Shown: in pieces, positions 1 to 64,000 of the stretch | Layout: every line of letters begins with the position of its first letter | How positions within the stretch are numbered: position 1 is the stretch's first letter | Source of the DNA: a virus | IMG/VR virus record: IMGVR_UViG_3300021440_000015 | Location: 1 to 64,000 of that record | Reading direction: 5' to 3' (one strand) | DNA length: 64,000 nucleotides | The notes under the pieces: generated by a model | The model's input: only the letters and a program-made list of their open reading frames with translations | Databases searched by the model: none | What the model was told of the DNA's origin: nothing | Made by a program: the position numbers and the translations under genes

Positions 1-1
1 G

Positions 2-547
2 ATAGACTGGGTGATGGCTAACAGATATGAAGCTGTAACTGAAATAGAAATCAGAAACAGCTCGCCTGTTGAAAAAGTAGTTACGTTTGATAAATTGTTG
101 TTTGCTTTAGATCAGCTTAACTTCAATGGGGTCACTTGGACTTATAGTAAAACTATAATGTCTAATGATGACAACTTGAATGTTTCTATCTCTTGCACCA
201 ATATACCAGACGGTACCAATCTCTTCTGGACCATAGAACACGTTACGACAGATGCTTCTGATTTTAACATGTTGTCTGGCCCTCTAGGTATTACAGCAGG
301 CAGAGCTTCTTTTAACGTATCTTTAAGACCCGGTTTTGAAGGCGAGCAAGAAGAAAGGTTTAGAATCTTATTGCGTAAACAAAGTGTTACTGGACCTGTG
401 TTGGCTAAGTCCACCATTATTACAGTGCGTTCTTTTGTTGAAACAGATGAGATCGCAGCCATGATGGCTTGTTGCTTGATGAGCCCCAACATCGCCATTA
501 CGCCCGAAACGATGTTTATCGTCGGACATAACGAATGGTCTAACTGA
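2..547 (+). CDS. Fibre-associated structural protein, 5'-truncated
   Basis: The frame is open back to the window edge and no ribosome site precedes the first start codons (GTG 11, ATG 14), so this is probably the C-terminal part of a longer gene. About 180 residues are visible. They are beta-rich; the stretch around 'EERFRILLRKQSV' resembles Calx-beta or fibronectin-like segments seen in the large fibre gene at 36697-40128. The gene lies 10 nt before a co-directional fibre gene, so a tail or fibre role is inferred. No enzymatic motif is seen. Confidence 0.6.
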   Translation: MDWVMANRYEAVTEIEIRNSSPVEKVVTFDKLLFALDQLNFNGVTWTYSKTIMSNDDNLNVSISCTNIPDGTNLFWTIEHVTTDASDFNMLSGPLGITAGRASFNVSLRPGFEGEQEERFRILLRKQSVTGPVLAKSTIITVRSFVETDEIAAMMACCLMSPNIAITPETMFIVGHNEWSN

Positions 548-557
548 GGTAAGTGTC

Positions 558-2516
558 ATGGGAATGAAACGCAACATCTTAAGAGCTGGTTTGGATTTTG
601 ATCCAGGTGTAACAGTAGGTATCGACTTAGGTGGTACTGATGCATCTACAGCTCCTAATGCGTTGATCAAATTGGGTGGTGTGCCTCTATCTGAAATAGA
701 CAACATCAACAAACCTATACGTTTGGACAACGCTGGTAATTTACCTAGTCATCTTTTACCTCTTTATTTGTTATCTGTAAGTGTTAAAGGTCCAAGAAGT
801 GTAGTCATTTCTTCTACCAATACTTACTTAATAACAGACTATAGCAGTGATAAAGACTATACAGTCACAGCCCCTACAGGTACTGTGACTTTAAATACAA
901 CCACCAATCCAGGTGAGATAACTTATATAGCTCCTGGTACAGTGGGTCAAGCTGGTTTTTTAATTAACGGTAGGGCTATAGATGTTACTGTTAAAGCCAG
1001 TGGTAGCAATGCAGTTATACAACCTCAGCTATTGGCTCCTCAAATGGGTACTGGTAGCTTAGGTCCTGGTGTTACATTCTATTCTTCTCCTTTTGAAGTA
1101 GATAGCGGCACTGGCGCACATGCTCAATCTGATTGGGAAGTGGCCACGAACTCTAACTTTAGTTTGGCTAACATAGTAGCTTCATCCTACAACTCTAACA
1201 GTAACTTAACCAGCTTTAGTGCAAGCTTAATAGCAAACACAGACTTCTGGGTAAGAGTAAGATATAAAGCTTCTGGTTACACAGACAGCATTTGGTCAAG
1301 ACCTGTACAATTCAGAACCAAAGATAGCTATCTACCTACTGTAGAGATACAAGCTTACATGGCTGAAGACAGAAGTAGAGTATCCGTTGCTGTATCTGAT
1401 AATGGTAACACTGTTGTATTCGGTAACTTTGCAGATACCAGCAATGGTTTTGACGCTGGTGCTGTTTTGATCTATACCAAGTCTGGCAGTAACTGGATAC
1501 AGTCTTCTAAGTTATTGGCTGGTGACGGTGGTGCTTACGATATGTTTGGTCATACCGTAGCTATCTCTGGAGATGGTAATACCATAGCTGTGGGATGTCC
1601 TTATGACAATAACAGCAGTGGATCTGTTTACATCTTTGCAAGATCAGGAACCAACTGGAATCAACAAGCTAAGTTAACATTTAGTGAATCTCAGGTAGGT
1701 AGTTATTTTGGTTGGTCTTTAGATCTATCAGAAAATGGATCTGTATTAGCAGCTGGTGCGCCTGGTCAGACACATACTTCTTCCGGTGCTTTGAGAATAG
1801 GCGCTTGCGTTATGTACAAACGCACAGGTTCCTCTTGGCAAGAACAGATTAAACTGTTGCCTAATAGCGTAATAGCCGCAAGTCCACCTTTCTCAGCTGG
1901 TCAATCAGTTGCTGTATCAGGGGATGGTTTAAGAGTCATCTTTGGATCTTCAGGTGAAACTAACGATAGCATTCAACAGTCTGGCGCTGCTTATGTCTAT
2001 GTAGCTAGTGCCTCATCCTGGTTGCTGGAGCAAAGAATTTCCCCTGCTGCTGCTGAGAATATTTCCAGAGGAAGTTTTGGTTCGTGTGTGGAGATAAACA
2101 GCGATGGAAGCATCATGTTTGTATCTGCAACAGGTCAGCCCTTTACTGAGAGTTCAGCCCCTTTGAGATTTGGTGCTGTGTATAACTACGTGAGATCTGG
2201 TTCTAGCTGGAGTGTGTCTAACAAGATACAAGCTTCTGATGGTCTGATGAGTAACCTGTTTGGGTTATCCATGAAAACCAACTTTGAAGGCAATGTTTTG
2301 ATTGTGGGTGCTCCTAAGCAAAGTATACCTTCCATGTTTGAATGTGGTGAAGCTTATATCTTTAGTAAGGTAGGGGTTTCTTGGATAGAACGCAATCGTT
2401 TATTCGCAAGTGACAAAGCTGCCAATAAACAATTTGGTACTTCTGTTTCTCTTTCGGGCGATAGTGTGGTAGCACCTATAGCGTCTAAAAACAGCAAAGC
2501 TTATATCTTTGCTTAA
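558..2516 (+). CDS. Tail fibre protein with FG-GAP-like beta-propeller
   Basis: 652 residues, ATG at 558 preceded by GAGG. The N-terminal ~150 residues (GGTDASTAPNALIKLGGV..., then a 'YTVTAPTGTV...ITYIAPG' beta domain) match the N-termini of the fibre proteins at 42486 and 36697, so this is probably the shared virion-attachment part. Residues ~155-255 form a fibronectin-like domain (FWVRVRYKASGYTDSIWSRPVQF). From ~265 to the end at least five repeats carry VAVSxxGxxxxxG...GAVLIYTKSGSNW, the FG-GAP/integrin-alpha propeller signature. A propeller at a fibre tip suggests receptor or glycan binding (inference). Followed by a fibre-assembly chaperone. Confidence 0.8.
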   Translation: MGMKRNILRAGLDFDPGVTVGIDLGGTDASTAPNALIKLGGVPLSEIDNINKPIRLDNAGNLPSHLLPLYLLSVSVKGPRSVVISSTNTYLITDYSSDKDYTVTAPTGTVTLNTTTNPGEITYIAPGTVGQAGFLINGRAIDVTVKASGSNAVIQPQLLAPQMGTGSLGPGVTFYSSPFEVDSGTGAHAQSDWEVATNSNFSLANIVASSYNSNSNLTSFSASLIANTDFWVRVRYKASGYTDSIWSRPVQFRTKDSYLPTVEIQAYMAEDRSRVSVAVSDNGNTVVFGNFADTSNGFDAGAVLIYTKSGSNWIQSSKLLAGDGGAYDMFGHTVAISGDGNTIAVGCPYDNNSSGSVYIFARSGTNWNQQAKLTFSESQVGSYFGWSLDLSENGSVLAAGAPGQTHTSSGALRIGACVMYKRTGSSWQEQIKLLPNSVIAASPPFSAGQSVAVSGDGLRVIFGSSGETNDSIQQSGAAYVYVASASSWLLEQRISPAAAENISRGSFGSCVEINSDGSIMFVSATGQPFTESSAPLRFGAVYNYVRSGSSWSVSNKIQASDGLMSNLFGLSMKTNFEGNVLIVGAPKQSIPSMFECGEAYIFSKVGVSWIERNRLFASDKAANKQFGTSVSLSGDSVVAPIASKNSKAYIFA

Positions 2517-2551
2517 AGTAACTCATTAACTTTCTCCAAAAGGATTTTCAA

Positions 2552-3205
2552 ATGGAACAAACCGTTTACGCTCGTGTCGATAACGACAAAATCATCGAGT
2601 ATCCCGTGTATGAAATGCACATCCGCAATCGTGCCCATCCTTTCGACTGGTATAAAAAGGTGGTTAAGCCTGTCCGTCCTGTAACCACTATCTATCAATA
2701 CGTCAAAGAAACTTTGAAGTTGGCTGGTGATACGGTGGCTGTGGAGTACACCGTGGTAGATCATGGTTTAGAACATCTGTTCTCCATGATGTATAACCGC
2801 AGTGATCGGGTGCCAGGTCCTTTGGACGGTACCAGTTTTGGTATGGCTTTGCCTGTCACTGGTTCTCCTGTAGCTCCTGTGGCTGATCAGTTTATCTCTA
2901 CAGCTCCTGAAGGCTATATGGATGCACTGACTGCTGCTGTGGATAAGCATGTTTCTGGTATCCTGAATGACTTTGCTAAATCCAGCGGTTTTGATAGTGT
3001 CGTTTCTCTGGTGAGTTATAAAGACTCTACAGTTCCAGAATGGGCAAGTATGGCTAATGACTTTATTGTTCTTCGTGATCTGATGTGGACCACCTGCATC
3101 ACTATGCAGAATGAGTTGCGTGCTGGTGCTAAGCCTGTGCCTAAGACTCTGCTTGAGTTTGCAACCATGCTTCCTGAACTGAAGTATTCAACCCAAGCAG
3201 CTTAA
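2552..3205 (+). CDS. Tail fibre assembly chaperone, DUF4376-like
   Basis: 217 residues, ATG after AAAAGGA. The C-terminal ~80 residues (FDSVVSLVSYKDS... ASMANDFIVLRDLMW ... KPVPKTLLEFATMLPEL) fit the DUF4376 pattern: an alpha-helical domain common at the ends of phage fibre-assembly proteins, with conserved W and 'P..LPEL' tail. It sits 35 nt behind a fibre gene, the usual place for a dedicated chaperone. The N-terminal half is beta-rich and not recognised. The chaperone role is inferred from family and position. Confidence 0.65.
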   Translation: MEQTVYARVDNDKIIEYPVYEMHIRNRAHPFDWYKKVVKPVRPVTTIYQYVKETLKLAGDTVAVEYTVVDHGLEHLFSMMYNRSDRVPGPLDGTSFGMALPVTGSPVAPVADQFISTAPEGYMDALTAAVDKHVSGILNDFAKSSGFDSVVSLVSYKDSTVPEWASMANDFIVLRDLMWTTCITMQNELRAGAKPVPKTLLEFATMLPELKYSTQAA

Positions 3206-3214
3206 TCTTAAACC

Positions 3215-3577
3215 ATGATCGGTTTATTTAAGAAACCTAAAGTCAAGAAGGAACCTTCTATGCGTTTTCGTCATTACTACATGGGTGTGGGTTCTTTACT
3301 GGTATTGGCTATTTGGATGCTGACAGATCCTGATCTGGGTATCCTTGGTAACCTGCCTTTTGGTGGATCTACTTTAGCTACTATCGTAATTACCCTCAAG
3401 GTTATCGTATACGTAGCCATCCTGCATCTTTCACGCAAAGCTCTTTTCGATTACATCGACATGGAGCGAGTGTTTAAGAAAGCTATCACGACAGCAGATG
3501 GATCTGGTAAAATCGCTATAGCGATGAGTGTCGTATGTTTAGCTATCGCCATCCTTATCTTCGCAGCGGTGCATTGA
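3215..3577 (+). CDS. Small membrane protein, candidate holin
   Basis: 120 residues. A basic N-terminus (FKKPKVKKE) is followed by three hydrophobic segments near residues 25-36, 55-72 and 97-117. The stop codon overlaps the ATG of the exported lytic enzyme (TGATG at 3575-3579), so the two are translationally coupled. Holin next to endolysin is the simplest reading, but no holin family signature is recognised. It could instead be another inner-membrane accessory protein. Confidence 0.5.
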   Translation: MIGLFKKPKVKKEPSMRFRHYYMGVGSLLVLAIWMLTDPDLGILGNLPFGGSTLATIVITLKVIVYVAILHLSRKALFDYIDMERVFKKAITTADGSGKIAIAMSVVCLAIAILIFAAVH

Positions 3578-4266
3578 TGGGATTAGGGCTGACTCTCACC
3601 ATGACGTCAGCCCTTGCCTTTTCTCAGAGTCTTTACATCCCTGAACAAGCCAAACAGTATTTCCCTGTTGTAAAAGAACAAGCTACTCTCTATATGCCTG
3701 GATTTAAACCCCAAGCATATTTCGGCGCTCTTATAGAACATGAAAGCTGCATAAGCTTAAAACACAGTAAATGTTGGAATCCAGCTTCTCGTCTTAAAAC
3801 AGACAGAGAAGAAGGAGCAGGTTTAGGCCAAATCACCAAAGCCTATAATCAAGATGGATCTGTCAGATTCGATCTGTTATCAGAAATGAGAACCAGACAT
3901 AGTGATCTGAAAGAGCTGAGTTGGTCTAACGTATATCAAAGACCTGATCTACAGATCAGAGCTATGGTGTTGTTAACTAAGACTAACTTTAGCAAGCTGT
4001 CTATGATACCTGACAACATGGATCGTATAGCCATGGCTGATGCTGCTTACAATGGCGGTATCGGTGGGTTGTTCAATGAGCGTAGAGCTTGTGGATTGGC
4101 TAAGGGTTGTGATTCTACCAAGTGGTTCAACAACGTAGAGAACTATTGTTTAAAAAGCAAGAAAACTTTATACGGACTAAGATCTGCTTGTGATATCAAT
4201 AGACACCACGTACATGATGTTTTACAACTTAAGCTACCTAAGTACAAGATAGCTTTTCAAGAATAA
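3577..4266 (+). CDS. Exported lysozyme/transglycosylase-like endolysin
   Basis: Start placed at ATG 3577, overlapping the preceding stop, because the protein then begins with a clean hydrophobic signal (MGLGLTLTMTSALAFS). 229 residues. 'YFGALIEHESCIS' followed by 'GAGLGQITKAYNQDG' and 'DAAYNGGIGG' reproduces the spacing of the lytic-transglycosylase/lysozyme fold: catalytic Glu, GLxQ segment, AYNxG segment. Several paired Cys suit a periplasmic protein. It should cut peptidoglycan at lysis or entry. A perfect palindromic terminator follows directly. Confidence 0.7.
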   Translation: MGLGLTLTMTSALAFSQSLYIPEQAKQYFPVVKEQATLYMPGFKPQAYFGALIEHESCISLKHSKCWNPASRLKTDREEGAGLGQITKAYNQDGSVRFDLLSEMRTRHSDLKELSWSNVYQRPDLQIRAMVLLTKTNFSKLSMIPDNMDRIAMADAAYNGGIGGLFNERRACGLAKGCDSTKWFNNVENYCLKSKKTLYGLRSACDINRHHVHDVLQLKLPKYKIAFQE

Positions 4267-4304
4267 GAGATATCCTACCCCTAGGGGTAGGATATCTCTT
4301 TTAT
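4267..4304 (+). terminator. Palindromic terminator after lytic gene
   Basis: A perfect 32-nt inverted repeat (4267-4298, arm GAGATATCCTACCCCT) directly follows the stop codon and is trailed by TTTTAT. It isolates the next cassette from upstream transcription. Confidence 0.85.
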
Positions 4305-4307
4305 CCC

Positions 4308-4342
4308 TTAGAGAATATTTCAATCACATAAACTTAACTTGA
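4308..4342 (+). promoter_or_regulatory. Cassette promoter 1
   Basis: -35-like TTAGAG (4308-4313), 15 nt, then TAAACT (4329-4334) and TTAACTTGA. It is the most divergent of seven copies but keeps spacing and the TCACATA.ACTTAACTTGA block. The transcript should begin near TTGA, just before the leader structure (inference). Confidence 0.7.
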
Positions 4343-4349
4343 GATATCG

Positions 4350-4385
4350 CTAGTGGTTTAAGTTACACATCTGTAACACTGCTGG
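4350..4385 (+). promoter_or_regulatory. Structured leader of cassette 1
   Basis: Outer stem CTAGTGGT (4350-4357) with ACTGCTGG (4378-4385), partly by G-U pairs; inner stem GTTAC/GTAAC (4362-4366, 4373-4377) with loop ACATCT; TTAA between the stems. The ribosome site AAAGAGAT follows. The same fold occurs in six other cassettes with different stem bases. Confidence 0.75.
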
Positions 4386-4399
4386 TTAAAGAGATACTC

Positions 4400-4729
4400 A
4401 TGGCAATCAAAGTTTGCAACGCTTTCAGTCTCAGCATGGTGTCGGCGCTCGTCGCCGACATCAAAGTGATCCAAATCACCCCGGCTGAAGTCAAGGAGTT
4501 TTTGGAGGTAGGGGTGGAAAGCTGTGTCGGTCACGCCGACACAGCCAATGTGTTCAGCCAGCAGCTGGGGGTGCAAATCCCCGCTGCTCGTGCGACAGTT
4601 AGTCTCGCCGATGGCGAGATGATTCTGGTGGGCCAGTACTCTGGTCCACGGCTCCCAGAGGGGGCGACATCGCTGCCCGAAGGGGCAAACATCAAATGGG
4701 TAGTCTTGCTCGTGCGATATCCGGTGTGA
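4400..4729 (+). CDS. AcrIII-1-type viral ring nuclease (DUF1874), copy 1
   Basis: 109 residues. N-terminal 'VCNAFSLSM', central 'SCVGHADTANVF', and C-terminal 'VGQYSGPRLPEG...IKW' are the DUF1874 hallmarks. This family includes AcrIII-1, which degrades cyclic tetra-adenylate and so switches off type III CRISPR effectors. His45 and Glu87 sit where the catalytic His and Glu of archaeal virus members lie. A paralogue is at 21153. The coding DNA is tiled with perfect hairpins (for example 4440-4460 and 4521-4545). It has its own promoter, leader and terminator. Alternative: a ring nuclease with another cyclic-nucleotide substrate. Confidence 0.85.
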   Translation: MAIKVCNAFSLSMVSALVADIKVIQITPAEVKEFLEVGVESCVGHADTANVFSQQLGVQIPAARATVSLADGEMILVGQYSGPRLPEGATSLPEGANIKWVVLLVRYPV

Positions 4730-4736
4730 GAACCGT

Positions 4737-4809
4737 ACCATACTGAAAAAGTTCTTCAGTATGGTAAATAACACTCTTAGCCTGTTATGGCTAAGAGTGT
4801 TATTTTTTT
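4737..4809 (+). terminator. Double hairpin terminator of cassette 1
   Basis: First hairpin 4737-4765 (arm ACCATACTGAA), then a 16-bp stem 4767-4804 (arm AATAACACTCTTAGCC) followed by a T run. Confidence 0.9.
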
Positions 4810-4846
4810 ATTCACAGCTTTCATTTTTTGATTATGGAAAACAATT

Positions 4847-5308
4847 ATGTCAAATTTTGAAATTGATTTTGAGATGATGCGGAAGTATGACACTGTACTT
4901 CTACCTATTGAAAAAGGTGTCAAATATTACTTTCCTGAGAACAACATTATCCTCTACCCAAGTATACTTTTTGTATTTGGTTCTAACCTAGCTGGTAGAC
5001 ATGGTAAAGGTGCTGCTCTTAAAGCTGCTACAGACTATGGAGCTATCTACGGTGTGGGTGAGGGCAGAATGGGTAACTGTTATGCCTTACCTACTAAGTC
5101 GCATATGCTGCAACCTCTACCTCTAGAAGAAATAGAGAAAAGAGTAGAGACCTTTAGAATAGTAACCACTATACTCAAAGACAAAACTTTTTTTGTCACA
5201 GCGGTAGGTACAGGGTTAGCTGGATATAAGCATGAGCAGATAGCTCCTATGTTTAAAGGCATAGAGAGATGTTGGATGCCTTATGAGTGGAAACGTTTTT
5301 TAACCTAA
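4847..5308 (+). CDS. Macro-domain-like protein
   Basis: 153 residues. 'ILFVFGSNLAGRHGKGAALKA' near residues 40-60, 'GRMGNCYALPTK', 'PLPLEEIEKRVETF' and 'FFVTAVGTGLAGYKHEQIAPMF' match a phage/bacterial macro-domain-like family whose glycine-rich loops bind ADP-ribose-type ligands. It may hydrolyse or sense ADP-ribose or related signals, which would make it a candidate counter-defence or NAD-metabolism enzyme (inference). It stands directly behind the first ring-nuclease cassette and before coiled-coil membrane proteins. Confidence 0.6.
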   Translation: MSNFEIDFEMMRKYDTVLLPIEKGVKYYFPENNIILYPSILFVFGSNLAGRHGKGAALKAATDYGAIYGVGEGRMGNCYALPTKSHMLQPLPLEEIEKRVETFRIVTTILKDKTFFVTAVGTGLAGYKHEQIAPMFKGIERCWMPYEWKRFLT

Positions 5309-5318
5309 GGAACCGATC

Positions 5319-5606
5319 ATGGAAAACCTCATTATTGAAGAAGCAAACGGCAACACCACAACTAAACCTTTAGCAGCTAGTAAAGAAGAATTGAATAAAG
5401 CTATCACAGATCTGGAGTTGAAGCTGACGATCCTGCAAACCAACGCATCGACTGTTGAAGCAGGGACCGACTTCAAACTAGAATCATTGAGCAACAGCAT
5501 TTACGCTCTTCAGGAACAGCTGGATAAGACCAGAAGAATGTTTGTTGTATTGTCAGTGGTAACTTTCATCGCAGTAGCTCTTGTCGTCAATCTTTACTTC
5601 AATTAA
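5319..5606 (+). CDS. Tail-anchored coiled-coil membrane protein
   Basis: 95 residues, ATG after TAAGGA. An acidic coiled-coil (residues ~20-70) is followed by a basic KTRR and a single C-terminal transmembrane helix (MFVVLSVVTFIAVALVVNLYF). It has the same architecture as the next gene, suggesting a paired membrane complex. Function unknown. Confidence 0.6.
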   Translation: MENLIIEEANGNTTTKPLAASKEELNKAITDLELKLTILQTNASTVEAGTDFKLESLSNSIYALQEQLDKTRRMFVVLSVVTFIAVALVVNLYFN

Positions 5607-5608
5607 CT

Positions 5609-5932
5609 ATGTCTAGACACCATCGTTATAAAACTGACATGAATGTGGATGTAACAGCTCTACAAAGATCTATGGCTGGTCTTAAAGCTGCTGTTAGTAA
5701 AGATAACAAACGTATAGACGCAAGAATCAATCAGAGTTACAAGAAAATAGATATCCTGACATCGGACATCACTGAACTTGAATCTCAGATCATTGATCTT
5801 AATCAGCTTTTGGATCTTAAAGATGACATAAGTTATCTGCTAGATCAAAGAGAGAAAATGATTTACTGGCTGATGTTGTTGTCTTGGATAGTCATCAGTC
5901 TTGGTTCTTACATCATCTTTAAAAACATATAA
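5609..5932 (+). CDS. Tail-anchored coiled-coil membrane protein
   Basis: 107 residues starting 3 nt after the previous stop. Basic N-terminus, coiled-coil around residues 20-80 (heptads with I/L), then a C-terminal transmembrane helix (MIYWLMLLSWIVISLGSYIIF). Not recognised. With 5319-5606 it may form a hetero-oligomer at the host membrane. Confidence 0.6.
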   Translation: MSRHHRYKTDMNVDVTALQRSMAGLKAAVSKDNKRIDARINQSYKKIDILTSDITELESQIIDLNQLLDLKDDISYLLDQREKMIYWLMLLSWIVISLGSYIIFKNI

Positions 5933-5938
5933 ACCACC

Positions 5939-7387
5939 ATGAAGCCTTATATAGAACTCCTCAAGGACATCCGTGATAATGGACATGATCACCCTGATCG
6001 CACTGGAGTAGGTCGTCGATCTATTTTCGGTAGACAAGTCCGATTCAACATGAACGATGGTTTTCCTTTGGTCACTACTCGTAAGATCTTCTTTCGAGGT
6101 ATGAAAGAAGAATTGCTTTGGTTTATCGCTGGTGAGATTGACAACACTTTGCTGAATGAAGCAAATGTGCATATCTGGGATAACTGGGCTGTCACTGAAA
6201 AAACAGTGGATAAGTTCATGGAATACTTCTTGTCTAAGTTTGAATCAGAAGAAGATCGTCAGAGTATGGCCAGTAATGAAATACTCATGGCTAAACTTCG
6301 TGAACAGATCAGTGAGCGTATCGGATCTATCGGTCCTTTGTACGGTTTTAACTGGCGCCATGCCCCTGCTGATGAGATGAGTAACATCCACCAACTTCTC
6401 AGAAACAAACCACCTATCGAAGACATTCCTTCTGATAAAGTAGAAGCTTTTAAAGAAGCTTATAAAGAATATCTTGCTTTTAAAGAAGCGGAAGGTGATG
6501 GAACAGATCCTGTTACAGAGATTGAGTTCATTCAGAAGACTTATGTCTCTAAGGTAGATCAGTTAGGTATTCTTTTGGCTGAACTGAAGAACAATCCTTA
6601 TTCTTCGCGTCTTGTGGTAAGCTCATGGTTACCACAATTCATTCCTGACAATAAGATCTCTCCTGATTTGAATGTATTGTTGGGCGCGGGTGCTTTGGCA
6701 CCATGTCACGTTATGTTCCAATGCTTTGTACAACCTGCTCTCAATGAAGGCGGTAAGAAACGTTTGAACCTACTTATGTTCCAGCGTTAACAACTGAGCG
6801 CTGTGTAGATAGAAATATCTATTTGAAAATTCCTCTAATTGCTGGAAACCCTTGTTAGACTACTAAACCAAAGCGGAGTGTGAAAACACATACGTAACGT
6901 GTTTGAAAATTAGTAGGTAGAGACAATCAGCAGCTAAGCTCCTTTAAACTGGAGAAAGTTCAACGATCATCCCGTAAGGGAGTAGGATCTAGCAGATCCG
7001 AAACGGGGAACCCTTAACAGGTAAAGCTGAAGGTGGTGATATGATCTAATCTTTACAGAGATGTAAAGCCACAGTTAAAAACTGTGATTGTCGGTTGATA
7101 CACCTATAGGTGCTCCATACAACATAGCTCAGTATTCATTGCTATTGCATTTGATTGCTCGACATGTAGATATGGAACCTAATGAGTTCATTTGGTCTAC
7201 TGGAGATACGCACATCTACACAGACCAACTACATTTGATAGATGAACAGATCTCTCGTGAACCCAGACCTCTTCCACGACTTGTCTTTAAAACAGACGAG
7301 ACAGATATCTTTAAAATCAAATCCGAAGATATTGAACTGGAAGGATATGATCCACACCCACATATACCCTACCCGGTAGCTACCTAA
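5939..7387 (+). CDS. thyA: Thymidylate synthase, split by a group I intron
   Basis: Exon 1 is 5939-6787, the intron 6788-7090, exon 2 7091-7387, giving ~381 residues. It makes dTMP from dUMP with methylene-tetrahydrofolate. Exon 1 has 'DRTGVGRRSIFG', 'FPLVTTRKIFFRGMKEELLWF' and the active-site Cys in 'LAPCHVMFQ'; it ends at 'NLLMFQR'. Exon 2 opens with 'SVDTPIGAPYNIAQYS' and carries 'GDTHIYTDQLHL', 'SREPRPLP'. Joining restores the universal QRSxD...G.P.N motif. The protein is longer than E. coli ThyA (264) because of an insertion around 'DKVEAFKEAYKEYLAF'. DHFR follows 1 nt later, so the pair forms a folate/dTMP unit. Confidence 0.93.
6788..7090 (+). ncRNA. Group I intron in thymidylate synthase
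   Basis: 303 nt, no ORF. Exon end CAGCGT (6782-6787) pairs perfectly with the guide GCGCTG (6798-6803), placing the required U-G pair at the splice site. The core has 'ATTGCTGGAAACCC' (P4 side), 'AGTTCAACGATCA' (P7 5' side) and 'GATATGATCTAATC' (P7 3' side). It ends in G at 7090. The first intron codon is an in-frame TAA, so unspliced mRNA stops at once. The core shares a 41-nt identical block (6925-6965) with the helicase intron. T4 td is interrupted a few codons downstream of this site. Confidence 0.9.
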
Positions 7388-7388
7388 C

Positions 7389-7949
7389 ATGCCATCAGTA
7401 GAACTTATTTACGCTAGGGATGTAGACGGTCTTATAGGAATTGATGGTAAGATCCCTTGGAAACTGTCTGCTGATCTTAAACGTTTCAAAGAGAAAACTA
7501 TTTTTGAAACTGTCATGATGGGTAGGAAAACCTTTGACTCTATAGGTAAAACTCTACCCGATCGTGTAAATGCAGTAGTTACATCTAGGGATATTCCCAT
7601 AGATGAAAATGTAAACACCTTACTCACTTTTAAAGTAAATGATCCTGTTGAATACATCAAAGCCTTTAAGGCTTCAAAACCTATTGCCAATAGCCCCTAC
7701 ATGACTAAAGACTCTAAACTCTTTATCATAGGCGGTAGAGATTTGATTGTCAATGAAGGGTTTAAATATGCAGATGTTATACATCTGACACAAATCTATA
7801 AGAACCACCAACATCTTGTAGACATGTTTACGGATGCAGTCTATGTGCCTACCGTACCGCATGATCTTTTTAAACTGGAAAGTCAAACACCTATCTTCAC
7901 GGGTGAGGGCTTGTTAACATATAACTTCATCACCTATAGGAGAAGATGA
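7389..7949 (+). CDS. Dihydrofolate reductase
   Basis: 186 residues. 'LIGIDGKIPWKLSADLKRFKEKT', 'VMMGRKTFDSIG' and 'KLFIIGG' are the substrate, NADPH and structural motifs of DHFR. It regenerates tetrahydrofolate consumed by the adjacent thymidylate synthase, from which it is separated by one base. The late part, with YKNHQHLVDMF, is less conserved. Length is typical. Confidence 0.95.
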   Translation: MPSVELIYARDVDGLIGIDGKIPWKLSADLKRFKEKTIFETVMMGRKTFDSIGKTLPDRVNAVVTSRDIPIDENVNTLLTFKVNDPVEYIKAFKASKPIANSPYMTKDSKLFIIGGRDLIVNEGFKYADVIHLTQIYKNHQHLVDMFTDAVYVPTVPHDLFKLESQTPIFTGEGLLTYNFITYRRR

Positions 7950-7950
7950 A

Positions 7951-8349
7951 ATGGCTACCACAAAGAAAGCTGTTAAACCAGCTACCAAGAAACAGGTTAA
8001 TGAAACTGCTGTGATTAGTGAGGTTAGCAAAACTGCTGCTAAAACAACTCTCAAGAAAGCTGTGGTTAAAGCAGTTGCCAAATTAGAAGCAGCTGCTAAA
8101 GTTCCTAAGAAGATTGTCAATGTAGAAGTTATCAAGGCGCCCGCTCGAACGGCTAAAGACTTAGCTCGTAAACCAGTTAAAGTTAAATTAACTGTTAGCA
8201 AACCCCAAGCAGAAATAGTAGCATCACAGGCTATTTCTAAAACACCAGTAACTGTAGTGGTTAAAAGAGAACTACCATCTGAAAATGGAAGGATTTCTTT
8301 TAGTGAATTGATGCGTCGCGCTCATCAGAACAGCAACCCACCATTTTAA
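7951..8349 (+). CDS. Lys/Ala-rich basic protein, histone H1-like
   Basis: 132 residues, starting 1 nt after the DHFR stop. Residues 1-110 are dominated by Lys, Ala, Val and Thr (TTKKAVKPATKK, KTTLKKAVVKAVAK), like the tail of histone H1 or bacterial AlgP-type proteins; the last ~25 residues (GRISFSELMRRAHQNSN) differ and may be a docking peptide. DNA or RNA binding is likely from charge alone. Unknown otherwise. Not obviously a signal or membrane protein. Confidence 0.6.
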   Translation: MATTKKAVKPATKKQVNETAVISEVSKTAAKTTLKKAVVKAVAKLEAAAKVPKKIVNVEVIKAPARTAKDLARKPVKVKLTVSKPQAEIVASQAISKTPVTVVVKRELPSENGRISFSELMRRAHQNSNPPF

Positions 8350-8362
8350 ATAACAGCATAAT

Positions 8363-8392
8363 CCTATCTAGCTCCCTAGGGAGCTAGATAGG
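8363..8392. terminator. Palindrome between convergent genes
   Basis: Perfect 30-nt inverted repeat (arm CCTATCTAGCTCCCT) between the plus-strand basic protein and the minus-strand gene at 8436. There is no long T run on either side, so it is a weak or processing-type bidirectional terminator. Confidence 0.6.
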
Positions 8393-8435
8393 AGTCTATG
8401 TCTGAAAGGAAACTAAAGTATATTTACTTTTTTAT

Positions 8436-8996
8436 TTAAACCCATCTGGCAAAAGCAGGCAGAACCATATTTTCTAAAGCCAGTTCTTCTTTATCTAGTT
8501 TAGCGCCAGCAGACTTAGCTATTCTTTTAGCATTGATGGTTACGTTCTTATCAGTGAAGTTCTGTTCCCAATTCCATCCCCATTGTAACAAACCTTGCTT
8601 CTGAGCCAAGCGTCTATCTTTAAGATGCCCTTTGGTATCTGCTTTGATCTGAGCTTGATGTCTAGCTACAAAGCTTCTCCAGCGTTTGATCTGCCATTCA
8701 TCTTCTTCACCTAGTCTTCTACCTAGATAGTAATTACACATCCATTCAAAAAAACCATTAGGATCTGTCTTTATCCATCCGTTCTTTTTCCAAACTGATA
8801 AAGGTTGTCTTGATTTGACTCCGTACTTATTAACACTGGGGTCAGGCTCATCATCAGGACCTAGTACCTTATCACTTTTCTTCCAGTCAGCTGGTATGTC
8901 TTTCATGTTGTTGACATACTTACCTTCAAAGACGCCTAGTTCTAACATCTCTTTGGGTGTGTAGGAAGGACCAAAATCTATTTGCCAATCAACCAT
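8436..8996 (-). CDS. Conserved protein of 'GFFEWMCNYYLGRR' family, function unknown
   Basis: 186 residues. The centre 'DPNGFFEWMCNYYLGRRLGEEDEWQIKRWRSFVARHQAQ' resembles a widely spread hypothetical family (consensus GWFEWYCRYY.GRR....RQI.RW) found in bacteria, eukaryotes and viruses with no established activity, as far as I know. It is rich in aromatic and basic residues, so nucleic-acid binding is possible. Solitary gene on the minus strand between two plus-strand units. Confidence 0.6.
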   Translation of the reverse strand: MVDWQIDFGPSYTPKEMLELGVFEGKYVNNMKDIPADWKKSDKVLGPDDEPDPSVNKYGVKSRQPLSVWKKNGWIKTDPNGFFEWMCNYYLGRRLGEEDEWQIKRWRSFVARHQAQIKADTKGHLKDRRLAQKQGLLQWGWNWEQNFTDKNVTINAKRIAKSAGAKLDKEELALENMVLPAFARWV

Positions 8997-9051
8997 GTTG
9001 TAAAGTCCTTAAGGTTTATCGTCAAAAGATATCCAGGTTGACTAGATATCC

Positions 9052-9086
9052 TTATAAAGTATTTTGGTCACATATACTTCACTTGA
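9052..9086 (+). promoter_or_regulatory. Cassette promoter 2
   Basis: TTATAA (9052-9057), 15 nt, TATACT (9073-9078), then TCACTTGA. Matches the other cassette promoters. Confidence 0.75.
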
Positions 9087-9091
9087 CTATC

Positions 9092-9128
9092 GTTACAGTT
9101 TAATCGAAGCATCTTTCGAACTTGTGAC
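9092..9128 (+). promoter_or_regulatory. Structured leader of cassette 2
   Basis: Outer stem GTTACAGT (9092-9099) with ACTTGTGAC (9120-9128, one bulged T); inner stem TCGAA/TTCGA (9104-9108, 9115-9119) with loop GCATCT. The inner stem sequence differs from GTTAC/GTAAC in cassettes 1, 3 and 7 but pairing is kept. AAGGAGAT follows. Confidence 0.75.
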
Positions 9129-9141
9129 TAAGGAGATAGTA

Positions 9142-9783
9142 ATGGAACAGTTTTCCCTGACATTGGGTGTTGTGTTTTGTACGGTGGTTGCTTTGACCAC
9201 AGGCTGGTCCCTGTTCGGGGACCGGTTGAAGGAGAGTCAAGTGGTCAGGCTTGTCCTGACCATCTGCTGCACCACTTGGTGGTGCAAGACCGCCAAGCTC
9301 CCTAACGGGAGAAAAGTGAAGTGGGTCGAGATGCCAAATTGGTATTGGTTGACCACTATGGTAAGACATCCTGTAACAGGGAAAGTCTTTATGACGAACC
9401 TCACTGATATTGTTGGTAATTTTGGCGGTGGGATGACCATGTCGATCGGTAAGGTCGATTTGGTGCTGACCATGAAAGGTCTCTACAGCGAGGAGACCCT
9501 GAAGTTCATTACGGAGCATGAATTTGGTCACCTTAAGGGTCAACATATGTTCCGACTTGAAGATGCCGGATTGGCAAAATCAATTCAGCGTTTTGAGCTG
9601 GAAGCAGATGCTTATGCGGCATCTGTGGTTGGTTTCCAACAAGCGTATTACGCTTTGATGGAAATTCGTCAGGTAATGACGGATACTCTTCTGGATCATC
9701 CAGAAATTCTGGAATCCCTGGAAGAGCGGGTGTTGGCAATGCGTGAGAAGTTCAAAGCTTCTCAGCAGCCTGTGCTCTGCTGA
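9142..9783 (+). CDS. Membrane-anchored HExxH metalloprotease (M48-like)
   Basis: Start ATG 9142, behind AAGGAGATAG. 213 residues. A hydrophobic N-terminus (residues ~5-22) anchors it to the membrane. 'EHEFGHLKG' (HExxH at 126-130) and 'ELEADAYAA' (152-160) match the zinc ligands and downstream acid of M48/HtpX/BlaR-type peptidases. Shorter than most M48 enzymes. The DNA carries perfect hairpins, for example 9206-9223, 9243-9261, 9268-9286, 9478-9498 and 9744-9764. It could cleave a host membrane or regulatory protein early in infection (inference); target unknown. Confidence 0.75.
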   Translation: MEQFSLTLGVVFCTVVALTTGWSLFGDRLKESQVVRLVLTICCTTWWCKTAKLPNGRKVKWVEMPNWYWLTTMVRHPVTGKVFMTNLTDIVGNFGGGMTMSIGKVDLVLTMKGLYSEETLKFITEHEFGHLKGQHMFRLEDAGLAKSIQRFELEADAYAASVVGFQQAYYALMEIRQVMTDTLLDHPEILESLEERVLAMREKFKASQQPVLC

Positions 9784-9785
9784 TA

Positions 9786-9833
9786 AAAATAACACCCCAG
9801 CCCAAAAGGCCAGGGTGTTATTTTTTTTTTGTT
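9786..9833. terminator. Terminator of cassette 2, bidirectional
   Basis: Stem arms AAATAACACCC and GGGTGTTATTT around a GGCC-containing loop, then a run of T. The minus-strand helicase stop begins at its far end, and the same hairpin followed by TTTTT can end helicase transcription. Confidence 0.85.
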
Positions 9834-11864
9834 TAACTAGGTAGAAACAAAGATTCGTCTGTGTTGGTAGCTACTGACCTAAGCTTTCTAATTGGAATAT
9901 GTTGTATTTCGTTGATATCTTCAGGGATAGGCATGCCCTTAGGAAACTTCAAAATGAAATACTTATAGTCGTCGTTGATCACTGTAGGTAAACGATGTTT
10001 ACCACGCTGCACTGTCAAATAAGTTTCTCTGTTGTGTTTAACCAGATGGATGTAGATTTCTAAGTCTACTTCCTGATCTAGCTGCCTGCTTCCAGAGGTA
10101 TAGCCTTTCTCAGCCACTTCTTTCACAAACTGATCTTCTGCAACACCACCTCTTACCAAAGCTTTAGCCTCAGGAGAAAGTTGATGAGGCGTAACTACGA
10201 ATGTACCTCTCTTTTTGTCCAGTGGATTCGCTATTTTCCACCCGGTGCGCTTACACACCCGCCTATACTTTCATACAGGAACAGACCATATCTTCACCCT
10301 CTGTATAACAGTAGGGTGTTCTCCGCTTCGGATCGCTTGATCCTACACCTTGCTTAAGGGCTGGCCGTTGAACTTTCTCCAGTTTAAAGGAGCTTAGCTG
10401 CTGATTATCCAATTCTTATATTTTTCAAACTATCACGCTCATCGTTTCCGATCACGTTGTAGTATATAAGACTCTAAAGGACTTCCCAGCAATTCAAAGA
10501 AAAACATTAGAGCATCTCTACTCTAACGACCTGTAAATGTTTCCTTTTGTACAAGTTCCACCTGTATTCAAATACCGTGTAATTGTTCTTGCTTGAAGAC
10601 TAATTGATTTAGCTGCCTGTCTTATTGACTCAGCAACTATTTTAGTACCATCCGGCTTAACAATTAAAATTTTACTAAACGGTTTTGATCGTAACATTAG
10701 TTAAGTAGCGCAAAAGTTTCTTACTCGTCTGATCAGATCTCTCATGTCTGTACCGATAGGACCAGATGTAATACATCCTGTCGTAGGCACCATAGCTAAA
10801 TAATCCAGAAACAAACCTTCGATGCTGTAACCCTGGGCTTCCAGTTCAATAACTTTGCTACAGATGTTGCGATAAGACCATTGAGTAGGATCTACCCGCA
10901 TCATTTTAACATGGAAACCGGTTTGCTGCAACTCTTTCTTTACGTAAGACGCCATCTCCTCAACAGAGAGATCTTTCATACCTACGTATTCTCTTGTCTC
11001 GTTGTACTTAAGATACTGATACAAGAACTGAAGATTGTTTACAAGCTCATCCTCAAAAGAGATCCTCAACAATAAAGGTTTCTTACCCGGATCTATATTG
11101 TTAGGTTGGTTCAATCTAGCAATTTGGGCAAATAAAGAAAGATTGAAACCTGTCTTGTATTTATGCTGGAGTGCCGGAGTTATGATAAACTCAGCTGGAC
11201 GTATGCCACCCTGCAACATATCGTTAAGATCAGTCCAACCTGTCTTATAGATACGAGCACCTTCATTGTTCTGCTTGATAGCTGAGAACACTTCTCTCAA
11301 AGATTCATCACTACCCAGATCCACCTCACCCATCACAGCAGGATCTTTAGAGCTTGTGTTCAGCTGTAAAGGTTCTAGTTGACTAATGAGTTCAGCAATA
11401 TAACCGTTGATATCTTTGATGCTATCTCTTTTGTAACGAAAATCCATGCTGTACTTACTAAGCACCTCACCGATCTTGCGCTCTCTGAAATAGTTATTAA
11501 TTGTCTTTCTTGTGTTGACAATAGAACGTTTCAAATTACTTTCAGGAATATTATCCTGCAAACCAGACTGTATGACTTCAAATAAATTGGTGTCATACAT
11601 GCAGTTGTGCTTAATGGTTTGAATCAGAGCGTTTGTATCATATTCATGATCTGGTGGATAACCACACATTTCAAGAACGGTTGTTTTTAATCGAACGATG
11701 ATCTCTTTGTCTGTATTTACATTCAAGGTAGAGGCATCGTCAATGATCTTAATGCTCTCAAGCACAGTTCTTACCAAGTCAGAACTATTTTCTGTTTTCT
11801 GTTTCAGCTGACTTTCACGGAACAAAAGGGTAATGCTTTTAGCAAGCAAAAGTTTATCATCCAT
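9833..11864 (-). CDS. DnaB-like replicative helicase, split by a group I intron
   Basis: Exon 1 is 11864-10704 (387 residues), exon 2 10210-9833 (125 residues), joined to 512 residues. The RecA-like core shows 'ITPALQHKYKTGFNLSL' in the Walker A place (Lys-Thr kept, glycines lost), 'GLFLDYLAMVPTTG' as Walker B, then 'IRRVRNFCAT' joined to 'RGTFVVTPHQLS', the sensor Gln segment. The join gives the same length as E. coli DnaB across this region. It should unwind the replication fork with ATP. The long helical N-terminus (residues 1-190) is unfamiliar. The odd P-loop suggests either a divergent ATP site or reduced activity. Confidence 0.8.
10211..10703 (-). ncRNA. Group I intron in helicase gene
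   Basis: 493 nt on the minus strand. A 41-nt block (10366-10406) is identical to the core of the thymidylate synthase intron (6925-6965), followed by a matching 'GGATC..GCGATCCGAA' hairpin and 'AAGATATGGTCTG' (P7/J8-7 region). Like its relative it starts with TAAC, so an in-frame stop faces the 5' exon, and it ends in G (10211). It carries a small ORF near its 5' end. The exact 5' pairing (P1) is not resolved; the splice sites were chosen from protein continuity. Confidence 0.8.
10518..10697 (-). pseudogene. Homing endonuclease remnant in helicase intron (NUMOD1-like)
   Basis: 59 residues: 'ILIVKPDGTKIVAESIRQAAKSIS' followed by 'ARTITRYLNTGG...KGNIYRS' is the helix-turn-helix DNA-contact module (NUMOD1-like) normally at the C-terminus of HNH or GIY-YIG homing endonucleases. 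No nuclease domain precedes it inside the intron, so it is a leftover tail, or a small DNA-binding protein. It begins 6 nt inside the intron. Confidence 0.55.
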
Positions 11865-11947
11865 GGACTTCTCTTCTTATATAAGTGATTTGTTCAATCG
11901 AGGCATAACATAGTCTTAAGTGATAAAAAACTTCATCAAGGATAAAC

Positions 11948-12565
11948 ATGTTCAATTTTTTAAATGCACATATTCCTAATTCGCCTGACATTTTTTGTCC
12001 TATGCCTAAATGGGTCTACCAGACTTTAGTGCGCAATAAAATAAATGTTATGGAATTTAGAAACTACGGTAAAATCCGTAGTGTCTTATCACTCAACGAT
12101 TTAAGAGATTGGGCTTTATCGTTTGCAGCCTTTACTGATTTATCTAATACACACAGAGTAAATAATCTCTTTGGATATTCCGATAAAACAGATTTTGCAA
12201 AACATTTTACCAATCTCTCCAACGAACAGCTTAAAGAGCTGAAAATTTCTGTAATGCCGATAGTTGGTGCAGAAGAGAGTGTTAGTTATATTAAAAATCG
12301 TTTTACTTTGCCTGCGGACGAAGCGCCACACAAAGTCATCAGTTTAGATGGTGAAACGTCTTGTTATAATTTTGTAAACGATATCGATGTCGTTTATGTT
12401 ATCATTGATGAAGGTATTATAAATACCCTTCAAACTAAGCAAGGTGCTTTTGATTTTTCTAAAAAGTGCGTGCAACAGTTCTATTCTATGATGCCGCTGA
12501 GCGATGTTTCGTGTCTTGGCATTTATTCTGTTTACCTGAAAGAACTTCAAGGTAGTGTTTTGTGA
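11948..12565 (+). CDS. Hypothetical protein before capsid gene
   Basis: 205 residues, ATG after AAGGATAA. No known motif; a mixed alpha/beta sequence with a hydrophobic core around 'DVVYVIIDEGIINTL'. It stands 36 nt upstream of the major capsid gene on the same strand, so it may be co-transcribed with it; a capsid accessory role is only a guess from place. Confidence 0.5.
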   Translation: MFNFLNAHIPNSPDIFCPMPKWVYQTLVRNKINVMEFRNYGKIRSVLSLNDLRDWALSFAAFTDLSNTHRVNNLFGYSDKTDFAKHFTNLSNEQLKELKISVMPIVGAEESVSYIKNRFTLPADEAPHKVISLDGETSCYNFVNDIDVVYVIIDEGIINTLQTKQGAFDFSKKCVQQFYSMMPLSDVSCLGIYSVYLKELQGSVL

Positions 12566-12601
12566 CTTTCTCTTTCTCTGAAACCAACTAAGGAACTCGA
12601 A

Positions 12602-14743
12602 ATGAAATTTGGTAAATCCACGGGTCAGCAAAAAACCCAAGTTCAGCAACTACTGGTGCATCTGCGTAACACCGTCGAAGGTGGTCGCATGGTTACTCCT
12701 GAGTCTACCAAGACCATGTTTGCCCTGGAGTCTGCACAAGACTTCCAATTGGCTGAACTGAACAATGTACATGAAGGTCTGAGCACCGCTATCGAATCGA
12801 TCGTGGCTGACCTGGGTCTGGGTTATAAACTCACTCCTGCTCAAATCACTGCCGGTTCTATCGGCGGCATGATCGCTGCTGACCCACGTCATCTGCTGAG
12901 CCGTAAAACCATCTCTAGCCCTGTGGCTATGGAAGGTGCTGTGGTTGTGCAAACTATGGGTGCTGCTGAAGGTATGTCTGAGCGTGCATTCGGTCTGGAA
13001 GCCTATGACGAGCGCGAGAACCGCAACGCTTCGATCTACTCGATCGCTTACAACATGCAGTCTGCTCGTCAAGACGAGTTCGGCGAAACCTTCTTCCCTA
13101 CTCTGGTTCTGACTCCTGACCAAGTTGGTTTTGGCGTGACCGTGGATCTGATGACTGTGTTTGATGCAACTCAACACAACATCGACGGTGCATTCCGTGA
13201 CTTTGGTAAGAAGAACATCATCCGTGCTGTGGCCGATGCTTCGATCCTGAAGAAAGAACAGACCCGCGTGATTCCAGCTGTGCGTCCTCAAAACGCCGCT
13301 CAGTTCGTGGATCCTGCTGTCGTAGCTCCTGCTGCTGTGATCGTCGAAGGTCAATCTATCACTACCGCTCCTCTGAAGATCGGTAAAGAACTGAACCTGA
13401 TCGCCGTGGGTCAAACCGATGCTCTGCTGGCCACTGGCGTGATGGACAACACCGACACTCTAGACACCTTCTTGAACCTCAAGAACGTCTATGTCAAGTT
13501 CGGTGCTGACGTTCTGCGTTTCAATGTGTCGAACCTGCCTTTGGCTAACTTCACATACAGCACGCAAAACAACTATCGCGTGATGACTCTGAACTTCGAA
13601 ACCACGAGTGTTCTGATCAACCGTGATACCAAGCAAGCTGACGGTTCCGCTCTGGTGGATCTGGCTGGTGTGGTCGCTGGTAACCTGATTGCTCGCGTTG
13701 AGCTGAAGTTGACTGGTTCTGTGAACATTGAAACCGGTAAGACTTCTATCTACGGTAACGCTGTGCAGACTCACGTCATTCTGGACTCTACTGGTCAACA
13801 ATTGGATCAAGCTGTTGCTCCTGCCGCTCCTGTGGTAGCTGTGGTCAACGCTGGTACCATCGAAGGTTACGACCTGACTGCTTTCTACACGAACATGAAT
13901 CGTCGTCAACGCGGTCAGTTGATCGACGTGACCAAGTTCACGCAACTGTACGCTGTGCCATTGCGTTCGCCTATCTCTGCTATGCACCCTGCTGTGGTCG
14001 ACGCTTCTGTCGACGCTACCGACGTGCAAGCTCTGATCAGCGCTACTCGTATCCGCGTGTCTAACGAAGCAGTTTCTGCTCTGATCGACGCTGCTGGTAC
14101 TTTGGCTCAGTATGTAGATGCTGCTGACGTGTTGGGTGAAGGTCCTGACGTGTTGGGCGTGGGTCGTTTCTTTGTGCGTCCTACCTACTTCCAGGAAACT
14201 CTGGATATGGCGACCATGGTGGACTCCATCAAGTCGTTCGAACGCGCTCAAGACATGCAAGCTGCTCTGGTGAACAAGCTGCGTGATTACGCTTACCGCA
14301 TGTATCGTGACTCTGAGTACAAAGCTGCTGCTGACGCTCTGAGTGGTGGTATCTCTGCTGTGCCAGTTGTGATTATCGGTACAGATCCAGTGCTGGCTCG
14401 TTACCTGAACGTGTCTGGTGATCTGCGTACGTTGGGTGGTGAGTTTGATGTTCGCATCGTCTCTACGCTTGACAGCCGTGTTGCCGGTAAGATCTTCATG
14501 ACCTTCGGTGTGTTCAACGAGCAGCGTAACACTGCTCCTAACCCATTGAACTTCGGTAACATGATCTGGGGTCCTGAGTTGGTGATGACTGCTAATCTGA
14601 GCCGTGGTAACACCTACAGCAAAGAGACCGTGGTGCAGCCACGTTATGCATTCGTGACACACCTGCCTATCATGACGACCTTCGTTGTGAACAACGTACC
14701 TGCTGTACTTAACAAAATCCCGGTGAATTTTCATCAGATCTAA
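12602..14743 (+). CDS. Major capsid protein, phiKZ type
   Basis: 713 residues, strong ribosome site AAGGAACTCGAA. Content and size fit the giant-phage capsid family of phiKZ gp120: 'YSIAYNMQSARQDEFGETFF', 'LTPDQVGFGVTVDLMTVFD', and a C-terminal 'FVTHLPIMTTFVVNNVPAVL'. The N-terminal ~130 residues are helical and charged like a propeptide; 'FGLE-AYDE' at residues 130-137 fits the G/A/S-x-E cut rule of giant-phage prohead proteases, which would leave ~580 residues (inference). Codon use is more GC-rich and regular than in neighbours, typical of a very highly expressed gene. Followed by a strong terminator. Confidence 0.85.
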   Translation: MKFGKSTGQQKTQVQQLLVHLRNTVEGGRMVTPESTKTMFALESAQDFQLAELNNVHEGLSTAIESIVADLGLGYKLTPAQITAGSIGGMIAADPRHLLSRKTISSPVAMEGAVVVQTMGAAEGMSERAFGLEAYDERENRNASIYSIAYNMQSARQDEFGETFFPTLVLTPDQVGFGVTVDLMTVFDATQHNIDGAFRDFGKKNIIRAVADASILKKEQTRVIPAVRPQNAAQFVDPAVVAPAAVIVEGQSITTAPLKIGKELNLIAVGQTDALLATGVMDNTDTLDTFLNLKNVYVKFGADVLRFNVSNLPLANFTYSTQNNYRVMTLNFETTSVLINRDTKQADGSALVDLAGVVAGNLIARVELKLTGSVNIETGKTSIYGNAVQTHVILDSTGQQLDQAVAPAAPVVAVVNAGTIEGYDLTAFYTNMNRRQRGQLIDVTKFTQLYAVPLRSPISAMHPAVVDASVDATDVQALISATRIRVSNEAVSALIDAAGTLAQYVDAADVLGEGPDVLGVGRFFVRPTYFQETLDMATMVDSIKSFERAQDMQAALVNKLRDYAYRMYRDSEYKAAADALSGGISAVPVVIIGTDPVLARYLNVSGDLRTLGGEFDVRIVSTLDSRVAGKIFMTFGVFNEQRNTAPNPLNFGNMIWGPELVMTANLSRGNTYSKETVVQPRYAFVTHLPIMTTFVVNNVPAVLNKIPVNFHQI

Positions 14744-14745
14744 CT

Positions 14746-14829
14746 AGATTTGCATTAATATTCCGTAATGGAATGGAAGGACCCTTCCGGGGGTCCTTCC
14801 TTTTCCTTATTTTTTATTAATGCAAATCT
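14746..14829 (+). promoter_or_regulatory. Long-range inverted repeat enclosing capsid terminator
   Basis: AGATTTGCATTAATA (14746-14760) is the exact reverse complement of 14815-14829, which abuts the ATG of the homing endonuclease (14830). In read-through RNA from the capsid gene the pair would enclose the terminator hairpin and bury the region just before the endonuclease start, as known for translational silencing of some T4 homing endonucleases. Confidence 0.7.
14775..14804 (+). terminator. Capsid gene terminator
   Basis: 10-bp stem (arm GGAAGGACCC), loop TTCCGG, then TTTTCC. The stem and loop are shared with the terminator behind the homing endonuclease (15758-15792). Confidence 0.9.
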
Positions 14830-15726
14830 ATGTCACACCTCAATATACGCGATTATCGAATAGTAGAAGATATACCAATGACAAAGGCTCCGCATGAGGG
14901 ACCAGCTGCTTATATACTTTATAGCACTTTGACCCCTTTGTATTACATTGGTTCTACTAACAATCTTAAAAAGAGATTATATTCTCACAGTTCTGCCTTT
15001 AGAACCGGTTCGGATAAAGACAGTAAGTATTTAAAATTATTCAAAGATAGCCAGGGTGATATTCTTGTAAGATATTTTAAATGCATAGACAGAGAACACG
15101 CTTATCGAAAAGAACAAGAATATATAGATATATGTATTGAAGATGTGAATTGTTGTAATAAAGCCGTCACGACACCAGTCTTTGAAACACTAAGAATAAA
15201 TATTTTAAGACCCAGACACACTGATGAGACTAAAGCTAAAATGTCAGCTTCTATAGCAGCTGCGTACGCCGCTAATCCCAGAAGCCAAGAGACAGTAGCT
15301 AAATGGCGGGAAAGTGTTAAAGATTATACACCCACAGAAGAAACAAAAGCTAAGTGGAGAGCGGCCTCTGATAGAAGACGTGGTATTAAACGCGATCCTG
15401 AAATAGGTAAGAAAATATCCATAGCCAGAATGGGAATAGAATTCTCTGATGAGCATAAGGAAAAGCTTAGTAAAGCTAGGTACTTTCCTGTTACTGTGCA
15501 TGGTGTTACTTATAGTAATAGATCAGAAGCTATGCGTAAATTAGGATTGAGTAAAGGTCAGCTTAATAATGCCATGGGTTTAACGCAAAAACAAACAATA
15601 AAAATTAGCATAAATGACACTGTGTTTGAAACAATTAATGATGCTGTGAGAACATTAGGTTTGTCGAAAGGTCAAATACGCAGAAGACTCGACGACCCTC
15701 GTTTTACCAAATATAAATATGTTTGA
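14830..15726 (+). CDS. GIY-YIG homing endonuclease, free-standing
   Basis: 298 residues. GIY-YIG nuclease domain at residues ~26-110 ('AAYILYSTLTPLYYIGSTNNLKKRLYSH', catalytic Arg in KKRL, Glu in 'YRKEQEYID'). A NUMOD3-like 'RHTDETKAKMSASIAAAY' module and two C-terminal NUMOD1-like helix-turn-helix units ('RSEAMRKLGLSKGQLNNAM', 'INDAVRTLGLSKGQIRRRL') provide DNA recognition. AT-rich relative to the capsid gene. It is bracketed by two near-identical terminators, as if it had been inserted there. It may cut a capsid-gene region or cognate intron-less alleles. Confidence 0.9.
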   Translation: MSHLNIRDYRIVEDIPMTKAPHEGPAAYILYSTLTPLYYIGSTNNLKKRLYSHSSAFRTGSDKDSKYLKLFKDSQGDILVRYFKCIDREHAYRKEQEYIDICIEDVNCCNKAVTTPVFETLRINILRPRHTDETKAKMSASIAAAYAANPRSQETVAKWRESVKDYTPTEETKAKWRAASDRRRGIKRDPEIGKKISIARMGIEFSDEHKEKLSKARYFPVTVHGVTYSNRSEAMRKLGLSKGQLNNAMGLTQKQTIKISINDTVFETINDAVRTLGLSKGQIRRRLDDPRFTKYKYV

Positions 15727-15757
15727 GTTTAAATAGTAGTAATATTGCCCCTAACAG

Positions 15758-15792
15758 AAGAAAAGGACCCTTCCGGGGGTCCTTTTCTTTTT
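15758..15792 (+). terminator. Terminator behind homing endonuclease
   Basis: 13-bp stem (arm AAGAAAAGGACCC), loop TTCCGG, followed by TTTTTT. The GGACCC core and loop copy the capsid terminator. Confidence 0.9.
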
Positions 15793-15856
15793 TCCTTTTT
15801 TATTTAGACTAAGGGTATATAGATTAGTCGTCTCAATTCATCCTTAGTAAAATATT

Positions 15857-16303
15857 ATGCAAATCCTTAAATCCCACGGTCTTAACTTGATGGCTTTTAA
15901 CAATCTGTTTCAAGCTTCTGTTAAGAATATCGATCAGATGTCTATCTCTATCTCTTACGATGACAAACAGCCTGTGTCTGTAGGTATGATGAGAAGCATC
16001 AAAGTTAACTCAGCTGAACATAAGTTTCTGAAGCGTAAGAATATCTACAGTATCGTCACAGCCAACGTTACCAGCGATGTCTTTACTATTATCGTTAGGG
16101 ATAAAGAACAAAGGATCTTTATCTATAAGAAACTGAAGACTCAGTTTAAGAATATGTTAACAGCTTTTGAGAGTGCTTTGTATGAGCATATCACTAAGCC
16201 TTGTGAACCTATCGATCTGAAAGTTACTAAGATCACACCTAAGGTACCTGAGGTATCTAAACAAGATGAAACTTTGATATATGACTTTCCGACAGAATCT
16301 TAA
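15857..16303 (+). CDS. Hypothetical protein
   Basis: 148 residues, no recognised motif. Beta-rich centre ('VTANVTSDVFTIIVRDKEQRIFIYKKL') and a Pro/Lys C-terminus. Single gene between the homing endonuclease and the nrd operon, with its own terminator. Confidence 0.5.
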   Translation: MQILKSHGLNLMAFNNLFQASVKNIDQMSISISYDDKQPVSVGMMRSIKVNSAEHKFLKRKNIYSIVTANVTSDVFTIIVRDKEQRIFIYKKLKTQFKNMLTAFESALYEHITKPCEPIDLKVTKITPKVPEVSKQDETLIYDFPTES

Positions 16304-16305
16304 TT

Positions 16306-16341
16306 AAAGATACAAGGAATGTCACTGGTATCTTTTTTTTT
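16306..16341 (+). terminator. Terminator
   Basis: 8-bp stem AAAGATAC/GTATCTTT with a 14-nt loop followed by a long T run. Confidence 0.75.
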
Positions 16342-16440
16342 TTGCCTAGAATATCTAAATAACTAGCAGACTTATAGTTTGGCTCAGTACAAAATACTTA
16401 GAGAAAACTAACAGATTTAACCCTAATAAGGAAGTCACTC

Positions 16441-19400
16441 ATGATCAAGTATATCATCAAGCGAGATGGAACTAAAGAAGAATATACACCCTCTAAACTG
16501 AACAAATGGGCTATATGGGCTACTGACAGTTTAGGCGATCGTGTGGATTGGTCAGGTGTGGTGCTTGATGCTTTAAGTAACTGTAAAGAGATTGAGAATA
16601 GTCAGAGTCTTCAGAAAGAGTTGATCAACGCTTGTTTGTATAAGAAAGATTGGCCGCATAACGTGATGGCTGGTCGACTGTATGCTGCTTGGTTACATAA
16701 AGCTCTCTATGGTGATGAGATGCCTACGGTTAAGAAGATCAATGAAGATTTGATCAAGACCGGATTGGTTATTGACATGGGATACACAGATGCTGAGTTT
16801 GAAGTAATCGAAAGCATCATAGATCATAAGCGTGATTTTAATTACGCACATAGTCAAATCAAACAAATCCATCACAAGTACAGCATTTCTAATCTGGTAT
16901 CTGGTATCAGGTATGAGACCCCTCAATATACGTTCATGCGTATGGCTATGCGCTTGTCTGATGATATCGAAGACAGTCAAGAAAAGCTTAAGTTGGTGCA
17001 AGAATACTACGATGAGTTTAGTCTGAACCGTCTTAATGCGCCTACACCCAACTATGTGAACTTGGGAAGCCCTCTGAATGGCTACGCCAGCTGCTGTTTG
17101 GTTGAGGTGTCCGATAACAACGAGTCTATCGATTGCGGTGACATGATCGCTTCTAAGATGACAGCTGCTTCTGCTGGCATCGGCACTCATCACAATCTGA
17201 GATCTATCGGTGATCCTGTACGCGGTGGTCGGTTCCCCCATGGTGGTAAGCGTCCTTACTTTGCTACTACAGCTAAGAACACCATCAAAGGTGTGCAAGC
17301 AGGTCGTGCTGGTGCTGCTACATTTTACTTTGACATCTTTGAAAAAGAAGCCAAAGATCTCATCATGCTTCAGAACCCAAGAACTCCTGAAGCCAAACGC
17401 AATCGTGATGTACACTTTGCTGTGATGACTAATAGTTTCTTTGCTAGAAAAGCAAGAGACGATGAGCAGATGTTTTCTTTTAACTGCTACACAGCTCCTG
17501 ATCTTCATGCAGCTATGTTCAGCGGAGACATCGAGAAGTTTGAAGCTTTGTATAAGAAGTACGAAGAAGACGATAACTTTGCTAAAGAGTATGTGAGCGC
17601 TCGTGATCTATGTTTGACTATGTTGACACAGTTTGAAGAGGTATCTACTCTGTATCACTTCAACGTTGAAGAGGCTAATCGCCACACCCCTTTTCAAGAA
17701 CCTATCCATAGTTCAAATCTTTGCGTTGCGCCAGAAACACCAATTCTGACAAAAGAATTTGGTTATGTTAGAATTTCTGAAAAAGTGAATCAAGAGGTTA
17801 GTGTTTGGAACGGTGACGCGTGGTCTAAAGTTACGGTTAAAAAGACTGGTGAAAACCAGCATTTGCAAACTGTATTTACAACAACAGGGACTGTACTTGA
17901 GGCTACAGACTATCACAGATGGTTTGTTCAACTTCAAAACAAACACGGTGCTAAAAAAGATGTCGTCGTGAAAAGAACCACAGAGTTACAACCCGGTGAT
18001 AAACTGATCAAATTCGAAACATCGGCTGTTGATCACGGCAGATCTACTCTGCCACTTGCTTATGAAAATGGGTTCTTTACTGGTAGCGGTACCATTTCTG
18101 GAAAAAATCCAGTAATATATCTTTACGGAAAGAAACGTGAACTTCTGCCTTATTTTCAGGATAAAGAAGGTATTATAAGCGTAACTAAAAATGAGCAACG
18201 GTTCAACATTCGTTATAAGACAGATGTATTAAAGGAAAAATTCTTCATACCTTCCTGTACGCACACCATAAAAACCAGACTTGAATGGTTTGCAGGTTTG
18301 TTAGATTCAGATGGGTGTTTGATGGATAATAAAGGATCTGCTTCTTTACAGATAGTTAGTGCTAATTTTGATTTTCTTTATAGGCTTAAACTGTCTTTAC
18401 AAGAACTTGGTGCGATGACTTCTGTAACCAATGTAGCAGATGCGGGTTTTAAAAGTATACCAAACCATAAAGACGGTAAAACCACCCACTATTGTCAACA
18501 GGAATGGAGACTCTTACTTTCTAATGATGAGTTATATAAACTTATCACTCTAGGTTTAACTTTAAACAGAATCGATCTTTCAAAAGTCAGGCCAGGTAAC
18601 AGAACAGCACGACGTTTTGAAATGATCAAATCTGTCATAGATAAAGGACGTTATGACGATACGTATTGTTTTACAGAACCTTTGAAAGGAATGGGTGTAT
18701 TCTCAGGTGTGCTTACAGGAAACTGTCTGGAAGTTACCGAACCCACATCAGGTTATAATTCGGTGCAAGACCTGTATAGAACTGGTGATTATGGCCATAT
18801 TTCATTCTCACAGACTAATGGTAACATAGTTAAACTTCCTTATAATCTTGAAGTGTCTGTAACTGGCAGGGGTAGGACTTATGCAGGTAGTCTGACAAAA
18901 GGTGAGTTCTTCTCAGTGCCTAATAGTAACACTTATAAGAACTATGTCGTGGGTGATATAGTTAGCAAGGAAATTCCAGGAGAAGTAGCGCTGTGCTCAC
19001 TTGGTGCTGTTGTTCTTCCTAACATTCTTACAGACGAGCAGTATCACAAGACCTGTAAGTTGGCTCTGAGAATGATCGACAGATGTATACATTTGTCTAC
19101 CTATGCTTTGCCACATATCGGTTTCACTGCTAAGAATCGTCTGAATGCTGGCGTTGGACATATTGGACTGGCTACAGTGCTTGCTCGTAAAGGTCTTAAG
19201 TATAGCACGCTTGAAGGTCGTAATGAGATTCATCGTATCTCTGAACGCCATGCCTACTTTGTCATTAAGGCAGCTCTTGAATTAGGTATTGAAAAAGGTA
19301 ACGCTCCTTGGATCCATAAAACAAAATGGGCTAACGGATGGTTACCTATTGATACTTATAAGAAAGCTGTGGATGAGTTGGTCACTACTGATCTTCAGTA

Positions 19401-19887
19401 TGACTGGGAAGCTCTTCGTTCCGATATCGTTAAAAACGGCGGTATTCGTTTTAGCTGTCTGATAAACCTGATGCCTACTGAATCCTCATCTAAAGCTTCA
19501 GGTGTGCCTAACGGTCCTTATCCTATCCGCGCTTTGTCTTTGAAGAAGTCTGATGAGAACAACACAGTGGATTGGGTAGCTACTGATAGTGATCTGTTGG
19601 GTGATAAGTACGAGATCGGTTATGATATCCCTGGTGTAGATATGATCAAAGCTTATGCTGTTATGCAAAAGTTCACTGATCAGTCTATCAGCGTGGATAC
19701 CTATAAAGATAGATCTAAGAATGTGATGCTCAGCGATAAGCAGATTTTGACTGAATACTTTACCATGATTAAGTATGGAGTTAAGTCTAAGTATTACAGT
19801 AATACACTCACCAACAGCAAAGATGGGTCTGGGGAGGTTCAAGAAATGGCTGTGGAAGAGAACTGCGGTGACAGCTGCAAACTTTAA
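16441..19887 (+). CDS. nrdA: Ribonucleotide reductase class Ia alpha subunit with intein
   Basis: 1148 residues, of which 334 (428-761) are an intein; the mature enzyme is 814 residues. ATP-cone at the N-terminus ('IIKRDGTKEEYTPSKLNKWAIWA'), substrate-site Cys in 'SPLNGYASCCLVEV', the radical Cys in 'SSNL-CLEVTEP' (where the intein sits), 'LINLMPTESSSKASG', and the thioredoxin-facing tail 'NCGDSCKL'. It reduces ribonucleotides to deoxyribonucleotides together with NrdB, encoded 11 nt downstream. ATG follows AAGGAAGT. A long-lived dNTP supply fits the phage's thyA and DHFR genes. Confidence 0.95.
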   Translation: MIKYIIKRDGTKEEYTPSKLNKWAIWATDSLGDRVDWSGVVLDALSNCKEIENSQSLQKELINACLYKKDWPHNVMAGRLYAAWLHKALYGDEMPTVKKINEDLIKTGLVIDMGYTDAEFEVIESIIDHKRDFNYAHSQIKQIHHKYSISNLVSGIRYETPQYTFMRMAMRLSDDIEDSQEKLKLVQEYYDEFSLNRLNAPTPNYVNLGSPLNGYASCCLVEVSDNNESIDCGDMIASKMTAASAGIGTHHNLRSIGDPVRGGRFPHGGKRPYFATTAKNTIKGVQAGRAGAATFYFDIFEKEAKDLIMLQNPRTPEAKRNRDVHFAVMTNSFFARKARDDEQMFSFNCYTAPDLHAAMFSGDIEKFEALYKKYEEDDNFAKEYVSARDLCLTMLTQFEEVSTLYHFNVEEANRHTPFQEPIHSSNLCVAPETPILTKEFGYVRISEKVNQEVSVWNGDAWSKVTVKKTGENQHLQTVFTTTGTVLEATDYHRWFVQLQNKHGAKKDVVVKRTTELQPGDKLIKFETSAVDHGRSTLPLAYENGFFTGSGTISGKNPVIYLYGKKRELLPYFQDKEGIISVTKNEQRFNIRYKTDVLKEKFFIPSCTHTIKTRLEWFAGLLDSDGCLMDNKGSASLQIVSANFDFLYRLKLSLQELGAMTSVTNVADAGFKSIPNHKDGKTTHYCQQEWRLLLSNDELYKLITLGLTLNRIDLSKVRPGNRTARRFEMIKSVIDKGRYDDTYCFTEPLKGMGVFSGVLTGNCLEVTEPTSGYNSVQDLYRTGDYGHISFSQTNGNIVKLPYNLEVSVTGRGRTYAGSLTKGEFFSVPNSNTYKNYVVGDIVSKEIPGEVALCSLGAVVLPNILTDEQYHKTCKLALRMIDRCIHLSTYALPHIGFTAKNRLNAGVGHIGLATVLARKGLKYSTLEGRNEIHRISERHAYFVIKAALELGIEKGNAPWIHKTKWANGWLPIDTYKKAVDELVTTDLQYDWEALRSDIVKNGGIRFSCLINLMPTESSSKASGVPNGPYPIRALSLKKSDENNTVDWVATDSDLLGDKYEIGYDIPGVDMIKAYAVMQKFTDQSISVDTYKDRSKNVMLSDKQILTEYFTMIKYGVKSKYYSNTLTNSKDGSGEVQEMAVEENCGDSCKL
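17722..18723 (+). mobile_element. NrdA intein with LAGLIDADG endonuclease
   Basis: Begins with Cys1 ('CVAPETPILT'), has a block-B-like 'ATDYHRWF', a LAGLIDADG motif 'WFAGLLDSDGCL', block F 'DTYCFTEPLKGMGVFSG' and ends 'VLTGN' before Cys+1. The residue before the terminal Asn is Gly rather than His, a known variation. Inserted exactly at the catalytic Cys of the enzyme, so only precise excision restores activity. Base content is more AT-rich than the flanking extein. Confidence 0.93.
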
Positions 19888-19898
19888 AAAAGGTGAGT

Positions 19899-21005
19899 AT
19901 GAGTTATTCTAGTAAGATTTTCAACAATGAAAAGAAAGACTATATCGGCACTGAGCTTGTACTTGGTGAAGATGCTGGATTGACAGACTCTATCAATGTA
20001 CAGTTACCTGAGCTGAGAGATCTGTATAAGAAACTCAAAGCTCAGGACTGGGATGAGATGGAGTTTGATTTCCAATCTTGCTTGTTAGAGTTTAAGACTT
20101 GTCCTCGCACAGACTACGAGATCATGTTGGACACTATTGCTTGGCAATGGGAAGCTGACAGTGTGGTGAGTAAGGGTATCTCCGGTATCGGAGCTAACTT
20201 CACCAGCGATACGACTCTGTGGTCATATTGGCAGCGTGTGGGTGACAATGAGCAAGTACATGCTTTGACATACAGTGAGATGGTCAAGAATGCTTTTGAT
20301 GACCCTGATAAGGTCATGAAAGATATCCTGGCTCTAAAGCCTTCGTTTGAAAGAATGTCTGTTATCAACACAGTTCTTGAAAAAGCGTATGAGGTCTCTC
20401 ACAAACTCGCTCTTAACCAACTGGATAGAAACAGTCAGGAAGTCTACAACGTAGTCTTTATGTATGTAGCTGCTCTTTTGTGTCTGGAGCGCATCCAGTT
20501 CATGGCAAGCTTTACAGTGACTTTCTCGTATGGTGAGGCAGGTAGGTATATTCCATTTGCTAAAGCTGTGCAGAAGATCTGTCAAGATGAGTATCATATT
20601 CACTCTAAAGGTGACATGATCATCCTTGACGCCATGATGCGTGCTTCTAAAGGTCTGATGGCTTTTAATCAGTGTCGCACACAGATCGCTGAGATGATCA
20701 AAGCTGTGATACAGACAGAGCTGGATTGGGTCAATAAGACTTTGTTCCGTAATGGAAGAGAAGTATCTGGTTTGACAGCTGAGAAACTTTGCCAACAAGT
20801 CTGTTACTACGCAGGTGAGGTCTATAGTTTCTTTGGCATTCAACCTGAGTTTGATATTCCTAAGAAACTGCCTTTGGCCTTTACAGCTGATTGGATTACT
20901 ATCGACGGTATTCAAGGTGCTGCTCAGGAAGAACGCTTAGGTGGGTATCTACTGGGTATGAATACTCATGATGTTCCAGCTGGAGCTATGGAGTTTAACT
21001 TCTGA
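19899..21005 (+). CDS. nrdB: Ribonucleotide reductase class Ia beta subunit
   Basis: 368 residues from ATG 19899 (AAAGG seven bases upstream; an in-frame GTG at 19893 lies in the ribosome site and is rejected). Di-iron ligands appear in 'DTIAWQWEADSV', 'DNEQVHALTYSEM' and 'KICQDEYHIHSKG'. It holds the tyrosyl radical cofactor that starts catalysis in NrdA. The tail 'AMEFNF' resembles the NrdA-binding C-terminus. Ends in a strong terminator. Confidence 0.93.
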   Translation: MSYSSKIFNNEKKDYIGTELVLGEDAGLTDSINVQLPELRDLYKKLKAQDWDEMEFDFQSCLLEFKTCPRTDYEIMLDTIAWQWEADSVVSKGISGIGANFTSDTTLWSYWQRVGDNEQVHALTYSEMVKNAFDDPDKVMKDILALKPSFERMSVINTVLEKAYEVSHKLALNQLDRNSQEVYNVVFMYVAALLCLERIQFMASFTVTFSYGEAGRYIPFAKAVQKICQDEYHIHSKGDMIILDAMMRASKGLMAFNQCRTQIAEMIKAVIQTELDWVNKTLFRNGREVSGLTAEKLCQQVCYYAGEVYSFFGIQPEFDIPKKLPLAFTADWITIDGIQGAAQEERLGGYLLGMNTHDVPAGAMEFNF

Positions 21006-21011
21006 TAGATT

Positions 21012-21050
21012 AAGATACACACAGCCATGAGGCTGTGTGTATCTTTTTTC
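21012..21050 (+). terminator. nrd operon terminator
   Basis: 15-bp perfect stem (arm AAGATACACACAGCC), loop ATGA, then TTTTTT. Confidence 0.92.
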
Positions 21051-21061
21051 TAAATAGGTTC

Positions 21062-21096
21062 TTGTAAACTTTTTCAGTCGCATATATTCTATTTGA
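21062..21096 (+). promoter_or_regulatory. Cassette promoter 3
   Basis: TTGTAA (21062-21067), 15 nt including TTTTTCAGTC, TATATT (21083-21088), then CTATTTGA. The TGTAAACTTTTTCAGTC part is identical in cassette 6. Confidence 0.8.
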
Positions 21097-21102
21097 GCTA
21101 TC

Positions 21103-21139
21103 GCTGTGGTTTAAGTTACTTATCTGTAACACTCTCAGC
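21103..21139 (+). promoter_or_regulatory. Structured leader of cassette 3
   Basis: Outer stem GCTG/CAGC plus GGT/ACT, inner stem GTTAC/GTAAC with loop TTATCT. AAGGAGATAGTC-ATG follows. Confidence 0.75.
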
Positions 21140-21152
21140 TAAGGAGATAGTC

Positions 21153-21491
21153 ATGAGCATTAAAGTATGCAACGCATTCTCACTGAACATGTTGGCGACA
21201 TCCGTCGCCAACATTAACATTCAAGAAACGACTGCGGCGGATGCCGCTTACTTGATCCAAAAAAACGGAGGTCCAGAAAGCTGTGTCGGTCATGCTGACA
21301 CAGCTCGAATTTTCGGTCAGCAGCTGCTGACCGAAATCCCACTTGCACGAGTGACCGTGCAATTCACCCACGATGAATTCATCGTGGTCGGACAGTATTC
21401 TGGCCCACGGTTGCCCGAAGGGGCAGCCATCAAATGGTACGTGGTACACGTAAGTGTACCTGAATCAGTTGAGGAAACCACACTCGACTGA
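21153..21491 (+). CDS. AcrIII-1-type viral ring nuclease (DUF1874), copy 2
   Basis: 112 residues from ATG 21153. 'VCNAFSLNM', 'SCVGHADTARIF' (His47), 'IPLARVTV', 'GQYSGPRLPEG' (Glu89) and 'IKW' align with the copy at 4400, roughly half identical and with different C-termini. Expected role: cleave cyclic tetra-adenylate made by type III CRISPR systems. Perfect inverted repeats tile the gene: 21189-21214, a 26-nt palindrome at 21311-21336, 21368-21387. Several lie at the same codons as hairpins in copy 1 but with different bases. The two copies may differ in substrate or speed. Confidence 0.85.
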   Translation: MSIKVCNAFSLNMLATSVANINIQETTAADAAYLIQKNGGPESCVGHADTARIFGQQLLTEIPLARVTVQFTHDEFIVVGQYSGPRLPEGAAIKWYVVHVSVPESVEETTLD

Positions 21492-21492
21492 T

Positions 21493-21540
21493 AAATAACA
21501 CCCCTAGCCCTTACAGGCCGGGGATGTTATTTTTTTTTTG
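21493..21540 (+). terminator. Terminator of cassette 3
   Basis: Arms AAATAACA and CCCCTAGCC with GGCCGGGG and TGTTATTT, loop CTTACA, then T9. Core shared with cassettes 5 and 6. Confidence 0.92.
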
Positions 21541-21546
21541 TTCTGT

Positions 21547-21598
21547 TTGTACTTTACTTCAACAACATATATTTTATTTGAAATTGCAGTCAGCAATT
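21547..21598 (+). promoter_or_regulatory. Related promoter with short leader hairpin
   Basis: TTGTAC (21547-21552), 15 nt, TATATT (21568-21573), TTATTTGA, then a hairpin AATTGC/GCAATT (21582-21598). Same promoter design as the cassettes but without the two-stem leader; drives 21630 and probably the RNA polymerase gene. Confidence 0.6.
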
Positions 21599-21629
21599 GT
21601 TTTTATTTATTATTTAAAAAGGTGCTGAG

Positions 21630-22856
21630 ATGATGAACCAAGTGGCAAGTATAGGCAGTAAGTCTACTTTTTGCAACGACCTAAACAACATGGAGATATA
21701 CACACCTTTCCGAAAAACAGTTTTTTTCATAAACAACACTGCTAAAGATGTAGTGGTTGTTCAAAGAAATAACTTACCTATGTTTGTAAGAAGAGCTGTT
21801 AACGGTGTTATACAAAATAAATATTTTATTGTCAGAACAGTATACAAATTCAACGGAAGTGAAAATGTAATCGACACTATCAACATGATAACAAGTTATC
21901 AGAAGATACACGGCGATGTGAGTGAAGAATTAGAAATTATCCGTGAGATGTTATCCAGGGCTTTTGATAACAACAGCCATTCAAACAGCATCGACATAGT
22001 AATCGATAACAATATACAAGCAAGCGAGATCTGTAAACTCAAAGCCTGTTATTGCCCACAAGTAGATTTACTTTTAACATCTAAAGATTATTCTCCTCAC
22101 ATACCGCATCCTTTTAGCCCAGAAGGTAGAACACTTCAGCAGTTTAAAGATGTAGGCGGTCAGATAAAACACTCTGGTGTGGTCATAGAACTCGTCGACA
22201 ACGAGAAAAAATATGGAAAAAGGTTTATTAAGATAGGTAAAGATTTCCTAGAAATAGACCCTATTGAGGATCCAAGCAAACCTTCTGCTGCTTATATAAC
22301 TTATATAGCACATAAAGATGGTAGTGTTGTAATGACACCACATGCCATGACTATGTCAGATGCTCAAGAAAAGATGGGGTTCTATCCAACTCTTGAACAA
22401 GCTATGTCAGATGATCAAACTGAACAACTCAGTAAGAAACAGCTGAATATAGCACAAACACAACTTGAAAAACTTAAATCTATAAACGGTTTAGAGATAG
22501 AACAAGCTAAGAGAGAAACTGAACTCCATAAAACAAAAGCAATTGAAAGAGAAAAAGAACTAGAAGCCATTCGTCATAATCACGAACTTGAAACTTTGAG
22601 ACTTAAGAAAGAAACTGCCGAAGCAGAAGCTGAACTTAAGAGACTCAAAATAGAGAACGAAAAGATTAAAGAAGAGATAAACAATCGCTCTGCTTTTTTC
22701 GAAGAAATGATTAAGGAAAATTCTAAACTTCGAGATGATTACTATGATGCCCGTTCTGCAAACCGCAAAGATAGTAACGAACTTGTTAAGTTAACAAGCG
22801 TTGTTATCCTAACCGGCATAAGCATTTGGGCCGCTATGCGTAAAAACCAATCCTGA
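21630..22856 (+). CDS. Coiled-coil protein with C-terminal membrane anchor
   Basis: 408 residues. N-terminal ~250 residues form an unrecognised globular part; residues ~270-375 are a long, charged coiled-coil (heptads of E/K/L); 'LVKLTSVVILTGISIWAAM' is a C-terminal transmembrane helix. Co-directional with and 16 nt upstream of the RNA polymerase fragment. Under an early-type promoter. It may organise something at the host inner membrane (inference). Confidence 0.55.
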   Translation: MMNQVASIGSKSTFCNDLNNMEIYTPFRKTVFFINNTAKDVVVVQRNNLPMFVRRAVNGVIQNKYFIVRTVYKFNGSENVIDTINMITSYQKIHGDVSEELEIIREMLSRAFDNNSHSNSIDIVIDNNIQASEICKLKACYCPQVDLLLTSKDYSPHIPHPFSPEGRTLQQFKDVGGQIKHSGVVIELVDNEKKYGKRFIKIGKDFLEIDPIEDPSKPSAAYITYIAHKDGSVVMTPHAMTMSDAQEKMGFYPTLEQAMSDDQTEQLSKKQLNIAQTQLEKLKSINGLEIEQAKRETELHKTKAIEREKELEAIRHNHELETLRLKKETAEAEAELKRLKIENEKIKEEINNRSAFFEEMIKENSKLRDDYYDARSANRKDSNELVKLTSVVILTGISIWAAMRKNQS

Positions 22857-22872
22857 AATTAAAGGAGTTGTC

Positions 22873-24510
22873 ATGGGGTTATTTCAAGATTTTTTGGTGG
22901 AAAACACACCACAAGTCAATCCACTCATTATGAATGGGGTGGGTCAGGCTCTTATGCAGAGACCTGAAGACTATCTTCATAATGTTTTTATGAATCTGAA
23001 AGGTTATCCCGTAGGTCTAAAGTACATAGGTTGTCGGCGTTGCACACCAGCTGAAGAGTTTGCTGAAGCAACTCGAATTAAAAATAACAAAAGAACAGCA
23101 GACATTAGCCAGTCTGATGTATATCTTGTTAGATTTATGTTTGAGTTTGAAGGCGAGCGACTTCCAGATCGTTTCTTTTATTTACCTATTATAGGTGAGG
23201 CTGGGACTTTTCACTTATCTGGTACTATGTATCACGTAGCACCAGTTATTTCAGATAAAGTAATTTCTCCTGGACAGTCAAGTGTTTTTGTCAGGGTGTT
23301 GCGTGATAGGAATAGTTTCTACAGATGCTATCACTCTATCACAGTAGATAATGTAAGGATAACCACACACGTTATCTGGGCAAGTCTTTACAGAAGATCG
23401 CCAGCATCTAAGAAGTTACCACCGACCACAAAAGCAAATACCTGTAATGTACACTACTTGCTTGCAAAATATGGTTTTTCAGAAACCTTTAGCAGGTATG
23501 TAGGTTGTGTTCCAAAAGCTGGCGGTGCTGAAATTAATCCAGAAACTTTCCCTGAGAGTGATTGGGTTATTGTTGAGTCTACAAAGATTCAACCTAAAAC
23601 ATCGAAAGATAAGTTCTATAAACCCACTGACATCAAACTGGCTGTTCCAAGACACCTGTGGAATGATACGGTTCGTGAATTCTGTGCTGGGTTCTTTTAC
23701 ATCGTTGATCACTTTCCCACTCAAGTGACTCTGGCGTTTCTGGAAACCAAAGAGCACTGGATGATGACTTTGGGAAGTGTTATCTTTTCAGGTAACCACT
23801 CTCACAGTAAATTGATTCAGGAAATACGCGATCACTTGATCTCGCTCGACGACTGTATGGATTCAATAGCTATTGACAAGCTGAAAGAAAGAAATATCTA
23901 TGTAGATAGTTATTACGATCTGTTGGCTGTTATCGTCAAAAGCTTCAACCACATGGTCTTAGAGGACGATAGTAACAACCTGAACATGTATCTTAAGAAT
24001 TTAGATATAGTTTACTACATGCTTTATGACATCACATCAAGCATGATAACGTGTATGTTTGATCTCAACAAGATTTTACAAAAGCGTGGTAGGTTGTTAT
24101 TTCAAGATGTTCGAACCACGATGTCAATGAAGATCAATCCAGGGCCTATTTACAAATTGACAGACGGTAGAATTGTTGCTGAGACAGTTTCATACTCCGG
24201 CGACCACAAATATCTCAAGATTACCTCTAAAGCTGCCATGCAGGAAGCTACTGGAAATGGTTCTCGTGAGAAGAAAGGTCGGATGGTTATATCAGAAGCA
24301 AACCATCTAGATGTGAGTATGATTACCACAGGAAGTGTTCTGTTCTTGGGTAAAAGTAATCCATCTCCAACAAACAGGCTTAACCCATATGTCAATTTTG
24401 ATCCAGTTACAGGCAACTTCATAAAGAATCCTGAGCTTGAACATATTTTATCAGAAACCGAAAAAGCGCTGAAAACATTCTATCTTCCCGATAGGACTAT
24501 TGAAAGCTAA
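22873..24510 (+). CDS. RNA polymerase beta subunit, N-terminal fragment
   Basis: 545 residues. 'FFYLPIIGEAGTFHLSGTMYHVAPVISDKVISP' copies the beta motif 'GTFIINGxERVIVSQL.RSPG', and 'VFVRVLRDRN' with 'CNVHYLLAKYGFSE' fit the following beta segments. Giant phiKZ-like phages encode beta and beta-prime as several separate proteins; phiKZ gp123 is a comparable beta N-terminal piece located between the capsid and portal genes, exactly as here. Expected role: part of the non-virion RNA polymerase that transcribes late genes. The remaining subunits are outside the window except a possible second fragment at 56932. Confidence 0.7.
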   Translation: MGLFQDFLVENTPQVNPLIMNGVGQALMQRPEDYLHNVFMNLKGYPVGLKYIGCRRCTPAEEFAEATRIKNNKRTADISQSDVYLVRFMFEFEGERLPDRFFYLPIIGEAGTFHLSGTMYHVAPVISDKVISPGQSSVFVRVLRDRNSFYRCYHSITVDNVRITTHVIWASLYRRSPASKKLPPTTKANTCNVHYLLAKYGFSETFSRYVGCVPKAGGAEINPETFPESDWVIVESTKIQPKTSKDKFYKPTDIKLAVPRHLWNDTVREFCAGFFYIVDHFPTQVTLAFLETKEHWMMTLGSVIFSGNHSHSKLIQEIRDHLISLDDCMDSIAIDKLKERNIYVDSYYDLLAVIVKSFNHMVLEDDSNNLNMYLKNLDIVYYMLYDITSSMITCMFDLNKILQKRGRLLFQDVRTTMSMKINPGPIYKLTDGRIVAETVSYSGDHKYLKITSKAAMQEATGNGSREKKGRMVISEANHLDVSMITTGSVLFLGKSNPSPTNRLNPYVNFDPVTGNFIKNPELEHILSETEKALKTFYLPDRTIES

Positions 24511-24533
24511 TCGGTAACATTTACTATATTTGA
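24511..24533 (+). promoter_or_regulatory. Possible promoter, cassette-like -10
   Basis: GTAACATTTACTATATTTGA resembles the -10/TTGA part of the cassette promoters directly after the RNA polymerase stop and 20 nt before the next gene. No clear -35. Confidence 0.35.
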
Positions 24534-24552
24534 GTAACCACAAGGAATTCAA

Positions 24553-26433
24553 ATGTTACCCATAAATGCTCCTATACTACCGCTGATTATGTATGAGGAG
24601 TATAATTTCCCATTAACAGTACATGTAATACCACCACCTAACTGCCAACATCTTGTTCATAAGACAGCTGTTGCTTTGGCTAATGAGGCTTCATCAAGAG
24701 CTAACAACAGTCAGGCTAGGATGTACTGTTATAACACTATGGTTATGAATAACTGGAACAATCAACAGTTTCAGGAAATTCTTAACCACACACTTTTGTA
24801 TATGGCTTTAGAGGTAGAACGGCGAAATTACTCGTCTACTGATATGGCTATGAAAGATTGTGTGAATAAGTACCTTACTCTTTACACGAGTATGTTAGTA
24901 CTTACAGTAGACGCTGTGCGTGATGTGTCAGACTCACGAGTCATAGACGCATCAACTCAGAATAGTGAATTTTTCGTCAACCTAAAACTGGAGTTGCAGG
25001 ATCTGCAAAACAGAATGTATCAACAACAAATGCCTCAAGCTATGCAACAAGTACAAGTTTTTTACAATCAGCAGGGACAACCTGTTGATAGTTACGGCCG
25101 GCCCATTCAGATGCCTATGCATCAGGGACATCCTCAACAGATGCCTATGCAGCCTATGCACGGTTATCCGCAACAGATGCCTGCACAGCCGTATCCTCAG
25201 CAAATGCCGGTGCAAAATTACCCACAGCAAATGCCGATGCAGCAGCAATATCAGAATAATAATTCTGGTTTTATGCATCAGTCTGGTCGTCAGCAGATGG
25301 ACACAATGGCTGCTGGTAGTCCTAAAAATGAAATTGTCATTGACCGTTTCGGCAAGTCACAATCGCAAAAGCAATACTTTGAGGAACCTGTTCAACAACA
25401 AGTTCAACAAGTAAACCCACCAAGATCATCTGAGCTTTCAAAAGAGGCAAAGAAAGAAATTGAAGATCTTGTCATGAGAAAAGGCAGTGAGATGGACAGA
25501 GCTAAACACACAATCACTTTCATGGGTAAGCAATACTCTATGAATTCTGTTGTGAGGACGGACAATTTCAAAGAACAAGCTGAAGTGATCTCAAAAGCTT
25601 CTGCCATTGCTGAAGAAGATGCTGGCATTGTGGATAGCGGTAATACCATTTTGGACATCAATGAAAGTGCTGTTGTCTTACGCGGTCAGTCTAAACACAT
25701 TGAAATCGGTCAGGATAAAATCTTTCGTTGCTTTGGAATAGTCAGTAACACCGTAGTGTCAAAAGACATCATGGATGATTACGTCGAAACATTGAGGGAA
25801 TCTAAAGATCTTCAAGAATTAGTCGGAAAGATGACAGCTTTAGCAAGCGCCTTTGAAAAGAGTTCGGTGGAATGGAACGCGCCAAATTGTCATGATTCTA
25901 AAATCGTTGTTATGTCGACAATAGATAATAAGCTCACAAAGCTTATCAACTCTTTTGTGCAGAACAACATGCAGCTTCAAAAGGTGTCTATCACTAGCTT
26001 TGTGGAAGACTATTCGGACTTGGAGTCATTTATTCTGACAAAGTATGGCCCGATGTTGTCGCTTGAGTTGAAAAACTTTGGCCAGAAGATTCTTCAGATT
26101 GTGTTCGGTACAGACTATGACGAACTTGCAACTGAAGCAAGAAATGTTCTCAACATGCCCGATGAGATAAGTTGTGTTTTTCTACCAGAAAACTACAGCA
26201 TGACTTATCTGCCTATGACTGATAAAGAACTCGATTATAACTTCGAGGATCGTCTGTGGTCAGTCAGTCATGCGAAAACACCTATTCTTGCTAAAGTTCT
26301 TGATTCATTGACATTGCATAAGAAACAAAGTCAGCGAATCTGTCTTCACGATTTGGTTGTTACGCAAGATGGGGTTATCTATAGGCTTTATGAGAACGCA
26401 GTTGCTAAAGGTTATTTGATCAGAAAAGATTAA
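24553..26433 (+). CDS. Structural-type protein with Gln/Pro/Met-rich repeat region
   Basis: 626 residues. A helical N-terminal domain (1-150), then a low-complexity stretch (~155-275) built of repeats such as 'YPQQMPxQ', then a folded C-terminal part (~290-626) with 'GKQYSMNSVVRTDNF' and 'GVIYRLYENAVAKGYL'. No family recognised. The repeat region is intrinsically disordered by composition and may act as a flexible linker or in condensate formation. Downstream of the RNA polymerase fragment in the same direction. Confidence 0.5.
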   Translation: MLPINAPILPLIMYEEYNFPLTVHVIPPPNCQHLVHKTAVALANEASSRANNSQARMYCYNTMVMNNWNNQQFQEILNHTLLYMALEVERRNYSSTDMAMKDCVNKYLTLYTSMLVLTVDAVRDVSDSRVIDASTQNSEFFVNLKLELQDLQNRMYQQQMPQAMQQVQVFYNQQGQPVDSYGRPIQMPMHQGHPQQMPMQPMHGYPQQMPAQPYPQQMPVQNYPQQMPMQQQYQNNNSGFMHQSGRQQMDTMAAGSPKNEIVIDRFGKSQSQKQYFEEPVQQQVQQVNPPRSSELSKEAKKEIEDLVMRKGSEMDRAKHTITFMGKQYSMNSVVRTDNFKEQAEVISKASAIAEEDAGIVDSGNTILDINESAVVLRGQSKHIEIGQDKIFRCFGIVSNTVVSKDIMDDYVETLRESKDLQELVGKMTALASAFEKSSVEWNAPNCHDSKIVVMSTIDNKLTKLINSFVQNNMQLQKVSITSFVEDYSDLESFILTKYGPMLSLELKNFGQKILQIVFGTDYDELATEARNVLNMPDEISCVFLPENYSMTYLPMTDKELDYNFEDRLWSVSHAKTPILAKVLDSLTLHKKQSQRICLHDLVVTQDGVIYRLYENAVAKGYLIRKD

Positions 26434-26442
26434 ATAAAAATA

Positions 26443-26476
26443 TACACATCCCTCGGATCATTCCGAGGGATGTGTA
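26443..26476 (+). terminator. Hairpin terminator
   Basis: Perfect 15-bp stem (arm TACACATCCCTCGGA), loop TCAT, followed by ATTATTT. Confidence 0.7.
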
Positions 26477-26535
26477 ATTATTTCAACTATAGTTAAAGCA
26501 CAAACTTCTAATTAATATTTACAATGGAGATTACA

Positions 26536-26827
26536 ATGATTTTTTTTTCTTAGCGTGTTGGGATTTTGTGTTTTATTGCTATATGCAGTATTTCATTTCT
26601 ACTCTCTTGTTCTATTTGCTATTTTCGCTATTACTGGAATAGCAACATGGCATGTATTAAGAGAAGTGGCTAGATGGGTTTATGAAGATAATGAAAAACA
26701 TACCGTTCTGATGACAGTAACACAGTTCGGCTTCACTTTACTATCTGTCATAATAGCTATTAGCTGTACATTTATAATTGTTAAATTCACAACTAAATTC
26801 TTTAAAAAGAAAATCGATGGAATTTAA
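26536..26827 (+). pseudogene. Small membrane protein with frame break at T9
   Basis: ATG 26536 is ideally placed behind GGAG (26525-26528), but after ATG-ATT the frame meets TAG at once, past a run of nine T. One T fewer gives 'MIFFLSVLGFCVLLLYAVFHF...', continuous with a 90-residue open frame (26555-26827) having two hydrophobic segments (residues ~1-30 and ~52-72) and a Lys-rich tail. Either a sequencing or real frameshift in the homopolymer, or programmed slippage on T9 by the phage polymerase. Function unknown. Confidence 0.5.
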
Positions 26828-26838
26828 TCACAGACCTC

Positions 26839-26873
26839 TTGTAATAAGTTTCAATAACATATACTTAACTTGA
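26839..26873 (+). promoter_or_regulatory. Cassette promoter 4
   Basis: TTGTAA (26839-26844), 15 nt, TATACT (26860-26865), then TAACTTGA. Confidence 0.78.
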
Positions 26874-26880
26874 GATATCG

Positions 26881-26916
26881 CTGTAGTTTAAGTCGTTCTT
26901 TCTGCGACACTATCAG
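26881..26916 (+). promoter_or_regulatory. Structured leader of cassette 4
   Basis: Outer pairs CTG/CAG and AGT/ACT, inner stem GTCGT/GCGAC with a 7-nt loop. The inner stem differs from the other cassettes, retaining pairing. AAGGAGATACTC-ATG follows. Confidence 0.72.
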
Positions 26917-26930
26917 TTAAGGAGATACTC

Positions 26931-27437
26931 ATGGCACAAATATTTGAAAAATTTTCGTTTGCGCTCTTGGGCGGTTGTATGGGCGGTCCGAATGACGATA
27001 CTTTACATCGAACGGATAGAACACCTACCACAGAAGCAGGGACAATATTCTACCGACACTGTCAACGTTTGATCAAGGAGAAAAAGACTCTGGTGTTTAA
27101 TCGAGAGTGGGGGAATGGCACAGGATACTATGACGGTATCTTGTACGAAAAGGAAATCTCTGATGGAGACATGTATGTCTCTTACGACTGGGAAACCGGT
27201 CGTTTTTTGATTGTGCAAGGTAGTGAACATGGACACATATGTGTCCATGAGCGGTATAAAAGTGGTAATGAAGGAATCTTTGTCAAGACTACTAAAAATA
27301 AACTGCTGTCTCTAATGGGTATTCCTACAGGAGCGGTAGGTCTCAGTTCGATGATTCAACTCCTGGGGGACTCCTGGGATGGGTCCGGTGCCATCGCCAA
27401 AAACATCAAGGAGTTGAAACAACTCCTGTGTAAATAA
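26931..27437 (+). CDS. Cassette 4 protein, unknown
   Basis: 168 residues. N-terminus 'FSFALLGGCMGGPNDDTLHRTD' is glycine-rich; the rest has aromatic and charged residues without a known motif ('REWGNGTGYYDGILYEKEISDGDMYVSYDWE'). Cytoplasmic by composition. The DNA contains perfect palindromes including a 22-nt one at 27228-27249 and a hairpin with arm AGGAGTTG near the end, as in the other cassettes. An early anti-host or counter-defence role is inferred from the cassette only. Confidence 0.65.
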   Translation: MAQIFEKFSFALLGGCMGGPNDDTLHRTDRTPTTEAGTIFYRHCQRLIKEKKTLVFNREWGNGTGYYDGILYEKEISDGDMYVSYDWETGRFLIVQGSEHGHICVHERYKSGNEGIFVKTTKNKLLSLMGIPTGAVGLSSMIQLLGDSWDGSGAIAKNIKELKQLLCK

Positions 27438-27442
27438 GAACT

Positions 27443-27489
27443 AAAATAAACCCCCAGCCCAAAAGGCCATGGGGTTTATTTTTTTTTCT
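27443..27489 (+). terminator. Terminator of cassette 4
   Basis: Arms AAATAAACCCC and GGGGTTTATTT, loop containing GCCCAAAAGGC, then a T run. Convergent with the portal gene. Confidence 0.88.
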
Positions 27490-27498
27490 ATTTAAAGA

Positions 27499-30189
27499 TT
27501 ACTGAGCTGGTGGTTCTTGAGCAGATTGTGCTTTTTGACCGTCTTGTGCTTGCTCGTCTGTATTTTGAGATGTTTTGTCTTGATCTGTTTCAGGTTTATT
27601 TTCATCTAAAGAAAAATCATCCATACCAGCATCTTGACTTCCAGTATCTTGGAAACTCGTATCGTCATCATCAGATTGTGAGCTATTATCGGTTGGCTGA
27701 GCTGGTTCTGTTCCTAGATTCTGAATGTCGGTATTTGCTTTTTCACGAGCTGCTTTCATGGAATCTATAAACTTAACCGAGGTTTTCACCAAACCTTCTA
27801 TATGAGATTTATTAATGTCAAACAAATTCATATTAGGTTTACCATCTTCATCTTTGGTAACCAAATCAGACAACTCAGTAAGGAAGTTGTTATCAGACAT
27901 CCATTGTCTCAGATAATGCGCCCTTACTATCTTTTTGATAGTATCTATATAGTTGCTGATATCACCTGAAATATCAGTAGTTATAATTTCTGTGCTTATC
28001 CAAGAATCTATAGCTTTGTCTATGGCCTCTTCATATTTGTTATAAGCTTCAAGCTGACTATTAACAGATGTTTCATCAGGTCTTGGAAGGCTTATATCCA
28101 GATATTCCAGATATTTTTCGACGATAAAAAATAAATCACCGTTTTCAACATCTGAAGAATTCTTTTCAACTTCTTCAGAAGCTAGTACTTTCTTAAGGAC
28201 TTTTTTATTTTCAGTAAGAAAGGATATGACATCTTCTTTATAGACCTCATCACAAGAAAGTAGTTTCTTAACGTAATCCGTTATGAAGTAACAAAGAACG
28301 TCTTGATACTGGCTCACCCTTTTTGAAAGAAGTATGTTATTAGACACCACAGTAGTGGCAAAATCCGAATTGAAACCATTATCTATAGTTTCTGGACTCA
28401 GTCCAAACGCCATATAAGTTTGTTTGCGAAGATTTTCATCAAGACTGTCGTCAGGTATTTGATGTTGAATATTTTTAGACTCAAAATCAAATTTAGTCTG
28501 AGGGATACCAGGATGCCCGTCAAAAGTGAATTCAAATCCTGCTCTATTAATCCAATCTACCAGATCAGTAGGTGTGTTAATACCTAAAGGAAGATAGTTT
28601 TGACGCATTTTGAGGACTTCATGCATACCCATCTCTATTGTTTTTTCTGGATCTGGATCATTAGGATCTAGACTCATATTAACATGAGTAAGGTTAATAG
28701 CACTTTTAGTCATTGCCATCACGCGGGCAAATAACAATATAGATCGAATGCTTGTGATGATTTTCAAATCATCAAGTAAAGATTTACCAGTTCCGTTTTG
28801 ATGATACTTAAAAGCAAAATAAGTTACAAACTCTTCTGGTATATAAACCATGGTTGTAAACTTACCAGCTAGGGATCTGGCCAGCATTATTCTGTAAATT
28901 TCTTCATTATCAGAAATTTGATAATCTGCTTCATAAACACCGTTACGAAGTCTGTTAATAAGATTGTTTTCGACGATACTACCGTATACCCTTACAATCT
29001 GTTCTAGGTTATTAGTATCACCGCAATTACTTGCTATAAGGTTTTGTCTGGCTTTTTGTATAAGTCCAGAAGCAGACCCGCCTTGATTGGCTTGTTGCCA
29101 CAGAGACGATAAACTTTGACTTCCAGTTAAATTACTATTAACAGATACTGGGTAGCCTGATGCAGGATCTATCAGAATAAAATAACCAATATGTTTAGTT
29201 TCATCACCTGGTATGTGTATTGGTATAACCGCTTCGCTTGCCACTTTCATAGTAAGCGGTCTACCTATAGACTTTCTACTGGCAGAATTCTTATCGCCAA
29301 CTACAAGCAAATTTTGACTTCTGCCTCTAGAATCACCAAACATAATGTCAGTCATATCACCGTTATGTATGCGAACATGTTCGGTGGCTATTTTTCGTAT
29401 AGCTTTCTTCCTAATAGATTCTTTAACTCTAGAATACTTCAACATGTCTAGATTGTCAGTGATATTTATTTTATCATCAAAGACTTCTGTTTTTCCAGAA
29501 ACAGAATAAAAAAGGGAACCGGATATCTTTTTTCTTTGTGCGGTTGTGAAGATAGACTCTAAACCAATCTTCTGTTCGGATGAGTAATCGCCTAGTATGC
29601 CTATGCCTTGATTAAGCTTAACCTTACCAGTCTCACTTATCAGATCTAAACTTTCTTTTGAAATAGATCTTTGATGTATGATATCGTCAAGAATACTTTC
29701 CGGTAAAACAGCTTTTACATAACTACCTGAGCCGAACAAAGCTTCTCTTATGATAAAAGGTAGTTCTTTTATTATTTCGTAGTGATTCTCTAAATGTTTG
29801 CGAGTTATATCATGCAATCCCATCGTTATTTCAGATGGGAAAATACTATCTTTTAGCTTGTAATTAAGTTCTGTCTTGACCATATCCTTTGGCGATAAGA
29901 TAGAACTCACTAAAATTTGAATACCTAATTCAATATCTGGAAAAAGCTGAATGATATTTTCATTGTCTTTTTTCTTCGCTTTTATCTTATCGGAAATACC
30001 TAGAAATTGACTTTGGTCAATAGCTGAATTCCCATCCTTCATTATTAAAGAAGAATCAGTTCTGTCTCTGGATTTTGTTAACTTACTGACCATAGCAGCA
30101 AGTTGTGGGTTCCGCTGAACCAAATCCACAGCTGGGTAATTTTTACCAGAGTTGATAGATTTGATTACTTCATTTATCTGCTCGCTCAT
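27499..30189 (-). CDS. Portal protein, phiKZ type
   Basis: 896 residues. Size, charged helical N-terminus, 'FPDIELGIQILVSSILSPKDM', a central 'VTYFAFKYHQNGTG' and long helical region with 'MRQNYLPLGINTPTDLVDWI' agree with the large giant-phage portal family (phiKZ gp129). The last ~80 residues are Gln/Asp/Ser-rich and disordered. It would form the dodecameric DNA gate at one capsid vertex. Its start lies only 21 nt from the divergent next gene. Gene order capsid - RNA polymerase fragment - portal matches phiKZ. Confidence 0.75.
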   Translation of the reverse strand: MSEQINEVIKSINSGKNYPAVDLVQRNPQLAAMVSKLTKSRDRTDSSLIMKDGNSAIDQSQFLGISDKIKAKKKDNENIIQLFPDIELGIQILVSSILSPKDMVKTELNYKLKDSIFPSEITMGLHDITRKHLENHYEIIKELPFIIREALFGSGSYVKAVLPESILDDIIHQRSISKESLDLISETGKVKLNQGIGILGDYSSEQKIGLESIFTTAQRKKISGSLFYSVSGKTEVFDDKINITDNLDMLKYSRVKESIRKKAIRKIATEHVRIHNGDMTDIMFGDSRGRSQNLLVVGDKNSASRKSIGRPLTMKVASEAVIPIHIPGDETKHIGYFILIDPASGYPVSVNSNLTGSQSLSSLWQQANQGGSASGLIQKARQNLIASNCGDTNNLEQIVRVYGSIVENNLINRLRNGVYEADYQISDNEEIYRIMLARSLAGKFTTMVYIPEEFVTYFAFKYHQNGTGKSLLDDLKIITSIRSILLFARVMAMTKSAINLTHVNMSLDPNDPDPEKTIEMGMHEVLKMRQNYLPLGINTPTDLVDWINRAGFEFTFDGHPGIPQTKFDFESKNIQHQIPDDSLDENLRKQTYMAFGLSPETIDNGFNSDFATTVVSNNILLSKRVSQYQDVLCYFITDYVKKLLSCDEVYKEDVISFLTENKKVLKKVLASEEVEKNSSDVENGDLFFIVEKYLEYLDISLPRPDETSVNSQLEAYNKYEEAIDKAIDSWISTEIITTDISGDISNYIDTIKKIVRAHYLRQWMSDNNFLTELSDLVTKDEDGKPNMNLFDINKSHIEGLVKTSVKFIDSMKAAREKANTDIQNLGTEPAQPTDNSSQSDDDDTSFQDTGSQDAGMDDFSLDENKPETDQDKTSQNTDEQAQDGQKAQSAQEPPAQ

Positions 30190-30210
30190 TAAAAACTCCT
30201 GGAGAACAAA

Positions 30211-32391
30211 TTGGATACAAACTTCTATAAATTGTACCTTGAGGCCAATACGAAGCTTGTGAAAACTATATGCATCAAATCAGAAACAGCAGCTGAAATG
30301 ATGCAGGATTACCTTTTGACTTCGAAAGGTATCAGTAAACCTGACGACAAACGACAATGGAAGTACTACAAAAACATCTGTGGAATTTATCATTCCACAG
30401 ACACAGATATGTATGTCACATCATTAGATACGCTCGAATCCATAGTTTTTTCTAAGGAAAATCTGGTTACTCACTCAGCCACTAAGGCTGCATACGGATA
30501 CGGTAGTAGATACTACTACAGTCTGTTAAAAGATCATCCCGAACAAGAGTTGCTTATCAACGGTATATTGCTACCCGCTGATATGGAAAAAACATTGGCT
30601 TCTCCTGATTGGACCATAGTCAGTTACGATCCCGCTCTTGTGGAACCACAAGAAACCACCCTGATATCCAGAATGCAAAGCTACATCTGGAACTATCAGA
30701 AGAGATGGCATGTACAAGCTTTTGGTTTAACAGATAGTCTATATAACGCAGCTCAGTTTGCCATACTTTGTTTAAACTTAGTCAGCAAGCTTTTAAATCT
30801 AAGAGCTGAGAAATGTAAAACTTTTGAAGCTCATAGTTTTCACATCAGAGAATACCTGACAAGTCATGGTAGATTAGACAGGTATATGCCGTACATGACT
30901 TTCAAACAAGTGATGTTTCTTTATAGAAACATTAACTATTTAGAAAGAAACTCTGGTAAAGTAGAACAGTTCAAACTTCTGATAGAGAAGATACTCTCAG
31001 ATCGAGGCATACCTTTGGCTGAATTGTCTGTAAGACAGTTAGCTGCTTTTGATGATAAGATCTATCCAGAAGTAAGGGTTAGAAAGAAACCTCTTAATCT
31101 AGAGACCAACGTACCTGAGAAAGATTATTTTTCTTTAGATAAGTTGTATGAATACGAAAGACCTACAGCTGTCGGTAATATACCTTATCTGAATGACAAT
31201 ACTTCTACGATTACTCATCTGTTGAAAACCTCTTCCTCTAGTGTGATACAGAGCAAGGATCTTCAGTCGTCTATGCTGGATTACACAGATTCAGTACCTG
31301 ACACCATGGAAGAAGTGTTGGTTAGAACTTGGGTGCAACTGACCAGAATGGGATACTACGATGTATATACATCGTTTAAAGACCCTAAGTCTTCTCAGAT
31401 ATACACAATGAAAACAGCAGATGCTTTCATTTACTATACTTATATCCTACATAAGAGATTTAAGTTAGGCAGTGAATATGTACCTGATTTCATCAATATC
31501 AAGGAAGTAAGGAATCCAAGACCTTCTCTAACTACCATGTTAAAAGGTGTTAAGAAGAAGATCTTTACGGATAAGCCTCAGATAGCACAAGCTTTACTAG
31601 ACGACATGCCACATGTCATACCTGTTTACTCTACAGTTTCTTTTTTGGAATTGGTAAACAGATTGTATAATTCAGTACAGAGACAATGGTTTGTGCTTGG
31701 TAATACAGGCGATATGTTTGATAGAGGTCAGATAGCTGAGATGATCCATACTCTATATAGAGATAAGAGATACAGCTTAGTGCCTACTCAAACTCTCTTT
31801 ACTGATTGGTTATCTGAGAAGAATCTAACTACCTATGACTATCTAGATAGTGAAGCTGATGATCTCATGAAGAACATCTTTATGGCTGCCACAGGCTATG
31901 TCATAGATGAGACTAAGCAGATGGCTAACGTACAGAAAGCCATGATCAGTATCATGGTACAGCTGAGTAGCTATAGCGTACAGTATCTCAGAGAGATCAA
32001 TGACAAAGAAGTCGTACCTGTTAACTGGGCTGCTATCAGAGTAGGGGAAAGACTCTGTACAGTAGGTTTGGAAGAATCTGCTAAGGTAGAAGTCAATGTT
32101 CTTAATACGAATACTGAAGTAATCGTAGATAGAAACATAGAGACTGTAATAGATAAAAACTTTGATGTCTTTGATGTAAGTGTCAGTCTAGATAAAGTTA
32201 TCACTTTGAAAAATGATGCTTTGCTAGAAGGTACTTACGACACAGATGTAAGTTTACTATTCCCAGGACATGTTATGGAAGCTGATTATCCAGGTTATGT
32301 ACCAGGACTATACAGCCAAAAAGGTTATTTAGGACATGAGATCTATGAATCTCTGACTCCTGAAGAAAAGTCAGTTTTAAAATTTGCCTGA
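30211..32391 (+). CDS. Large virion structural protein, unknown
   Basis: 726 residues, start TTG 30211 behind GGAGA. Mostly helical, rich in Tyr, without transmembrane segments; 'YGYGSRYYYSLLKDHPEQELLINGILLP' and 'HIREYLTSHGRLDRYMPYMTFKQVMFLYRNI' are typical sections. The final ~100 residues are beta-rich. It leads a co-directional run with 32407, and lies beside the portal, so a neck, tail or baseplate part is likely but unproven. Confidence 0.6.
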   Translation: MDTNFYKLYLEANTKLVKTICIKSETAAEMMQDYLLTSKGISKPDDKRQWKYYKNICGIYHSTDTDMYVTSLDTLESIVFSKENLVTHSATKAAYGYGSRYYYSLLKDHPEQELLINGILLPADMEKTLASPDWTIVSYDPALVEPQETTLISRMQSYIWNYQKRWHVQAFGLTDSLYNAAQFAILCLNLVSKLLNLRAEKCKTFEAHSFHIREYLTSHGRLDRYMPYMTFKQVMFLYRNINYLERNSGKVEQFKLLIEKILSDRGIPLAELSVRQLAAFDDKIYPEVRVRKKPLNLETNVPEKDYFSLDKLYEYERPTAVGNIPYLNDNTSTITHLLKTSSSSVIQSKDLQSSMLDYTDSVPDTMEEVLVRTWVQLTRMGYYDVYTSFKDPKSSQIYTMKTADAFIYYTYILHKRFKLGSEYVPDFINIKEVRNPRPSLTTMLKGVKKKIFTDKPQIAQALLDDMPHVIPVYSTVSFLELVNRLYNSVQRQWFVLGNTGDMFDRGQIAEMIHTLYRDKRYSLVPTQTLFTDWLSEKNLTTYDYLDSEADDLMKNIFMAATGYVIDETKQMANVQKAMISIMVQLSSYSVQYLREINDKEVVPVNWAAIRVGERLCTVGLEESAKVEVNVLNTNTEVIVDRNIETVIDKNFDVFDVSVSLDKVITLKNDALLEGTYDTDVSLLFPGHVMEADYPGYVPGLYSQKGYLGHEIYESLTPEEKSVLKFA

Positions 32392-32406
32392 TAAACAAGG
32401 ATCAAC

Positions 32407-33246
32407 ATGGAAAATATCGTACGTACAGTTTACAGCGCACACCTGCAAACAGCTCAGTACATGGATCTGCCTCTGACTATCAAACCCAATAGCACATTGA
32501 ACGAGAAGTTCAACGTACACGCTGGATTGACTTTAGCTGGTGGTGAGTTACCCACACTTAAATATTTGTGTATCGGTAATGGTGGTGTTAGAGTTACGGT
32601 GGGTGCTGACGGTACTCCTAAGACTGAGGTTGTGCAGCATCGTCCTCGTGACGCTGCTTTATATAAACATCTACCTTTTGTTCTGCGACCTATCGCCAAC
32701 GATCTGACTGCTTCTGAGCGTATCAAGTATCGCATGCGTAGATTGGAAACGCATAACGGTGCTACTTACGCTGCTTATTACGCACGTTTGATGGATGTTT
32801 CTTCTACAGTACCTGTTCTTGAATTGAGAACAGTGAACTCTGGTGTAGTTACCAGTGTGGAGTTCTCTCCTAACGTTGGTGATCTTAATCCTACTCCACC
32901 TGCTATAGGCACTGGCGGGGTATTGGTCACTACAGGTGATTACATCGCAGCCAATGCCAAAGTACCTTTTACCATGGGTGTAACTGACATTGAAGAATTC
33001 ATGAACGTATGTAATGTGATCTATGGAGATCCTAACTACGCCATTATCTCTGAGATCGCTTTGTGCTCTGGTGTGGATCGTGTCGTGACCGGTGACTTCA
33101 ACGGTGCATCTATTGGTTACACCGAAGCCATAGCGATGCAGGTTTGTAACTTCATTGGTACATTCTTGCCTATGAACGCCATCAATCGTAACATGACGGT
33201 TATGCTGAACGTGGGTAGCGTTGAACCTTTGCTAACTCTTAGCTAA
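32407..33246 (+). CDS. Virion structural protein, unknown
   Basis: 279 residues, 15 nt after the preceding stop with AAGGA. Beta-rich, GC-richer than its neighbours as expected for an abundant protein. 'LPFVLRPIANDLTASERIKYRMRR' and 'GTFLPMNAINRNMTVMLNVG' are without a family I know. A virion role is inferred from position and expression-type codon use. Confidence 0.55.
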   Translation: MENIVRTVYSAHLQTAQYMDLPLTIKPNSTLNEKFNVHAGLTLAGGELPTLKYLCIGNGGVRVTVGADGTPKTEVVQHRPRDAALYKHLPFVLRPIANDLTASERIKYRMRRLETHNGATYAAYYARLMDVSSTVPVLELRTVNSGVVTSVEFSPNVGDLNPTPPAIGTGGVLVTTGDYIAANAKVPFTMGVTDIEEFMNVCNVIYGDPNYAIISEIALCSGVDRVVTGDFNGASIGYTEAIAMQVCNFIGTFLPMNAINRNMTVMLNVGSVEPLLTLS

Positions 33247-33249
33247 AAC

Positions 33250-33285
33250 ATATCTGACTGAGCCACTGAAGGCTCAGTCAGATAT
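33250..33285 (+). terminator. Hairpin terminator
   Basis: Perfect 15-bp stem (arm ATATCTGACTGAGCC), loop ACTGAA. Confidence 0.75.
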
Positions 33286-33338
33286 TTACCCTGTTTTTAT
33301 ATGCTATGAAATTGTATTAAATAAAAAAGGTAAGTCTT

Positions 33339-33923
33339 ATGCCTCTAGATATACCTGATGGCTTTAAATCGTATAACATGGTGTCTGTGGATCCAGGGTT
33401 AAATAGAACAGGTGTTTCAGTCTACGAAATTGACATGATGAGTAAGAAAGTGGTTGGTATAACTGCTTTCACTTTGGTTAACGAACATCTTGAAAACACA
33501 ATAGAGTTTGAAGAAGACTATCATCCTGAAAGAGTTTTTAAGTTGTATAGACTTAAGAATGCTTTTTCAAATGTGATCAGAACCTATAACCCTGTAGCAG
33601 TGGCTTGTGAAAGTCCTTTCTATTCAAGCTTTAGACCCAGTGCTTATGCTTCTTTAGTAGAAGTAATAAGTCATCTGCATGATTGTGTCATAACCCATAA
33701 TCACAATACACTCTTCAGAACCATAGAACCTATGGTGGTTAAGAAAACCATAGGAGCTACTATGAGCAGCGATAAAGGTTCTGTTAAGGAAGCTATCCTT
33801 AGGAATCCTTTAATACTACCTGTGTTAAAGGTTAGTTTAGATAGTCTGGATGAACACGCCATAGACTCTATAGCTATAGGCTATACTTTCATTAAGAACA
33901 ATGGAGAAATGAATTTATGTTAA
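33339..33923 (+). CDS. RuvC-like Holliday junction resolvase
   Basis: 194 residues. 'MVSVDPGLNRTGVSVYE' (first catalytic Asp), 'AVACESPFYSSFRPSA' (Glu), 'KKTIGATMSSDKGSVKEAI' and 'LDEHAIDSIAIGYTFI' (final acids) give the RuvC/RNase H-fold resolvase pattern. It would cut branched DNA before packaging. It overlaps the following spanin gene by 7 nt, an unusual partner suggesting a common late operon. Confidence 0.8.
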   Translation: MPLDIPDGFKSYNMVSVDPGLNRTGVSVYEIDMMSKKVVGITAFTLVNEHLENTIEFEEDYHPERVFKLYRLKNAFSNVIRTYNPVAVACESPFYSSFRPSAYASLVEVISHLHDCVITHNHNTLFRTIEPMVVKKTIGATMSSDKGSVKEAILRNPLILPVLKVSLDSLDEHAIDSIAIGYTFIKNNGEMNLC

Positions 33924-34432
33924 CCGCTTTATTTGCAGGTAAGAAGTACGGTCTGTACTTGGTTATCATGCTCACTTTTCTGATATCTTTATTCATGTTC
34001 TTTAACATGGATCAGATCAGAGAGAAGTTTGGCTTTGAAACTGTGGCTAGTCTTAAGGTAGAACTAGAGAAACAAAACAAAGTCATAGAAGGCATGAAAG
34101 CAGTTGTTGCTTCTAAAGACAAAGAAGTTAACATACTTCAGAATCGAATCGCTATTTCTGAGAAATTGACTTTGGAATTGACAACTGAGTTAACCCAGCG
34201 TGATAAACGTACTGTAACCATACTGGCTAAAAAGGATAAAAGAATTTCTGATCTTCAGAAATCTAAAGGTATTAAAGACATCGAAGGATTAGACACAGAT
34301 CCTGGTGTTACAGATACAGATGTTGAAGCCTACCGTGAAAAGGCAAGTGAAGTAAATATCGAGGCTTTGTGGGAATCTTTTTGTGATGGAGATGAGAAAT
34401 GTTTCAAATCTGGTACAGCTACTGGCGTTTAA
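33917..34432 (+). CDS. Inner-membrane spanin candidate (i-spanin)
   Basis: 171 residues. N-terminal transmembrane helix ('GLYLVIMLTFLISLFMFF') followed by a long periplasmic coiled-coil (residues ~45-125), the architecture of Rz-type spanins. The end of the gene overlaps the start of a small lipoprotein gene in another frame, the hallmark of two-component spanins. It would join inner and outer membranes at lysis. Confidence 0.75.
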   Translation: MLTALFAGKKYGLYLVIMLTFLISLFMFFNMDQIREKFGFETVASLKVELEKQNKVIEGMKAVVASKDKEVNILQNRIAISEKLTLELTTELTQRDKRTVTILAKKDKRISDLQKSKGIKDIEGLDTDPGVTDTDVEAYREKASEVNIEALWESFCDGDEKCFKSGTATGV

Positions 34433-34728
34433 TGGTGGTGATTTCCACCGTGGGTATTATGGGCTGCTCTACATTTAGAGCTGATCCTGTAACTGTGATT
34501 AAAACTGAATATAGTTATATCACTATTCCTAATGAGTTACTCAAAGATTGTGAAATATCCACCCCACCTAGTAAGACAGAATATATGTCTGCTGGGGATA
34601 AAGGTAGAGAAAGTCTTTTAATTAATCATTCTGTTGCTCTTAACAAACATCTGAAAGATTGTAATAGTCAGATGGGTAAAGCCAGAGACTTTCAACGAGA
34701 TATGCTTAGAAAGCTAGAGGTTAAGTAG
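34399..34728 (+). CDS. Outer-membrane lipoprotein spanin candidate (o-spanin)
   Basis: 109 residues, GGAG upstream of ATG 34399, overlapping the i-spanin by 34 nt. A signal sequence ends in a lipobox 'GIMGC-STF'. 'LLKDCEISTPPSK' recalls the Pro-containing Rz1 mature region. Expected partner of 33917-34432. Confidence 0.75.
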   Translation: MFQIWYSYWRLMVVISTVGIMGCSTFRADPVTVIKTEYSYITIPNELLKDCEISTPPSKTEYMSAGDKGRESLLINHSVALNKHLKDCNSQMGKARDFQRDMLRKLEVK

Positions 34729-34729
34729 T

Positions 34730-35443
34730 ATGTCTAAAGACAATCTCAAGGAATACATAAAGAATCAAACTCCTCAGAAGTTGAAAAACTTCACTGTGGT
34801 GGATAAGACACAGACTCTTCAGCCTTTTCTAATACGCATAGATAAGAACCCGCCTGATAGTTTCTATCCTTTAATGCCTTATAAGGCCACACCAGGGGAA
34901 GATAGAACTGTGCCTCGCATAAGTGCTTCTATGAATATAGAGGATTGTCTTAATGGGTATGTAGTTTTTCTGGATGACATTTTAGCTGATAAGACTTTGA
35001 TGGATTCAGATAAGTTCAAAAATGGCTATGTCATTTCTAGACTTGATTTTGAAGCTGCTTTGATACCTGATAAAACTTTGGTACCCGACGCTGATAGAAC
35101 AAGAGAACACTGGATAGTAGGGTATGACAAGGATCACACCAACTTCAATCAGCGTACAGTAGGTAAAATAGTCTTTGCAGATTTACTCCTACAAGGTAAA
35201 GCTGATCAAACAAACAGTAAGATTACGATCACTTGGTTTGTAGAGATAACCAATCCAGAAGGACTTTTTTATAAAGATGATTTGTTCTTACCTAAAGGGT
35301 ATCATAAGCTTGTGGTAGATCACAGTTCACCTAAATGGCAAACTTTGCACACCACGATCTCTGAGAAAGAATTCAAAGAAGTAAAGAAAGTATCTGCTGC
35401 TTTACTTTCTTTAGAACATAAACCAGCTTTTTTAAACTGGTGA
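34730..35443 (+). CDS. Hypothetical, possible structural protein
   Basis: 237 residues starting 1 nt after the spanin stop. Mixed alpha/beta with 'TITWFVEITNPEGLFYKDDLFLPKGYHKLVVDH' near the end. No family recognised; no membrane segment. Tightly coupled to the spanin genes and to 35454. Confidence 0.5.
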   Translation: MSKDNLKEYIKNQTPQKLKNFTVVDKTQTLQPFLIRIDKNPPDSFYPLMPYKATPGEDRTVPRISASMNIEDCLNGYVVFLDDILADKTLMDSDKFKNGYVISRLDFEAALIPDKTLVPDADRTREHWIVGYDKDHTNFNQRTVGKIVFADLLLQGKADQTNSKITITWFVEITNPEGLFYKDDLFLPKGYHKLVVDHSSPKWQTLHTTISEKEFKEVKKVSAALLSLEHKPAFLNW

Positions 35444-35453
35444 AAGGATATGT

Positions 35454-36209
35454 ATGAAATTATTCAACATGTTACAGTTAGCCTTTGAGGATGACACTGT
35501 TAATCAAAGTAAGTTAAACAGTGAAATCGAAGTAGCTATCTATGCTCACATTACCAATCCTGAAGGTTTGAAACAAGCCTCTGAAGTCATCGAACAAGAA
35601 CAAATCGAAAGTGAGTTCATGAACGGTGTCAGATGTAGAGTTAGAAAAGAAATTAGAAACACTGAGACTTCTTATACTTTTACATACAAGGTTAAGAAGG
35701 GCGGTGATAAGGCTCTGCAAAACAACACAGAGTATAATATCGCTATAGATCAAGACTTCTTTGAAGGTTTCAGAAACGTAGCTAAGAAACGTTTAAAGAA
35801 ATCCAGATACGTCTTTCACTCTAAATCTGTAGAGATGAAGTTGGTTAAAGAAGACGGATCTACGACTGTCATTGTCTTGCCTAATCTGACCTATGAAGTA
35901 GATGTCTATAAAAAGAAAGACGGTACTGAGTCTGAATGGTGTAAGATCGATGTGGAGCTAGATAACATACTGCCTTTGATCAATGAAAAGTCTGAGGGTA
36001 AACCTGTTAGGGTTATCTTGAAGGTTTCTCATCTTCCCTTTAAACCTGAGAAAAGTATGTTGGGTAGCTCTCAAGTATCGGCTGAAAAAGAACTCATGGG
36101 TAAGATCTGGGATAATGAATGGAATCTACCACCTTTTGATGAGACTCCTGAAGCTCAGAAAGTATCACAACCTGCTCAGGCACAACCTCTGCCTACACAG
36201 GGGTCTTAA
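35454..36209 (+). CDS. Protein with possible CYTH-like (triphosphate tunnel) fold
   Basis: 251 residues. Alternating basic and acidic strands ('GVRCRVRKEI', 'YTFTYKVKK', 'KKRLKKSRYVF', 'YEVDVYKKKDG', 'KIDVELDNI') recall the RxR/KxK/ExE strands of CYTH phosphohydrolases such as thiamine triphosphatase or class IV cyclase. The N-terminal ExExK signature is weak ('EVAIYAHI'), so this is tentative. The C-terminus is Gln/Pro-rich and disordered. Confidence 0.4.
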   Translation: MKLFNMLQLAFEDDTVNQSKLNSEIEVAIYAHITNPEGLKQASEVIEQEQIESEFMNGVRCRVRKEIRNTETSYTFTYKVKKGGDKALQNNTEYNIAIDQDFFEGFRNVAKKRLKKSRYVFHSKSVEMKLVKEDGSTTVIVLPNLTYEVDVYKKKDGTESEWCKIDVELDNILPLINEKSEGKPVRVILKVSHLPFKPEKSMLGSSQVSAEKELMGKIWDNEWNLPPFDETPEAQKVSQPAQAQPLPTQGS

Positions 36210-36210
36210 C

Positions 36211-36627
36211 ATGTCCGATAATGTAAGTAAGTTCAAAAGTGCTTTACTGAGAATCAAGTCTCATGCTAACGATGATCATGATGGAGATGTGAGGGAAAAC
36301 ATCTTACCTATTTTCGAGACCTTAACTAAGCAAGAAAAGATCGCTATATTGGAAGATGTGGTGGACACTCACTTTGCCGAAGGCGATGAGATAGAAGATC
36401 ATAAAGCTGATACAGTCAGAGCTGAATTGGAATTGCTGAAAGCAAAAGATGATTTGAAGCGCTCTGCTGTGATACGCTGGGCACTTATCAGCGCTACTGT
36501 AGTGACTGTATTAGTGTTTAGTGTAGCAGCCATAAAAGCTATATTAGAACTTAGAGAAGGTGACGACATAGCATCTTTCTTTAAAACTGCTGCTGAGCTT
36601 ATGGCTATACTTTTGGGGTTTAGTTAA
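36211..36627 (+). CDS. Small membrane protein
   Basis: 138 residues from ATG 36211, 1 nt after the previous stop. An acidic helical N-terminal half is followed by a transmembrane helix ('VIRWALISATVVTVLVFSVAAI') and a second hydrophobic C-terminal segment. Last gene of the 33339-36627 operon. Function unknown; could belong to the lysis set. Confidence 0.5.
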   Translation: MSDNVSKFKSALLRIKSHANDDHDGDVRENILPIFETLTKQEKIAILEDVVDTHFAEGDEIEDHKADTVRAELELLKAKDDLKRSAVIRWALISATVVTVLVFSVAAIKAILELREGDDIASFFKTAAELMAILLGFS

Positions 36628-36639
36628 AATAGAGCATAG

Positions 36640-36671
36640 TCCTATACCAGACCCTGAGGTCTGGTATAGGA
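36640..36671. terminator. Terminator between convergent genes
   Basis: Perfect 14-bp stem (arm TCCTATACCAGACC), loop CTGA; no strong T run. Confidence 0.7.
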
Positions 36672-36696
36672 GTTATGTTTTTATAAGTTAAATATA

Positions 36697-39600
36697 TTAA
36701 ACACCACTGCCGTCGGGTGTGTTATTGGTGACAATTTCAAAAAACCCACCAGCACCATTTATTTTAACAGACGCTGGATAACTATAAGCAAAATGAGCAA
36801 GAGACCAGCCGTTGAACGGCTGAACAGGATTTATAGCCGATTGCATAATTTCTTTAAAAATTACCCCATTAACATCATTTAAACCGGATTGGGAGACATA
36901 TTCTCTATGATGACCGAACAGAGAATTGTATATTGGGTCTGTGATGGTACTAGGAGCCCCAAATGTACAACCACCAAACAAAGCATAGCTTTCATTATAA
37001 CTTGCGGATACAGCAAATAAAACTGTTCCTGGTTGTAATATAAATTTACCTGTTATTTTAAAATAACTGTAAGGTCCGCCATTTATAAGTCCTATATTTT
37101 CTATACTTGTCACCTGTGTCTGATTAACAATATAAGCGGAATGAGGTCTAGTTTGAAATATGATAGCGCCAGATTCTTCACTTGCGTAAAATCTTCCTAA
37201 TAAAAAATCAGCACTTACAACAGATCTAACTTTGGCATAATAGCTTTGACCGTATTCTAAGCCTAGTAAACCATAAGACTGACCTGCATAGTCTACATAC
37301 GACCCGCCTATTAAAGAAGCTGATGTTTCAGGATTACCGACTTTCCATAGTTTAAGATAAGTCTCACCTGTGAAACCAGACAGATTGCTAAATACAGATG
37401 TTGTTGGCGATATGGCAATATCACCATATGTTGGATCTATAACACCATTTGGTTGAGGTGACGTTACAGCCCCAACAAAAACATATGTTTGATATTGAGA
37501 TACGGTAACCACATTTGACAAACCAGCGGCTCCGCTACTCGATATTAATCTTAATCTCACATACATATCGCTATGTGCTGGAAGATAATGATTTGAAAAA
37601 TTAGTTGTATATGCGTTACCAGTTATTGGACTATCCCAATAATTAAACTGTGAGAAATCAGCAAACGCTGACCATTCCCAAACAGCACTTATTAATTCAC
37701 CAGCAGAGCTGTTGGCTGAGTATACAGTCGATGTAAAGGAAACACCAGGACCTGTACTGTCTGTTGTCGTTATAATTGGACTGTTTACAACAGGTCCTGG
37801 TGTTAAAGATGTGTCAGATATCCAAACTGTTTTACTCGCTACTATAGGTCCGCTTCCAGAACCAGTTCTCCATACAAGTGTTAAAGACTTATCCCCGTCT
37901 GTTGAGTTATCAGCAATTGTCGGTATATTGATTACATTTTGCGCAATAGGTGTTATACTTAACATTCCTATATCTGCGCCAGAAACTGTATAGTCAAAAT
38001 TACGAATAGCTGTTCCAGAGACATCTATGTGATCGCCACTTCCATCATCACGACTTTTAGTCAGGATGAATGTAGCCACCTGACCTTCGTTATAAGTATC
38101 AACACTAGAAGTTATGTTGTAAATAACAACAGGTTGCGCACCTACACTGACAGTACCTGTGGTGGAAGTTTTCACTTCAGTATATCCAGCAGAAGTTAAG
38201 GTATCTGTCTGTTCTACTTTCCAGTAGTAAGTAGTACCGTAAACCAAAGTAGCGTTAATTGTCGTGGAGATTGTGTTTATGTCTATGCCAACACCAGAAA
38301 AATCAGAAGTTGGATAAAGACTAAATCTGTAAGAGGTGCCGACACCGACGACGGTATTACTACCTCTATTCCAGCTAAATGTACCTGTTGCTTCTGCTAC
38401 AGTAGTTGTGTTTAAAGTAGGGGCTGTTAGATATGATCTAGAAGTAGAAGTCAGTACGTTAGAGTATCCACTATAAAAACCATTAGCAGATTTGTAACGC
38501 ATTCTGAAATACAGAACTGTGCTAGGTGGTAAATAGATACCAGTTAAGGAAGGGTTACCTGTACCGTTATAGCTGTCTTCTTGATCGTAGACAACACCAG
38601 ATGTGAAATCAGAAGTGCTATATACTTGCCAATGCATTTTACTGACAGGGCCAGCAGAATCGTTAGCTACATAGTAACTAGACAAAGCATTCAGATAAGG
38701 ATCAGCCCCGCTCACAAATGTGATTGTAGGGGTATCCACTAAAACACCTAAGGTGTTAAAGCTAACTGGAGCGCTAAAAGCAGTGCTTCTACCTTGATCA
38801 GATTTATACGAAACCCTTGCGTAATAAGTAGTAGCTGTATTCAGACCTAATACTGTATAAGTAGTCAGGTGAGTTGTACTATTGGTTACAGACTTGGTAC
38901 TCACTATGGTGGCGAAGCTGCTGTCTGTAGAAATCTGCCATGTGGAAGATGCATGAGTCTCACCCACATCACTGTGAAATGCATCTGCTGTCAATATCAC
39001 ATCGATATCCTGCTGACCCACAGGAGCTGTGATAGTAGGAGTATTTGGATTAGGGATAGCTCCAGACATAAAACTTATAACATCACTCCAATCACTAGGA
39101 GTAGTACCGATGTTAGAAGTATGTCTCATCCGAAGATAATAAGTACTTGCATAGTCTATGTTGTTCCAAATAGCATTTAACCCAGTCTCAGAAGAGCTGT
39201 TAATCAAAGGACTGAATGTATTAGACTTAGACAGTTGCCATTCCACATCTGCTAGTGAACTACCACTACTTCCAGTTAAGCTATAGGTTGAGGAAGTTGC
39301 TGTCAGATTAGGACCTAAACCTTCTTGAGCGTTCAGAGGAGATGTGATAGAAGGTTTGTTAGGTTTGTATACTGTTTTCGTAGTAAACATCACCACAGCA
39401 GACCATCCGCTCACAGACAGCATTTCGCCACGATGTCTAGCTCTTATGTAGTAAGTCTTGACAGCTTGTAAACTCGGTATTGTAAAAGATGTTTTACCTG
39501 CGATCTGATTACTGTAAGTCACAAATCCAGTTTCAAACAAAGGATCTTCAGCTATGTGGTAATCTGTACTCAGATGGTTATCTGTGCCGCCTGTGGTTTG

Positions 39601-40128
39601 AAAAGGAGATGTCGTGATCGTAGCATCAGGTCCTTTATCCAAACTGTTATTAACAGGAGATGTGATCGTGGGTGGATTAACATAAGCACCAGCAATAGCT
39701 CTCAACAATATCTTTTGCCCATTGATCGTAAAACCACACTCACCAGGCAAAGCTGGAGTGGTATAGCGTATTTCAGCGCCATTGACACTATCCACACTGC
39801 CATTAATAGCCACAACAACATACTTAGTAAAACTGTCGTAGTTGACAATGGTGTAAGTTTGCTGTGTGTTGATATCTGCATTAGTTAAACCAATCACAGA
39901 TACTCTATTAACGATGGCTTCATCACCTAGAGTTACCATAGACAACACAGGCTGACCACTCACAGATTCCAATAAAGCCAGACCTTTCTCTACGCCTAAC
40001 ATGTCTGTGGTCAAAAGACCTAGCTTATCAGCAGCCTGCGCAGCACTAGCTCCACCTGTGCCGCCGTTACTTATACTGGCTATATAAGAAGAACTACCAG
40101 AATCATTTTTATAAATATGTTTACTCAT
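36697..40128 (-). CDS. Long tail fibre with fibronectin III and Calx-beta-like repeats
   Basis: 1143 residues. The N-terminal ~130 residues share the fibre attachment module of 558 and 42486 ('GGTGGASAAQAADKLGL', 'YTIVNYDSFTKYVV', 'GFTINGQ'). It is followed by about six fibronectin III-like repeats, each with 'TTYYLRMRHTS...GWS..V.FTT' and the linker 'P.ITSP', then a Calx-beta-like domain (~700-790), two further repeats, and a unique C-terminal ~180 residues that may carry the binding tip. Repeat number makes this gene prone to recombination. Confidence 0.8.
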   Translation of the reverse strand: MSKHIYKNDSGSSSYIASISNGGTGGASAAQAADKLGLLTTDMLGVEKGLALLESVSGQPVLSMVTLGDEAIVNRVSVIGLTNADINTQQTYTIVNYDSFTKYVVVAINGSVDSVNGAEIRYTTPALPGECGFTINGQKILLRAIAGAYVNPPTITSPVNNSLDKGPDATITTSPFQTTGGTDNHLSTDYHIAEDPLFETGFVTYSNQIAGKTSFTIPSLQAVKTYYIRARHRGEMLSVSGWSAVVMFTTKTVYKPNKPSITSPLNAQEGLGPNLTATSSTYSLTGSSGSSLADVEWQLSKSNTFSPLINSSSETGLNAIWNNIDYASTYYLRMRHTSNIGTTPSDWSDVISFMSGAIPNPNTPTITAPVGQQDIDVILTADAFHSDVGETHASSTWQISTDSSFATIVSTKSVTNSTTHLTTYTVLGLNTATTYYARVSYKSDQGRSTAFSAPVSFNTLGVLVDTPTITFVSGADPYLNALSSYYVANDSAGPVSKMHWQVYSTSDFTSGVVYDQEDSYNGTGNPSLTGIYLPPSTVLYFRMRYKSANGFYSGYSNVLTSTSRSYLTAPTLNTTTVAEATGTFSWNRGSNTVVGVGTSYRFSLYPTSDFSGVGIDINTISTTINATLVYGTTYYWKVEQTDTLTSAGYTEVKTSTTGTVSVGAQPVVIYNITSSVDTYNEGQVATFILTKSRDDGSGDHIDVSGTAIRNFDYTVSGADIGMLSITPIAQNVINIPTIADNSTDGDKSLTLVWRTGSGSGPIVASKTVWISDTSLTPGPVVNSPIITTTDSTGPGVSFTSTVYSANSSAGELISAVWEWSAFADFSQFNYWDSPITGNAYTTNFSNHYLPAHSDMYVRLRLISSSGAAGLSNVVTVSQYQTYVFVGAVTSPQPNGVIDPTYGDIAISPTTSVFSNLSGFTGETYLKLWKVGNPETSASLIGGSYVDYAGQSYGLLGLEYGQSYYAKVRSVVSADFLLGRFYASEESGAIIFQTRPHSAYIVNQTQVTSIENIGLINGGPYSYFKITGKFILQPGTVLFAVSASYNESYALFGGCTFGAPSTITDPIYNSLFGHHREYVSQSGLNDVNGVIFKEIMQSAINPVQPFNGWSLAHFAYSYPASVKINGAGGFFEIVTNNTPDGSGV

Positions 40129-40138
40129 TTTGTTTCTC

Positions 40139-41410
40139 TTAAGGTGTGAGGTTGTAACCAGATATCTCTAACATGTTACCCCTGGAGTTATAAAAACTTC
40201 TTTGATTAACTTCGTTGTTGTTAACTAAGTTCAGGTTGGTTGTGTTCTGTTGAGAGATAATGAAATTCTGATAATAGCTATCGGCTACTGTAACAGCCCA
40301 TCTCTGATTATCACCTTCATGTGTTTTCCAATACTCAGCGATCTTACCATGTCCCACAAATAGAGGATAAGAAGGATCTTGATAAGCTATGAACATACCT
40401 GGCATATTAGAATGCTTTATAGGTATCTTCTTAGTCACTAAGAACTCTTTATCCACCACCACTAAAAAGCTTTGACTTAAAGTCATGTACTTAGTTAGTG
40501 TAGTATTGCTGATCATTTCTGGTAAACTAAACAGATTAGGGTTGAGAGGATCTGCGTTTAGGTTTAAAGAACTCAGATTCAAAGTCTTACCTGATTCATA
40601 GATACGTTCAATATGAGGTATCTTGGTCCAATCTAAAGCAAAAGTATTGGTACCTGTTTGCCAGAAGACTCCTTGTTCAGGCATGACTATATAGCCACCC
40701 AGTATAAGTATGCAAGACTTTCTAGTTAAATCCACATCTACACTAAAGAATGTTCTATCTACCAAGTTACCAGAAGGGGTTTGAGGTATGATGTTACCTG
40801 GGTTCAGTTTTATCTTGGTGAGTCTACCCACATCTAGAAAACTGATGATACCTAATTTATTCATACGTGAGTGTTGAAGTGTTTTACCACCATCTACCAC
40901 ATACGCTTTCTCACCGTCAGTATCAGTCATGTGCACAAATCCATTCACAGTCACTAAACAGTGGCTGTGAATGAGAGACATGTCTGTGCTATAAATAGGT
41001 CTGGTCAAAACCAAATCAGGTTTATCTTCCACAGGGTAATTAGCAGGAAGATTAACACCTATTCTACAGATATCTATTTTATATCTGGCTCGAACCGCAT
41101 CACAATACTTCACAAACTTAACTTCTGTATTAGGGAACTGAGGAACAGTTTCTAATGTTCTAGATCCTAATAAAACAAGCATTTCATTCAGAGTTCCAGC
41201 AAAGCTGGAAAACTCTGATCTGAGTGTGTCTAGGTCGATGTATATATTCTGAGGAAGAGCTGGTAAGCTCAATTCGATGTACACCTTAGCGAAAGTGTCG
41301 TAGATAGAGAACACAACATGGTTCGATATATTCTGCTCTATCCATTGTGATCCGGCAGTGCGTGCTAAACACACCGCTTTTACGTAGCTGTACATTTCTT
41401 GTTTCTCCAA
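40139..41410 (-). CDS. Virion structural protein, tail or fibre related
   Basis: 423 residues, beta-rich, 10 nt upstream (transcriptionally) of the long fibre. 'AVCLARTAGSQWIEQNISNHVVFSIYDTFAKVYIELSLPALP' near the start. No family recognised. Divergent from 41441 with a 30-nt gap between starts. Confidence 0.55.
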   Translation of the reverse strand: MEKQEMYSYVKAVCLARTAGSQWIEQNISNHVVFSIYDTFAKVYIELSLPALPQNIYIDLDTLRSEFSSFAGTLNEMLVLLGSRTLETVPQFPNTEVKFVKYCDAVRARYKIDICRIGVNLPANYPVEDKPDLVLTRPIYSTDMSLIHSHCLVTVNGFVHMTDTDGEKAYVVDGGKTLQHSRMNKLGIISFLDVGRLTKIKLNPGNIIPQTPSGNLVDRTFFSVDVDLTRKSCILILGGYIVMPEQGVFWQTGTNTFALDWTKIPHIERIYESGKTLNLSSLNLNADPLNPNLFSLPEMISNTTLTKYMTLSQSFLVVVDKEFLVTKKIPIKHSNMPGMFIAYQDPSYPLFVGHGKIAEYWKTHEGDNQRWAVTVADSYYQNFIISQQNTTNLNLVNNNEVNQRSFYNSRGNMLEISGYNLTP

Positions 41411-41440
41411 ATCGGATGGTCAACTTCAGGAAGAACTTTT

Positions 41441-42118
41441 ATGCCGTCAACGTACCCTTTAGACACGACTGGCCTATCGCTCAGTAACAAAATCGTTAAT
41501 GAGCCACACACTTTTACCGAAGTCAACAATTCGCGTTATAGGATCATAATCCCTAATTTCGCACCATTTTATCTGGATAATCTCAGTGTTTCACACGAGG
41601 GTCCAGGTGGTGTGATTACACCTATGGCAGAGAACCAGCATTACATGCTTACTCTGCCGTATATAGGAGCGGCTAGATCTATCGGAAAAATGCTGTATGG
41701 CGGCATCAGTTTTAACACTGACTTCCCCAACGGCACTCTACGAGTAACGTATCAGACTATCGGTGGTGAATGGACAGCTAATTATAATTATGTTCTTGAG
41801 CGATTGGCCACTATGGCCTATAACCCAAGAACCACAGTCTGGGATGTCGTCACAGACAAACCCAGTGCTTTTCCACCCATCAATCACGATCAGAACTTAG
41901 ATTATGTTTACGGACATTTAGAACTGATCAATGCTATTAATGGTATCGCCACTCAGATTCTTACTAGACCAGCACCAGATAAGATCGTGGTGGGTCTAGG
42001 TAACGTTCAAAACTTACCTGTGGCTTCCGATGCAGAAGTATTGTCTGCTGCTCCAGTAGAGAAGTATATCACTCTCAGACAACTGGTTATGTTTTTTAAT
42101 CAGTTTAACACACCCTAA
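41441..42118 (+). CDS. Virion structural protein, fibre region
   Basis: 225 residues from ATG 41441 (AGGAAG upstream). 'LGNVQNLPVASDAEVLS...KYITLRQLVMFF' near the C-terminus resembles phage fibre-junction segments (GLGNV.N...A). The first of three co-directional genes (41441, 42144, 42486), the last a fibre, so it may be an adaptor. Confidence 0.55.
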   Translation: MPSTYPLDTTGLSLSNKIVNEPHTFTEVNNSRYRIIIPNFAPFYLDNLSVSHEGPGGVITPMAENQHYMLTLPYIGAARSIGKMLYGGISFNTDFPNGTLRVTYQTIGGEWTANYNYVLERLATMAYNPRTTVWDVVTDKPSAFPPINHDQNLDYVYGHLELINAINGIATQILTRPAPDKIVVGLGNVQNLPVASDAEVLSAAPVEKYITLRQLVMFFNQFNTP

Positions 42119-42143
42119 CATTTTTTGAGATCAGGAGTCTATT

Positions 42144-42470
42144 ATGGCAAACGGTTTGCTTGGTAAAGCTATGGCTATAGCTAACAACTTTGTGAAGGTG
42201 TATGAAGTACCTTCTACTGGTGTGGTGTTTACTACTGCCAGTTATAACGCTTTGAACATGGACACAGTAGACGTGTTCCTTAAAGTGGCTATCACCACAA
42301 GTGAAACTCCATCTCCTGCTGACTTCGTTGACTTCAATGCCAAGATCCCTCAGGACGGCGGCATCGTTGAACGTAGTTGTATGGCTATGAGTCCTGGCGA
42401 GAAGATGTTCTTCCAAGCCAGTTCTAGCAACGTGTCTATTCGTGTACACGGTTTAGAAAAAGCTGTTTGA
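42144..42470 (+). CDS. Small structural protein
   Basis: 108 residues, AGGAG upstream. Beta-rich, no charge clusters; 'MANGLLGKAMAIANNFVKVYEVPSTGVVFTTASYNALN' and 'GEKMFFQASSSNVSIRVHGLEKAV' suggest a small beta-sandwich decoration or adaptor. Function inferred from its neighbours only. Confidence 0.5.
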   Translation: MANGLLGKAMAIANNFVKVYEVPSTGVVFTTASYNALNMDTVDVFLKVAITTSETPSPADFVDFNAKIPQDGGIVERSCMAMSPGEKMFFQASSSNVSIRVHGLEKAV

Positions 42471-42485
42471 TAAAGGAGTAGGTCC

Positions 42486-44663
42486 ATGCCTCGTAATTTG
42501 CAAGGACCTTCAGCGAACCTCGGGGCTCTGGACAGAGTCCTGGGTATCAATGAAGGCGGCACTGACGCCACTACAGACTTAACAGCTGTGCAAAATCTTG
42601 GTGGTATCCACAGGTCGATGATCAATCGGCCTGGGGGTATCGCCGGTTTAGACGCTTTGGGTAGATTACCTATAGACCTTATAGATGCTGATACTATCAG
42701 TATCCAAGGTCCTGTTCTATTGAACTCCAATCAGGTAGCTACTTACACCATCACCAACTATGATACATTTACCAGTTACACTATCTCTGCCATAACTGGT
42801 ACTGTAAGTCGTGTAGAAGATGTGATCACCTATACAGCACCTAGCGCTAATGGTACTACAGGTTTTAGAATCAACGACCGGGTGTTTGACATAGCTGTTG
42901 GACAGACTTTGATTAACAAACCTGTTATTCAATCTCCTGTTAACTTATCCAACAATCTGGGTGGGGATGTTACTTTTGTAACTGCTCCTTTTGATGCGGT
43001 GGGTGGCACAGATACTCACAGCTCCTCATCTTGGCAAGTATCTAGCGATATTAACTTCAACACCTTAATAGGTGAAGCTGTTAACAGTACGATAAATAAG
43101 ATCAGTTGGACTGTAACAGGTTTGTCTGAGAATACCACTTACTATGTAAGAGTTAAGCACACAGGTGTCAACTCTGGTACATCCGGTTATAGTGATATTG
43201 TACAGTTCTCTACCAAAACTATCTTTCTTCCTATCGCAGAGAAGCAAATAGTTACAGCTAATAGCAAAGCCGGTTATACTGCATCTGCTGGTGAAAATTA
43301 CGGTGTCAACGTGGTTTTGTCTGGTGACGGACAAGTCATGGTGACCACTAGCTGTAAACATGACATTAACCTAGTAGCCAACCGTGCTCATGAGATAGGT
43401 GGTGACTATGCTGATATGTATGTGAAGTCAGGTGGTACCTGGTCCCATGTACAGCGTATACAAAGACCCACCGGTACATCAGGTGCTATCAAAGCCTCTC
43501 TTAGCTATGATGGTGGCGTGTTGACTTTGGGTGAACATAAGTTCTATGATTCTGAGTTTACTCAAGCTAATTTCTCTTACTCCACTCCTGTCTCACAATC
43601 TGCTAACTTAGATGGCACCACAGCGGTTGAAATCTATAACAGAGTATCAGGTTCCAATACGTGGTCTTTGAACAAAACTATTTCCCTGAATAACAACTTT
43701 AAAGGATACATCCTAAATACAGATGTGAAGATTTCTGGTGATGGCGCTGTATTAGTTATAGCTGATAGCTTTTATGGCGCAGCTTATAAACAGAGATGGA
43801 ACACACCTTGGATCTTTAACACAGCTGGTGCTAACGCTAGGGCTTTGGTTTATAGAAAGACAGCTTCTGATTGGGTGTTGAGTCAAACACTCACTATACC
43901 TAATACACTTGAGAACACAGGTAGTGTATCTATATCTAGAGATGGCAGAACCATTTCTGTTTTTGATACTTTAGATGAGTCCGCTACATATACAAATCCA
44001 GCTCAATACCCTGTGTCTTGGATGGGCGCTTTGCATGTGTATAAAGACAATGGCTCTGGTCAGTTTACTCTGATCCAAACGTTGAAGAGTTCCACACCCA
44101 GACACTCTGATCATTACGGTCATTTAGGTAACTCTGTTCACAACATGTCTTCGGATGGTAAGTTGTTAGCTGCTGCTTGTCGCGGTGTATTGGCTCCTAA
44201 TACAAATACATGGATAGCCGACCAAATGGTTGCTAAAAACATCCAGTATAGTGATGGTTATGGATATGTAGAGCTTTGGGACTATATCAACGGTGCTTAT
44301 GTCAGAGGTCAGAAATTGACCCCTAGCGGACAGCGTCAGTATTCTCATTTCGGTAAAAGTGTGTGGGTCTCTCCTAACGGTAAGACCATCGCTGTGGGTG
44401 CTGAATATGAAGACACCAAAGGTACTGATGCAGGCATGCTTTATATCTTTAAGAAGAGTGATGTCACTGGTATGTGGGCTGAAGTAGCTCGTGTATTCCC
44501 TGACTCAGCTATCGGCAACAATGAGAAGTTTGGTGTCGAGGTATCTCTTTCTGATGATCTTAAAGAGATGGCTGTGGGTGCATGGGGTAGAGATCCTGGT
44601 TTAACCAAGACAGCTACTCCTATAGCTCAAGCTGGTTACGGTGCAGTTTATCTGTACGGTTAA
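42486..44663 (+). CDS. Tail fibre protein with FG-GAP-like propeller
   Basis: 725 residues. Same plan as 558-2516: an attachment module ('GINEGGTDATTDLTAVQNLGG', 'YTITNYDTFTSYTI', 'GFRINDR'), one fibronectin-like domain, then a propeller with repeated 'VVLSGDGQVMVTT', 'VSISRDGRTISVF', 'VWVSPNGKTIAVGAEYEDTKGTDAGMLYIFKKS'. The tip differs from 558, so the phage may carry two receptor-binding specificities. Strong terminator follows. Confidence 0.8.
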   Translation: MPRNLQGPSANLGALDRVLGINEGGTDATTDLTAVQNLGGIHRSMINRPGGIAGLDALGRLPIDLIDADTISIQGPVLLNSNQVATYTITNYDTFTSYTISAITGTVSRVEDVITYTAPSANGTTGFRINDRVFDIAVGQTLINKPVIQSPVNLSNNLGGDVTFVTAPFDAVGGTDTHSSSSWQVSSDINFNTLIGEAVNSTINKISWTVTGLSENTTYYVRVKHTGVNSGTSGYSDIVQFSTKTIFLPIAEKQIVTANSKAGYTASAGENYGVNVVLSGDGQVMVTTSCKHDINLVANRAHEIGGDYADMYVKSGGTWSHVQRIQRPTGTSGAIKASLSYDGGVLTLGEHKFYDSEFTQANFSYSTPVSQSANLDGTTAVEIYNRVSGSNTWSLNKTISLNNNFKGYILNTDVKISGDGAVLVIADSFYGAAYKQRWNTPWIFNTAGANARALVYRKTASDWVLSQTLTIPNTLENTGSVSISRDGRTISVFDTLDESATYTNPAQYPVSWMGALHVYKDNGSGQFTLIQTLKSSTPRHSDHYGHLGNSVHNMSSDGKLLAAACRGVLAPNTNTWIADQMVAKNIQYSDGYGYVELWDYINGAYVRGQKLTPSGQRQYSHFGKSVWVSPNGKTIAVGAEYEDTKGTDAGMLYIFKKSDVTGMWAEVARVFPDSAIGNNEKFGVEVSLSDDLKEMAVGAWGRDPGLTKTATPIAQAGYGAVYLYG

Positions 44664-44672
44664 AAAGAATTA

Positions 44673-44706
44673 CTCTATATCAGCTTAGGCTGGTATAGAG
44701 TTTTTT
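44673..44706 (+). terminator. Fibre gene terminator
   Basis: 12-bp stem (arm CTCTATATCAGC, one G-U), loop TTAG, then TTTTTT. Confidence 0.9.
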
Positions 44707-44713
44707 ATTCGGC

Positions 44714-44748
44714 TTATAAACTTTTTCAGTCACATATACTTAACTTGA
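44714..44748 (+). promoter_or_regulatory. Cassette promoter 5
   Basis: TTATAA (44714-44719), 15 nt, TATACT (44735-44740), TAACTTGA. Identical to cassette 6 over CTTTTTCAGTCACATATACT and TTGA beyond. Confidence 0.8.
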
Positions 44749-44753
44749 TTATT

Positions 44754-44791
44754 GCTGATAGTTTAATCTAGGTTTTTCTAGAACTGTTAGC
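44754..44791 (+). promoter_or_regulatory. Structured leader of cassette 5
   Basis: Outer stem GCTGATAGT with ACTGTTAGC (9 pairs, two G-U), inner stem TCTAG/CTAGA (44767-44771, 44778-44782) with loop GTTTTT. AAGGAGATAATC-ATG follows. The clearest example of the fold. Confidence 0.8.
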
Positions 44792-44804
44792 TAAGGAGAT
44801 AATC

Positions 44805-45431
44805 ATGAAAGTTGTTTTCAACCTGTCCCCCGCGCAATCCTTGGTGGCTATTGCCATAAAAGCAAAAAAGTCAGCCTTGATGCGGCTGGAAGCCGGGGAA
44901 GGGCTGGGGAAACATTTCCCCAATTTGCTGAACGGCGAATTGCATTCAGCCCTTGGGGCTGAATGGGAGTTCAAATACGACGGCAATCTCGCCGTCGTAT
45001 TTAACGACGGCATGGCCGGGAAACAGACACTAGAGTTGTCCGAAGACAACTCTAGTGTAACCTACGAGGGTGGTCGGACCACCCTCGTAGACGGCATGGC
45101 CGGGTGTATCTTGACCCTGCGAGAAATCGCAGGGGGTGATGAGAAGAGTCTGAAGGTGATCTCTTACGAGACTACCGATCCCAGCCTAAGCTGGTGGGAA
45201 ACCACTAGCATGGCTATCCGACGTAAGTCGGATGAGGAGTTAGCTGCTCTGTCAAAGCAACGGAAAACCTGGCGTTTTCTAGATCAGGAACTGGACCACG
45301 AGGCCCGTCGGCGTATTCCGACAAAATTAGCCGACCTCGTGTCGGCTGGGAAAACAAAGCTGGTCTCGGCGAGTTTCACCCCCAGTGAAATCCGCCGTTA
45401 CACGGTTCTAAAGCCGTGTCTGGTTGAGTAA
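44805..45431 (+). CDS. Cassette 5 protein, unknown, extreme hairpin-coded gene
   Basis: 208 residues without a known motif; N-terminal half beta-rich, C-terminal half basic and helical ('AIRRKSDEELAALSKQRKTWRFLDQELDHEARRR'). The coding DNA is the best case of hairpin tiling: perfect stems at 44944-44964, 44975-45000, 45029-45056 (12 bp) and 45062-45090 (13 bp), with many shorter ones after. Far more GC-rich than neighbours. Host-takeover or counter-defence role inferred from the cassette. Confidence 0.7.
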   Translation: MKVVFNLSPAQSLVAIAIKAKKSALMRLEAGEGLGKHFPNLLNGELHSALGAEWEFKYDGNLAVVFNDGMAGKQTLELSEDNSSVTYEGGRTTLVDGMAGCILTLREIAGGDEKSLKVISYETTDPSLSWWETTSMAIRRKSDEELAALSKQRKTWRFLDQELDHEARRRIPTKLADLVSAGKTKLVSASFTPSEIRRYTVLKPCLVE

Positions 45432-45476
45432 AATAACACCCCTAGCCATAACAGGCCGGGGGTGTTATTTTTTTTG
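45430..45476. terminator. Terminator of cassette 5, bidirectional
   Basis: Arms AAATAACACCCC and GGGGTGTTATTT with inner GCC/GGC, loop ATAACA, T run. Serves the convergent spike gene as well. Confidence 0.92.
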
Positions 45477-45477
45477 T

Positions 45478-46347
45478 TTAACAGTCTACTGCACAGATAT
45501 GTGGATTAGCTCTAGAAGCTCCGGCTGTATATTCCTCACCTGTGTTTTCCACTATGGGTGTGTCACATAACACTTTACCGGCTCTTTCAGTAATTGTCCC
45601 ACCGGCAGTATTGGTTATACCACCACCAGCAGTCTCAGTGATCTCATCACCTTTCTCATCTATCTTAGGAGCTGTGGTTAACACTCTCTCAGTAGCTTCA
45701 AAGTGTATAAACGGAGCTTTAAGATGTATCTTCTCTAAGGCATTTATAGTGATGGTGTTACTAGGGCTGTCCAACACATAGTAGTTACCCACATCATCCT
45801 TTACCTCTACATACCCCTTTCTGGTATCTATCTTTACATCATACTCAAAAGGTTCACCATCAGACTTTGTAGTCTTTAACCAAATATGTTTGTCTTTGGT
45901 GCTTACCTCATACCAGTAACTAGATAGCTTGTCGAAAGCTCTCTTAGTTATACCTGTAGCTAGATTACTGAAAGCGTATAAAACTCTTTCTAGTCTTCTT
46001 AGCTTAGGTTCTCTATAGATAGTAGTCCAATAGTACTTATCTGTATCAGCATAGCTAAAGATAATCACAGTTTCGTTCACTACCACATCAGGAGATGTGA
46101 TGCGGTTACTATGTGCAAAAGGAAACCATCTGGCTTCTATGATCACTGAACTTTCAGCAGATGCTTTCTTTATAGTACCTGACATATCTTTGTAGTCAGC
46201 TTTGAACTCTTCTTTATGTTCAGATAACTTACCGTCTACATAAGAGTATTCTTCTATAGGGACTACTTTGATCATATCTGTGTCATCTGGCTTAGTTTGC
46301 ACCACGATGCCCAGAGAGTACAGTTTTAACTTTGACTCAGTTATCAT
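45478..46347 (-). CDS. Baseplate central spike protein
   Basis: 289 residues. The last ~100 residues ('NTITINALEKIHLKAPFIHFEATERVLTTAPKI', then 'ITETAGGGITNTAGGTITERAGK') form the short-period beta-helix of gpV/gp5-C spikes, with 'NPHICAVDC' at the tip where a metal-binding His/Cys apex is expected. The N-terminal part resembles an OB-type collar. It would pierce the outer membrane on contraction. Similar giant-phage spikes exist (phiKZ gp164 type). Confidence 0.75.
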   Translation of the reverse strand: MITESKLKLYSLGIVVQTKPDDTDMIKVVPIEEYSYVDGKLSEHKEEFKADYKDMSGTIKKASAESSVIIEARWFPFAHSNRITSPDVVVNETVIIFSYADTDKYYWTTIYREPKLRRLERVLYAFSNLATGITKRAFDKLSSYWYEVSTKDKHIWLKTTKSDGEPFEYDVKIDTRKGYVEVKDDVGNYYVLDSPSNTITINALEKIHLKAPFIHFEATERVLTTAPKIDEKGDEITETAGGGITNTAGGTITERAGKVLCDTPIVENTGEEYTAGASRANPHICAVDC

Positions 46348-46436
46348 TTTAAATCCTTGTTTAACATCACAAAATAAACTCTGATATTTCTTTAAGACTC
46401 AGATAAATCAGATGTATAAAGCCTAAAAGGATCGAC

Positions 46437-48935
46437 ATGCAGATAAAAGAAGTGGTGATTAAAGGCTATGAGAGAATGTCTTTGAACTCTATAGAGTATT
46501 TCAAATACAATCCAGATAAGAAAATACAACTCATCCTTGGTAGTAACGGATCTGGTAAAAGCAGTTTGATTAAAGAATTGAGCCCTCTACCTGCTGAGGC
46601 TTCTGAATATAAGAAGTCAGGTTACAAACATATAACCTACCAACATAACGGAAGCACCTATGCCTTAAAGAGTGACTTCACAGCTCTGGGTAATAAGTTT
46701 TCTTTTTGTAAAGATGGAGAAGAGCTTAATCCTGGACACACAGTAACTGTGTTTAAAGAACTTGTCAGAAAAGAGTTTAACATCACTCCAGATGTACATG
46801 GGCTTATGACAGGTAGAGTTAAGTTCAGTAAGATGTCTGTGGCTGAGAGAAGAAAGTGGTTTACGCAGATAGCTGATTGTGATTACACCTTTGCTATATG
46901 TTTCTACAACAAGCTTAAAGAACAGTACCGAGATATACAAGGAGCTGTCAAGCTACAGCAAGCTAGGTTAGTGCAGGAGACTAACAAGCTGCCTAATGAG
47001 CAAGAGCATATCAAATACAGAGAAGACATACGTCATCTGAACATGTTCTTAGACGGATTGCTTTCTCAAACAGATCAGTCTATTTTAAAGGCAAGCACAC
47101 TTTCTGATTTTGACGCTATACAGCTCAAGCTTAGGAAAGCAGCCACAGATACCGTTCAAGACAGAAACAAGTTCATCAATCCAGAAAACTATGTAGGTAA
47201 GCAAGAGATACTTGACGATTTGCTATTTGTTAAATCAGATATCAAGTCTTTAGAAACTCTTCTGCATAAGGTCTATCAGGAGATGGATGAGCAGAGTAAA
47301 TCTATAACTCTGTTAGAACAGAATAATCTGGCTTCATTTAAAGACTTGGATGTAAGCATCAAAGACATAGAAGAAGAAATAAACAATCTATCCAAACAGC
47401 TGTCATTCCCACTGGTCAAGAATCCAGATACAGTTTCAGCTGCTTTGTCTTCTGTTAAACCACAGCTAGATGAGTATCTGACAGAGATGCATAGGCATGC
47501 TAACAAAGGCTACTCAAAGGAAAGCTATCAAAGCACCGTTCAGACTTTAGATGAACTTATTCTTAAGCTTAATAACACCAAGTTTGCTTCTGATAAACTG
47601 TTTACCCAGCTAAAGGAATACGATCACGCTAAACAACACAACGAAGTCAGCTGCCCTAACTGTAAGCATACTTGGTTTAAAGGCTTCTCTCAGTCTCTGT
47701 ATGACGAGTGTGTGAGATCCAGAGAGATACTTGATAAAGACATACCTGTGTTAGAACAGCAAATCAAAGTTCTAGAGTCCACAAAGGCAGAGCAATTTGA
47801 GTATCTGACTTGCATGAGTATGTTTGTTAAGTTGATAACCCAGGTAGAATCATTAGACAGCATGTGGAAATACATCATGTCTTACGGTTCTCTGAGAACA
47901 GCTCCTATAGGTGTAAGACAAATGATCCAAACCTATAGTCAAGAACTGGACATACAGAAACAACTTAGCCTCTGTTCAGATAAGCTATCTGAATTTCTTA
48001 AGATCAAACAGATCACAGCTGAGAACCAAAGCAATGATTTGTCTGCACTTAAAATCAAATATGCTAAGTTAGAACTGTCTGCTCAGGACTATCAGGTAAA
48101 AATCAGAAGAAGTAAAGTAAAAGAACAATCTTTACTTAAGTCTATTTCTATCATAGAGAACCTGGATCTTAAAAAACAAGAGTTAACCAATCTACACATA
48201 GCTCATAATTTTGCTGTAAGGGACATAGAGAAAACTATCAGTCAAGATTTTATAGCTTCTTGTATCAGGTTGGTTAAGTCTGAACTGGCTAGTTTGACCC
48301 AGATGGTGTCGAGGATAGATATCCAAGCAGCTCTGCTCACCTCTATAGAGAAACAGATAGCTGAGTACCAAGAACAAGCTGAAGTGTATAAGATCATGTT
48401 GAAAGAGTTAAGTCCTACTGAAGGACTTATCGCTAAGGGGCTGATCAACTTCATCAATCACTTCGTCATACAGATGAACGCCATTATCAAGAAAGTCTGG
48501 TTATATCCTCTTGAGATACAGCCTGTCTTTCAACTAGACGATGAGTTAGAACTTGATTATAAGTTTCAAGTCAAAGTCAATGATAAGAATGATATCTCTG
48601 ATGTAAGTCTGGGATCATCTGCTATGAAGGAAGTGATAGACATGGCTTTCATGAGAGTGTCTATGAAGTACCTAAAGCTAGATAAAGCACCTTTGTTCTT
48701 AGATGAGTTTTCTGTTAACATGGACTCTGCTCACAGAAAGTCAGCTTTCAACACTGTAACTGACCTGATGACTAACTCTAATCATAGTCAAGTCTTTCTG
48801 ATATCTCATTATGAAGACAGCTATGGTAGTATAGCCAATGCAGATGTGGTAGTACTATGTCCTAACAACGTGGTAATACCTAAAGGCTGTGGATATAACA
48901 ACTGTGTAGATTTTACTGAACCTGCTTTAATGTAA
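46437..48935 (+). CDS. SbcC/Rad50/T4 gp46-like recombination ATPase
   Basis: 832 residues. Walker A 'LILGSNGSGKSSL' near residue 32, two long coiled-coils around a zinc-hook 'CPNCKH' near residue 405, then 'DVSLGSSAMKEVIDMAFMR' (signature motif) and Walker B 'APLFLDEFSVNMD' with the H-loop 'VFLISHYEDS'. It should hold DNA ends for resection with an SbcD/gp47 nuclease, which is not in this window. Shorter than E. coli SbcC (1048). Confidence 0.88.
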   Translation: MQIKEVVIKGYERMSLNSIEYFKYNPDKKIQLILGSNGSGKSSLIKELSPLPAEASEYKKSGYKHITYQHNGSTYALKSDFTALGNKFSFCKDGEELNPGHTVTVFKELVRKEFNITPDVHGLMTGRVKFSKMSVAERRKWFTQIADCDYTFAICFYNKLKEQYRDIQGAVKLQQARLVQETNKLPNEQEHIKYREDIRHLNMFLDGLLSQTDQSILKASTLSDFDAIQLKLRKAATDTVQDRNKFINPENYVGKQEILDDLLFVKSDIKSLETLLHKVYQEMDEQSKSITLLEQNNLASFKDLDVSIKDIEEEINNLSKQLSFPLVKNPDTVSAALSSVKPQLDEYLTEMHRHANKGYSKESYQSTVQTLDELILKLNNTKFASDKLFTQLKEYDHAKQHNEVSCPNCKHTWFKGFSQSLYDECVRSREILDKDIPVLEQQIKVLESTKAEQFEYLTCMSMFVKLITQVESLDSMWKYIMSYGSLRTAPIGVRQMIQTYSQELDIQKQLSLCSDKLSEFLKIKQITAENQSNDLSALKIKYAKLELSAQDYQVKIRRSKVKEQSLLKSISIIENLDLKKQELTNLHIAHNFAVRDIEKTISQDFIASCIRLVKSELASLTQMVSRIDIQAALLTSIEKQIAEYQEQAEVYKIMLKELSPTEGLIAKGLINFINHFVIQMNAIIKKVWLYPLEIQPVFQLDDELELDYKFQVKVNDKNDISDVSLGSSAMKEVIDMAFMRVSMKYLKLDKAPLFLDEFSVNMDSAHRKSAFNTVTDLMTNSNHSQVFLISHYEDSYGSIANADVVVLCPNNVVIPKGCGYNNCVDFTEPALM

Positions 48936-48946
48936 AGGAAAGAATC

Positions 48947-49120
48947 ATGTTTGAAAATATCAAGACTCGTGAAGAGTTTGAAAAAGTGGTGAGTGAGCTT
49001 ATCGAACAGGCCAAGAAGGAAGATAAAGTTCTGGAGATCTATACAGAACCTACCAAACCTTTGCGCATGGGTGGATATAAGATGATATCTTCTGTGAGAG
49101 AGGCTAGAGTGCTTTCTTGA
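48947..49120 (+). CDS. Small hypothetical protein
   Basis: 57 residues, AAGGAAAG upstream of ATG 48947. Acidic/basic helix ('TREEFEKVVSELIEQAKKEDKVLEIYTEP'). It follows the SbcC-like gene by 11 nt in one operon; possibly an accessory. Unknown. Confidence 0.55.
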   Translation: MFENIKTREEFEKVVSELIEQAKKEDKVLEIYTEPTKPLRMGGYKMISSVREARVLS

Positions 49121-49122
49121 CC

Positions 49123-49157
49123 TTGTAAACTTTTTCAGTCACATATACTTAACTTGA
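49123..49157 (+). promoter_or_regulatory. Cassette promoter 6
   Basis: TTGTAA (49123-49128), 15 nt, TATACT (49144-49149), TAACTTGA. It begins 3 nt after the stop of the preceding gene with no terminator between. Confidence 0.8.
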
Positions 49158-49162
49158 TGTAT

Positions 49163-49203
49163 AGCTATAGTTTAATAGATCTGTTCTGATCTGACTACTA
49201 GCT
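49163..49203 (+). promoter_or_regulatory. Structured leader of cassette 6
   Basis: Outer AGCTA/TAGCT and AGT/ACT, inner AGATC/GATCT with loop TGTTCT. GAGGAGTACATT-ATG follows. Confidence 0.72.
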
Positions 49204-49215
49204 GAGGAGTACATT

Positions 49216-49308
49216 ATGGATTGGCTCGATATCATTGTGATCGCCTTTGCGGCGATCACCACCCCAGCAATTGTCTGGGAAGCAGTGACGGATCGCCGCC
49301 GTCGCTGA
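49216..49308 (+). CDS. 30-residue membrane micropeptide, cassette 6
   Basis: Directly behind the leader and GAGGAG. One hydrophobic helix (residues ~5-21) and a C-terminal 'TDRRRR'. The helix is coded by a perfect hairpin (arm GATCGCC). Alternatively a leader peptide whose translation controls the second gene 137 nt downstream. Too short for family assignment. Confidence 0.6.
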   Translation: MDWLDIIVIAFAAITTPAIVWEAVTDRRRR

Positions 49309-49445
49309 CTTCCCAAGAGGTTGACAACTAACCTCTTTAAATAAATGGTTGGGTCGTAACCTGCCCTGACGCTTGGCCAGCAAAAAGGGATTACTGATCT
49401 GTCTAAGTTCACATGTCGTGAATACAGATTAACAGGAGAAACAAA

Positions 49446-49751
49446 ATGAGCATGATACCGCTCAGAGAAAGGGCAGAAGGCTGGACAACTGATGAGTCAG
49501 TTGTCCGTCAGCTGCGGCAGAAGGCCGCAACGAAGGCGGCGGAAATCGCCGCTTGTGGTGATGATGACTACATCCATTATAAGGATGTGGTGCTAGCCAC
49601 AACGCCAGTTGGTGAAAACTGGCACGAGTACGAAACACTTCTTAGCACTCGCGACGAAGAGTTAAAGAAAGAGCTACGTCCAGTTGATGCCTGGATGTGG
49701 AGCGGCAGGAGCAAAAAATGGGTATACCGTTGCAACGGTTACCTAGATTAA
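49446..49751 (+). CDS. Cassette 6 second protein, unknown
   Basis: 101 residues, AGGAGAAACAAA upstream. Charged, helical N-terminal half and a Trp-rich C-terminus ('DAWMWSGRSKKWVYRCNGYLD'). Perfect hairpins include 49483-49506 (10 bp, loop TGAG). The 49309-49445 spacer contains an AGAGGTT/AACCTCT hairpin and ends in its own ribosome site. Function unknown. Confidence 0.65.
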   Translation: MSMIPLRERAEGWTTDESVVRQLRQKAATKAAEIAACGDDDYIHYKDVVLATTPVGENWHEYETLLSTRDEELKKELRPVDAWMWSGRSKKWVYRCNGYLD

Positions 49752-49795
49752 AAAATCATCCCTAGCCCTTACAGGCCGGGGATGATTTTTTTTGT
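49751..49795. terminator. Terminator of cassette 6
   Basis: Arms AAAAATCATCCC and GGGATGATTTTT, CTAGCC/GGCCGG core and loop CTTACA as in cassette 3. Convergent with 49797. Confidence 0.9.
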
Positions 49796-49796
49796 T

Positions 49797-50417
49797 TTAA
49801 ATGCTTAGTCTTCTTTTGATATAAGCTTCTAGCTCAGCTATCTTAGCCAAAGCCTGATCATGTCTGTATAACAGTTCCATATATCTGGCTCTGTCAGTAC
49901 CTCTACCTTGAGATACACCGGCTCTAGCAGTAGTCAGCGTATCATGCTTACCAGAGGATACTAACACCACACGACTGCTTTCCACAAACTTCACTGTAGG
50001 TACTACACCCAGAGTATCCATACACAGATTACGCACTTCTGTTTGTAAGAAGCTCAGATCTCTGTCTACAGGAAAAGAAGGTAGAGAAGCAGTGAGTACA
50101 TATGACCTGTAAGGTATGCCGTTTACCATAGGGTAGGTAGAGATGTACCTAGCAGGCACATATAACCAATGTCCTATGTCAGACTGTAGAGAAACGATAT
50201 GCATGTTGTTCTGCAGATCGAGTTCATAGTCAGCATCTGGTATCCGGTACTTAACGTAGATATCCTTATAAGGATCTTCGTTATTAGCCAGATAGTCATT
50301 TAAGGATCTTATACCCTGACACGTATATCTTTCACCTTCTGTGATAATAGTATCAAAAGGAGCTAAAAGTTTATACGAGCCAGAAGATCCTATCGTGGGT
50401 AATACATTATCACTCAT
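49797..50417 (-). CDS. Structural protein, baseplate or tail region
   Basis: 206 residues. Beta-rich with a short C-terminal helix ('LYRHDQALAKIAELEAYIKRRLSI'). Start overlaps the stop of the upstream gene (50414) by 4 nt. 'DRDLSFLQTEVRNLCMDTLGVVP' is unfamiliar. A baseplate role is inferred from the shared operon. Confidence 0.5.
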   Translation of the reverse strand: MSDNVLPTIGSSGSYKLLAPFDTIITEGERYTCQGIRSLNDYLANNEDPYKDIYVKYRIPDADYELDLQNNMHIVSLQSDIGHWLYVPARYISTYPMVNGIPYRSYVLTASLPSFPVDRDLSFLQTEVRNLCMDTLGVVPTVKFVESSRVVLVSSGKHDTLTTARAGVSQGRGTDRARYMELLYRHDQALAKIAELEAYIKRRLSI

Positions 50418-51727
50418 GATGCAAAGTCTGTGTTAGAAGCTGTAGCTACCATGTAGTTGATGTTATCATACACAGTAGAGATATACAACTTACCATTTCT
50501 GGTGATGCGTCTGAAGTTATTAGGAAGAGATGTGTACACAGATGTACTTTCAGCAGCTACCAATAACTTACCCAACAGTATAGCGAACTCAGAAGTCTTG
50601 ATAGACATACGAGCGAAGTCTAAGGACGTGCTAGGTACAGCTATATAGTCAGGAAAGAGTTCTACCAGACTGCGTCTGCCTAAGATGTTAGTTATACCTG
50701 GGAACACAGCTAAGCTTATACCTTTATAATCATAAGGCATGATAGACAGATTATCAGCTATGTAGTTAGAAGGATATACCGTGATAGGGTACATAGTCTC
50801 TAAGAAAGCTTTTATCTCTGTGAACTTAATGATGCTGCTATACAAAGCTGACAGGTCTGTCAAGTTAGGTATAGACTTCTTATGCCACAGAGGCACCATG
50901 ATGAACTCTGTTCTTCTAAACAGTTCAGGTAGAATATTTTCCCAATCGGTTATAGATCTGGTAGAGTTAGCTAATACATAAGCTGTAACAGCTTCTTTGA
51001 TAGCATCGATATGATCCCCAGCCTTACCATAAATAACCACAGACCAATTGGTAACTATTTTTTGTGTAGGGTTTGTACTGTTGCTATATTCAAAAGGCAG
51101 TATTCTGATAAAAGTTTCAGGATCGCCATTCTTAATAGCGTCTATTCTTTCATAGATCGTGGCTACTGTGTTGGTGGCTATAGCTGCGGCAGCAGGAGCA
51201 TAGAAACCAAACAGAACATTCAAATCAGTAACAGGTGGTATGACTTCTATTTCATATTCATCGTATTGATCTCTGAAAGAAGAATCTGACAACCAAATCT
51301 TGATCTCATCGTTAGTAGTAGCTAGATCCACCCACGACAACCACTGAGGCATAGCCACGGGTCCGTTAGAAACAAACGGTCCAAAGTTTAAGCCAGCGAT
51401 CTTATCGTTATGAGCAGAGATGACTGTGTTTCGGAAATCGTTTGAATCAAAAGGTTGTATGTGATTAGTCGAGTAATTGAGACATGTGGAAACAACATCC
51501 AAAATATGTTTTACCTGTAACGCAGGTAAAACATAATGTGTTTTGTCTGATATCTTAATAGATTTGAAAGTCGTTAATTTCAGATTGTTATAAGCAGGGT
51601 CAGAGTACTCTCCTTTTTCTCTGCTGTACGTTTCTGACCATGTGCTGAGTTCACCCAAAGGTGCCACTTGTCCTTGAGTGTTATTAACATAACTGTTTAT
51701 GTTAATGAAACCTTTGATTATGTTCAT
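50414..51727 (-). CDS. Structural protein, baseplate or tail region
   Basis: 437 residues; 'SYVNNTQGQVAPLGELSTWSETYSREKGEYSDPAYN' at the start, then alternating helices and strands ('NILGRRSLVELFPDYIAVPSTSLDFARM'). No family recognised. Divergent from 51756, with 28 nt between starts. Confidence 0.5.
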   Translation of the reverse strand: MNIIKGFININSYVNNTQGQVAPLGELSTWSETYSREKGEYSDPAYNNLKLTTFKSIKISDKTHYVLPALQVKHILDVVSTCLNYSTNHIQPFDSNDFRNTVISAHNDKIAGLNFGPFVSNGPVAMPQWLSWVDLATTNDEIKIWLSDSSFRDQYDEYEIEVIPPVTDLNVLFGFYAPAAAAIATNTVATIYERIDAIKNGDPETFIRILPFEYSNSTNPTQKIVTNWSVVIYGKAGDHIDAIKEAVTAYVLANSTRSITDWENILPELFRRTEFIMVPLWHKKSIPNLTDLSALYSSIIKFTEIKAFLETMYPITVYPSNYIADNLSIMPYDYKGISLAVFPGITNILGRRSLVELFPDYIAVPSTSLDFARMSIKTSEFAILLGKLLVAAESTSVYTSLPNNFRRITRNGKLYISTVYDNINYMVATASNTDFAS

Positions 51728-51755
51728 ATCGTGTCTTTACCTGAAAGAAAAAAAA

Positions 51756-52151
51756 ATGGAGCTAAAACCATTAAAGACCATCATCAGGGTGGTCTATACC
51801 AGTTTTAAAATAGGCTTTAATGTTAAAAAAGGGGAGCTAGACCCTTTCAGCAAGAAGTTCAACATCTGGCTTGCTATCATATTAATTATCATAGTCAGTG
51901 TACTTACCTTTGGTGCTTTGCTAATATATAATTCAGTGTCCACTGGTGTCACTGTTATGAAGCAGAGAAAAGAAATAGCGCTGTTAAATAAAGACTTGGT
52001 TTCTAAACAGTTGACTATAGAACTAGATAAGAGGGATCTTGAAAATTGCAGAGTCAATGAAAGAGCCTATGAGATAGTCTGTGGGAAGCTTAGACGAAAA
52101 CAACCTGAGGAAATGGTCAATGAAATCGTCAATCTAAAAAGTAACAAGTAG
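51756..52151 (+). CDS. Membrane coiled-coil protein, spanin-like architecture
   Basis: 131 residues from ATG 51756 (GAAAGAAAAAA upstream). One transmembrane helix ('IWLAIILIIIVSVLTFGALLIY') and a periplasmic coiled-coil of ~50 residues. It looks like a second i-spanin, but no lipoprotein partner is found nearby. Unknown. Confidence 0.5.
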   Translation: MELKPLKTIIRVVYTSFKIGFNVKKGELDPFSKKFNIWLAIILIIIVSVLTFGALLIYNSVSTGVTVMKQRKEIALLNKDLVSKQLTIELDKRDLENCRVNERAYEIVCGKLRRKQPEEMVNEIVNLKSNK

Positions 52152-52187
52152 ATTTATCAACTGACTTGTTATTTAAAAGAGAGCTGT

Positions 52188-53660
52188 ATGGACACACAAA
52201 TCAATGCCGTGGTTTACATCGACGGTTCTGCCAGACCCAATCCAGGTAAAATAGGGTTTGGCACTCACGGCTATCTGTTTAGTTTAGAAGGTAAACCTTC
52301 TGTTAAGTTAGATGGTGGGTATCTTCTCACCAATAAAGGCTATAAGAAACAGCTTAAAGACGGCATCGTCGAAGTATCTCCTACGCAGTTTATAGATTTC
52401 ATTGGTACCTCAGCTGTGGATGGAACCAACAACCGAGCTGAGGTCTTTGCTTTTCTATCCACGCTTAAAGAACTACAACAGCATAAACCCAAGTCTATTC
52501 ATTTTCTCACAGATAGTGAATATGTCAAGAAAGGTTTGACTGAGTGGTGTAAAGGCTGGGAAAGAAATAATTGGATCAAGCAAGATGGTCTGCCTGTGGT
52601 TAATGCAGATATCTGGATGGAAGTCTATGCTTACTATAAGCAACTTCTCTCTGTAGGACAAGAGATCACGATTGAGTGGGTCAGAGGTCATAACAACGAC
52701 ATGGGCAATACCAGAGCAGATGCTTTGGCTGTGATCGGTATGAACTACTCCACAGACAATCTCTGTAAGGATCATTATACCTACAGCGACCCTAAGGGTT
52801 ATTGGAAATCATCAGTAGACCGCCATCCCTTCCTGAACTTTAAAAGAGTTTATTTCAATACCACCCAAGAGTATAACATAGCTGGCAGCTATTTCCAAGC
52901 GGAACCAGGTAAAGGCGTGGGTGATTTCATCATCGGTAAGCGTATACCTGAAACTGGTTTTGCTGTGGTGAGACTCTATGAGCCTGAAAAAGTCATTGAG
53001 GATGTCAAAGCCAAACAAATTGATCATGCTAATAATCACAACTCTATAGTGATGATGAAGCTAGATCGGGTATACAGCAAAGAAGTCTATCCTTATCTAG
53101 AGAAACATGGTAAGTATTGTTTACTTGGTGACAAGAAGTCTAAAGGGTTGAACTTCCTAGATAATCAATCGGTTACCGTAGAGCTGAATCCAACTAACCT
53201 GTCCATGAGAGCAATCGAGACTTTCAACTTCCTTGAGGATATGTTGATTAAGTTTCAAACTTACTCTAAAACAGGCTGTGATCTGCCTGATAACCACAAC
53301 GGTTTTCAGATCCATGATGTTACAAGTACATTCTATGACCTGGAATCTAAACTTGTAAAAAAGGAGTCCGTCACTCAACATGTTCTTAAACCTGAATATA
53401 CTTCAGCTCTGAAAAACATTAAGCTGTCTATCTCTGTCACCTACAAGGAAAGAACTGACAAGATAGACCTACCTGTGTTATTCGGTCTGGACATTCCACC
53501 CCGGAATAACCTTAAAAAGCTAGAGGATCATTCTCCTAAGATTTTTTTAATCTCTTGGAGAGACTCAGAAAGAACTCTTCGCTATGCATTTGTAATAGAA
53601 TGTAACTCTGGTATCGGTATATGGTCTAACTATTTTGCCGATAGAATTTTTCTTAACTAA
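52188..53660 (+). CDS. RNase HI with extra C-terminal region
   Basis: 490 residues. RNase H1 domain at ~1-190: 'VVYIDGSARPNPGKIGFG' (Asp), 'TNNRAEVFAFLSTL' (Glu), 'HFLTDSEYVKKGLTEW' (Asp), 'EWVRGHNNDMGNTRADALA' (His, Asp). An internal insertion is present before NNRAE. The C-terminal ~300 residues are beta-rich and not recognised, far beyond the usual ~155-residue enzyme. It would remove RNA primers or R-loops. Confidence 0.88.
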   Translation: MDTQINAVVYIDGSARPNPGKIGFGTHGYLFSLEGKPSVKLDGGYLLTNKGYKKQLKDGIVEVSPTQFIDFIGTSAVDGTNNRAEVFAFLSTLKELQQHKPKSIHFLTDSEYVKKGLTEWCKGWERNNWIKQDGLPVVNADIWMEVYAYYKQLLSVGQEITIEWVRGHNNDMGNTRADALAVIGMNYSTDNLCKDHYTYSDPKGYWKSSVDRHPFLNFKRVYFNTTQEYNIAGSYFQAEPGKGVGDFIIGKRIPETGFAVVRLYEPEKVIEDVKAKQIDHANNHNSIVMMKLDRVYSKEVYPYLEKHGKYCLLGDKKSKGLNFLDNQSVTVELNPTNLSMRAIETFNFLEDMLIKFQTYSKTGCDLPDNHNGFQIHDVTSTFYDLESKLVKKESVTQHVLKPEYTSALKNIKLSISVTYKERTDKIDLPVLFGLDIPPRNNLKKLEDHSPKIFLISWRDSERTLRYAFVIECNSGIGIWSNYFADRIFLN

Positions 53661-53674
53661 CTCGTTCGTTTATC

Positions 53675-54121
53675 ATGTTAACAACTACAATGATGGAGCG
53701 ATTTTCAGACAAAGTACAATCAGCCGTCGGTTTTATACTTCCCGGTATGTTTAAGAGACTGATGTATATCTCCAGTCTTCTTTCTGTGATAGATGTGCAA
53801 CCCACGTCCGATCAGGCTTTGGCTAGAAAACTCAATGACATTTTTCAATTGGGCAAGAATCCTTCCGCAGTAACAGACACTATGTTTGTTAAAGAAGTGT
53901 TGTGGAAAGAATTTGCTCATGAGAAAAGTTTTACCTATCATGGTAAAAGCTTTAATCTAGATCAATTCAAAAGCGGTAACTACACAGCTTCTGATCTAGA
54001 CAGCATGGCTCGACACTTGATTGAAACCACACCGCAGTGGATCAAGTATGCCAATGAAGATGTCATGCGCTATGATATCAAGAAATTGGTACGAAGCCTG
54101 CCTGAACTGAGTGCAGCTTAA
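53675..54121 (+). CDS. Hypothetical protein
   Basis: 148 residues, helical, 14 nt after RNase H. 'MFVKEVLWKEFAHEKSFTYHGKSFNLDQFKSGNYTASDLDSMARHLI'. Met6 or Met7 may be the true start. Unknown; ends in a terminator. Confidence 0.45.
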   Translation: MLTTTMMERFSDKVQSAVGFILPGMFKRLMYISSLLSVIDVQPTSDQALARKLNDIFQLGKNPSAVTDTMFVKEVLWKEFAHEKSFTYHGKSFNLDQFKSGNYTASDLDSMARHLIETTPQWIKYANEDVMRYDIKKLVRSLPELSAA

Positions 54122-54135
54122 CAAAAAAAGCATTT

Positions 54136-54177
54136 AAGATGCTACAGGACCATCAGGTCCTGTAGCATCTTATTTCT
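54136..54177. terminator. Terminator between convergent genes
   Basis: 16-bp perfect stem (arm AAGATGCTACAGGACC), loop ATCA, then TTATTTCTTT. Confidence 0.85.
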
Positions 54178-55014
54178 TTACTTTGTTACTTTATCTAAAG
54201 TCTTGACAAGCAAATCTACGGACTGAGAAGCCTGCCTTACTTTATATTCAAAATAAGCACATAGCTCAACATATCTAGCCACAGACATTGCACACTCTGA
54301 CAGTTGTTTAGATGCATAGCCAGAAATAGTTTGTATTTCATTATTACTCACTATTTTGTCTATATAACTCACACATTCATTAACAGATCTTTGAATTTTC
54401 TTAAGATTGTCAACGTGGTTGTCTTTTGTTAACTCAACAACAGCATCCACAACTAAACTAACATCTGAAAATCTGGAAATAACTTTTCTTAGTTCAGCTT
54501 TAGATAAATTATCATCTTCTTTAAAATAAACACCAAGTTCTTTTAGAATTTGCTGTCTCTTTGCATCGGCTCTCGTATAAACTTGAGTATGCACACGAAG
54601 CGACGTTTTATCTTCTTTATTTGTGATAAAAGATGAGAGAACAAGATTATACTCCGCTATAAGTTCAAAGGCTTCTTTAAAGATTACATTTTGAACACGA
54701 TTCAAACTGTTCACATAGTCTAAGAAATTTCCTTGAAATCCTTCTGGTATTTGCACCAGCACAGATTGATATTCTAAAAAATTGTTTTGCGACAAACGCT
54801 TTGACAGAACCTTATATTCTTTAAGGATCTCTAAAGACGGATTGTCGTAACTACTTATATTTAATTTTGAAAGAATATTTGTGAGTTGTTCGCCGAGTTT
54901 TGGAAAAAAATCCTTCATTCTTGAGACTGCATTGTCCACGAAAGAAGATTCGAGAGAGATAACCTGGGCCATTTGTTCCAGGCTCTGTACCGGAGCTTCG
55001 AAATTAAGATTCAT
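54178..55014 (-). CDS. Helical protein, unknown
   Basis: 278 residues, almost entirely alpha-helical with coiled-coil tendency ('MAQVISLESSFVDNAVSRMKDFFPKLGEQLTNIL'). No membrane or signal segment. It could be an inner-body or scaffold protein of the head, by composition only. Confidence 0.45.
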   Translation of the reverse strand: MNLNFEAPVQSLEQMAQVISLESSFVDNAVSRMKDFFPKLGEQLTNILSKLNISSYDNPSLEILKEYKVLSKRLSQNNFLEYQSVLVQIPEGFQGNFLDYVNSLNRVQNVIFKEAFELIAEYNLVLSSFITNKEDKTSLRVHTQVYTRADAKRQQILKELGVYFKEDDNLSKAELRKVISRFSDVSLVVDAVVELTKDNHVDNLKKIQRSVNECVSYIDKIVSNNEIQTISGYASKQLSECAMSVARYVELCAYFEYKVRQASQSVDLLVKTLDKVTK

Positions 55015-55119
55015 TGATAACTACCTTGTAAAATGAGCGCTAGAAAGCAAATGAAAAAACTAGCACGAGTTTCCATACTATGTGCAGCGTAAACCCGCTA
55101 CGTCCCTCAAGGAATAATT

Positions 55120-56526
55120 ATGATCAAACAAGGTTTTCAACCAGCTCCCAGTGTCAAGATCATGCTCAACATCGGAGCTTGTCTGGATATACCTACAGGT
55201 TTCTATGTCAAGGGTAAACACGGAGAGAGTATTTTACTAGGTGGTCTAGGTGCTTTGACAGGCATCACAGGACGTGGTAACATGTTCAAATCCACCATCA
55301 TGCATTACATGATGTTGTCAGCAGCAGATCGTCTGATGTCTACAGCTGAAACTTCTATGTCTACTTATGACACAGAAATCAACATCCACGAAGAGCGTCT
55401 TCGTCAATTGACAGACCAGTTCACTTCTTTCACAGGTAAGGATATCATTACTGACGGTACTTGGGTTATCACTGACCGCACTGTTTATCACGGTAATGAT
55501 TGGTATGAGAAACTAAAGTCTTATCTGAAAGAGAATAAGAAACAGGGTGATAGCTCTATCATGTATGAAACTCCATTTATGGAGAGAGACGGTAAGACAT
55601 TGATGAAGACCATCATCCCTACCTTTTCTGAAGTGGATAGTTTTAGTAGGTTTGAGACTGAAGATGTGGCCAGAATGCAGGATGAGAATGCCCTGGGTGA
55701 GTCAGGTGGTAACACCATCCATATGCGTCAAGGTCTGGCTAAAATGAGATTTCTGATGGAAGTACCTGGTCTAGCAGGCACACACAACCATTTCATGTTG
55801 TTATCAGCCCATCTTGGTCAAGACACAGCCATTGCATCTGGTCCATATGCCGCACCACCGCCTAAGAAACTTCAGCATATGAAGATGGGTGAAAAGATCA
55901 AAGGTGTCACAGATCAGTTTTTCTTTTTGACTAACAATTTCTGGATGGCTAACTCAGTTACACCTCTGGTCAACCAAGGTACAAAAGGACCTGAATACCC
56001 TAAATCTAGTGACAATAACGCAGCTGGTGACCTTGATCTTAATTTGGTCAGTTTGAAACAGTTGAGATCCAAGTCAGGCCCGTCAGGAAATACCATTGAA
56101 ATCATCGTTAGTCAGACCGAAGGCGTACTACCTGGGTTGACCGAGTTCAATTACATTAAAGACTCTGGGCGTTTTGGTCTAAACGGATCTTTGCAGAACT
56201 ATGCTTTGGATATTTATCCTGAGTGTAAGTTGTCTAGAACTACGGTTCGTGGTAAGTTGGATAAAGATTTAAAACTCCGACGTGCCATGAACATCACTTC
56301 TGAGCTTTGCCAGATACAAGAATACTTTAAAGCTCAATCTGAATACTTCTGCACACCAGCAGAACTCTATAAAGATTTGAAAGAGCTGGGTTATGATTGG
56401 GATATGATCCTGTCACAAACCCGTGGTTGGTGGACCGTGAATAACGAAACCCACCCACTGAAGTTTTTGAGTACCATGGATTTGCTCAGAATGCGCAAGG
56501 GTGAATATAAACCCTATTGGCTGTAA
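55120..56526 (+). CDS. RecA/UvsX-like ATPase
   Basis: 468 residues, CAAGGAAT upstream. 'LTGITGRGNMFKSTIMHYMM' is a Walker A of the UvsX-like F-K-S/T form, 'TIIPTFSEVDSFS' the Walker B place, and 'HFMLLSAHLG' the sensor strand. This fits phage RecA-fold proteins of recombination; a hexameric helicase of the same superfamily is the alternative. C-terminal ~100 residues are helical. First of a co-directional run to 58280. Confidence 0.65.
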   Translation: MIKQGFQPAPSVKIMLNIGACLDIPTGFYVKGKHGESILLGGLGALTGITGRGNMFKSTIMHYMMLSAADRLMSTAETSMSTYDTEINIHEERLRQLTDQFTSFTGKDIITDGTWVITDRTVYHGNDWYEKLKSYLKENKKQGDSSIMYETPFMERDGKTLMKTIIPTFSEVDSFSRFETEDVARMQDENALGESGGNTIHMRQGLAKMRFLMEVPGLAGTHNHFMLLSAHLGQDTAIASGPYAAPPPKKLQHMKMGEKIKGVTDQFFFLTNNFWMANSVTPLVNQGTKGPEYPKSSDNNAAGDLDLNLVSLKQLRSKSGPSGNTIEIIVSQTEGVLPGLTEFNYIKDSGRFGLNGSLQNYALDIYPECKLSRTTVRGKLDKDLKLRRAMNITSELCQIQEYFKAQSEYFCTPAELYKDLKELGYDWDMILSQTRGWWTVNNETHPLKFLSTMDLLRMRKGEYKPYWL

Positions 56527-56537
56527 CTTAACAAAAA

Positions 56538-56566
56538 ACATGAATGACCTTGATGGTCATTCATGT
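56538..56566 (+). terminator. Hairpin after RecA-like gene
   Basis: 12-bp stem (arm ACATGAATGACC), loop TTGAT; a weak terminator or mRNA processing site, since the next gene starts 27 nt later. Confidence 0.6.
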
Positions 56567-56592
56567 CTCATTTACTGAAAAGAACAAACATC

Positions 56593-56922
56593 ATGAGTCA
56601 AGATTATTTTAAACCAAGAGAAGAAAACGAAATAGACCTAGTGGCAGAAGTTCGACAAATATTGCTAACGAACGGTTTAGGACAATCTATAGATGCCTAT
56701 GACAACAATCGATTTATCACAGAAGCTGCAGACAAATGCTCATCTGTTCAGCGCTTTCAGTTAAATCGTTATTTCAGCATGCAGTTGATTATGGCAACAG
56801 CTGATTCCACTGAAGAAAGATTCTGTCTTATTCCTAACGGAGATGTATCAGATTGGCTGTCTTTATTTAAAGCTAAGATATTGCCGTTTCTGATACAACA
56901 TAACCTTCCAAGATCTGTATAA
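56593..56922 (+). CDS. Hypothetical protein
   Basis: 109 residues from ATG 56593; the in-frame ATG at 56563 lies in the preceding hairpin and is rejected. Helical, 'EIDLVAEVRQILLTNGLG'. Unknown. Same operon as the polymerase-like fragment. Confidence 0.45.
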   Translation: MSQDYFKPREENEIDLVAEVRQILLTNGLGQSIDAYDNNRFITEAADKCSSVQRFQLNRYFSMQLIMATADSTEERFCLIPNGDVSDWLSLFKAKILPFLIQHNLPRSV

Positions 56923-56931
56923 GGCATAGAA

Positions 56932-57597
56932 ATGGCTAATAGAAAAGAAGCAGAATCGGTTATTATAACCTACATGGAAAAAATAGCTCCTGGTTCAGGT
57001 AATAGCCAAATCTATAAAAATATATTTGCAGCTATGACAGATGTGGACTTTGATAAATTTATCAAAGATCTAGAATCTGGTAAAAATTTCTTAGTCATTC
57101 AATTGCCTAACTTTCGTGAAACCGGAGTTACTATAGAGAATAACTTAGAAATAGCTGACGAACTGGAACATAATTTCTTTCAAAGAGTCTGGATACTCGG
57201 AAAGAAAGACACACCAGATCACATGTCACCAATAGAATCTTTGATATTAGACCTGCCTGTGAGAAGAGCATCTCAACTCCTTATTAAAAAGATATCTGTT
57301 CCTGATGATAGTAAAGTCGTAGACGCCATTACAGGACAACCAACTGGTGAGTCTAAAGGTGCTAAGTTATCTTATCCTGAATTACAGATATGCGCTGCTA
57401 TGGGGTTAGATAACTCAATGGTGGAGTTGATGAAGTATAGAGGTGGTGATAATAAAGGTCTAGTGGCCTTTAACGCTATGCTGAGTAAATACGGTCGTGT
57501 TAATTTAAAAAGCGTTGAGCCGTATTCCTCAGGCGTAGAGTCTACAAAGACCTTAAAAACTTTCTTAACATCCATGATGCTAAAGAGTACGTTGTGA
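56932..57597 (+). CDS. Possible RNA polymerase beta C-terminal-like fragment
   Basis: 221 residues. 'DAITGQPTGESKGAKLSYPELQICAAMGLDNSMVELMKYRGGD' parallels the beta C-terminal segment 'GGxxxFGGQRFGEMEVWALEAYGA..LQEML..KSDD', followed by a helical end in the clamp position. In phiKZ-like phages beta C-terminal pieces are separate genes (gp149 for the virion enzyme). The match is partial and made by eye, so the call is tentative. Confidence 0.4.
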   Translation: MANRKEAESVIITYMEKIAPGSGNSQIYKNIFAAMTDVDFDKFIKDLESGKNFLVIQLPNFRETGVTIENNLEIADELEHNFFQRVWILGKKDTPDHMSPIESLILDLPVRRASQLLIKKISVPDDSKVVDAITGQPTGESKGAKLSYPELQICAAMGLDNSMVELMKYRGGDNKGLVAFNAMLSKYGRVNLKSVEPYSSGVESTKTLKTFLTSMMLKSTL

Positions 57598-58280
57598 CTG
57601 AAAAAATAGCAAGACAAACAATCTTTACTGATTTAGATAGTTTACTAGATACCAGAGCTGGTTGTATATCTACATTTGGTAAAGATAGTCTAGAAACAAA
57701 TATAACACCTAGCTATTTTGACAGGTTGAGCGATAAGTTTCAAATAGAAGGTTATGGCGATAGATACAAGGCAAGAGATAAGTCCGTACTTAGTAACTCT
57801 TCACTGACACCTATCATAACTCTCATAATGGAATTCGTAGCCTCAACCTTACAAAATAATTTAAATTCACCACATGTTTTTAAACCAACAGTCATCATAA
57901 ATACATATCCTTATGTTTTAAACGATGAAGAATCTAATTTAGTTATAAGAATCATCGTAAATAAGACAAAAGAACATGCTGATGTACAGTTAGTGTTTAT
58001 GGATTATGATGAGCTAACGCCTGCATACGTGAGAAACAATGTGTCTCTTATGGTCATGTATGATGGTGTTAATTGGTTGGACACGCAGGCCGATGCTGGC
58101 AGATTTAATAAAAAAGCCTGTCCAGAAGTAGGTTTGATTGTACCGGCTATAGGCACAGGACCGGATCCTAAAATGGATAAAAATCCTTTTGAGATCATGG
58201 AAACTATAACAGCACCTATAATAGGGTTAAAGTTTTTACCTGTTGAGTCTTTCTCTCTTTTACTGAATCCGTTTAAATAA
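57594..58280 (+). CDS. Hypothetical protein
   Basis: 228 residues, GTG start overlapping the previous stop by 4 nt (GTGA). Mixed alpha/beta with 'TVIINTYPYVLNDEESNLVIRIIVNKTKEHADVQLVFMDYDEL'. Translational coupling suggests it works with 56932. No family recognised. Confidence 0.5.
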   Translation: MTEKIARQTIFTDLDSLLDTRAGCISTFGKDSLETNITPSYFDRLSDKFQIEGYGDRYKARDKSVLSNSSLTPIITLIMEFVASTLQNNLNSPHVFKPTVIINTYPYVLNDEESNLVIRIIVNKTKEHADVQLVFMDYDELTPAYVRNNVSLMVMYDGVNWLDTQADAGRFNKKACPEVGLIVPAIGTGPDPKMDKNPFEIMETITAPIIGLKFLPVESFSLLLNPFK

Positions 58281-58286
58281 ACAATC

Positions 58287-58314
58287 CCATACTGCTCTTC
58301 AAAGAGCAGTATGG
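58287..58314. terminator. Terminator between convergent genes
   Basis: 12-bp perfect stem (arm CCATACTGCTCT), loop TCAA. Confidence 0.75.
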
Positions 58315-58322
58315 AGTTGATT

Positions 58323-58715
58323 TTAATTTGGCTTTGTGAAAGTTTCGTAATCTAAGTTACTAGAATCCTGATCGGTTTCACCCAATACTTTATCAGTAAC
58401 CTGATGTTTCTGATCAATGACGGGCGCCTCTCTTTGACTATCTGGTAGTCTAGCTGTGGTTCTGATGAGAATTTCTGAAAGACTTTTAGCAACAGCCTCT
58501 TGAGTCTTTTGACCATTGTCATCTGTTTTGATCTTAGCTTTACCTAAGATAGTAGCATCCATGGTTTCCATGATCTTTAAAAGAAAATACCTGTCTTTAG
58601 GATTTTCAGGCATGGCTCCTTTCTTAGTAAGTTCTCTGATCATGTCTTCTCTTAGAGAAAGACCTAATTCTAACCTACGCTTATCATCAGGATCTAATAC
58701 ATCTTCAGATGCCAT
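58323..58715 (-). CDS. Hypothetical protein
   Basis: 130 residues, acidic/basic helical N-terminus ('LDPDDKRRLELGLSLREDMIRELTKKG') and a polar, disordered C-terminus. Unknown. Single minus-strand gene, divergent from 58794. Confidence 0.45.
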   Translation of the reverse strand: MASEDVLDPDDKRRLELGLSLREDMIRELTKKGAMPENPKDRYFLLKIMETMDATILGKAKIKTDDNGQKTQEAVAKSLSEILIRTTARLPDSQREAPVIDQKHQVTDKVLGETDQDSSNLDYETFTKPN

Positions 58716-58738
58716 GTATGGCCCCTTTCTTTAATTAG

Positions 58739-58762
58739 TAAAGTAACATATATTTTAGTTGA
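58739..58762 (+). promoter_or_regulatory. Cassette-like promoter before 58794
   Basis: AACATATATTTTAGTTGA matches the -10/TTGA block of the cassette promoters; TATATT at 58749-58754. The upstream hexamer is poor. No two-stem leader follows. Confidence 0.55.
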
Positions 58763-58793
58763 GTCGACCCACACTAACCATTCTGAGGATTCA

Positions 58794-59291
58794 ATGTTTC
58801 AAAAAATCAAATCATGGTTTCAAAAACCAAGAGAACCGACACAACAAGAAAAAACAACTAAACTTATTCGTAAACTAAAAAACTTGGATTACGGATTTGT
58901 TTATTCATCAGATTTAGCTTTGGTTAGACTTAATCTAGTCAAGAAAAATATTTCTGACTATATCAGTTATCTCAGAAAGATCAACAGGATGCTTTCAGGT
59001 AATGATGAAATCTATCCAAATTCTATTTCGAGTATTCGATATCAGATACAATTACCAGATTGGTTTATTGTAAAAGGTGGTTTTATTAACCCAAATGAAC
59101 AAATGGTTTTATTCTTAGAGGAAATAGAATCGTTCATGGATATTTATAACAAGCTTGATAATAATCATGCTCGTACCTATAATCAAGATCATAATCTGAA
59201 AATCGTGGGTAATATCTGCGGTGATCTTCTACTATTTATGAAAGATATTGAAAATGTCTGGAATCAATCCCTTCAGTCTGGATCTCAATAG
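58794..59291 (+). CDS. Hypothetical protein
   Basis: 165 residues, GAGGATTCA upstream. Basic N-terminus and helical remainder. Overlaps the next gene by 38 nt. Function unknown; first of four co-directional genes to 61412. Confidence 0.5.
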   Translation: MFQKIKSWFQKPREPTQQEKTTKLIRKLKNLDYGFVYSSDLALVRLNLVKKNISDYISYLRKINRMLSGNDEIYPNSISSIRYQIQLPDWFIVKGGFINPNEQMVLFLEEIESFMDIYNKLDNNHARTYNQDHNLKIVGNICGDLLLFMKDIENVWNQSLQSGSQ

Positions 59292-59991
59292 ACAAATTAA
59301 AACAGGTAGTGTTAACAATATGCTGACACGTCTCTTTATCGAGATGTTGAAAAACATGGGTGTTGACAGTATCATGTACGAGAACAGAATAGACCAGTAT
59401 ATAACGAATGCAGGTCTTCCCAAAAACATGAAGGAACTCAGTTCTGTTCGTGGTAATATCAAAAAAGAACTTGCCAAGTCATCTATGTCTTGGAAAGTGT
59501 TTTTGAAATCTATGGTTTTTCTGGGTGTCAAACAGTTTAATCTGTCTGTTACTTATAAGGACATAAATGATGTAATTAAAAATATCGAACAGCAACATAC
59601 TTTTGATTACAAAACCATTAACATGAAGTTGTTTGGCGGTACTGATAAAGAAAAAGACGATGTTGGAGAAACAAACGTTCTACATAGCCTTTATCAAAAA
59701 ATCCATCAGGACTTTGTTAATTCAGGTGTGACCGAACAGTCTATGGTCGTCAATTATGCTAAGAAAACTATGCTTAATAAAGACGAACGTGACCTGTCGG
59801 CTATAAAAGGCAGCATCAAGAAAGAAATTTCTCGTGGTAATATGACTTGGAGAGTCTTTATCAAAGGACTTTGTTTCTTGGGGATAGAACATTACGTCAT
59901 TGCTTTAGAAGTGATCAGGTTTGATAAAAGGGTGTTCCGAGTAGGTTTCCCTGTATCAATGACTGCCGCTGATATTGAAAATGACTACTGA
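59254..59991 (+). CDS. Protein with internal duplication, unknown
   Basis: 245 residues from ATG 59254. Residues ~55-100 ('MKELSSVRGNIKKELAKSSMSWKVFLKSMVFLGVKQF') and ~180-225 ('ERDLSAIKGSIKKEISRGNMTWRVFIKGLCFLGIEHY') are clear copies, so the protein is a tandem duplication of a ~120-residue helical unit. Unknown role; perhaps a DNA-binding or scaffold protein. Confidence 0.55.
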   Translation: MSGINPFSLDLNRQIKTGSVNNMLTRLFIEMLKNMGVDSIMYENRIDQYITNAGLPKNMKELSSVRGNIKKELAKSSMSWKVFLKSMVFLGVKQFNLSVTYKDINDVIKNIEQQHTFDYKTINMKLFGGTDKEKDDVGETNVLHSLYQKIHQDFVNSGVTEQSMVVNYAKKTMLNKDERDLSAIKGSIKKEISRGNMTWRVFIKGLCFLGIEHYVIALEVIRFDKRVFRVGFPVSMTAADIENDY

Positions 59992-60000
59992 TGAAAATAT

Positions 60001-60543
60001 ATGTACAAATCAAACATAGTATCGGTACTCAACGCTGTTGACAGCAGTTGTGTCAAGCAACTCATTCTGTCAAAAACTGATAAAGATGCTGGGAATGTGT
60101 TAAATGAATTCTTTGAAATGGCTTTGGGATTCCAACCTTTTTATGCTTTCATGCCCACGCGACTAGCTCATTTCGTAGACAGGATTCATTCTGACTCTGC
60201 ATTGCGTGATTTTGTTTACAACACAGCTGAAAGTATGGTCTTCAAACTGAGATGTTTAAAAACATCTGAAGGTGTTGATGAGTACGCAGAGCTTGTTAAA
60301 ATAATAGCATCCATACCTTCAGTGGCAAGAGATCACAACAATCATCTTTCACCAGAAGCTTTTCTTTCGACCGTGGATATCGCCAGTAGATATCGAGACA
60401 TCACAGGCAGCAGCACATCCTCTTCTGTAAAGCTGCAAGCGTTTCTTTACGCCAATCCCATTATTGTGATGTTCTATGTGTTATCTCAACATGTAAATGA
60501 ACTTCAGACATTTAACGAAATCTACATCAAGGATAGAAAATAA
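60001..60543 (+). CDS. Hypothetical protein
   Basis: 180 residues, helical throughout, 9 nt after the previous stop. 'SKTDKDAGNVLNEFFEMALGFQPFYAFMPTRLAHFVDRIH'. No recognised motif. Confidence 0.5.
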   Translation: MYKSNIVSVLNAVDSSCVKQLILSKTDKDAGNVLNEFFEMALGFQPFYAFMPTRLAHFVDRIHSDSALRDFVYNTAESMVFKLRCLKTSEGVDEYAELVKIIASIPSVARDHNNHLSPEAFLSTVDIASRYRDITGSSTSSSVKLQAFLYANPIIVMFYVLSQHVNELQTFNEIYIKDRK

Positions 60544-60545
60544 TC

Positions 60546-61412
60546 ATGGCACAAAAATCTCTCTATGACGAACTTGTTCGTATTAAAAAAGCTCGGCTGA
60601 AGAACTCCGAATACGACAACAACAAACAATCAAGGTCTGGTTTTAGAGACAATCGTCGCTTTAATAATGAACCAGAATACATGAAACCTTTCAAAGATGT
60701 TATGTCTTTGCTCGGTGATGGTGTGGATCACATCAATGTCTGGACAGGCGCTGAAACAGATTTGGGCATGGTCTTGGATCACGCAGGTCCTTTGCCGCTT
60801 AATCATCACGTCTTTGGTTTCTTTGACAACATGACCAGCTTTTGGTTTTACCTACAGAGTGTGGAGCGTGATGACAGAATCCGCAGAATGACACCACAGG
60901 CTGCTTTTAAGTTCAGTAAAAAACTAACGTTTCAAAAGGTTCTGAATTTCAAAGCTATCATAGCTGATTCTAATTGGCAGCGGATTAAATCTAAACCAAT
61001 ATTGATGAATCTGCTTAAGAAATCGACGTTGCCATTTGACGCATATATGGTCAACCCAGAAACTGGTTTTAGAACAAGACCTGCATTCTTCGGTTGGTTG
61101 GTTTGGTCTTTTGAAGAGATTCGACGAGCCGTTAAAGAAGACCGCGAACCAAACTTCAACGAAATCATGGATCGTAAAGATTCTGATATTTATGATTTTG
61201 CTGTAAGACATCTTCAACATCCTAATAACAGCAGTGGTGAAAACCGTAAAAACACGGTGAGTGAAAATCTACTGAAGGATGAACATAGCAATTTGTATGA
61301 AAAGACTGAAGTCCCACAAAGTTACTCAGACGCAATTGAAGTAATTCCTGATTCAATTCCCGAAGTAGCTTTGGATAATAACCAGGCAACGCCTGTTGTT
61401 GTTCACAACTAA
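60546..61412 (+). CDS. Hypothetical protein
   Basis: 288 residues, 2 nt after the previous stop. N-terminal ~220 residues helical and aromatic ('HVFGFFDNMTSFWFYLQSVERDDRIRRMTPQAAFKFSKKL'), C-terminal ~65 polar and disordered. Unknown; ends the operon. Confidence 0.5.
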   Translation: MAQKSLYDELVRIKKARLKNSEYDNNKQSRSGFRDNRRFNNEPEYMKPFKDVMSLLGDGVDHINVWTGAETDLGMVLDHAGPLPLNHHVFGFFDNMTSFWFYLQSVERDDRIRRMTPQAAFKFSKKLTFQKVLNFKAIIADSNWQRIKSKPILMNLLKKSTLPFDAYMVNPETGFRTRPAFFGWLVWSFEEIRRAVKEDREPNFNEIMDRKDSDIYDFAVRHLQHPNNSSGENRKNTVSENLLKDEHSNLYEKTEVPQSYSDAIEVIPDSIPEVALDNNQATPVVVHN

Positions 61413-61433
61413 GTCTTAAATCAGGTAAGAACG

Positions 61434-61464
61434 ACAGGACCCTAGGGTCCTGTTTTTTTTTTCT
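61434..61464 (+). terminator. Terminator
   Basis: Perfect 20-nt palindrome (arm ACAGGACCCT) followed by ten T. Confidence 0.9.
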
Positions 61465-61502
61465 GTTCGCAATCTTATAGTTGTTAAACAAAGGATTGAG
61501 AA

Positions 61503-62570
61503 ATGGCAATAGCTTCAAAACGTTTTTCCATTATAGGAGAAGAGACTAATTTAAGCATTACAGATATAAACGGTCTAGAAGATACGTTTATACGTAACGA
61601 CCCTGATGCTGATTACAGTGAAATAAGTGATGAGTTAGAAGAGTTTGTCCAGGATATGATGGACGAAGTACCTTTTGACTATGAAGATGCTATCGATGAA
61701 GCCACCAGAGCTACTAAAGATCTGATAGCTGATATGAAAGATGTGAATCTCTTAGATGTCAAAGAGATGGATAAGAGAGTACAGGATCTGTTTCCAGATA
61801 ACCCTGTAGCCAGGTCTGTGTTCACACAGATGTCTGACAAATGTAAGAGAGAGCCTCTTAGCATGCAAGGGTTGGGTAAACCTTATGACCCTAGTGTTTC
61901 TTGCAACGGTAGAAAAACCAATACTAAGAATAACAGCTGTAATGCAGGTAAGTATGGAGATATACTTAACAAGCTAACAGGTGGTGCTTATAATTCTTCT
62001 TATGAAGATTTGAACGCCATGTTGAAGAAAGCCATGGCTTTGGCTTCCTTCGGTTACAAAATGAACATGTGTGGTGTGTTCAATGCTGTTACCAAAGACA
62101 TGACCAACAAGCCTATGCTCTCCAGAGCCTCTGCTGGCCTTCTAGGCATGCTTAGCAAGTCTAGCAATAGCCTAGGTGCCCTAGACGTGATAGCGAGCTC
62201 TACAGGCTTATCTCCTTTAAGAGAATTACCTGGTGCTTTATCCATGACTCTATCCTCTTTCAAAATGCCATCTGGTATGAAGGAGTTTGATATGGCTGAG
62301 ATGTCCGATCGCATGATGGGTGGAGCTGAGTTGCTAGATGGTGAGTTTGACAGAAGTGAAGATATGTTATCAATCTCTGAGTTTGGAGAATACAACGAAG
62401 ATCTTTCAGATGTCATGACTGCCAGAAGAACAGCTATAGCTATCGATGAAGACAGTTTGGATTTTATACCTGATTCAGATCAAGTCTTTTTAAGTTCTGC
62501 TTATGAAGCTGCTGGAACAGATGACTTCTATAGTGATGCGGCTGGATTGGTGAGTGAGGATCTTTGGTGA
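61503..62570 (+). CDS. Acidic structural-type protein, unknown
   Basis: 355 residues, AAGGATTGAGAA upstream. Acidic at both ends ('DPDADYSEISDELEEFVQDMMDEVPFDYED'), with a central Cys-containing region ('CKREPLSMQGLGKPYDPSVSCNGRKTNTKNNSCNAGKYGD') and a hydrophobic 'MLKKAMALASFGYKMNMCGVFNAV'. Possibly a virion or baseplate part; no family known. Confidence 0.5.
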   Translation: MAIASKRFSIIGEETNLSITDINGLEDTFIRNDPDADYSEISDELEEFVQDMMDEVPFDYEDAIDEATRATKDLIADMKDVNLLDVKEMDKRVQDLFPDNPVARSVFTQMSDKCKREPLSMQGLGKPYDPSVSCNGRKTNTKNNSCNAGKYGDILNKLTGGAYNSSYEDLNAMLKKAMALASFGYKMNMCGVFNAVTKDMTNKPMLSRASAGLLGMLSKSSNSLGALDVIASSTGLSPLRELPGALSMTLSSFKMPSGMKEFDMAEMSDRMMGGAELLDGEFDRSEDMLSISEFGEYNEDLSDVMTARRTAIAIDEDSLDFIPDSDQVFLSSAYEAAGTDDFYSDAAGLVSEDLW

Positions 62571-62581
62571 AGGCTGAATAA

Positions 62582-62620
62582 AAGTTTACACAGGGGATTT
62601 CCCCTGTGTAAACTTTTTTA
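62582..62620 (+). terminator. Terminator overlapping cassette promoter 7
   Basis: 15-bp perfect stem (arm AAGTTTACACAGGGG), loop ATTT, then T6. Its 3' arm and T run double as the TGTAAACTTTTTTAGTC start of the next promoter. Confidence 0.9.
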
Positions 62621-62640
62621 GTCATATATATTCTATTTGA
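62606..62640 (+). promoter_or_regulatory. Cassette promoter 7
   Basis: GTGTAA (62606-62611), 15 nt, TATATT (62627-62632), CTATTTGA. Like cassette 3 in its -10 region. Confidence 0.75.
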
Positions 62641-62646
62641 GCTATT

Positions 62647-62683
62647 ACCAATGTTTAAGTTACACATCTGTAACACTATTGGT
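62647..62683 (+). promoter_or_regulatory. Structured leader of cassette 7
   Basis: Outer stem ACCAAT/ATTGGT (62647-62652, 62678-62683), inner stem GTTAC/GTAAC with loop ACATCT. AAGGAGATACTC-ATG follows. The outer stem bases are unique to this copy. Confidence 0.78.
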
Positions 62684-62696
62684 CAAGGAGATACTC

Positions 62697-62909
62697 ATGA
62701 TTCAATTCAACAAAGAAAACATCATTGCTTTTGCAGTGGGCGCCGCAGCAATCACTGTTGTCGATGCTGCCTGTCGCGCAATCTACCGCGCGCGCAAAAA
62801 CAAAAAAGCTGCAGAAGCCACAAACAAAGCAGCTGCAAAAGAAGCTGGCGAAACAGCAACCACTGCTGGCGAAACAGCAGCGGCAGCCGCCGCAGCTGCT
62901 GCAACCTAA
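62697..62909 (+). CDS. Small membrane protein with Ala-rich tail, cassette 7
   Basis: 70 residues from ATG 62697. Hydrophobic N-terminal helix ('IIAFAVGAAAITVVDAA'), basic patch ('RAIYRARKNKKAA') and a tail of Ala with two AGETA units coded by a direct repeat (62844-62858 and 62865-62879), each forming a GCTG/CAGC mini-hairpin. Probably an inner-membrane protein with a cytoplasmic tail. Function unknown. Confidence 0.65.
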   Translation: MIQFNKENIIAFAVGAAAITVVDAACRAIYRARKNKKAAEATNKAAAKEAGETATTAGETAAAAAAAAAT

Positions 62910-62921
62910 GTTGCTGCGGTC

Positions 62922-62958
62922 AAAAAAGACACCCTTTTTAGGGGTGTCTTTTTTTTTG
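62922..62958. terminator. Terminator of cassette 7
   Basis: Stem AAAAAAGACACCC with GGGTGTCTTTTTT; convergent with 62961. It lacks the GGCCGGGG core of cassettes 3, 5, 6. Confidence 0.88.
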
Positions 62959-62960
62959 CT

Positions 62961-64000
62961 TTAAACGCGTGTTGCGTCTGTGGCTCCGCTTAAAATAGAT
63001 GAGTTACCAACTATACCTTCTAATATATTACCGACTAATGTCCATGACAGTGAACCAGATGTGGTTGTGTCATGTATTATAGAAGCCCATTCTGCTGAAG
63101 AAGTTAATCTATTAAGTCTGAGCATTTCTTTAGCCATTCTTAATTTAGCCTTAGGGAAGGAAAAGAACTGGCTGTAAAGATCTTGACCAGCGAGAACTGC
63201 TAAATAGTCATGCAGGATATTATCTTCATCTAAAGTCATCTCAACTGTACTTCCAAAAATACCTGATGCGGTTAAAGGCATATGCATAATAGAAGACAGA
63301 TCAACAACTGTAAAGCTTACATCAAGGGCCAGTGCAGTACCTTTTGTATTGAAAGGTAGATTAGACGTGCCTCTTGTTATAGTGAGGGATTCTATCATAC
63401 CTAGTTTAATTTGACATCTACCCCTGTCGTACAGCTGACAGATCATAGGGCTACCATAAGCTGCCCTGCCTACTGACATAGGTAATGTACCAGCTAATAG
63501 CATACACAAAGGTATGTATATGTTCTGCATTTGAGACATCACGTTTCCATAAGGACTTATGAGTTTTATTTTATAACTTCCTGATGGTAAACGAGCATTT
63601 GAATTTTGCCAGTGTTTGGGTATGTCTATATAACCAGCACTAGCCAGACCCATTAAGAAATTAGAAACACCGAAAGTCACGCTGCTGAGTCCGCCAGATA
63701 CCATATCGCCTATGGCTCCTGTTACACTCTTAGCCATATCAGTTATAGTAGAGCTTAACAGATTACCATCTGCCAACGAAAAACGTATGTCCCTTATACT
63801 AGATGCTGTGCCGTTTAGCGTAGAGGATATTTGAGATTCCACACTAACGTTAGAAAAAGATTCTGTGACACTCCCAGTATTATCTACTTTAAAGATAGCA
63901 AATTGGCTACCTTGTCTAAACTCAGCATTAAAATATTCAGCAAAACCAGCTGGTGGTTCTTTAACTTGACTATTTTCTTTGGATGATGAATCTATTCTAG
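62961..64000 (-). CDS. Virion structural protein, 5'-truncated by window edge
   Basis: The frame is open to the right edge; the GTG at 63842 is internal rather than the start. About 346 residues are visible. 'GSYKIKLISPYGNVMSQMQNIYIPLCMLLAGTLPMSVGRAAYGSPMICQLYDRGRCQIKLGMIESLTI' is beta-rich; a Gly/Ser-rich helix precedes it. It resembles the late tail or baseplate genes of giant phages in style, but I cannot name it. Confidence 0.55.
   Translation of the reverse strand, partial: RIDSSSKENSQVKEPPAGFAEYFNAEFRQGSQFAIFKVDNTGSVTESFSNVSVESQISSTLNGTASSIRDIRFSLADGNLLSSTITDMAKSVTGAIGDMVSGGLSSVTFGVSNFLMGLASAGYIDIPKHWQNSNARLPSGSYKIKLISPYGNVMSQMQNIYIPLCMLLAGTLPMSVGRAAYGSPMICQLYDRGRCQIKLGMIESLTITRGTSNLPFNTKGTALALDVSFTVVDLSSIMHMPLTASGIFGSTVEMTLDEDNILHDYLAVLAGQDLYSQFFSFPKAKLRMAKEMLRLNRLTSSAEWASIIHDTTTSGSLSWTLVGNILEGIVGNSSILSGATDATRV

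Follow-up and report, generated by a model that had tools for sequence, protein, structure and literature searches.

In a phiKZ-like jumbo phage, a short RNA leader with two stems recurs directly ahead of the ribosome site of small genes, and covariation of both stems strongly supports its being a selected structured RNA, as the first-pass annotation had proposed. The window, meaning the whole stretch of DNA analysed, covers bases 1–64,000 of a viral record of 120,257 bases (G000). The annotation had listed three functions (a stabiliser, a translation enhancer, and a protein-binding site) without choosing among them. We propose, at a probability of roughly 45%, that the leader is a self-folding 5′ insulator and protector of structured, early, probably anti-defence mRNAs.

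From 5′ to 3′, the leader consists of an outer helix, a 4-nt bulge on the 5′ side, an inner helix of 5–7 bp, and a small loop, and the inner helix stacks on the outer helix on the 3′ side. The bulge is UUAA, rarely UCAA or CUAA. Only two or three of the distinct copies depart from TTAA, against a background of varying stems and loop; this conservation is inflated by the partial collection of copies through GTTTAA, though a descriptor search still returned CTAA and TCAA bulges. The loop is not strictly conserved, and the TCT ending described as usual holds for part of the larger set of copies and not for the rest. All seven copies originally listed, 44754–44791 among them, were recovered with the sequences described, and the two-stem form is predicted for each on its own, with folding energies (z −0.65 to −3.53) that, unlike the covariation, are unconvincing by themselves. 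A descriptor based on structure alone (outer stem, YYAA bulge, inner stem, loop, and Shine-Dalgarno sequence, SD) identified 10 copies in the 120-kb record: eight in the window and two in the rest, every one in the sense orientation. A reversed-sequence control gave none. The eighth window copy had been missed (Table 1). A covariance model built from ten copies matched 9, 14, 9, 6, and 3 copies in G000, G001, G002, G003, and G004, respectively, giving ~32 copies across the four related contigs (G001–G004). The alignment behind this model (A2) omits one loop base in two rows, which touches the search model only and not the covariation statistics.

Table 1. Coordinates of leader copies, associated signals, and leader genes in the window
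Feature	Position	Strand	Details
Leader copy	4349..4386	+	Before AcrIII-1-family gene 4400–4729
Leader copy	9092..9128	+	Before HEFGH-motif gene 9142–9783
Leader copy	21103..21139	+	Before second AcrIII-1-family gene 21153–21491
Leader copy	26880..26917	+	Before gene 26931–27437
Leader copy first described	44754..44791	+	Outer stem 9 bp, bulge TTAA, inner stem 6 bp, loop TTTT
Leader copy	49162..49204	+	Before short ORF 49216–49308
Leader copy (eighth), operon-internal	49395..49431	+	Bulge CTAA; no early-type promoter; before gene 49446–49751
Leader copy	62647..62683	+	Before ORF 62697–62909
Putative early-type promoter motif TCACATATACTTAACTTGA of copy 44754..44791	44730..44748	+	By analogy to AR9/phiKZ early promoters
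Putative early-type promoter motifs of other copies	4324, 9068, 21078, 26855, 49139, 62622		
Shine-Dalgarno AAGGAG, spacer, and ATG start	44793..44807	+	From sequence
Terminator-like hairpin with T run, upstream of cassette	44672..44706	+	
Terminator-like hairpin with T run, downstream of cassette	45430..45476	+	
Conserved 29-nt sequence before operon-internal copy	49364..49392	+	
Leader gene	4400..4729	+	PF08960/DUF1874 match (AcrIII-1 ring nuclease family); hairpin-packed
Leader gene	9142..9783	+	HEFGH zinc-protease motif; hairpin-packed (z −8.5)
Leader gene	21153..21491	+	PF08960/DUF1874 match; hairpin-packed (z −6.5)
Leader gene	26931..27437	+	
Leader gene	44805..45431	+	208 aa; hairpin chain up to 14 bp
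Second gene of operon, behind internal leader copy	49446..49751	+	Hairpin-packed (z −6.3)

Inner arms were positioned by the fixed flanking sequence, and complementarity was not used. Against a tree-based null, the five inner pairs are the best five of 435 column pairs (E values 0 to 0.0175, the smallest lying below the test resolution of 0.0025), and the next-ranked pair has an E value of 3.4; the copies come from five related contigs and the tree from 33 columns. Of 19 distinct inner stems, 16 have all five positions paired, whereas re-dealing the arms would give 1.85. One of the three non-complementary stems, G001_97592, proved to be misread (its bulge is one base shorter) and was excluded from later tests. 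In a model-fitted alignment, which is biased towards structure, 98% of inner cells are paired, with a covariation score of 0.608 compared to 0.221 after shuffling. The register of the outer stem shifts between copies and its single columns show no significant covariation, so this stem was tested as whole arms. Its own duplexes average −3.81 kcal/mol, against −1.68 ± 0.28 kcal/mol for re-dealt arms and −2.77 kcal/mol for the best of 20,000 shuffles. The paired changes claimed for both stems thus hold, for the inner stem in a phylogeny-aware test on copies from related contigs of the kind the first-pass annotation had named. Non-Watson-Crick inner pairs comprise 11 G-U and no A-C, and because of this wobble asymmetry, selection on the leader is seen to act on RNA of the mRNA strand.

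At the Rfam 15 gathering threshold, group I introns are the only matches in the window, with no family for the leader, and a permissive scan of 49290–49460 gave sub-threshold matches only. A DNA search with the 131-bp region in isolated phages returned nothing relevant. The descriptor found no copies in phiKZ and FLC9 segments and one match in AR9; apart from that match, no fold of this type was seen outside the clade in the relatives and databases searched. By these comparisons, the leader belongs to no Rfam family. More distant relatives of the leader genes are without it, and a promoter-like match in G025 is a single case. The record contains five group I introns, at 6778–7068 and 10262–10563 in the window and at 9139–9458, 9525–9805, and 14229–14534 of segment L050; three are close to RNA polymerase genes.

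Gene content identifies the phage as a phiKZ-like jumbo phage. The window encodes virion proteins of phiKZ type, the major head protein (phrog_3231) among them, and the remaining part of the record codes for multisubunit RNA polymerase subunits, a tail sheath, and a terminase. Among isolates, Burkholderia phage FLC9 has the most similar capsid protein (42.6%). The large subunit of ribonucleotide reductase (16441–19887) has an insertion at about residues 446–836, likely an intein, and the G002 and G000 reductases are 98% identical. As a guide to phage identity this protein was misleading, since its best matches are intein-bearing homologues in ICP1-like phages. Chimallin homologues were identified in G002 (E 1.7e-23) and G001 (E 1.4e-21), and none was found in the partial G000 record. 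Because both of these relatives carry the leader, the leader-bearing lineage is probably nucleus-forming.

With few exceptions, leader copies are found downstream of an early-type phage promoter and upstream of the SD. The conserved motif TCACATATAYTTNAYTTGA precedes nearly all of them; in G000, 15 occurrences lie on the coding strand and 1 on the other, and a reversed-pattern control has none. The early promoter of AR9 is AAATATATATTAT-(6N)-G (PMC5312081), and phiKZ-type early (virion RNA polymerase) promoters were recognized as an AT-rich element ~6 nt upstream of the start, recurring ahead of early genes on their coding strand. The leader-associated motif resembles these early promoters of phiKZ-related phages, and from it we infer early timing. 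By the same analogy, the RNA would start near the G of TTGA, with the fold beginning a few nucleotides later. The SD follows 1–3 nt after the fold, just where it had been placed, and the stretch ahead of the SD is 44–48 nt. The described position at the very 5′ end agrees with the motif-predicted start for nearly all copies and fails for those internal to operons (G000 49395, its orthologue in G002/G003, and one in G001), which have no early-type promoter and likewise sit just ahead of an SD. A 29-nt sequence, CCCTGWCGCYTGGCCAGCAAAAA(A)GGGATT, precedes the promoterless copies and in IMG/VR is found only in G001–G003. Two other roles were rejected from this arrangement. An intrinsic terminator or attenuator does not fit a fold that leads into an SD and not a T run, and an SD-masking riboswitch or RNA thermometer does not fit an SD that lies 1–3 nt outside the fold.

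Terminators stand on either side of many leader units, which makes most units self-contained cassettes. Those behind three leader genes (45430–45476, 21500–21534, and 49755–49790) have a common inner sequence, TAGCC...ACAGGCCGGGG. At ~72106 on the minus strand of G002, a leader is followed by four codons, a stop, and a terminator-like sequence, which looks like a decayed cassette. Beyond the window, at G000 119203–119290, a hammerhead-like sequence (type I) directly follows the same kind of early-type promoter; it scores 16.1 bits in Rfam (threshold 34), and its core, CTGATGA...GAAA, looks intact.

In most genes that follow the leader, the coding region is a succession of 8–14 bp hairpins, far more structured than synonymous shuffles. 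Perfect hairpins (at least 8 bp, the longest 14, with loops of 3–8 nt) number 5.1 per kb in leader genes. The corresponding density is 0.28 in the remaining genes, and synonymous shuffling gives 0.59. The excess of local folding over synonymous shuffles reaches a median of −5.2 kcal/mol per 60 nt in leader genes, compared with −1.3 in others (P = 0.00013; P = 0.00022 against size-matched genes). Of ten leader genes, seven surpass the whole set of 106 others; three G000 leader genes are not strongly packed. The same packing is present in all eight G002 leader genes tested and in several of G001. Genes behind early-type promoters without a leader show no outlying packing, and it does not stand out in AR9, phiKZ, and FLC9 segments. 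Taken over all their genes, G000 and G002 have somewhat more local RNA structure than synonymous shuffles (mean z about −2.3 to −2.5); by the same measure, the value is −1.2 for phiKZ and FLC9 and −0.6 for AR9.

Coding hairpins with one mismatch have 21 G-U and 4 A-C in leader genes (expected ratio 1.19; P = 0.0005) and 59 G-U and 46 A-C in other genes, and the G-U excess over A-C argues that the coding hairpins act as RNA. Particular hairpins turn over between orthologues and are mostly no better kept than under a codon null, with one orthologue pair of three clearly better; for this reason hairpin density, and not the individual hairpin, seems to be the selected trait. Leader and packing are separable, since the HREDGPA-repeat genes of G001 and G004 have the leader without strong packing. 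This repeat family follows many of the G001 leader copies and has apparently multiplied recently. With the set search terms, open-access papers yielded no report of hairpin-packed early phage genes, though prior work may exist.

Two of the leader genes, 4400–4729 and 21153–21491, match PF08960/DUF1874 (33.8 and 29.8 bits; curated cut-off 26), the family that includes the viral ring nuclease AcrIII-1. On this evidence they are AcrIII-1 homologues and predicted CRISPR blockers. The product of an AcrIII-1-family leader gene matches AFV3-109, and a conserved GH motif aligns with the GH of that protein. The motif probably corresponds, through the alignment made to AFV3-109, to the catalytic His47 of AcrIII-1 (SIRV1 gp29) (PMC7213978). 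DUF1874 genes of three other viruses have ordinary structure and no hairpin packing, which speaks against packing as a property of the gene family. The HEFGH-motif gene (9142–9783) has a weak M48 match below cut-off and IMG/VR relatives only in G001 and G002. Most other leader genes code for small proteins with no assigned function. The phiKZ-like early-type promoter, the hairpin-packed coding regions, and the AcrIII-1 genes are context that the first-pass annotation did not have.

In the reading we prefer, the cassette comprises an early-type promoter, the two-stem leader, an SD, usually one small gene, and often terminators on both sides. Between the predicted start site and the SD, the leader RNA would fold on itself, giving the message a structured 5′ end and insulating the ribosome site, which could otherwise pair with other parts of a highly structured message. 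When the leader is replaced by shuffled sequence, the modelled energy for opening the SD-to-ATG region rises from 4.4 to 5.5 kcal/mol (P = 3e-6), a modest gain in accessibility, some of which any self-contained hairpin would give; of the role in translation suggested earlier, an open ribosome site therefore has modest computational support. Because a structured 5′ end is joined to a hairpin-chain coding region, the mRNA would have little exposed single strand except at its start site, and should resist single-strand-specific attack by host RNases, RNA-targeting CRISPR, and HEPN nucleases. The small size of this accessibility gain counts against the reading, as do two further observations. The nearly fixed UUAA bulge is superfluous for a pure insulator or stabiliser, and packing is not strong in the HREDGPA-repeat genes or in three G000 leader genes.

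Nucleus-forming phages evade DNA-targeting CRISPR and are vulnerable to type III systems and Cas13 (PMC12908238). It is a tentative extension of the insulator reading that these early anti-defence mRNAs are folded end to end against RNA-guided and RNA-cutting defences, the same messages encoding AcrIII-1. The nucleus would shield the DNA and leave mRNA exposed, and type III CRISPR, Cas13, and HEPN RNases would find little single strand. The leader, whose letters change and whose fold is kept, would then be part of the armour.

The bulge is the main reason for keeping a binding protein as a strong rival, itself doubtful as it stands. A phage or host protein would bind the UUAA bulge between the helices and so control translation, stability, or routing of early messages as an RNA regulon. 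A bulge nearly fixed amid drifting stems and loop fits such a tag, as do the many unrelated genes, some within operons, that the fold precedes; the RNA-binding protein ChmC of nucleus-forming phages is thought to export mRNA (PMC12908238). ChmC would be a candidate partner only, the loop is not strictly conserved, and collection through GTTTAA inflates the bulge conservation on which the argument leans. Operon-internal copies bear in turn on the stabiliser role, in which a hairpin does no more than block 5′-end-dependent decay, an effect known from certain bacterial and phage mRNAs. That nearly all copies lie a few nucleotides from the predicted start favours the stabiliser suggested at first pass, but in its pure form it is unlikely, since copies inside operons would need RNA processing at that point to acquire a 5′ end, and a conserved 4-nt bulge would be unnecessary.

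We regard as quite improbable a translation switch in which AUCU of the loop would pair with the AGAU that follows the SD, hiding the ribosome site until the pairing is released. Loop AUC and SD-flanking AGAU do tend to co-occur (12 of 21 versus 1 of 8, P = 0.044), a count made by eye on related copies after the data had been seen; many copies lack the match, and predicted folds leave the SD outside both stems. Least credible of all is a DNA-level feature, either an operator or palindromes left by a strand-blind mutation process. Inverted repeats are dense in both leaders and genes and particular coding hairpins turn over, as such a process would allow, yet it would be blind to strand and the ratios of G-U to A-C are 11:0 in leaders and 21:4 in coding hairpins (P = 0.0005), against 59:46 in other genes. 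An operator would retain its sequence.

Several known systems invite comparison. Hairpins that stabilise 5′ ends, such as that of the E. coli ompA leader, place a stem-loop near the 5′ end and before an open ribosome site; unlike them, the leader has a conserved 4-nt bulge, a variable sequence, and many genes behind it, and also occurs inside operons. RiboJ, an insulator leader made of a hammerhead plus a hairpin, likewise folds on itself and keeps the ribosome site independent of surrounding sequence. The record also has a hammerhead-like sequence after an early-type promoter, although the two-stem leader is no ribozyme as far as can be seen. Compared with pervasive beyond-chance RNA structure in coding regions, the packing described here takes the form of separate short hairpins, occurs in individual early genes of a DNA phage, and is tied to the leader. 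In AR9, a Bacillus phage related to phiKZ, a 5′-UTR motif has been predicted in early transcript leaders, with its function not established (PMC5312081). That motif and the two-stem leader are alike in their placement, but eight early AR9 leaders examined have no two-stem fold, a comparison made on the leader sequences themselves. In archaeal viruses, regulatory sequence has served as bait for anti-defence genes, with a common early cassette marking anti-CRISPRs (PMC11065993); the bait there is a DNA promoter consensus, whereas the counterpart in this bacterial jumbo phage would combine a promoter with an RNA fold.

An RNA family that covaries and has no Rfam entry thus appears to mark early cassettes in a probably nucleus-forming phage lineage. 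As two of its genes are AcrIII-1 homologues by sequence, the leader may be usable as bait for new anti-defence genes. If the messages are indeed folded for protection, these phages would have a second protective layer, in which the phage nucleus hides the DNA and folded messages hide the RNA.

Follow-up and report, generated by a model that had tools for sequence, protein, structure and literature searches.

Selection on the structure of coding sequences was reportedly described by Katz and Burge in 2003. That such selection exists is already known (PMC6544989), as is the GORS of RNA viruses, in which coding RNA also shows pervasive internal pairing and which has been linked to persistence and innate defence. 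In the ORFs described by Gebert et al. (2019; PMC6544989), synonymous codons fold far beyond chance, as they do in the genes reported here; such structured ORFs amount to approximately 2–3%, are scattered over genomes, with DNA viruses low among viruses, and have been ascribed to stability, translation, or evasion of guide RNAs. Three other known systems bear a likeness to this locus: ompA-type 5′ UTR stabilisers, which likewise place structure (here predicted) at the mRNA 5′ end, 5′ stems being reported as protective (PMC7509114); phage morons and accessory cassettes, which also lie between conserved genes as small, autonomously transcribed units and are exchanged as blocks; and the viral ring nucleases of the AcrIII-1/DUF1874 family, to which two of the genes below belong by profile match. 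In the literature searched, we found neither a paper on hairpin-built coding sequences in phages nor a modular, exchangeable gene class that combines hairpin-built ORFs with a covarying leader.

The window analyzed here is the whole 64,000-nucleotide stretch, positions 1–64,000 of an incomplete viral contig of 120,257 bases (IMG/VR record IMGVR_UViG_3300021440_000015). The contig stretches searched had no DNA-level similarity to annotated phage records; the UvsX-like protein of the window phage is closest to that of Burkholderia phage FLC9 (55%), followed by other phiKZ-like phages. Searching IMG/VR with the promoter block described below retrieved three related contigs (G003, G004, and G005) and, at a greater distance, G001, which has only the promoter type in common with the cassettes of the window phage; a UvsX search added a more diverged phage, G006, to the comparison set. 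G003 encodes chimallin (a 622-aa protein, E 5e-27 to PhiPA3 PhuN). Because this sister genome carries chimallin, the window phage, whose own contig is incomplete, very probably belongs to the nucleus-forming jumbo phages (Chimalliviridae). At the Rfam gathering threshold, the window holds only two group I introns, and nothing matched at the cassettes. One intron (RF00028, 69 bits; 6778–7068, plus strand) lies apparently within a thymidylate synthase gene (5939–6790, 7088–7387), and the second (85 bits; 10262–10563, minus strand) lies between divergent DnaB-like helicase pieces (9833–10258, 10701–11864). The window also contains a 1148-aa ORF resembling the large ribonucleotide reductase (16441–19887), with a seeming in-frame intein-like insert (CVAPETPILTKEFGYV...LTGNC), and a candidate GIY-YIG-like homing endonuclease (14830–15726), so named from its sequence.

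Nearly a dozen cassettes are placed between conserved genes. They form a modular phage family, each unit running from a promoter through a structured, covarying leader and either one or two small ORFs to a terminator (Table 1). The promoter is a CATATACTTAACTTGA-type block, the leader is approximately 58 bases long and ends in a Shine–Dalgarno sequence, and AGCC..GGCC-type terminators similar to that behind ORF 44805 (ORFs are called by the position of their first base) close the other cassettes. Some cassette ORFs are very short (18–30 aa). An 18-codon ORF (MEVHEITLTEVEWLFYFG) lies behind a cassette-type promoter at contig positions 111890–111946 (L004:7890–7946); it is near-identical in G003, with one residue different, and a hairpin overlaps its 3′ end. 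A degenerate leader scan returned only chance matches in addition. No protein relatives of the 44805 and 21153 products were found in IMG/VR, and none were found for the slot-flank protein 21630; the AlphaFold model of the 44805 protein (pLDDT 42) was too poor for use.

Table 1. Cassette features in the window, in window positions
Feature	Position	Strand	Remark
Leader, cassette A	4341..4399	+	
Cassette A ORF, DUF1874/STIV_B116-like (AcrIII-1 family), hairpin-rich	4400..4729	+	PF08960 33.8 bits; stem z 5.4
Leader, cassette B	9085..9141	+	
Cassette B ORF, M48-like, HEFGH motif, hairpin-rich	9142..9783	+	Pfam E 0.0019, below curated cut-off; stem z 6.0
Leader, cassette C	21095..21152	+	Slot empty in sister phage G005
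Cassette C ORF, second DUF1874/AcrIII-1-like paralogue, hairpin-rich	21153..21491	+	PF08960 29.8 bits; stem coverage 0.36, z 7.7
Leader, cassette D	26872..26930	+	
Cassette D ORF, modest hairpin excess	26931..27437	+	Stem z 2.2; MFE z −4.5
Shared CATATACTTAACTTGA promoter block, 44805 cassette	44733..44748	+	
−10-like element TATACT of cassette promoter	44735..44740	+	Same block at other cassettes and in sister phages
Structured leader, 44805 cassette: P1, P2, UUAA bulge, P3 hairpin, Shine–Dalgarno in bulge	44747..44804	+	
Cassette ORF, 208 aa, tandem-hairpin coding sequence, without detected relatives	44805..45431	+	Stem coverage, see text; MFE z −10.4
Hairpin, 10 bp, loop 3	44943..44965	+	
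Hairpin, 12 bp, loop 6	44973..45002	+	
Hairpin, 14 bp, loop 4	45027..45058	+	Longest perfect coding stem in any cassette gene
Hairpin, 13 bp, loop 3	45062..45090	+	
Hairpin, 8 bp, loop GAAA	45115..45134	+	
Terminator hairpin and T run, end of 44805 cassette	45432..45477	+	
Leader, cassette F	49156..49215	+	
Cassette F first ORF, 30 aa, one 9-bp hairpin	49216..49308	+	
Cassette F second ORF, hairpin-rich	49446..49751	+	z 4.1; unrelated ORFs instead in sister phages
Leader, cassette G	62639..62696	+	
Cassette G ORF, Ala-rich, without stem excess	62697..62909	+	z −0.3

The initial annotation had described gene 44805 as a series of perfect hairpins; every one of them is present, with positions within 1–2 bases, as are the additional stems ATCCGAC, GAAAAC, GCCGAC, and ACACGG. 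We then measured stem coverage, the share of bases in perfect stems of ≥7 bp with loops of 3–10 nt, against synonymous-codon shuffles that leave protein and codons unchanged. The coverage of gene 44805 is 0.262, compared with a null mean of 0.02 and a shuffle maximum of 0.150 (0/10,000 reach 0.262). The gene ranks first among 116 ORFs of the contig that were scored; the five top-ranked ORFs are all cassette genes or ORFs overlapping a cassette gene. Five further genes had been named as sharing the trait, and, scored with 6-bp stems, it is strong in 21153 (z 7.0–7.7), 9142 (~6), 4400 (5.4), and 49446 (4.1), with 26931 reaching only 2.2. Beyond the window, excess is also found in the cassettes at 83169–83462 (z 3.8) and 115300–115554 (z 3.4, scored as the slightly longer ORF 115267–115554). 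The generalization to cassette genes thus holds for most of them, with 62697 and 84275 (z 1.6) as exceptions in the window phage, and the cassettes of G006 are weak (z 0.6–3.7). The excess lies mainly at loops of 3–10 nt, sometimes extends to 30, and is absent in most genes at 31–80 nt.

Neighbouring genes were said to lack the trait, which is correct for the strong excess, confined to cassettes, and not for a mild trend throughout the genome: the median z of the whole window phage is approximately 1.0, compared with 0.12 in FLC9, so that the cassettes stand at the far end of a trend. With a threshold of at least 0.18 (18%) of bases in perfect stems of ≥6 bp, 13 of the 19 ORFs in cassettes qualify, counting orthologues, as against about 3 of about 1,000 other ORFs in related genomes; the counts are 0/103, 1/140, 1/89, and 1/210 for the non-cassette ORFs of four contigs, 0/370 in FLC9, the nearest named relative, and 0/98 in more distant relatives. 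Of the non-cassette exceptions, at least one seems to be a cassette gene read in an alternative frame, and a second seems to be antisense to a cassette gene. Folding energies agree: relative to synonymous shuffles, the MFE z of 21 cassette ORFs ranges from −1.7 to −10.4 (mean −5.5), compared with −2.1 ± 1.6 for 51 other genes. In absolute terms the values are −40.7 (cassette) and −25.3 (control) kcal per 100 nt, a difference that comes partly from the higher GC of the cassettes. The overall paired fraction rises only slightly, from 0.595 to 0.639. The strongest folding excess among the controls belongs to a non-cassette gene on the minus strand, 49797–50417 (MFE z −6.9). Shuffling synonymous codons locally, within 15 codons, gives a higher null, and most cassette genes still lie above nearly all of 200 shuffles; the clear exceptions are 62697, 84275, G005_3627, L064_4319, and the 30-aa ORF 49216. 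Hence, neither a general lack of excess over synonymous shuffles nor an equal excess elsewhere was found, and the initial claim was not refuted.

Could composition produce this pattern, if the cassette genes were GC-richer recent acquisitions from a host in which genes tend to be more folded in general? Their GC (0.44–0.58, in a contig mostly at 0.35–0.44) fits such an origin, and so does their depletion of UA at codon junctions, which resembles that of FLC9 genes. However, GC and codons are held constant in the synonymous shuffles, GC-rich FLC9 (listed ORFs, GC approximately 0.5–0.6) has no excess, and the trait is absent from DUF1874 homologues elsewhere, which makes a compositional origin extremely improbable. 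As a full explanation, GC or codon bias is ruled out by the shuffles together with FLC9. UpA avoidance was also considered; because cassette junctions (0.70 of expected) are no more depleted than those of FLC9 genes (0.71), it is not diagnostic.

The DUF1874 family permits the same protein to be compared inside and outside a cassette. The products of 4400 and 21153 score above the curated PF08960 cut-off of 26 bits, and profile searches with them matched AFV3-109, 2X4I, STIV B116, and 6SCF, with solved structures of the family besides 6SCF among the hits. The two diverged DUF1874/AcrIII-1-like paralogues are thus found in one phage, one cassette each. An active-site histidine has been reported for this family (PMC7293037); in the three cassette paralogues a GH motif is invariant and, in the alignment, appears to correspond to the GH of AFV3-109. 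At least two cassette messages probably encode counter-defence proteins, namely DUF1874/AcrIII-1-like ring nucleases. Stem coverage is 0.19, 0.27, and 0.36 in the three cassette members, compared with 0.00–0.09 in four homologues from unrelated viruses and a bacterium. The hairpin trait tracks the cassette, not the protein family.

The content of the slots also changes between phages. On the two sides of the 44805 slot, the window phage and G005 have sequence identities of 96.8% and 96.7%, and the ORFs in between (208 aa and 66 aa, respectively) share no protein similarity; each of these unrelated ORFs is built of hairpins (z 9.3 and 4.8). Slot F shows the same kind of replacement for its second ORF (101 vs. 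107 aa), again with both unrelated ORFs hairpin-rich. In slot G, the G005 counterpart is unrelated to 62697 and hairpin-rich (z 5.9), and a relative of this ORF (39% identity) sits in slot F of G006; therefore, genes move between slots. Slot G of G006 (30859–31656, L077) carries a gene that has no coding hairpins and specifies a tandem-repeat protein of 265 aa (HREDGPA...NGxKxWY units). In G005, the 21153 slot is reduced to the leader, four codons, and the terminator. Empty cassettes, in which the terminator follows the leader almost at once, lie at 91924 and 155463 of the reversed G005 contig; at 155463, a truncated leader is directly joined to the terminator.

The encoded proteins are constrained, with dN/dS of 0.07–0.29 between cassette homologues; together with the recognizable protein families, these values indicate that the cassette proteins matter. 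They also weigh against a reading in which the structured transcripts act as decoys for, or substrates of, host RNases or RNA chaperones, so that the RNA itself is what acts and the ORF is of secondary importance. The very short ORFs and the empty cassettes would suit such decoys, which we nevertheless judge quite improbable. In the 26931/97294 pair (dS approximately 2.2, dN/dS 0.07), both members show folding excess (MFE z −4.5 and −7.3), and its persistence at this dS means that the excess is maintained or regenerated. Compensatory evolution of individual pairs in coding stems was not above controls among orthologues (35% vs. 35% of changed pairs); since changed pairs are kept no more often than in control stems, individual stems turn over. 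A post hoc subset of orthologues with ≥74% identity gave 47% vs. 35%, which we treat as weak.

Stem turnover, frequent cassette exchange, and the perfect, short-loop form of the stems, which is the expected product of template-switch mutation, would all accord with an origin in DNA, whereby template switching or quasi-palindrome correction perfects palindromes, the cassettes are hot spots through their frequent exchange, and RNA structure is a by-product. The two origins differ in their imperfect pairs: G·U is stable only in sense RNA, its antisense counterpart is A·C, and a DNA process is symmetric. We therefore counted the exceptions in stems of ≥7 bp with at most one non-Watson–Crick pair. 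The single exception was G·U in 38 cases and A·C in 7 in the cassettes, whereas the counts were 185 and 176 in the other genes of the phage, as strand-symmetric decay predicts. Synonymous shuffles averaged 15.2 G·U and 10.9 A·C, and 0/60 reached the cassette ratio; for the window phage alone, the counts were 21 and 6, with 2/60 shuffles reaching the ratio, and these are the conservative figures because orthologues are not independent. The excess of G·U over A·C indicates that selection sees the sense RNA rather than DNA palindromes, and no other result here speaks as strongly for this. The asymmetry disfavours a template-switch or palindrome origin, to which we give little probability, and selection on sense-RNA structure in cassette mRNAs is highly likely. 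The initial proposal of an mRNA that forms beads of stems and still encodes protein is supported by the MFE z (−5.5 vs. −2.1), the G·U:A·C counts (38:7), and dN/dS.

Structure also extends to the leaders. That of the 44805 cassette folds at −17.9 kcal/mol (z −4.0), and most of 16 leaders can adopt a common fold consisting of P1, P2, a UUAA bulge, a short P3 hairpin, and a bulged Shine–Dalgarno. In the predicted P1, the first bases past the promoter, the presumed 5′ end as placed from the −10-like element, would pair with the bases directly before the ATG. In the RNAalifold consensus of P2 and P3, 8 of 10 pairs change on both sides in some sequence yet stay paired, and P1 pairs covary too (pair 4 is, for example, U-A, G-C, U-G, or A-U). 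The fold is conserved and its stems vary, with an invariant GUUUAA segment. Such a combination is typical of a protein-binding element, and ChmC/Imp6 has been described as a phage-mRNA binder (PMC13282480). The hairpins might thus be platforms for a phage RNA-binding protein (an export or translation factor, e.g., ChmC/Imp6) by which cassette mRNAs would be singled out for export, localization, or preferential translation, with the UUAA-bulged leader as its recognition site. Loops in the coding regions, however, have no common size or motif, so a specific binder does not explain beads along the whole ORF, and we consider this role unlikely.

What purpose would the folds serve? We lean tentatively, at somewhat under an even chance, towards protection, whereby the folds would armour cassette mRNAs, which must survive in the host cytoplasm, against ribonucleases or RNA-guided defence. 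The leader would close the presumed 5′ end, the hairpins would fill the body, and the terminator hairpin would guard the 3′ end; the messages would be armoured because few long accessible single-stranded stretches remain for single-strand-specific ribonucleases (e.g., HEPN effectors) or crRNA guides. RNase III normally needs a duplex longer than 14 bp; perfect coding stems in cassette genes are ≤14 bp. A stabilising effect on mRNA is known for 5′ stems as well as for terminator hairpins (PMC7509114), and Cas13 prefers accessible single strands (PMC13288109). Shielding from CRISPR type III/VI, a purpose suggested by the initial annotation, is plausible because nucleus-forming phages are still open to RNA-targeting immunity (PMC13282480) and two cassettes encode DUF1874/AcrIII-1-like proteins. 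A more far-reaching version, which we hold to be rather doubtful, is that of a dedicated armoured-message gene class in nucleus-forming phages with mRNAs open to RNA-targeting immunity: ORFs for counter-defence and takeover would be swapped into cassettes that supply a leader closing the 5′ end and would then evolve hairpins resisting RNA-guided or HEPN-type destruction, a counter-defence at the level of nucleic acid instead of protein.

Two other suggested purposes fared less well. Resistance to RNase E-type decay by hiding sites was not supported, as RNWUU motifs in cassette genes are neither depleted nor hidden and are more frequently open than those of shuffled sequences (70 vs. 46 ± 7.5). 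Pacing of ribosomes is likewise without support. Strong mRNA stems can slow translation, and hairpins could set the pace of ribosomes, help proteins to fold during translation, or tune the expression of proteins toxic in excess; pacing should follow protein architecture, but stem positions shift among homologues of one protein family, and unrelated proteins have the trait in common, so this explanation is very unlikely. Protection itself has points against it: the open RNWUU sites, the small change in paired fraction, the turnover of stems, the two window-phage ORFs free of excess, and the weak cassettes of G006.

In DNA organisms, selection on coding structure has mostly been recognized as a diffuse statistical trend; here it is extreme and confined to one exchangeable class, and its presence in genes for unrelated proteins at the same slot constitutes a clean natural experiment on why mRNAs fold. 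If the folds protect messages, these phages, with DNA that is already shielded, would possess an additional and new level of counter-defence, and stem density combined with the covarying leader might serve to mark anti-defence genes of jumbo phages that have so far gone unrecognized.

Like the structured ORFs of PMC6544989, cassette genes fold more strongly than synonymous shuffles of the same protein, but they are gathered in a single exchangeable family of cassettes whose shared leader covaries. GORS is genome-wide and found in RNA viruses, whereas here certain mRNAs of a DNA phage carry short local hairpins, and the strong excess is found only in cassettes, with a mild one elsewhere in the genome. 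Homologues of the AcrIII-1/DUF1874 family examined outside cassettes have no coding hairpins, unlike the cassette members. In contrast to integron arrays, the phage cassettes have their own promoters and occupy many separate sites. They differ from morons in their common covarying leader, in their hairpin-built ORFs, and in the empty cassettes that keep leader and terminator. Compared with the ompA type, P1 of the cassette leader is predicted to close the whole leader against the start codon and to leave the Shine–Dalgarno in a bulge, and the leader sequence varies between cassettes while its modelled fold does not.
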